From Thiomonas sp. (GTDB lineage Bacteria > Pseudomonadota > Gammaproteobacteria > Burkholderiales > Burkholderiaceae_C): a stretch of 13,926 nucleotides of DNA. The first letter of the stretch is position 1, and each line of letters starts with the position of its first letter. Positions 1 to 13,926 of this stretch are shown here, piece by piece. Under the pieces are notes generated by a model, which ran no database searches, was not told where the DNA came from, and worked only from the letters and a program-made list of their open reading frames with translations. The translations under genes were made by a program, and so were the position numbers. Location: the NCBI GenBank assembly GCA_028706735.1, contig JAQTVS010000037.1, positions 1 through 13,926 on the forward strand, given 5' to 3'.

Positions 1-201
1 CAGGGCGGACAAGGGCGTCCCGTTGCTCACCCCGGCCAGCGCGGCGCGGCGCAGATCGCCGTCAGTCACGGTGCGCAGCAGACGCCCCTGCGCGTCGGTC
101 ACGAGCAGAATGCCCTGCGCCGTGGCATCGAGCCGCGCCAGCGCCTCGTGCAAGGTGACGCCGGGGGGCAGACAAAGGGCGTTGAAAGTGTTGAGATTCA
201 T
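1..201 (-). CDS. CBS-domain sugar nucleotidyltransferase, N-terminal part (PtmE-like)
   Basis: Only the first 67 codons lie in the window; the frame is open to base 1. The visible part is one CBS motif, with GILLVTDAQGRLLRTVTDGD at about residues 30-49 followed by LRRAAL. In nonulosonate clusters such an N-terminal CBS region commonly precedes a NTP_transferase domain, as in Campylobacter PtmE, which makes GDP-glucosamine for legionaminic acid. The catalytic domain is outside the window, so the enzyme assignment is inferred from this architecture and from the neuC-neuD neighbourhood. The start is well supported: an AAGGAG ribosome-binding site lies 7 bases before the ATG, and the ATG overlaps the neuD stop as ATGA. 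It could instead be a different CBS protein. Confidence 0.75.
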   Translation of the reverse strand, partial: MNLNTFNALCLPPGVTLHEALARLDATAQGILLVTDAQGRLLRTVTDGDLRRAALAGVSNGTPLSAL

Positions 202-848
202 GCCGAAACTCCTTGAAGGGGGCGTGCCGGCACACCGGCCCAGGCCTCGCCGTCGGGCAGGTCTTGCAGCAGCACCGCGCCCGCGCCCAGCGTAGCGCCC
301 GCGCCCACGCGCAGATTGCGCAGCACCGTGCTGCCCGCGCCCACCAGGGCGGCTTCGCCCACCTGCACCGCGCCGCCGAGTGTCACGCCGGGGGCCACAT
401 GCGCCCAGGCAGCAATGCGGCAGTCGTGATCGACCACCGCGCCGTGATTGACGATGGCCCCGATGCCTAGCTCGGCCATGGGCCCGACGACGCACTGCGC
501 CGTGATCAGGCAGCCGGGCCGCACGCGCGCCGAGGTCGCCACGCTGGCGCTGGGGTGCACGATGGTGGCCAGCGGCCCGATGGATGCCAGCCGCGCCGCC
601 TCGTCGCGCCGTATGGCGTTGTGGCCGATGGCCACATGCACCGCGCGCGGGCCGGGCAGGGCGCTGGCGTCGTCGATGGAGAGCACCGGCACGCCGGGCA
701 GCAGTTCGCTGCCCCAGGTGGCCGCGTTGCGGTCTGAGGCGACCACGCGCGCAAACGCGCCGCTCAACAACGCCGCGTCGGCCGCCACGCGGCCGTGGCC
801 ACCGGCGCCAAACACGATCAAGACAGGTTTCTCGGAGGATGGGGACAT
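198..848 (-). CDS. neuD: NeuD-family sugar O/N-acyltransferase
   Basis: A 216-residue protein, normal length for the PglD/NeuD family. It has an N-terminal Rossmann-like domain with IVFGAGGHG at residues 11-19, then a left-handed beta-helix of hexapeptide repeats from about residue 95 to the end. NHGAVVDHDC at 134-143 supplies H135, the usual general base. It probably transfers an acetyl group from acetyl-CoA to the nonulosonate or its amino-sugar precursor in the cytoplasm. The frame is open further upstream, but the Met before SPSSEKPVLIVFGAGGHG is chosen because earlier starts would run into neuC and lack family similarity. It starts 7 bases after neuC and overlaps the next gene by 4 bases, so the three genes are probably one operon. 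No clear Shine-Dalgarno sequence precedes it. Whether it is an O-acetylase of sialic acid or a LegH-like N-acetylase cannot be decided here. Confidence 0.9.
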   Translation of the reverse strand: MSPSSEKPVLIVFGAGGHGRVAADAALLSGAFARVVASDRNAATWGSELLPGVPVLSIDDASALPGPRAVHVAIGHNAIRRDEAARLASIGPLATIVHPSASVATSARVRPGCLITAQCVVGPMAELGIGAIVNHGAVVDHDCRIAAWAHVAPGVTLGGAVQVGEAALVGAGSTVLRNLRVGAGATLGAGAVLLQDLPDGEAWAGVPARPLQGVSA

Positions 849-855
849 AGTGGTT

Positions 856-2202
856 TCAATAACGATTGACCTTGTGCAGCAGATCGCCAGACAGCGGCAG
901 AGTGGCCAGCAGATGCGCGATGCGCGCGGCGCTCTGGCCGTCACCATAGACGTTTGCTTCCGGGGGCGGCCAGGGCCCGTCGGCCAGCGCCTGCCGCACG
1001 GCGGCTTCGATGACGCTGGCCTGCGGCGGCACGTCCACCGTGTTGGCGTTGCGCTCGCGCAGGTTCTGGCGGCTGCCGACGTTGACTACCCGCGTGTCCA
1101 GGCTGGCCGCCTCGATGATGCCCGACGACGAATTGCCCGCCAGCACCGCGGCGTGGCGCAGCGCGGCCAGATAGTCGGCGCGCGGCAGATGGGTGATGCG
1201 GTGAAACCCTGTCCACTGCTGCGCCCGCAGCAAGGCTTCGATGGGGCCCGAACCCGCGTCGGCATTGGGCGCCAGCCACACCACGCTGAAGGCCGACCCC
1301 GCCCCGGCGGCCCGCAGGCCGTCGAGCAGCGCCTGGGTCTGCGCGGCGGCGTCGTCCGCTTCCTGCACCACGGGGTGGAAAAGAACGAGGGCGTAAGGGC
1401 GCTCGGCCAGGCTCCCCCTCCCGGCCTCCCCCACTGGTGGAGGAGGAGCAAACCCTCTCACTACAACATCCGTGCCCCCTCCCCACAAGTGGGGAGGGTT
1501 GGGGAGGGCATCTTCTCCTCCCAGCCTCTCCCAAAGCGTGGGAGAGGAGTGATTGCTCCCTCCCCACAAGTGGGGAGGGTTGGGGAGGGGAGCCTGCCGC
1601 GCCAGCGCCGTCTGCAAAGCCTGCAGCGCGGCCTCGCGCGGAAGATGCAGCGCATCAGACAGATCGTCCAGCCCCGGCGCGCCCACCACATGCACACGGT
1701 GCGGGTCTTCGCCCATGGCGATGAGGCGCTCGCGTGACTGCGCCGTGGCGCAGAAATGCAGCGCCGCGAGCTTGCTGATGGCATGGCGCACCGGCTCGTC
1801 CACGGTGCCAGAGCGCTCGCCGCCGTGCAGGTGGATCGACGGCACGCCCAGATGCAGCGCGGCAATGGCCCCCGCGAGCATCTCACCCCGGTCGCCCAGC
1901 AGCAGCAGTGCGTCAGGCTGCTCGGCCTGCAGCACCGGCACCAGCCCGGCGAGCGTCTGGCTGATCGCCCGCGTCATGCCCGCACCGTCGCGCGCGCCCA
2001 CGTCGCTGGGAATGCGCGCCGCGATGCGCAGCCCGCTGGCCGCGATGTCGTCCACCGTGTGGCCGTAGTCGGGGTGGAGATGCATGCCCGTGACCGCCAC
2101 CGCCACCTCCAGTCCCGGACACGAAGCGGCCGCGTGCAAAGTCTGGCGCATCAGCCCGAAGTCGGCACGGGTGCCAGAGAGATAGAGAATGCGGCGGGGC
2201 AT
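856..2202 (-). CDS. neuC: Hydrolysing UDP/GDP-GlcNAc 2-epimerase (NeuC/LegG) with an in-frame repeat insertion
   Basis: This 448-residue protein belongs to the NeuC family, which removes the nucleotide from NDP-GlcNAc-type sugars and epimerises C2 to give the mannosamine precursor of nonulosonates. Visible motifs are SGTRADFGLM (9-18), GDRGEMLAG (103-111), HGGERSGTVDE (126-136), GNSSSGIIEA (356-365) and GSRQNLRER (376-384). These cover both Rossmann domains of the GT-B-like epimerase fold. The family is usually near 380 residues. The excess is a low-complexity insertion at about residues 204-267, between the two domains, translated from G/C-rich hairpin repeats. All recognisable active-site blocks lie outside it, so activity may survive. 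The ATG at 2202 has only a weak ribosome-binding site. The gene is separated from neuB by a defence-like segment, so it probably needs its own promoter. UDP or GDP specificity is not visible. Confidence 0.92.
   Translation of the reverse strand: MPRRILYLSGTRADFGLMRQTLHAAASCPGLEVAVAVTGMHLHPDYGHTVDDIAASGLRIAARIPSDVGARDGAGMTRAISQTLAGLVPVLQAEQPDALLLLGDRGEMLAGAIAALHLGVPSIHLHGGERSGTVDEPVRHAISKLAALHFCATAQSRERLIAMGEDPHRVHVVGAPGLDDLSDALHLPREAALQALQTALARQAPLPNPPHLWGGSNHSSPTLWERLGGEDALPNPPHLWGGGTDVVVRGFAPPPPVGEAGRGSLAERPYALVLFHPVVQEADDAAAQTQALLDGLRAAGAGSAFSVVWLAPNADAGSGPIEALLRAQQWTGFHRITHLPRADYLAALRHAAVLAGNSSSGIIEAASLDTRVVNVGSRQNLRERNANTVDVPPQASVIEAAVRQALADGPWPPPEANVYGDGQSAARIAHLLATLPLSGDLLHKVNRY
1402..1593. 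repeat. 81-bp hairpin repeat array inside neuC
   Basis: Stacked inverted repeats interrupt neuC without breaking its frame. CCTCCCCACAAGTGGGGAGG occurs at 1478-1497 and again at 1559-1578, exactly 81 bases apart. Between them, 1525-1547 is a different hairpin (arms CCTCTCCCAA and GTGGGAGAGG, loop AGC). A further hairpin with a 2-base loop is at 1425-1446. The linker AGTGATTGCT after the 1525-1547 hairpin is the reverse complement, with one change, of the linker in the array at 8713-8955. This is therefore the same element in the opposite orientation. It encodes PLPNPPHLWGG twice. The outer limits are judged from where NeuC similarity stops and are approximate. Confidence 0.85.
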
Positions 2203-2368
2203 GGGGCGAGGGCAGTGGGGGGTAAGTCAGCACGGCAGGTGGCCAACGGGAAGATTTTTGCAGAGATTGCAGTGCAGCCACCCGGCGCGGGGCGGAAAGG
2301 GCGCAATCGTGCGAACGTCACGCCAGCGGCGAAAGCGCGGCAGCACCGGGCAAATGAGGCACGCGGAG

Positions 2369-2398
2369 AGATAAACACCACGCAGATAAACACCACGC
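2369..2398. repeat. 15-bp perfect tandem duplication upstream of neuC
   Basis: AGATAAACACCACGC occurs twice in direct tandem. On the minus strand each copy reads GCGTGGTGTTTATCT, with a -10-like TTATCT, about 170-190 bases before neuC. A small palindrome, CACCAAGTGGTG, lies next to it at 2405-2416. The surrounding 2203-2493 region shows no convincing gene and is the most likely place for the promoter that neuC needs. Promoter function is a guess. Confidence 0.5.
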
Positions 2399-2493
2399 GC
2401 AGTCCACCAAGTGGTGCGGGTTTGTGACCGCCGGCAAATGCGCACCAAAACCAAAGATCGTGCCGGACATGATCGAACCCAGCACGCATTGAC

Positions 2494-2925
2494 CTATAAA
2501 CGGACAGCGAACGTCCCGCCCCCGCTCACCCCAATCACCAACCGCTGCATCGCCCGCGTGGCCCCCACATAGACCAGCCGTGCTTCCTCGCGCGCGTCCT
2601 CGCCCTCGGCGGGCATGCGCCCGGCGCCGGGAACTCTAGGAGCCTGTCGGGCTTGGGGCGCGTAGAGCGAAAAAAGGGTGTGTGGATGGCCTGCGGCGGC
2701 TTTTTGCAGCCCGCGATTCCCAAGTCCGACAGGCTCCTGGCCCTTTGCTCGCGTGCAGCGTCATCACCTGGATGCTGTCGTGCGCGGGGTCGAACACGCT
2801 GGATGAGTTCCGGCGCAGCTGGTGCGGCAACTTGCGTTTGCGCAGGAATTCGGCGCACAGGTCCATTTCGCTGTGGTGCGGCGAGGATGGCCATGTCGCC
2901 CCAGGCGTGGCCTTGCGGCGGGAGG
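2494..2925 (-). pseudogene. Decayed C-terminal fragment of a second UvrD-like helicase
   Basis: This is a diverged copy of the C-terminal coding region of the intact helicase at 4062-5894, in the same orientation. The reverse strand ends with RLVYVGATRAMQRLVIG and SGGGTFAVRL followed by TAG at 2494, matching RLFYVGATRATQRLVIGTSG of the intact protein (SF1 motif VI). Further upstream are SEMDLCAEF, LPHQLRR and QVMTLHASKG (motif V) in one frame, and GHAWGDMAIL in another. The fragment therefore has a frameshift, a small deletion near 2620, a 101-bp inserted element at 2638-2738, and no NERD, Walker A or DEGHD regions. Near motif VI the DNA is close to 90% identical to the intact gene by eye and lower elsewhere, suggesting an old paralogue rather than a recent duplication. 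It cannot encode a helicase. Confidence 0.85.
2638..2738. mobile_element. 101-bp MITE-like element in the helicase pseudogene
   Basis: The two ends form a terminal inverted repeat of 20 bases with one mismatch: AGGAGCCTGTCGGGCTTGGG at 2638-2657 and CCCAAGTCCGACAGGCTCCT at 2719-2738. The copy-to-parent alignment breaks exactly here. The parent reads GAACTCCAGGCCTTTGCTC at 4221-4239, whereas the copy has GAACTC, the element, then CCCTTTGCTC. It encodes no transposase and is too short for one, so it would have moved in trans. A target duplication cannot be defined confidently. The parent transposon family was not recognised. Confidence 0.75.
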
Positions 2926-2977
2926 CTTGAGTGGTCTTGTATTCGACCGAATGGCAGAACCACCTCAAACAAACCTT

Positions 2978-3007
2978 ATTTGGGTATCATAGAACCCAAT
3001 ATGGGTA
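2978..3007 (+). promoter_or_regulatory. Candidate operator and -10 region of the winged-helix MNT gene
   Basis: TTGGGT (2980-2985) and ACCCAA (2994-2999) form an inverted repeat. The word ATNTGGGTA occurs twice as a direct repeat 21 bases apart, at 2978 and 2999, about two helical turns. A -10-like TATCAT lies at 2985-2990, only 10 bases before the ATG at 3001, and there is no Shine-Dalgarno sequence. This fits a leaderless transcript whose promoter is covered by a repressor, possibly the winged-helix protein itself. No good -35 was found; the site is inferred from its pattern. Confidence 0.45.
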
Positions 3008-3630
3008 CAAAACAGACGCCTACCTCATCGTCCGCCGCCGACGCGCTCTTCCCCAAGGTGCGCCAGCGCGTGCTCGCCGTCCTGTTCGCCGCGCCGGACC
3101 GTAGCTTCTACACCAACGAGGTGATCGGCTTGGCGCAGTCGGGCGCGGGCGCGGTGCAGCGCGAGCTGGCCGGCCTTGCCGACGCGGGTTTGCTCACCGT
3201 ACGCAAGCTGGGCAACCAGAAACACTTTCAGGCCAACGAAGCGTCGCCGGTGTTTGCCGAGTTGCGCGGGCTGGTGCTCAAGACGATGGGGCTGGCCGAT
3301 GTGTTGCGCGCTGCGCTGGCACCGCTGGCGCCGCAGATCGAGCGGGCCTTTGTGTTCGGCTCCATCGCAAAACAACAGGACACGGCCGCGAGCGATGTGG
3401 ACCTGCTGGTGGTGAGCAACACGCTGGGTTATGGCGAGGTGTTTGGTGCACTGGAAAGCGCCAGCCAGAGACTGCGCCGCACGGTCAACCCGGCGCTCTA
3501 CACCGCCGCCGATTTCCGCGCCCGACTGCAGGGCGACAATGCGTTCATCAACCGCGTGATGCAACAGCCCAAGATATGGCTGATCGGCCAGGAGGACTCA
3601 CCGCAGCATGAGCCCGACCAACCCGCTTGA
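3001..3630 (+). CDS. Winged-helix MNT-domain nucleotidyltransferase (antitoxin-like)
   Basis: A 209-residue protein. Residues about 15-80 look like a winged-helix DNA-binding domain (RQRVLAVLFAAPDRSFYTNE, then a helix pair and a TVRKLGNQKHFQANE wing). Residues about 110-190 are a minimal nucleotidyltransferase (MNT) fold with FVFGSIAKQQDTAASDVDLL: the GS pair at 120-121 and SDVDLLV at 131-137 carry the nucleotide and metal-binding acidic residues. MNT proteins paired with HEPN proteins act as antitoxins, some by adding AMP to the HEPN toxin. The winged helix suggests autoregulation through the repeats just upstream. The frame is open further upstream, but that part only reads the helicase pseudogene, so the ATG at 3001 is preferred. 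It overlaps the next gene by 23 bases, indicating a translationally coupled pair. The target of modification is unknown. Confidence 0.85.
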   Translation: MGTKQTPTSSSAADALFPKVRQRVLAVLFAAPDRSFYTNEVIGLAQSGAGAVQRELAGLADAGLLTVRKLGNQKHFQANEASPVFAELRGLVLKTMGLADVLRAALAPLAPQIERAFVFGSIAKQQDTAASDVDLLVVSNTLGYGEVFGALESASQRLRRTVNPALYTAADFRARLQGDNAFINRVMQQPKIWLIGQEDSPQHEPDQPA

Positions 3631-4024
3631 AAACCTGAGCCGACCCGGCGGCTCGCTCAAACCGGAGCCGCCCGACACGGCCGAGATCGCCGGCTTACAG
3701 CGCGCGGGCCGCGCCCGTCTGGCGGACGCAGACAACGCCACGTTGGCGCTGGAGAGCCGCTTCGACCTGGCCTATAACGCGGCCCACGCCTTGTGCCTGG
3801 CCGCGCTGCGCGCCAAGGGCTACCGCGCCGCCAACCGCTACATCGTCTTTCAGGTGCTGCCGCACACGCTGGGGTTGGGGCCGGAGGTCTGGCGTGTGCT
3901 GGACCTGTGCCACAACAAACGCAACCTCGGGGAGTACGAAGGCCTGCTGGAAGTGGATGAGCGGCTGGTGAAGGATCTGATAGTGGCCACGCAAAAGGTG
4001 GCCGACGCGCTCAACGCAATATGA
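3608..4024 (+). CDS. HEPN-like partner protein lacking the catalytic histidine
   Basis: A 138-residue, mostly helical protein directly coupled to the MNT gene (23-base overlap, with AGGAGG at 3590-3595 before the ATG). FDLAYNAAHALCLAALRAKGY at 52-72 and CHNKRNLGEYEG at 101-112 resemble HEPN-domain proteins. The HEPN RNase signature is RX4-6H. Here the matching site reads RNLGEY (105-110), with Tyr where His is expected, so RNase activity by the usual mechanism is doubtful. It may be a non-catalytic HEPN partner or use a different residue; H102 just before the Arg is another nearby histidine. It converges with the helicase gene 37 bases away. The HEPN assignment rests on the MNT pairing and this motif and is moderate. 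Confidence 0.7.
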   Translation: MSPTNPLENLSRPGGSLKPEPPDTAEIAGLQRAGRARLADADNATLALESRFDLAYNAAHALCLAALRAKGYRAANRYIVFQVLPHTLGLGPEVWRVLDLCHNKRNLGEYEGLLEVDERLVKDLIVATQKVADALNAI

Positions 4025-4061
4025 CCCCAAAACTGGCAGGGCATTCGGGGCAGATCTCGCC

Positions 4062-5894
4062 TTATGCCTGAATGCGAGCAGCGAATTTTCCGCTCCCGCT
4101 CGTCCCAATCACCAAGCGCTGCGTCGCCCGCGTCGCCCCCACATAGAACAGCCGCGCTTCCTCCCGCTCGTCTTCGCCCTCGGCGGGCATGTGGCCCACG
4201 CCCACCAGGGCCACCACGGGGAACTCCAGGCCTTTGCTCACGTGCAGGGTCATCACCTTGATATTGTCCTGGCCGGGGTCGAACTGCCCGGATTTCTTGC
4301 GCACCTGGTGTGGCAGGCCGCGCCGGGCCAGCGCGTCGGCGCACAGGTCCATTTCGCTCCAGCGCCGGCAGAGGATGGCCATGTCGCCCCAGGCGTGGCC
4401 TTCGCGGTGGGCGGTGGCCAGCAGGTCGGCCACCTGGGCGGCTTCTTCGCGCAGGGTGGGCAGGCGGATGATGAGCGGCGCCTCGCCGTCGCGCCCGCAG
4501 CTCACGGGCTTGAGCAGGGGCACGCCGTCGTCGTCTTTGTCTTCGGCGGTCAGTAGATCAGCGGCAACGAGGCTGGCGGTCTGCAATATCTGCCGCGTGT
4601 TGCGGTAGTTGATCTTGAGGATGGTGGTGCGACCCTGCGCCTGGATGCCCACGCGCTTGAAGCTGAAGTTCTTCTTCTGCTTGCGTTCGTAGATGCTCTG
4701 CGCGTCATCAAACAGCACGAGCAGGCTGTTGGTGGCGGGGTCGACCATCTGCACCACCAGACGCAGCCATTCGGGCGCGAAGTCGTGGCCTTCGTCAATG
4801 AGCACGGCCTGGTATTGCCCGCTGGGGATCTGGCGGCGGCCCACGCCGGTGATGACGCGCTGGACCATGTCGGCCATCTTGTCGGTGACCGACTGGTTGT
4901 TGGCGGGCAGGCTTTGCCCGTAGGCCACCAGCTGGTCGCGGCACCACTTGTGGAAGTGCACCGCGTGCACGCGCTCAGCTATGCCTTTGGCGGCCATCAC
5001 GCGCGCGAGTTGCCGGGCCAACGGTTCGTTGTAGCAAAGGATGAGGATGGGTTTGCTGGATGCGGCGTCTTTGGTGTTGACGGCCTTGGCCAGGTGTTCG
5101 GCCCGGCAGCCCAGCAGCATGGTCTTGCCCGAACCGGCCACGCCGTGGATGACGCGGTGCCCGTCGCCCAGGCTGCGGGCCAGCTGCTCCTGCTGCAGGT
5201 CCATCACCCGCATGATGCTGGGCAGTTCGGCGGCTTCGTCGTCATCGTTGAACAGCTCGCAGGTCACCTGCACACGCACCTCGGGGAACATGATCCAGCG
5301 CACCCGGTCCATCTGCGGCAGCGACATGACGCCGCCCATCATGAAGGGGAACATGTCCCACAGGCGGCTTTGCAGCGCCTCGGGCTCCACCGCCTCAAGC
5401 ATCTCGTCCTGGCAGACCACGCGGTGCGGTTCGATGGCGTGGGCGAGCTCGGCCTTGTCGAACTGCGCGCGGGTGATGTTGGGCAGCACCACGCCGTAGC
5501 TCCACGGAAAGGCCAGCTTGCCCTGGTGTCGGCCGTCATGCTGCACCAACTGCGGGTCGCGCTCCAGCGCGTGAACCACTTGGTGCGCGTACTGCCGGGC
5601 CTGCTCCAGCGGGTTGGGAATGGTCTTGGGGCCGAGTTCGCCGTGGATGTCCCAGGTCTGCTTGTTGGCCTGGATGAGAGTAGAGAGCCGGAAATCCTTG
5701 ACCTCCAGAATCAGAATGCCCCGGCGCGGGTGCATGACGACAAAGTCCGGGTGCTGGTGCCGGGGCCCGACGGCCACGTCGTACCAGAGCAGGTAGTCGG
5801 CGTCGAGCTTGTCTTCCAGCCGCTCGGCGGTGCGGCGCTCGCCGGGCGTCATGCGCGAAACGCAGGAGCCCAGCGCAGGAATCAGGGTGGCCAT
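4062..5894 (-). CDS. NERD-nuclease / UvrD-type SF1 helicase fusion
   Basis: A 610-residue protein. Residues about 15-130 form a NERD (nuclease-related) domain with PDFVVMHPRRGILILEVKDF at 49-68, giving D50, E64 and K66 of the PD-(D/E)xK-like site. A superfamily 1 helicase follows: Walker A HGVAGSGKT (250-258), Walker B/motif II LIDEGHD (365-371), LVLFDDAQSIY (392-402), INYRNTRQI (428-436), motif V VMTLHVSKGLEF (547-558) and motif VI RLFYVGATRAT (581-591). All motifs are intact. It should be an ATP-driven DNA translocase or helicase with a possible nuclease head; fusions of this kind occur in repair and phage-defence settings. The ATG at 5894 has an AAGAGA ribosome-binding site; an upstream in-frame start adds 15 unlikely residues. 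It faces away from mntA-hepT and converges with the HEPN gene. The biological target is unknown. Confidence 0.9.
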   Translation of the reverse strand: MATLIPALGSCVSRMTPGERRTAERLEDKLDADYLLWYDVAVGPRHQHPDFVVMHPRRGILILEVKDFRLSTLIQANKQTWDIHGELGPKTIPNPLEQARQYAHQVVHALERDPQLVQHDGRHQGKLAFPWSYGVVLPNITRAQFDKAELAHAIEPHRVVCQDEMLEAVEPEALQSRLWDMFPFMMGGVMSLPQMDRVRWIMFPEVRVQVTCELFNDDDEAAELPSIMRVMDLQQEQLARSLGDGHRVIHGVAGSGKTMLLGCRAEHLAKAVNTKDAASSKPILILCYNEPLARQLARVMAAKGIAERVHAVHFHKWCRDQLVAYGQSLPANNQSVTDKMADMVQRVITGVGRRQIPSGQYQAVLIDEGHDFAPEWLRLVVQMVDPATNSLLVLFDDAQSIYERKQKKNFSFKRVGIQAQGRTTILKINYRNTRQILQTASLVAADLLTAEDKDDDGVPLLKPVSCGRDGEAPLIIRLPTLREEAAQVADLLATAHREGHAWGDMAILCRRWSEMDLCADALARRGLPHQVRKKSGQFDPGQDNIKVMTLHVSKGLEFPVVALVGVGHMPAEGEDEREEARLFYVGATRATQRLVIGTSGSGKFAARIQA

Positions 5895-6056
5895 GTTGTC
5901 TCTTGTGTGCTTTCTTGCCTGAGGTGAATGATGCCGCAATTTCGGGGGAGAGACGAAAACTTCGCAGCCTGCAGCTTGATCGGCGCACGGATGTTCAATG
6001 CTTTGGCGTGAAACGTTGCCGACCCATTCCGGCCATTAGGCGGGTGTGCAACATCC

Positions 6057-6075
6057 TTCCTGCGAGGTGCAGGAA
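6057..6075. promoter_or_regulatory. Inverted repeat in the helicase/mntA divergent intergenic region
   Basis: TTCCTGC and GCAGGAA form a perfect 7-bp inverted repeat around GAGGT, 42 bases before the mntA start. It lies in the 222-base gap between the divergent helicase and mntA genes, where the promoters of both must be. A -10-like TAAACT at 6105-6110 sits just before the mntA start, hinting at a leaderless or very short-leader transcript. It may be an operator or a short RNA hairpin; function is inferred from position only. Confidence 0.35.
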
Positions 6076-6116
6076 AAAGTGCGTGTCCTTGAGGTGTCAC
6101 CGCCTAAACTGTGCAC

Positions 6117-6407
6117 ATGAAACCGTCGCAAGCCCTTGCTCAACACCGTGCTTCCGTTCGTAGCGCCGTGCAGCGTTATCGGCTGAGCAACCCTCGGGTG
6201 TTTGGCTCTGTGTTGCAGGGTCGTGATACCGAAGATAGCGATCTAGACCTGCTGGTCGATCCTGAGCCCGGCACCACGCTGTTTGATCTGGGGGGATTGC
6301 AGGAGGAGTTGGAGCAGTTGATGGGCCTGCGGGTGGATGTGCTGACCCCAAGAGATTTGCCGCCGTCCTTTCGTGAGCAAGTGCTGGCTGAAGCCCGCCC
6401 AGTATGA
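6117..6407 (+). CDS. mntA: MntA-type MNT antitoxin (nucleotidyltransferase)
   Basis: A 96-residue minimal nucleotidyltransferase. RVFGSVLQGRDTEDSDLDLL at 27-46 followed by VDP holds the GS motif (G30, S31) and the DxD-type acidic pair (D42, D44) expected of an active MNT domain. In the type VII HEPN/MNT toxin-antitoxin system the antitoxin adds AMP units to a tyrosine of the HepT toxin and so silences it. The stop overlaps the hepT start as ATGA, so the two are translationally coupled and made in a fixed order. A GTG six bases upstream (6111) is an alternative start; ATG giving MKPSQALAQHR is preferred because it matches the usual family beginning. Promoter and ribosome-binding site are weak. 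Confidence 0.92.
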   Translation: MKPSQALAQHRASVRSAVQRYRLSNPRVFGSVLQGRDTEDSDLDLLVDPEPGTTLFDLGGLQEELEQLMGLRVDVLTPRDLPPSFREQVLAEARPV

Positions 6408-6763
6408 GGGAAAACCGGCTGTCCGATTATCTGGAGCACATGCGGCAAGCCGCCACAGACGCTGTCGGGTTTGTCGAGGGTATGAGCAGGGCTGATTTCC
6501 TGAATGACAAACGCACTCAGCAGGCCGTGGTCATGAGCCTGATCGTGCTCGGAGAAGCCGCAACAAAGGTCATGGACCGCTCCCCCGATTTTGCCGATAT
6601 GCATCCTCAGATTCCTTGGCGGAACATGCGTGGCATGCGCAATCGCATCGCGCACGGCTATTTCGAGATTGATCAGGACGTGGTTTGGGACACTGTGCAG
6701 ACTGCTCTGCCGCCGCTACGCGTTGCACTGCAGGGGCTGGTGAAGGCTCCAAGGCAAAGCTGA
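6404..6763 (+). CDS. hepT: HepT-type HEPN toxin (RNase)
   Basis: A 119-residue, all-helical HEPN protein of normal family length. WRNMRGMRNRIAHGYFEID near residues 72-90 contains the complete RX4HXY signature: R79, H84 and Y86. In characterised HepT toxins the Arg and His are the RNase residues and the Tyr is the residue AMPylated by MntA. Coupling to mntA by a 4-base overlap supports a working type VII toxin-antitoxin pair. It converges with neuB, with 31 bases between the stops. The pair could stabilise the surrounding island or act in phage defence through abortive infection; the sequence does not tell which. Confidence 0.93.
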   Translation: MRENRLSDYLEHMRQAATDAVGFVEGMSRADFLNDKRTQQAVVMSLIVLGEAATKVMDRSPDFADMHPQIPWRNMRGMRNRIAHGYFEIDQDVVWDTVQTALPPLRVALQGLVKAPRQS

Positions 6764-6766
6764 ACC

Positions 6767-6798
6767 CCGCATAGGCTCGGGCCGCCGCATAGGCCTAT
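6767..6798. repeat. Short direct repeat and palindrome at the hepT/neuB junction
   Basis: CCGCATAGGC occurs at 6767-6776 and 6785-6794, an 18-base period. The second copy runs into a perfect palindrome, ATAGGCCTAT (6789-6798), that includes the neuB stop codon. It lies exactly where the unrelated island meets the neu genes. It could be a junction scar or a weak bidirectional stop signal, but no U-tract is present and no matching copy was found at the other edge. Confidence 0.35.
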
Positions 6799-7868
6799 TC
6801 GGTGTCGCCCTGAATCAGTTTCTTGAGGTTTTCCCACTGCAACACGGCGCCCGCCGGGGTGTCAGTAAGCAGGCGCTGGCCGATGACGGTATCAAACTCT
6901 GCGGCGGGAATGCCGCTGGCGGGGCGGCGCAGTTGCAGGTGTTCGCGCTGCAGCACGGCGCCTGCGGGCAGGGCGGTGGCCAGCACCACGCTGCGGCGGG
7001 CCACGGCGCGCACGTCGATCTCGTCGGGCCGCGGGGCCTTGATGCCGTCGCCCAGCATGGCTTCGATGCGGCGGATGTCACGCGCCAGCGCGGCAAACTC
7101 GGCCGGTTCGCTGGAGGCGCGGTGGTCGGGGCCGGGCAGGTTGCGGTCGAGGGTGATGTGCTTTTCGATCACGCAGGCCCCCAGGGCCACGGCCGCTAGC
7201 GCGGCGGCATTGCCCAGGCTGTGGTCGGAATAGCCGGTGGGCAGCCCGGTCTCGGTGCGCAGGGTGGCGATGGCGCGCAGATTCAACGCGTCATCCGGTG
7301 CGGGATAGGCGGAGGTGCATTGCAAGAGGGCGAGCATAGGTGGGAGATCCCCGGCGCTCGGACTTTGCCCCCGCTGCCCCCACGCCGTCTGCACCCAGCC
7401 GACGGCCTGCTTGACTTCGGCCAGGGTGGCCATGCCGGTGGAGAGAATGAGCGGCAATCCGGTGGCGGCAGCCTTGGCCAGCAGGGGGCGATTGACGATT
7501 TCTCCGGACGAAATTTTGAGCCGCCGCACCTTCAGGCCGACCAGCAGATCCACCGCGGCTTCCGAGAACGGGGTGGACATGAACTCGATGCCGACATGTG
7601 CGCAATGGGCGGCGACGATCTGGTGCTGCTCGGCGCTGAGTTCGAGCTTGCGCAGCATGGCGAATTGATCGGTCTCGCCGGTGGCGCCCTGCTGGTAGGC
7701 GGCGGTGGCGGCGCCGGGCAGGGCGAGGTCTTCGGCGCGGAAGGTCTGGAACTTGACCGCGTCGGCACCGGCGGCGTGGGCGGCGTCGACGAGTTGGAGC
7801 GCGAGGTCGAGTTGGCCGTTGTGGTTGACGCCGGCTTCGGCGATAAGAAAGACGCGGTTGTTGGGCAT
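6795..7868 (-). CDS. neuB: Nonulosonate (sialic/legionaminic acid) synthase NeuB
   Basis: A 357-residue synthase that condenses phosphoenolpyruvate with an N-acetylmannosamine-type sugar to form a nine-carbon acid in the cytoplasm. Residues about 5-285 are the TIM barrel: FLIAEAGVNHNGQ (7-19), DAVKFQTF (36-43), KISSGEIVN (118-126), LSTGMATL (142-149), CTSAYPAP (184-191), GYSDHS (212-217), EKHITLDR (235-242) and PDHRASS (247-253). The last 60 or so residues form the SAF/antifreeze-like domain that caps the partner active site in the dimer. The ATG at 7868 follows neuA by one base, so the pair is coupled. Residues 163-177 (WGQRGQSPSAGDLPP) look like a short repeat-derived insertion in a loop. 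The substrate, ManNAc or the 2,4-diacetamido sugar of the legionaminic route, cannot be read from sequence alone. Confidence 0.95.
   Translation of the reverse strand: MPNNRVFLIAEAGVNHNGQLDLALQLVDAAHAAGADAVKFQTFRAEDLALPGAATAAYQQGATGETDQFAMLRKLELSAEQHQIVAAHCAHVGIEFMSTPFSEAAVDLLVGLKVRRLKISSGEIVNRPLLAKAAATGLPLILSTGMATLAEVKQAVGWVQTAWGQRGQSPSAGDLPPMLALLQCTSAYPAPDDALNLRAIATLRTETGLPTGYSDHSLGNAAALAAVALGACVIEKHITLDRNLPGPDHRASSEPAEFAALARDIRRIEAMLGDGIKAPRPDEIDVRAVARRSVVLATALPAGAVLQREHLQLRRPASGIPAAEFDTVIGQRLLTDTPAGAVLQWENLKKLIQGDTE
7356..7379. repeat. 24-bp dispersed repeat in neuB (copy 1)
   Basis: The 24 bases match 8675-8698 in the glycosyltransferase gene at 22 positions, in the same orientation and reading frame. 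Both copies encode the peptide GQRGQSPS followed by A/V and G. In NeuB this falls in a loop just before the conserved CTSAYPAP strand. It looks like an invasive repeat rather than a protein motif. Confidence 0.65.
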
Positions 7869-7869
7869 A

Positions 7870-8574
7870 TCAAGTTCCGGATTGCTGCCGATTGTGGCGC
7901 CATTCGGCCAGGGCGAAGTCGTCGGCGGTGTCGATGTCCACCGAGCGTTGCGGGGGCATGGCGTAAGCCGCCACGGGCACGCTCCACAAGCCGTGCTGCG
8001 CGGCGTGGGCCAGGGCTTCGCGCCGCCAGACGTAGATCGAGCCATTGAGCGCCCAGACTTTGGGCGCGCTCTGGCGGGCGGTCAGGCCGCCGCCCTTGCT
8101 GATGCTGACGCTGCCGCCGGGCTGCGCTTCGACGAGGTTGAAATAGGGGTTGAAACCGCTGTCGAACACGCTGAGCACCAGTCCCGGCGCATCGGGGGCG
8201 TTGGCGCGGGCGAGGCAGCCGTCGAGGTCTTCGGGGGTGCGCAGCGGCGAGGTGGGTTGCAGATCGACGATGCGGGTGACGGTTTGCCCCTGCGCTTCGA
8301 GATGCGCGACCAGGTGCTCGATGACAGGGAGCTTGGGCGTGTCGTCGCGCGCCAGTTCCGCCGGGCGCAGATAGGGCACCACCGCCCCGGCCTCGCGGGC
8401 GATGTGCGCGATGGCCTGGTCGTCGGTGGAGACGTAGACGACGCTGATGGCGGGGTGCCGCAGCGCAAAGCGGATGCTGTGCGCGATGAGCGGCAGGCCC
8501 GCGAAGGGCAGGATGTTCTTGCCCGGCAGGCCTTTGCTGCCGCCGCGGGCGCAGATCGTGGCGATGGTGGTCAT
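7870..8574 (-). CDS. neuA: CMP-nonulosonate cytidylyltransferase NeuA
   Basis: A 234-residue protein that activates a sialic- or legionaminic-type acid with CTP to give the CMP-sugar donor. The nucleotide-binding signature ICARGGSKGLPGKN lies at 7-20, with STDDQ at 49-53, the substrate loop DLQPTSPLRTPEDLDG at about 104-119 and a C-terminal SVDIDTADDFALAE typical of the family. Length is normal for bacterial NeuA proteins lacking an esterase domain. It starts 4 bases after the stop of the glycosyltransferase and ends 1 base before neuB. This tight packing indicates one operon delivering the CMP-sugar to the nearby glycosyltransferase. No strong ribosome-binding site is visible, consistent with translational coupling. 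The exact sugar could be neuraminic, legionaminic or a related acid. Confidence 0.94.
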   Translation of the reverse strand: MTTIATICARGGSKGLPGKNILPFAGLPLIAHSIRFALRHPAISVVYVSTDDQAIAHIAREAGAVVPYLRPAELARDDTPKLPVIEHLVAHLEAQGQTVTRIVDLQPTSPLRTPEDLDGCLARANAPDAPGLVLSVFDSGFNPYFNLVEAQPGGSVSISKGGGLTARQSAPKVWALNGSIYVWRREALAHAAQHGLWSVPVAAYAMPPQRSVDIDTADDFALAEWRHNRQQSGT

Positions 8575-8578
8575 GGGT

Positions 8579-10252
8579 TCAGGCCGGGTCAGGTGGAGTG
8601 GGGCGGGGGTGGGCTGCGAGCAGGGCCAGGGCCTGCTTGCTCACCCGGTCTGCGGCAGTGCTGGGCGCCCCCACGCTCGGGCTTTGCCCTCGCTGCCCGC
8701 CAAGGGCGCCATCCCCACCCCGACCCTCCCCACAAGTGGAGAGGGAGCAGTCACTCCTCCCCCACGATGTGGGGGAGGTTGGGAGGGGGAGACGCCCACC
8801 CCGACCCTCCCCACAAGTGGAGAGGGAGCAGTCACTCCTCCCCCACGATGTGGGGGAGGTTGGGAGGGGGAGACGCCCACCCCGGCCCTCCCCACAAGTG
8901 GAGAGGGAGCAGCCACTCCTTCCCCACGTTGTGGGGAAGGTTGGGAGGGGGAGTTGCCCGCCTTGGGGCGGCCCGGCGGTGGGGCCGTCGCGGACGGCTG
9001 CGCGCTCCATGCTGGGTTGCGCGAGCAGGGCGGCCAGCGTCTGCGGCAGATCGCTCAGGTGACACGCGGCATCGGCCACGCCCAGCGCGAGAAAGGGCAT
9101 GGCGGGCGCGGCGATGGAGTCGAGCAGTTGCAGCACGCGCCTGCCCGTCAGATGGGCTTCGAGTGCGACGGTGGAGGTGCCGGTGATGACGGCGTCCACC
9201 GCGTGCAGCAGCGGGTGCAGCGGCTCGGAGGCGGCCGAGACGCGCAGTTGCGGATCGCCGGGCAGGGCAGGCGAGGGCTGCGAGGGGTGGGGGCGCACGA
9301 TGAGCGTCCAGTCGGGATGCGGGCGCACGCTGTCGATGCAGGCTTGCAGCACCCGTTCGGGCAGATGCGGGTCGCCCTGGCGGCCGGGCGAGGCCGGGTG
9401 CGTGGCGGGCTCGGGTTGCAACGCGAGCAGGATGAGTGTTCGCTGCGGCGCACCCAACTCGGCGCGCAACGCGAGCCCGGCCGCGTGCGTTTGCGGGGCG
9501 CCCAGCGCATCGAACGCCGGGTTGCCGGTGACGGCGATGCGCTCGGGCGGCCATCCGGCCCGGATGAGGTTGTCGCGCACGGCTTCAGACAACACGCAGA
9601 CCCGGCTGGGATGGCGGGTGCGGGCGGCGAAGGCGTCTCCGACAAAAGCCGACGGGCCGCCCCGAGGCTTTTGCTCCCCCGAGGGAGGCGAAGTCCGCTC
9701 GCGGGCTTCCGGGGGCGGTGCACCTATGGCAAACAGGTCGAGCAACGCCAGGCTGGGAATGCCCGCCTCGGTAGCGGCATCGACCACGGCTTGTTCGCTG
9801 CGCGGCGAGTTGGTCGCCAGCACCAGATCGGGCTGCAGATGGTTGAGCACGCTGCGAAAAAAATGCAGCGGATAAAAACCGTGGCGACCCTTGGCCGCGA
9901 GCAAGGTTTGCGCCTCTTCCGTGCCGAGCTGTTGCTGCAGATCCCAGGCGTTGATGCCGAGGTAGGCCACGGTTTCGGCTTCTGAAATGTCGGGATGGGT
10001 GTTGCCCGGCTGCAGCGCGCGGCCCAGGTTCAGCGCCTGCGTCTGCTCGCCGGGCGACAGCAAGTGCAGCAGATCGGCATAGCCCAGCGGCGTTTCGCCG
10101 GCATCGCGCGCTACGCGGGCTGCGGTGGTGAGCGCCAGCAGGGTGATGTCGAGGTCTGGACGCTGCTCGCGCAGGGCGCGCAGCACCGGCAGCATCATGA
10201 CAATGTGGCCGCCGCCGTAGGCCACGGCAAGGATGCGCTGTGCCCGGCTCAT
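8579..10252 (-). CDS. GT-B-like glycosyltransferase carrying repeat insertions
   Basis: A 557-residue protein with two Rossmann-like halves. The N-terminal half begins AVAYGGGHIVMMLPVLRAL (9-27), with DLVLATNSPRSEQAVV at 142-157. The C-terminal half has VCVLSEAVRDNLI (218-230), VTGNPAFDAL (241-250), LIVRPHPS (317-324) and ITGTSTVALEAHLTGRRV (356-373), the RPHP and STxxxEA pattern of GT-B and epimerase-fold enzymes. Next to neuA it is a good candidate for the transferase that uses the CMP-nonulosonate, but donor and acceptor are inferred. The ATG at 10252 overlaps the asparagine synthase stop as ATGA; a longer upstream frame only shadows that gene. Residues about 432-513 are three copies of a 27-residue repeat (for example LPLPTSPTSWGRSD) encoded by the 81-bp hairpin array, and 519-528 hold a second repeat. 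Residues 180-205 also look inserted. Without these the protein would be near 420 residues. Confidence 0.82.
   Translation of the reverse strand: MSRAQRILAVAYGGGHIVMMLPVLRALREQRPDLDITLLALTTAARVARDAGETPLGYADLLHLLSPGEQTQALNLGRALQPGNTHPDISEAETVAYLGINAWDLQQQLGTEEAQTLLAAKGRHGFYPLHFFRSVLNHLQPDLVLATNSPRSEQAVVDAATEAGIPSLALLDLFAIGAPPPEARERTSPPSGEQKPRGGPSAFVGDAFAARTRHPSRVCVLSEAVRDNLIRAGWPPERIAVTGNPAFDALGAPQTHAAGLALRAELGAPQRTLILLALQPEPATHPASPGRQGDPHLPERVLQACIDSVRPHPDWTLIVRPHPSQPSPALPGDPQLRVSAASEPLHPLLHAVDAVITGTSTVALEAHLTGRRVLQLLDSIAAPAMPFLALGVADAACHLSDLPQTLAALLAQPSMERAAVRDGPTAGPPQGGQLPLPTFPTTWGRSGCSLSTCGEGRGGRLPLPTSPTSWGRSDCSLSTCGEGRGGRLPLPTSPTSWGRSDCSLSTCGEGRGGDGALGGQRGQSPSVGAPSTAADRVSKQALALLAAHPRPTPPDPA
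8675..8698. repeat. 24-bp dispersed repeat (copy 2), next to the 81-bp array
   Basis: It matches 7356-7379 in neuB at 22 of 24 bases and encodes the same GQRGQSPS peptide. It adjoins the 81-bp array, which starts about 15 bases to its right, so the two may belong to one composite repeat. Confidence 0.65.
8713..8955. repeat. Three tandem 81-bp double-hairpin repeats
   Basis: Three units with an exact 81-base period. Each has hairpin A (CCTCCCCAC, AA, GTGGAGAGG) at 8725, 8806 and 8887, the linker GAGCAGTCACT or a one-base variant, and hairpin B at 8756-8778, 8837-8859 and 8918-8940. Hairpin B has perfect 10-bp arms, CCTCCCCCAC and GTGGGGGAGG, around GAT. The third unit has CCTTCCCCAC and GTGGGGAAGG around GTT, a paired change that keeps the stem. 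Since 81 is 27 codons, copy number can change without shifting the frame. The same element lies inverted in neuC. Confidence 0.92.
9641..9717. repeat. Possible small palindromic insertion in the glycosyltransferase
   Basis: Two adjacent hairpins, CTCCC-CCGA-GGGAG at 9674-9687 and GAAGTCCGC-TC-GCGGGCTTC at 9690-9709, are translated as residues about 179-206, a Pro/Arg/Gly/Ser-rich stretch (RERTSPPSGEQKPRGGPSAF) unlike the flanking protein. It looks like another in-frame repeat insertion between the two domains. No second copy exists in the window, so this is tentative. Confidence 0.4.
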
Positions 10253-12051
10253 GCGGGAATCTCGGGCTCGAACTGCTGCGCCCAGAGCTCCAGAGCGGCC
10301 AGGGCGCGCAGTTCGCGGGTGTGATTCGCCACGCCCGAGACATGGTCGTCGAACAGCTTGCGCACCGTGTCGGCCTCGAACAGCCGCGCGCCGAGCGCGT
10401 TCGGGGCAAACAGCAGCGCGGCCAGCCAGGCCTTGCGCGGCCCGCGGAACCACTCGCCGATGGGGACGGTGAACATCTGCTTCTTGCGGTGCGCGAGGTC
10501 GGCGCCGATGAGCGGCTCGACCGCGCGCTTGAACCAGTGTTTCTTGTCGCCGTCTTTCAGCTTGGCGTCTCCCGGCGTGCGATAAGCGAACTCCATCATG
10601 CGCCAATCGAGAAAAGGCGTGCGCGCCTCCAGCGACACCGACATGCCCATGCGGTCGGGCTTGACGAGGTTGTTGCCGGGCAGCAGCAACATCATGTCCA
10701 GAAACAGCATCTGGTTGACGCGGTCGAAATGCGCCGCCTGCGCGAACCAGGGTGCGGCCACGTCGCGCACGCTGTCCACATCGGCCAGCTTTTTCCGCAG
10801 CCAGGGTTGGAACAGCGCGGCGCGGGCCTGCTCGCCGAACAGCCCGGTGTGCTCCACATAGTGCCGCGCGAAGTCGGCAGCGGGCAGATCGCGCAAGGCG
10901 GGGTTGGCCACAAAGCTGGCGTATTTGTCGTAGCCGGCGAACAGCTCGTCGCCGCCGTCGCCGGTGAGCACGACTTTGACGTCTTGCACCGCAAGGCGCG
11001 ACACCTCGCGCGTGGGCATGAACGAGGCGTCGCCGTGGGGCTGGTCGCAGTGCCACAGCACGCGGGCCCAGTCGTTAAGCATGTCGGGCTGCACGATGCG
11101 CTCGCGGTGTGTGGCGCCGAAGCGCTGCGCGGCTTCGCGGGCGTAGGGCGATTCGTCGAAGCGCGGGTCGGGAAAGCCGATGCAGAAGGTGCGGGCGGGC
11201 TCGCGCACATGCCGCGCCATGAGCGCCACGACGGTGCTGGAATCGACCCCGCCCGAGAGAAAGGCGCCGAAGGGCACGTCGGCGCGCAGCCGCAGCTTCA
11301 CCGCGTCGTCGAGCAGGTCGAGGAATTCTTCCTGCCAGGCGCTGAAGGTTTGCGGCGCAGGCGCCTGCTCGGCCAGGCTCCACCAGCGGCGCGTGTGGCT
11401 GCCAGCGCCATCGACGGTGAGCACCGTGCCCGGCATGACGTGGCGCACGCCCGCGAACAGGGTGAAGGGCGGCGGAACGTAGTTGTAGGCGAGGTAGTGT
11501 TGCAGCGCGGGCAGATCGAGCGCGGGCCTGCCGGGCTGGGCTGCCAGAATGGCCTTGATTTCGGAGCCGAACAACACCTGACGGCCGTCGTCGTGCACGA
11601 ACAGCGGCTTGACGCCGATGCGGTCGCGCACGAGATGAAGCCGGGGATTTTCGGGATCACGCCCGTCCCAGATGGCGATGGCGAACATGCCGTTGAGCCG
11701 CGGCAGGAAGCCCAGCCCTTCGCGCTCATACAGCCGCAGCAAAACCTCGGTATCGCTGTGATCGGAGTGGAAGCGCACGCCCTGGCGCTGCGCTTCAGCG
11801 CGCAGTTCCAAGTGGTTGAAAATCTCGCCGTTCTGCACCAGCGCTATGCGGCCGTCGTCGCTGACGAAGGGTTGGTGTCCACCGGCGAGGTCGATGATGG
11901 AGAGCCTTCGGTTTCCGATGGCCACGCCCGATGCGGTGAACACGCCGCTGTCGTCCGGGCCGCGGTGGACGAGGCTGGTGTCCATCGCCACGAGGGTTTG
12001 CTCGCTCAGGTTGAGGCCGGTACGGTCGAAAAATCCATAAATTCCACACAT
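10249..12051 (-). CDS. asnB: Glutamine-hydrolysing asparagine synthase family amidotransferase
   Basis: A 600-residue two-domain enzyme. The N-terminal class II glutaminase starts MCGIYGFFD with the nucleophile Cys2, and contains SLVHRGPDDSG (26-36), LVQNGEIFNH (71-80) and VRDRIGVKPL (141-150). The C-terminal ATP-pyrophosphatase domain has FGAFLSGGVDSST (261-273), TGDGGDELFAGY (363-374) and DRMGMSVSLEARTPFLD. Members moved ammonia from glutamine to an activated carboxylate. In surface polysaccharide clusters such proteins are often sugar-amide synthases rather than asparagine makers, so a uronic or nonulosonic acid carboxylate is a plausible target (inference). The glycosyltransferase start overlaps its stop by 4 bases. 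No Shine-Dalgarno sequence is seen, but a -10-like sequence and a large stem-loop precede it, suggesting it begins its own transcript or has a regulated leader. Confidence 0.93.
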   Translation of the reverse strand: MCGIYGFFDRTGLNLSEQTLVAMDTSLVHRGPDDSGVFTASGVAIGNRRLSIIDLAGGHQPFVSDDGRIALVQNGEIFNHLELRAEAQRQGVRFHSDHSDTEVLLRLYEREGLGFLPRLNGMFAIAIWDGRDPENPRLHLVRDRIGVKPLFVHDDGRQVLFGSEIKAILAAQPGRPALDLPALQHYLAYNYVPPPFTLFAGVRHVMPGTVLTVDGAGSHTRRWWSLAEQAPAPQTFSAWQEEFLDLLDDAVKLRLRADVPFGAFLSGGVDSSTVVALMARHVREPARTFCIGFPDPRFDESPYAREAAQRFGATHRERIVQPDMLNDWARVLWHCDQPHGDASFMPTREVSRLAVQDVKVVLTGDGGDELFAGYDKYASFVANPALRDLPAADFARHYVEHTGLFGEQARAALFQPWLRKKLADVDSVRDVAAPWFAQAAHFDRVNQMLFLDMMLLLPGNNLVKPDRMGMSVSLEARTPFLDWRMMEFAYRTPGDAKLKDGDKKHWFKRAVEPLIGADLAHRKKQMFTVPIGEWFRGPRKAWLAALLFAPNALGARLFEADTVRKLFDDHVSGVANHTRELRALAALELWAQQFEPEIPA

Positions 12052-12117
12052 GGCGGCATTGTCGCGCTTTGACGGCGCGGGTCAGAGGGTGTGAATGAAT
12101 CCGGCGTGGCCGAGCAG

Positions 12118-12210
12118 CGCGTCCAAACGCCCCCGATCAAGGCGCAAAGCACAGCCGTGCCCGTCGGCACGGCGCGCATTTGCAACACCGAGCGGGGGCG
12201 TTTGGGCGCG
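12118..12210 (-). other. Large nested stem-loop in the leader of the asparagine synthase gene
   Basis: The arms at 12193-12210 and 12118-12135 pair over 18 positions with one mismatch (minus-strand CGCGCCCAAACGCCCCCG with CGGGGGCGTTTGGACGCG). Inside, after an internal loop, GCAAA-U-GCGC pairs with GUGC-UUUGC and leads into a perfect 8-bp hairpin, GCCGTGCC-GACG-GGCACGGC (12154-12173). That makes about 35 base pairs in 93 bases. It lies between the sugar transferase stop and the asparagine synthase start, downstream of a -10-like TATAAA. There is no U-tract, so it is not a standard terminator. It may be a regulatory leader, an RNA-stability element, a processing site or a fossil palindromic repeat. 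Confidence 0.6.
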
Positions 12211-12232
12211 AGGAGCGGACATGGCAGATTCG

Positions 12233-12238
12233 TTTATA
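12233..12238 (-). promoter_or_regulatory. Candidate -10 box ahead of the asparagine synthase leader
   Basis: On the minus strand GGG-TATAAA lies just after the sugar transferase stop codon and about 180 bases before the asparagine synthase ATG. Such an A/T word stands out in this G/C-rich region. No matching -35 was found at 16-18 bases, so confidence is low. If real, transcription would start near 12226 and include the whole stem-loop. Confidence 0.3.
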
Positions 12239-12243
12239 CCCTC

Positions 12244-12801
12244 TCAGTTTGCGTTGCGCCGGAACAGTTGCACCACAGTGAGGCCGATGATGCGCAGATC
12301 GACCAGCAGGCTGGGGTTGCGGGCATAGTCGAGATCGGCCTGCAGCCGTTGCTGCGGCGTGGCGCTTGAGCGGTAGAGGGCTTGGGCCAGCCCGGTGATG
12401 CCGGGGCGCACGCGGTGGCGCAGGGCCCATTGTTCTTCGGTGTAGTTGCTGCGCTGCGCGGGCACGTCGGGCCGCGGGCCGACCAGGCTCATGTCGCCCA
12501 GCAGCACGTTAAGCAGTTGCGGCAGTTCGTCCACGCTGCTGCGCCGCAGGAAGCGGCCGACGCGGGTGATGCGGGGATCGTTTTGCGCGGTGCTGTGCGA
12601 TCCCCGCTGGGTCGCGTCCACCACCATGCTGCGGAATTTGTAGAGCCGGAAGGGCTGCGCTCCCCGACCCACGCGGGTCTGGGCGAACAGCACCGGGCGG
12701 CCGGAGTCGAGCCACACGGCCAGCGCCGCAGCGACCATCACCGGCGAGAACAGCAACAGCGCCAGCAGCGCCAGCACGATGTCGAACAGACGTTTGGCCA
12801 C
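12244..12801 (-). CDS. PglC/WcaJ-like initiating sugar-phosphate transferase
   Basis: A 185-residue bacterial sugar transferase that moves a sugar-1-phosphate from a nucleotide sugar to undecaprenyl phosphate, the first membrane step of glycan assembly. One hydrophobic segment (about 8-31) anchors it in the inner membrane, with a Ser-Pro in the middle as in re-entrant monotopic members. Motifs are [11 protein letters not shown] (53-63), [20 protein letters not shown] (88-107) with the catalytic Asp91-Glu92 pair, VGPRPD (107-112) and [11 protein letters not shown] (130-140). The short length lacks the N-terminal five-helix part of WbaP/WcaJ and is PglC-like. The start is a GTG 6 bases after the aldolase stop, without a Shine-Dalgarno sequence; it gives the usual family beginning ([12 protein letters not shown]). 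The sugar donor is not known. Confidence 0.93.
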
Positions 12802-12807
12802 GGAGGT

Positions 12808-13644
12808 TCAGCGCGGCGTCAACATGGGCCCCAGACTCTGGGCGACGCGGGTGATGAGGTCGATGGCCAGCAGGCGGTCGTTCTCGATCTCGGCGGGCTC
12901 GCGCTGCGCCAGCACCTGCGTGGCATGGCGCAGGCGCTCGATTTCTTCGGCGTAGATGGCATGCCAGTCGGAATCGGGGGCTTCGATGCGCTCGCGGTTG
13001 AAGGTGCGCGACAGAATCACGCTGCGCGACCCCAGGCGCAGATGCTCACCCAGCACCACGCGTCCGGGCAGCAGCCCTTCGTCCAGCCGGGCGATGCCGC
13101 CGAAGCCGAAGCGTTTGCCCTGCCGCTTCGCCACGGCCGCGACGCGATCGACCACGCCGTCGGCCAGCGGCTGGAACATGAAGCGCAGGCCCAGCTCGCG
13201 GTGCAGGTCATTGAGGCCCACATAAATTTCATCCAGACCGCTCAGCCCTGCCCAATGCGGCAGGCTTTGCAGCGCGTCGCGCGTTTCGAGCAGGGCGATG
13301 GTCTGGGCACGGCCTGCCACCATCCCGACGAACTGCGCCACGGCATCCGCGCTGCGAAACATCGGCAGCATGAGATGGCTGGCGCCGCTGGCGATGGCCT
13401 GATCGATGTCGTCAGCGCTAGCCTCATGCAGGGGGTTGATGCGCACGATCAGCGCCGCATGCGGCGCCGCCTGGCGGACGATGGCCACGTCTTGCGGGAC
13501 ATGGTCGGAAATGAAGGTGCCCATGCCGCCCTGGCGCTCCTGCTTGCCGTGGCGCTCCAGGTCCACCATGATCCGCGCCACGCCGCAGCGCACGGCAAAG
13601 GCGGCAAAATCGGGGTCGTTGGTGATCTGGATGAAGTCCATCAT
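12808..13644 (-). CDS. HpcH/HpaI aldolase / citrate lyase family protein
   Basis: A 278-residue TIM-barrel protein. Recognisable blocks are ARIMVDLERHGKQERQ (23-38), FISDHVP (44-50), GASHLMLPMF (87-96), IALLETRDAL (116-125) with E120 and IYVGLNDLHRELG (140-152) with D146, which match the metal-binding Glu and Asp of HpcH/HpaI-type class II aldolases. Family members cleave or form C-C bonds with pyruvate or oxaloacetate-like substrates. Its place between a probable flippase and the initiating transferase suggests a part in making or modifying a sugar or acyl substituent of this glycan; that is inference, since the substrate is unknown. Two Met codons open the frame (13644 and 13641) and either could be used; no strong ribosome-binding site is seen. 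Confidence 0.85.
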   Translation of the reverse strand: MMDFIQITNDPDFAAFAVRCGVARIMVDLERHGKQERQGGMGTFISDHVPQDVAIVRQAAPHAALIVRINPLHEASADDIDQAIASGASHLMLPMFRSADAVAQFVGMVAGRAQTIALLETRDALQSLPHWAGLSGLDEIYVGLNDLHRELGLRFMFQPLADGVVDRVAAVAKRQGKRFGFGGIARLDEGLLPGRVVLGEHLRLGSRSVILSRTFNRERIEAPDSDWHAIYAEEIERLRHATQVLAQREPAEIENDRLLAIDLITRVAQSLGPMLTPR

Positions 13645-13665
13645 GCGAAAGGGACAGAAGAAGGG

Positions 13666-13926
13666 TCAGGACGTGCGGCGTAGCCGACGGGAAGTGTAGC
13701 GATCGCGCACCAACCGCCCCAGCGGATCGAAGCGCAACAACGCCCACGCGCCGCCAGCGAACACCGCCGCTGCCAGCGTCAGGCCCAGCGGCCAGGGCAG
13801 GTTGATCGCATGCAGTGCGGCCCCCGTTGCGCCGAGCGCCAGCAGCGCCGCCAGCAGCACGCCGGCATTGCGCCACTGCGCATCGGCCTGATGCCGCGCC
13901 AGCCTCCACCACAGCACCACCACCGC
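13666..13926 (-). CDS. C-terminal end of a membrane protein, probably a Wzx-type flippase
   Basis: Only the last 86 residues are in the window; the frame is open at the right edge. Two hydrophobic segments, NAGVLLAALLALGATGAAL and LPWPLGLTLAAAVFAGGAWALL, are followed by a basic tail (RFDPLGRLVRDRYTSRRLRR). This resembles the end of polysaccharide (MOP/Wzx) flippases, which move undecaprenyl-linked sugars across the inner membrane, and the neighbourhood fits. The fragment is too short to exclude another polytopic protein such as a polymerase. The stop lies 21 bases before the aldolase start. Confidence 0.6.
   Translation of the reverse strand, partial: AVVVLWWRLARHQADAQWRNAGVLLAALLALGATGAALHAINLPWPLGLTLAAAVFAGGAWALLRFDPLGRLVRDRYTSRRLRRTS

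Follow-up and report, generated by a model that had tools for sequence, protein, structure and literature searches.

In-frame copies of a genus-restricted palindromic repeat in neuC, a glycosyltransferase gene and other genes of Thiomonas

REPs are mostly intergenic, and in several bacteria they are also found inside open reading frames (Di Nocera et al. 2013, PMC3733652). According to the passages of that paper covered here, intragenic REP dimers encode 20-30 amino acids, clusters in Thauera and R. conorii encode 43-82 amino acids, and the host genes include uvrA and other repair genes. The same passages describe the CGTC-ended RPE of Rickettsia, inserted in frame in genes for probably functional proteins. 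In the covered parts of PMC2817692 and PMC3116915, BIMEs and REPINs are made of two inverted palindromes with a short spacer, and they show high copy number and tandem growth, all of which the element described below shares. In-gene palindromic repeats are already published elsewhere, and the Thiomonas case is of that kind, with differences.

The window is a stretch of 13,926 nt (C19:1-13926) from a Thiomonas draft genome of 2.93 Mb in 425 contigs (G000, here called the host; other genomes keep their G numbers). An earlier note on this DNA had claimed that one double-hairpin element lies in frame in neuC and in a glycosyltransferase gene (GT), in opposite orientations relative to gene sense, and this is confirmed. 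We consider it most probable, at roughly 86%, that this is a genus-restricted element of the REP/BIME/REPIN type, presumably non-autonomous, which is tolerated in genes when in frame. The features of the window are as follows.

856..2202, minus strand: neuC-type gene for a hydrolysing UDP-GlcNAc 2-epimerase, 448 aa (open reading frame; TIGR03568 in two stretches, above cut-off)
About 1411..1593, minus strand: neuC insert relative to insert-free orthologues, 61 codons, APLPNPPHLWGG...GEAGRGS, between two domains (orthologue alignment)
1413..1508, plus strand: neuC repeat unit 1, two hairpins with a long linker, resembling the single unit of G006
1513..1589, plus strand: neuC repeat unit 2, extra in the host genome
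8579..10252, minus strand: glycosyltransferase-like gene (GT), 557 aa from MSRAQRIL (open reading frame and orthologues)
9641..9724, minus strand: second in-frame GT insert, 28 codons, GAPPPEARERTSPPSGEQKPRGGPSAFV, similar to the outer repeat and without the two-hairpin unit
8954..9004, minus strand: segment preceding the GT units, RAAVRDGPTAGPPQGGQ, with the first half of the outer repeat, GGGCCGCCCCAAGGCGGG
8876..8952, minus strand: GT repeat unit 1, first in gene order
8795..8871, minus strand: GT repeat unit 2
8714..8790, minus strand: GT repeat unit 3
8660..8716, minus strand: segment following the GT units, GDGALGGQRGQSPSVGAPS, with the second half of the outer repeat
8582..8659, minus strand: GT C-terminal tail, TAADRVSKQALALLAA..., downstream of the insert and aligning with insert-free orthologues

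The element consists of two facing G+C-rich hairpins in a unit of about 77-81 nt. In GT, the array extends over 8714-8953 with a period of 81, 3.0 copies and 96% matches (Tandem Repeats Finder); its linkers are AGCAGTCACT in the first two units and AGCAGCCACT in the third. In neuC, where the reading frame is kept across the repeat, the hairpin linker is AGTGATTGCT, the inverted ends of the unit are GCTCCCC/GGGGAGC, and 1473-1591 matches 8712-8830 in inverted orientation, with 83% identity over 119 nt. The earlier note had given both arrays an exact 81-base period. This is true of the three GT units and of the second neuC hairpins (1473 to 1554), and fails for the neuC unit starts, which are 101 nt apart because one unit, with its longer linker, spans 96 nt. 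Its other readings of the two arrays stand: AGCAGTCACT, once reverse-complemented, agrees with the neuC linker in all but one base, both genes are on the minus strand, the translations show both repeat strands free of stops in the frames used, and they contain the quoted peptides, PLPNPPHLWGG in NeuC and LPLPTSPTSWGRSD in GT. Elsewhere in the window, 2505-2914 and 4079-4402 are, in pieces, 74-100% alike to part of a helicase-like gene (4062-5939) and form an adjoining apparent remnant.

Copies beyond the window, on which the earlier note had made its reading depend, are plentiful. A search of the host's own genome with the neuC segment, in which 40 of 54 candidates were scored, gives at least 46 matches, far above chance. 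With a covariance model built from 38 units (consensus TCCCCCTCCCAACCTCCCCCACGnCGTGGGGGAGGnGAGATCACTCCCTCCCCACTnGTGGGGAGGGTTGGGGTGGG) and a threshold of E<=0.001, the host has at least 95 units at 75 places, with 150 of 1214 candidates scored. This count is what is left of 136 model rows after 41 rows, weaker and on the opposite strand of places already represented, were taken out by hand. Counting rows on both strands, there are 134 in G005, 72 in G006 and 13 in G008. In the genus survey, which scored the best 79 candidates at most per genome, 9 of 13 genus genomes match at E<=1e-6, against 4 of 47 genomes from elsewhere in the family and order, each with one weak match. As far as searched, the repeat family is restricted to the genus Thiomonas. 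Spread by plasmids or phages was considered and rejected: the plasmid collection gave a single weak match, 76% identical, to an Aeromonas record, and the phage sequences searched gave none for the unit.

In terms of structure, stem partners pair in 96.7% of 645 cells across copies and in 64-70% when they are slid by 1-3 columns, a figure favoured by design, since the structure was taken from the alignment on which the pairing was scored. Compared with column shuffles, the covariation score is high, being reached in 1 of 500; pairs changed on both sides are weak at best (18 of 500 reach the value) and further pair types give no signal (151 of 500). A chance or low-complexity origin of the repeat was rejected on copy number and stem pairing. 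The departures from pairing in the unit alignment are mostly T-G pairs on one strand, with 11 U-G versus 2 C-A at columns 56/68, and from this excess the hairpin structure may count on one strand only. Half units occur besides full ones.

The period of arrays is often 78-81 nt, and in 15 of 23 cases neighbouring units are spaced by a multiple of three, counted over all arrays, intergenic included, with some matches partial. The 81-nt period is therefore not specific to genes, and the idea that it evolved for them was dropped. The earlier note had suggested that a 27-codon unit without stops would allow invasion of genes; such invasion is seen, and periods divisible by three are also frequent in intergenic arrays. 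As for stops, the six frames are open in 73, 61, 41, 72, 30 and 72 of 76 host units, and 67% of base-shuffled units are stop-free.

At least 10 of the 75 host places lie in frame within genes, namely neuC, GT, mnmC, radA, comEC, pgl, cca, flhF, a membrane protein gene and the tail of pelF; the other 65 are intergenic or undecided. The flanks of all places were scored by a codon model trained on 129 long open reading frames, which by itself flagged four (neuC, mnmC, radA and the membrane protein), the rest coming from translations and family or orthologue matches. The first eight genes named have family or orthologue support on both sides of the unit. For the membrane protein, family searches found no match and the coding score is the sole support; in pelF, the unit comes after the family domain, in a C-terminal tail. 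The pelF gene (L041:1539-3689, minus strand) ends in four 26-aa repeats of the ADAAEPPQGGGSPPGGQRGRSPNVGA type, similar to the outer repeat, behind the two-hairpin unit. The frames of mnmC, cca and the membrane protein run off contig ends.

Since the in-gene set was found through open frames, gene-breaking copies would count as intergenic. For the same reason, a figure of 11 of 11 open frames, with an estimate of 1e-6, was discarded as circular and is not used as evidence.

In G005 and G006, each assembled in two contigs, 41 and 27 places were read, against 134 and 72 rows. Units inside genes were found in mpl, radA, uvrA, neuC and gshB of G005, and in GT, a copper-type P-ATPase, radA, uvrA, mnmC and an MmeI-like DNA methyltransferase of G006. 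These gene counts are taken without the doubtful cases, which are L244 and a DUF559/biotin-ligase junction in both genomes (L200, L237). In the copper-type P-ATPase (L229), outer repeats surround the unit and the GEGLNDGPAL motif follows a few dozen residues later, and in the MmeI-like methyltransferase/restriction gene (L243) the unit lies in frame between the methyltransferase and target-recognition domains. The surviving in-gene copies lie in loops or tails or where domains join. Of the six combinations of orientation and frame, five occur in genes (two mpl rows aside, at nt 9-148 of the stop-to-stop frame, upstream of the gene start).

Alignment with relatives, where the earlier note had looked for its decision, shows the insert segments absent in some species and carrying the character of a DNA repeat in others. 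Empty sites were read in neuC (6), GT (6), radA (3), cca (5), mpl (4) and pgl (1). The best matches of the neuC protein are in Thiomonas (T. bhubaneswarensis, T. delicata and others) and Burkholderiales genomes. The neuC insert is missing from G001, G003, G004, G008/T. bhubaneswarensis, G011 and T. delicata. A single unit is found in G005, G006 and G010, two units in the host, and L067 keeps a diverged remnant; the neuC of G002 is a fragment only and stands outside the empty-site count. A different in-frame insert near the C-terminus, VPHGRSE..., is found in neuC of G005, G010 and G003 (L053, L054, L056), and the window neuC is without it.

For GT, there are no two-hairpin units in G001, G002, G003, G005, G008 and L067, one in G006 and three in the host; G004 and G007 are outside this count, as the second half of their gene is too different to judge. 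Together, the 0/1/2 units of neuC and 0/1/3 of GT across species show both the invasion and the copy-number change inside genes that the earlier note had proposed. The second GT insert (9641..9724) is absent from G001, G002, G003, G005, G006 and G008 and has a diverged counterpart in L067, whose GT carries a further insert, HEKTSGRPKLAHPPRGAAIAQQQ, elsewhere in the gene.

The radA site is empty in G001, G002 and G008, has the outer repeat only in G003 and G010, and has the nested unit in the host, G005 and G006. The insert is directly upstream of AVIDSIQ, which we take to be the Walker B strand of RadA, and alignment to the solved RadA 5lkm leaves five residues there. In cca, G001, G003, G005, G006 and G008 have an empty site, G010 carries the outer repeat alone, and the host has the nested unit. 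The mpl insert is present in G005, G006 and G010 and missing in G001, G002, G003 and G008 (read) and in G011 (by coordinates). In uvrA, G005 and G006 have the unit, and G003 and G008 a different, shorter linker; the uvrA genes of G007 and G010 were located and stand outside the site readings, as does the mnmC of G002, a split match. The mnmC unit is found in the host and G006, with unbroken matches in G001, G003, G005, G008 and G010. The pgl unit is exclusive to the host, with unbroken matches in seven relatives, of which G001 was read. In other species, comEC is too variable for a clean empty site.

At eight orthologous sites, 22 alleles with an insert were read and all have an open frame, including 3 with the outer repeat only; the reading required one frame, so that a frameshifted allele could have escaped it. 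We then compared dN/dS (Nei-Gojobori) in the insert and in its flanks. For radA, host versus G006, the insert has 0.59, the upstream part 0.10 and the downstream part 0.04. For neuC of the host, the upstream, insert and downstream values are 0.17, 0.72 and 0.16 against G006, 0.13, 0.29 and 0.16 against G005, and 0.20, 0.36 and 0.18 against G010. Flank values are 0.03-0.36 in pairs with the insert in both genes, and insert values, where at least 30 codons align, are 0.26-0.72, above both flanks each time and resting on few codons (30-65). The low values on both sides indicate that the interrupted genes are still under purifying selection, with the insert relaxed. The GT tail of 25 codons, with 0.36 against G006 and 0.71 against G005, is too short to weigh.

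A second repeat, the outer repeat, with halves GGGCCGCCCCAAGGCGGG...CCCCCTCGGGGGGCAGCG, is present in several genes. One or both halves flank the unit at 13 of the 75 host places, always in one orientation (0 of 75 in the opposite one), and 23 of 5000 random positions in the same stretches have either half. Outer halves are found at 6 of 10 in-gene places versus 7 of 65 other places (Fisher p 0.0012, post hoc); the remaining four in-gene places lack them. At radA and at cca, species with the outer repeat alone stand beside species with the nested unit. Since outer halves are enriched at in-gene places and keep one orientation, we tentatively raise a two-step origin, possible rather than probable: the outer repeat would enter a gene in frame, then act as landing pad or gene-conversion template for the two-hairpin element, at a fixed internal position and orientation, and 27-codon multiplication would follow. 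In this reading the outer repeat would come first and the nested unit later.

Set against known systems, the element resembles REPs and BIMEs in its short palindromes, in its many dispersed copies, with 65 of 75 host places not assigned to a gene, and in the stem pairing kept across copies. With the GTAG/CGTC REPs, as described in the covered passages of PMC3733652, it shares the palindromic form, the mostly intergenic position, some copies in open reading frames and uvrA among the hosts. Unlike them, its consensus has neither tag: of 76 units, 7 have GTAG/CTAC anywhere within 6 nt and 15 have CGTC/GACG anywhere. Like RPE, it is inserted in frame in genes of functional proteins, function being judged by conservation, but the sequence is different and Rickettsia belongs to a different class of bacteria. 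The main text of PMC3733652 mentions neither "Thiomonas" nor "nested", and its covered passages show no gradation from empty to single and multiple units among orthologues. Within the library searched, no literature on Thiomonas reports such repeats by title or start of abstract.

MITEs are short elements without coding capacity of their own and with inverted ends, which is also true of this one. The architecture of a REPIN is seen directly; that it moves as one unit is suggested by the empty sites, and half units are also present. Unlike BIMEs and REPINs with a RAYT, the Y1 transposase (PF01797) is missing in 6 of 9 element-bearing genomes: G005, G006, G008 and three further drafts. Of the 13 genus genomes, several of them drafts, 6 have it, and its presence does not follow the element: 3 of 9 element-bearing genomes carry it (host, G007, G010) versus 3 of 4 element-free ones (G003, G004, G011). 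The single copy of the host is flanked by other inverted repeats, GGGGTCAGGTCTAGC, with the nearest unit about 1.7 kb off. A RAYT as current mover was rejected on the six genomes where PF01797 is missing.

These results bear on what else the inserts could be. They could be ordinary, slowly diverging linkers, whose DNA looks repetitive through G+C-rich proline and glycine codons; the inserts are indeed Pro/Gly-rich and at linkers or loops. To this explanation we give the least credit, since the unit stands at 75 places, mostly outside genes, is used in both orientations and five frame and strand combinations, keeps its stem pairing, and is missing from orthologues. An origin as conserved linkers was ruled out by the empty sites, the intergenic copies and the opposite-strand translation. 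Another idea is that the insert is removed or skipped, by RNA excision or ribosome bypass, giving a protein without it. Bypassing elements exist in mitochondria and phage, and strong hairpins are possible in each unit, but neither removal nor bypass needs the open, stop-free frame kept in 22 of 22 alleles, and this is highly improbable.

That the host genes are pseudogenes, or the inserts errors of metagenome assembly, is very unlikely. The 425 contigs of the draft and the three frames running off contig ends speak for such errors; however, the neuC, GT, radA and mnmC sites are occupied in G005 or G006 and, because these have two contigs each, the inserts are not an artefact of draft assembly. 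Open frames and the low dN/dS of the flanks argue against pseudogenes. Lastly, recruitment is conceivable: the inserts may serve the enzymes as, for instance, regulators or spacers of adjustable length, with unit number being adaptive. Unit numbers vary between close species, and DNA-repair and surface-sugar genes recur among the hosts (radA, uvrA, neuC, GT). Still, we find recruitment unlikely: the raised dN/dS of the inserts reads as relaxation with no sign of positive selection, many species are without inserts, and the host genes are functionally unrelated.

We therefore return to the genus-restricted element tolerated in genes. Thiomonas genomes carry up to about a hundred copies, mostly between genes. 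Those entering genes appear to survive when the frame is kept and the unit is stop-free in the frame used, and gene-breaking ones would be removed by selection. The surviving inserts are presumably translated, judging from the frames, as Pro/Gly-rich spacers in either orientation, with peptides that would be disordered and nearly neutral. Copies inside genes would then change in number, with tandem duplication or slippage as the probable cause of unit gain.

What sets this case apart from published ones is the lack of the tags, a RAYT missing in most element-bearing genomes, two strands of one repeat probably both translated within one window, and orthologous sites that are empty, carry the outer repeat alone, or have nested or multiplied units. 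Within one genus and at the same codons of conserved genes, sites range over empty, outer repeat only, nested, and single, double or triple units, as seen across genes such as radA, cca, mpl, uvrA and neuC. Given this series, the question of how an "extragenic" palindrome becomes protein sequence can be tested with natural alleles. It suggests that proteins of Thiomonas may be lengthened 27 codons at a time.
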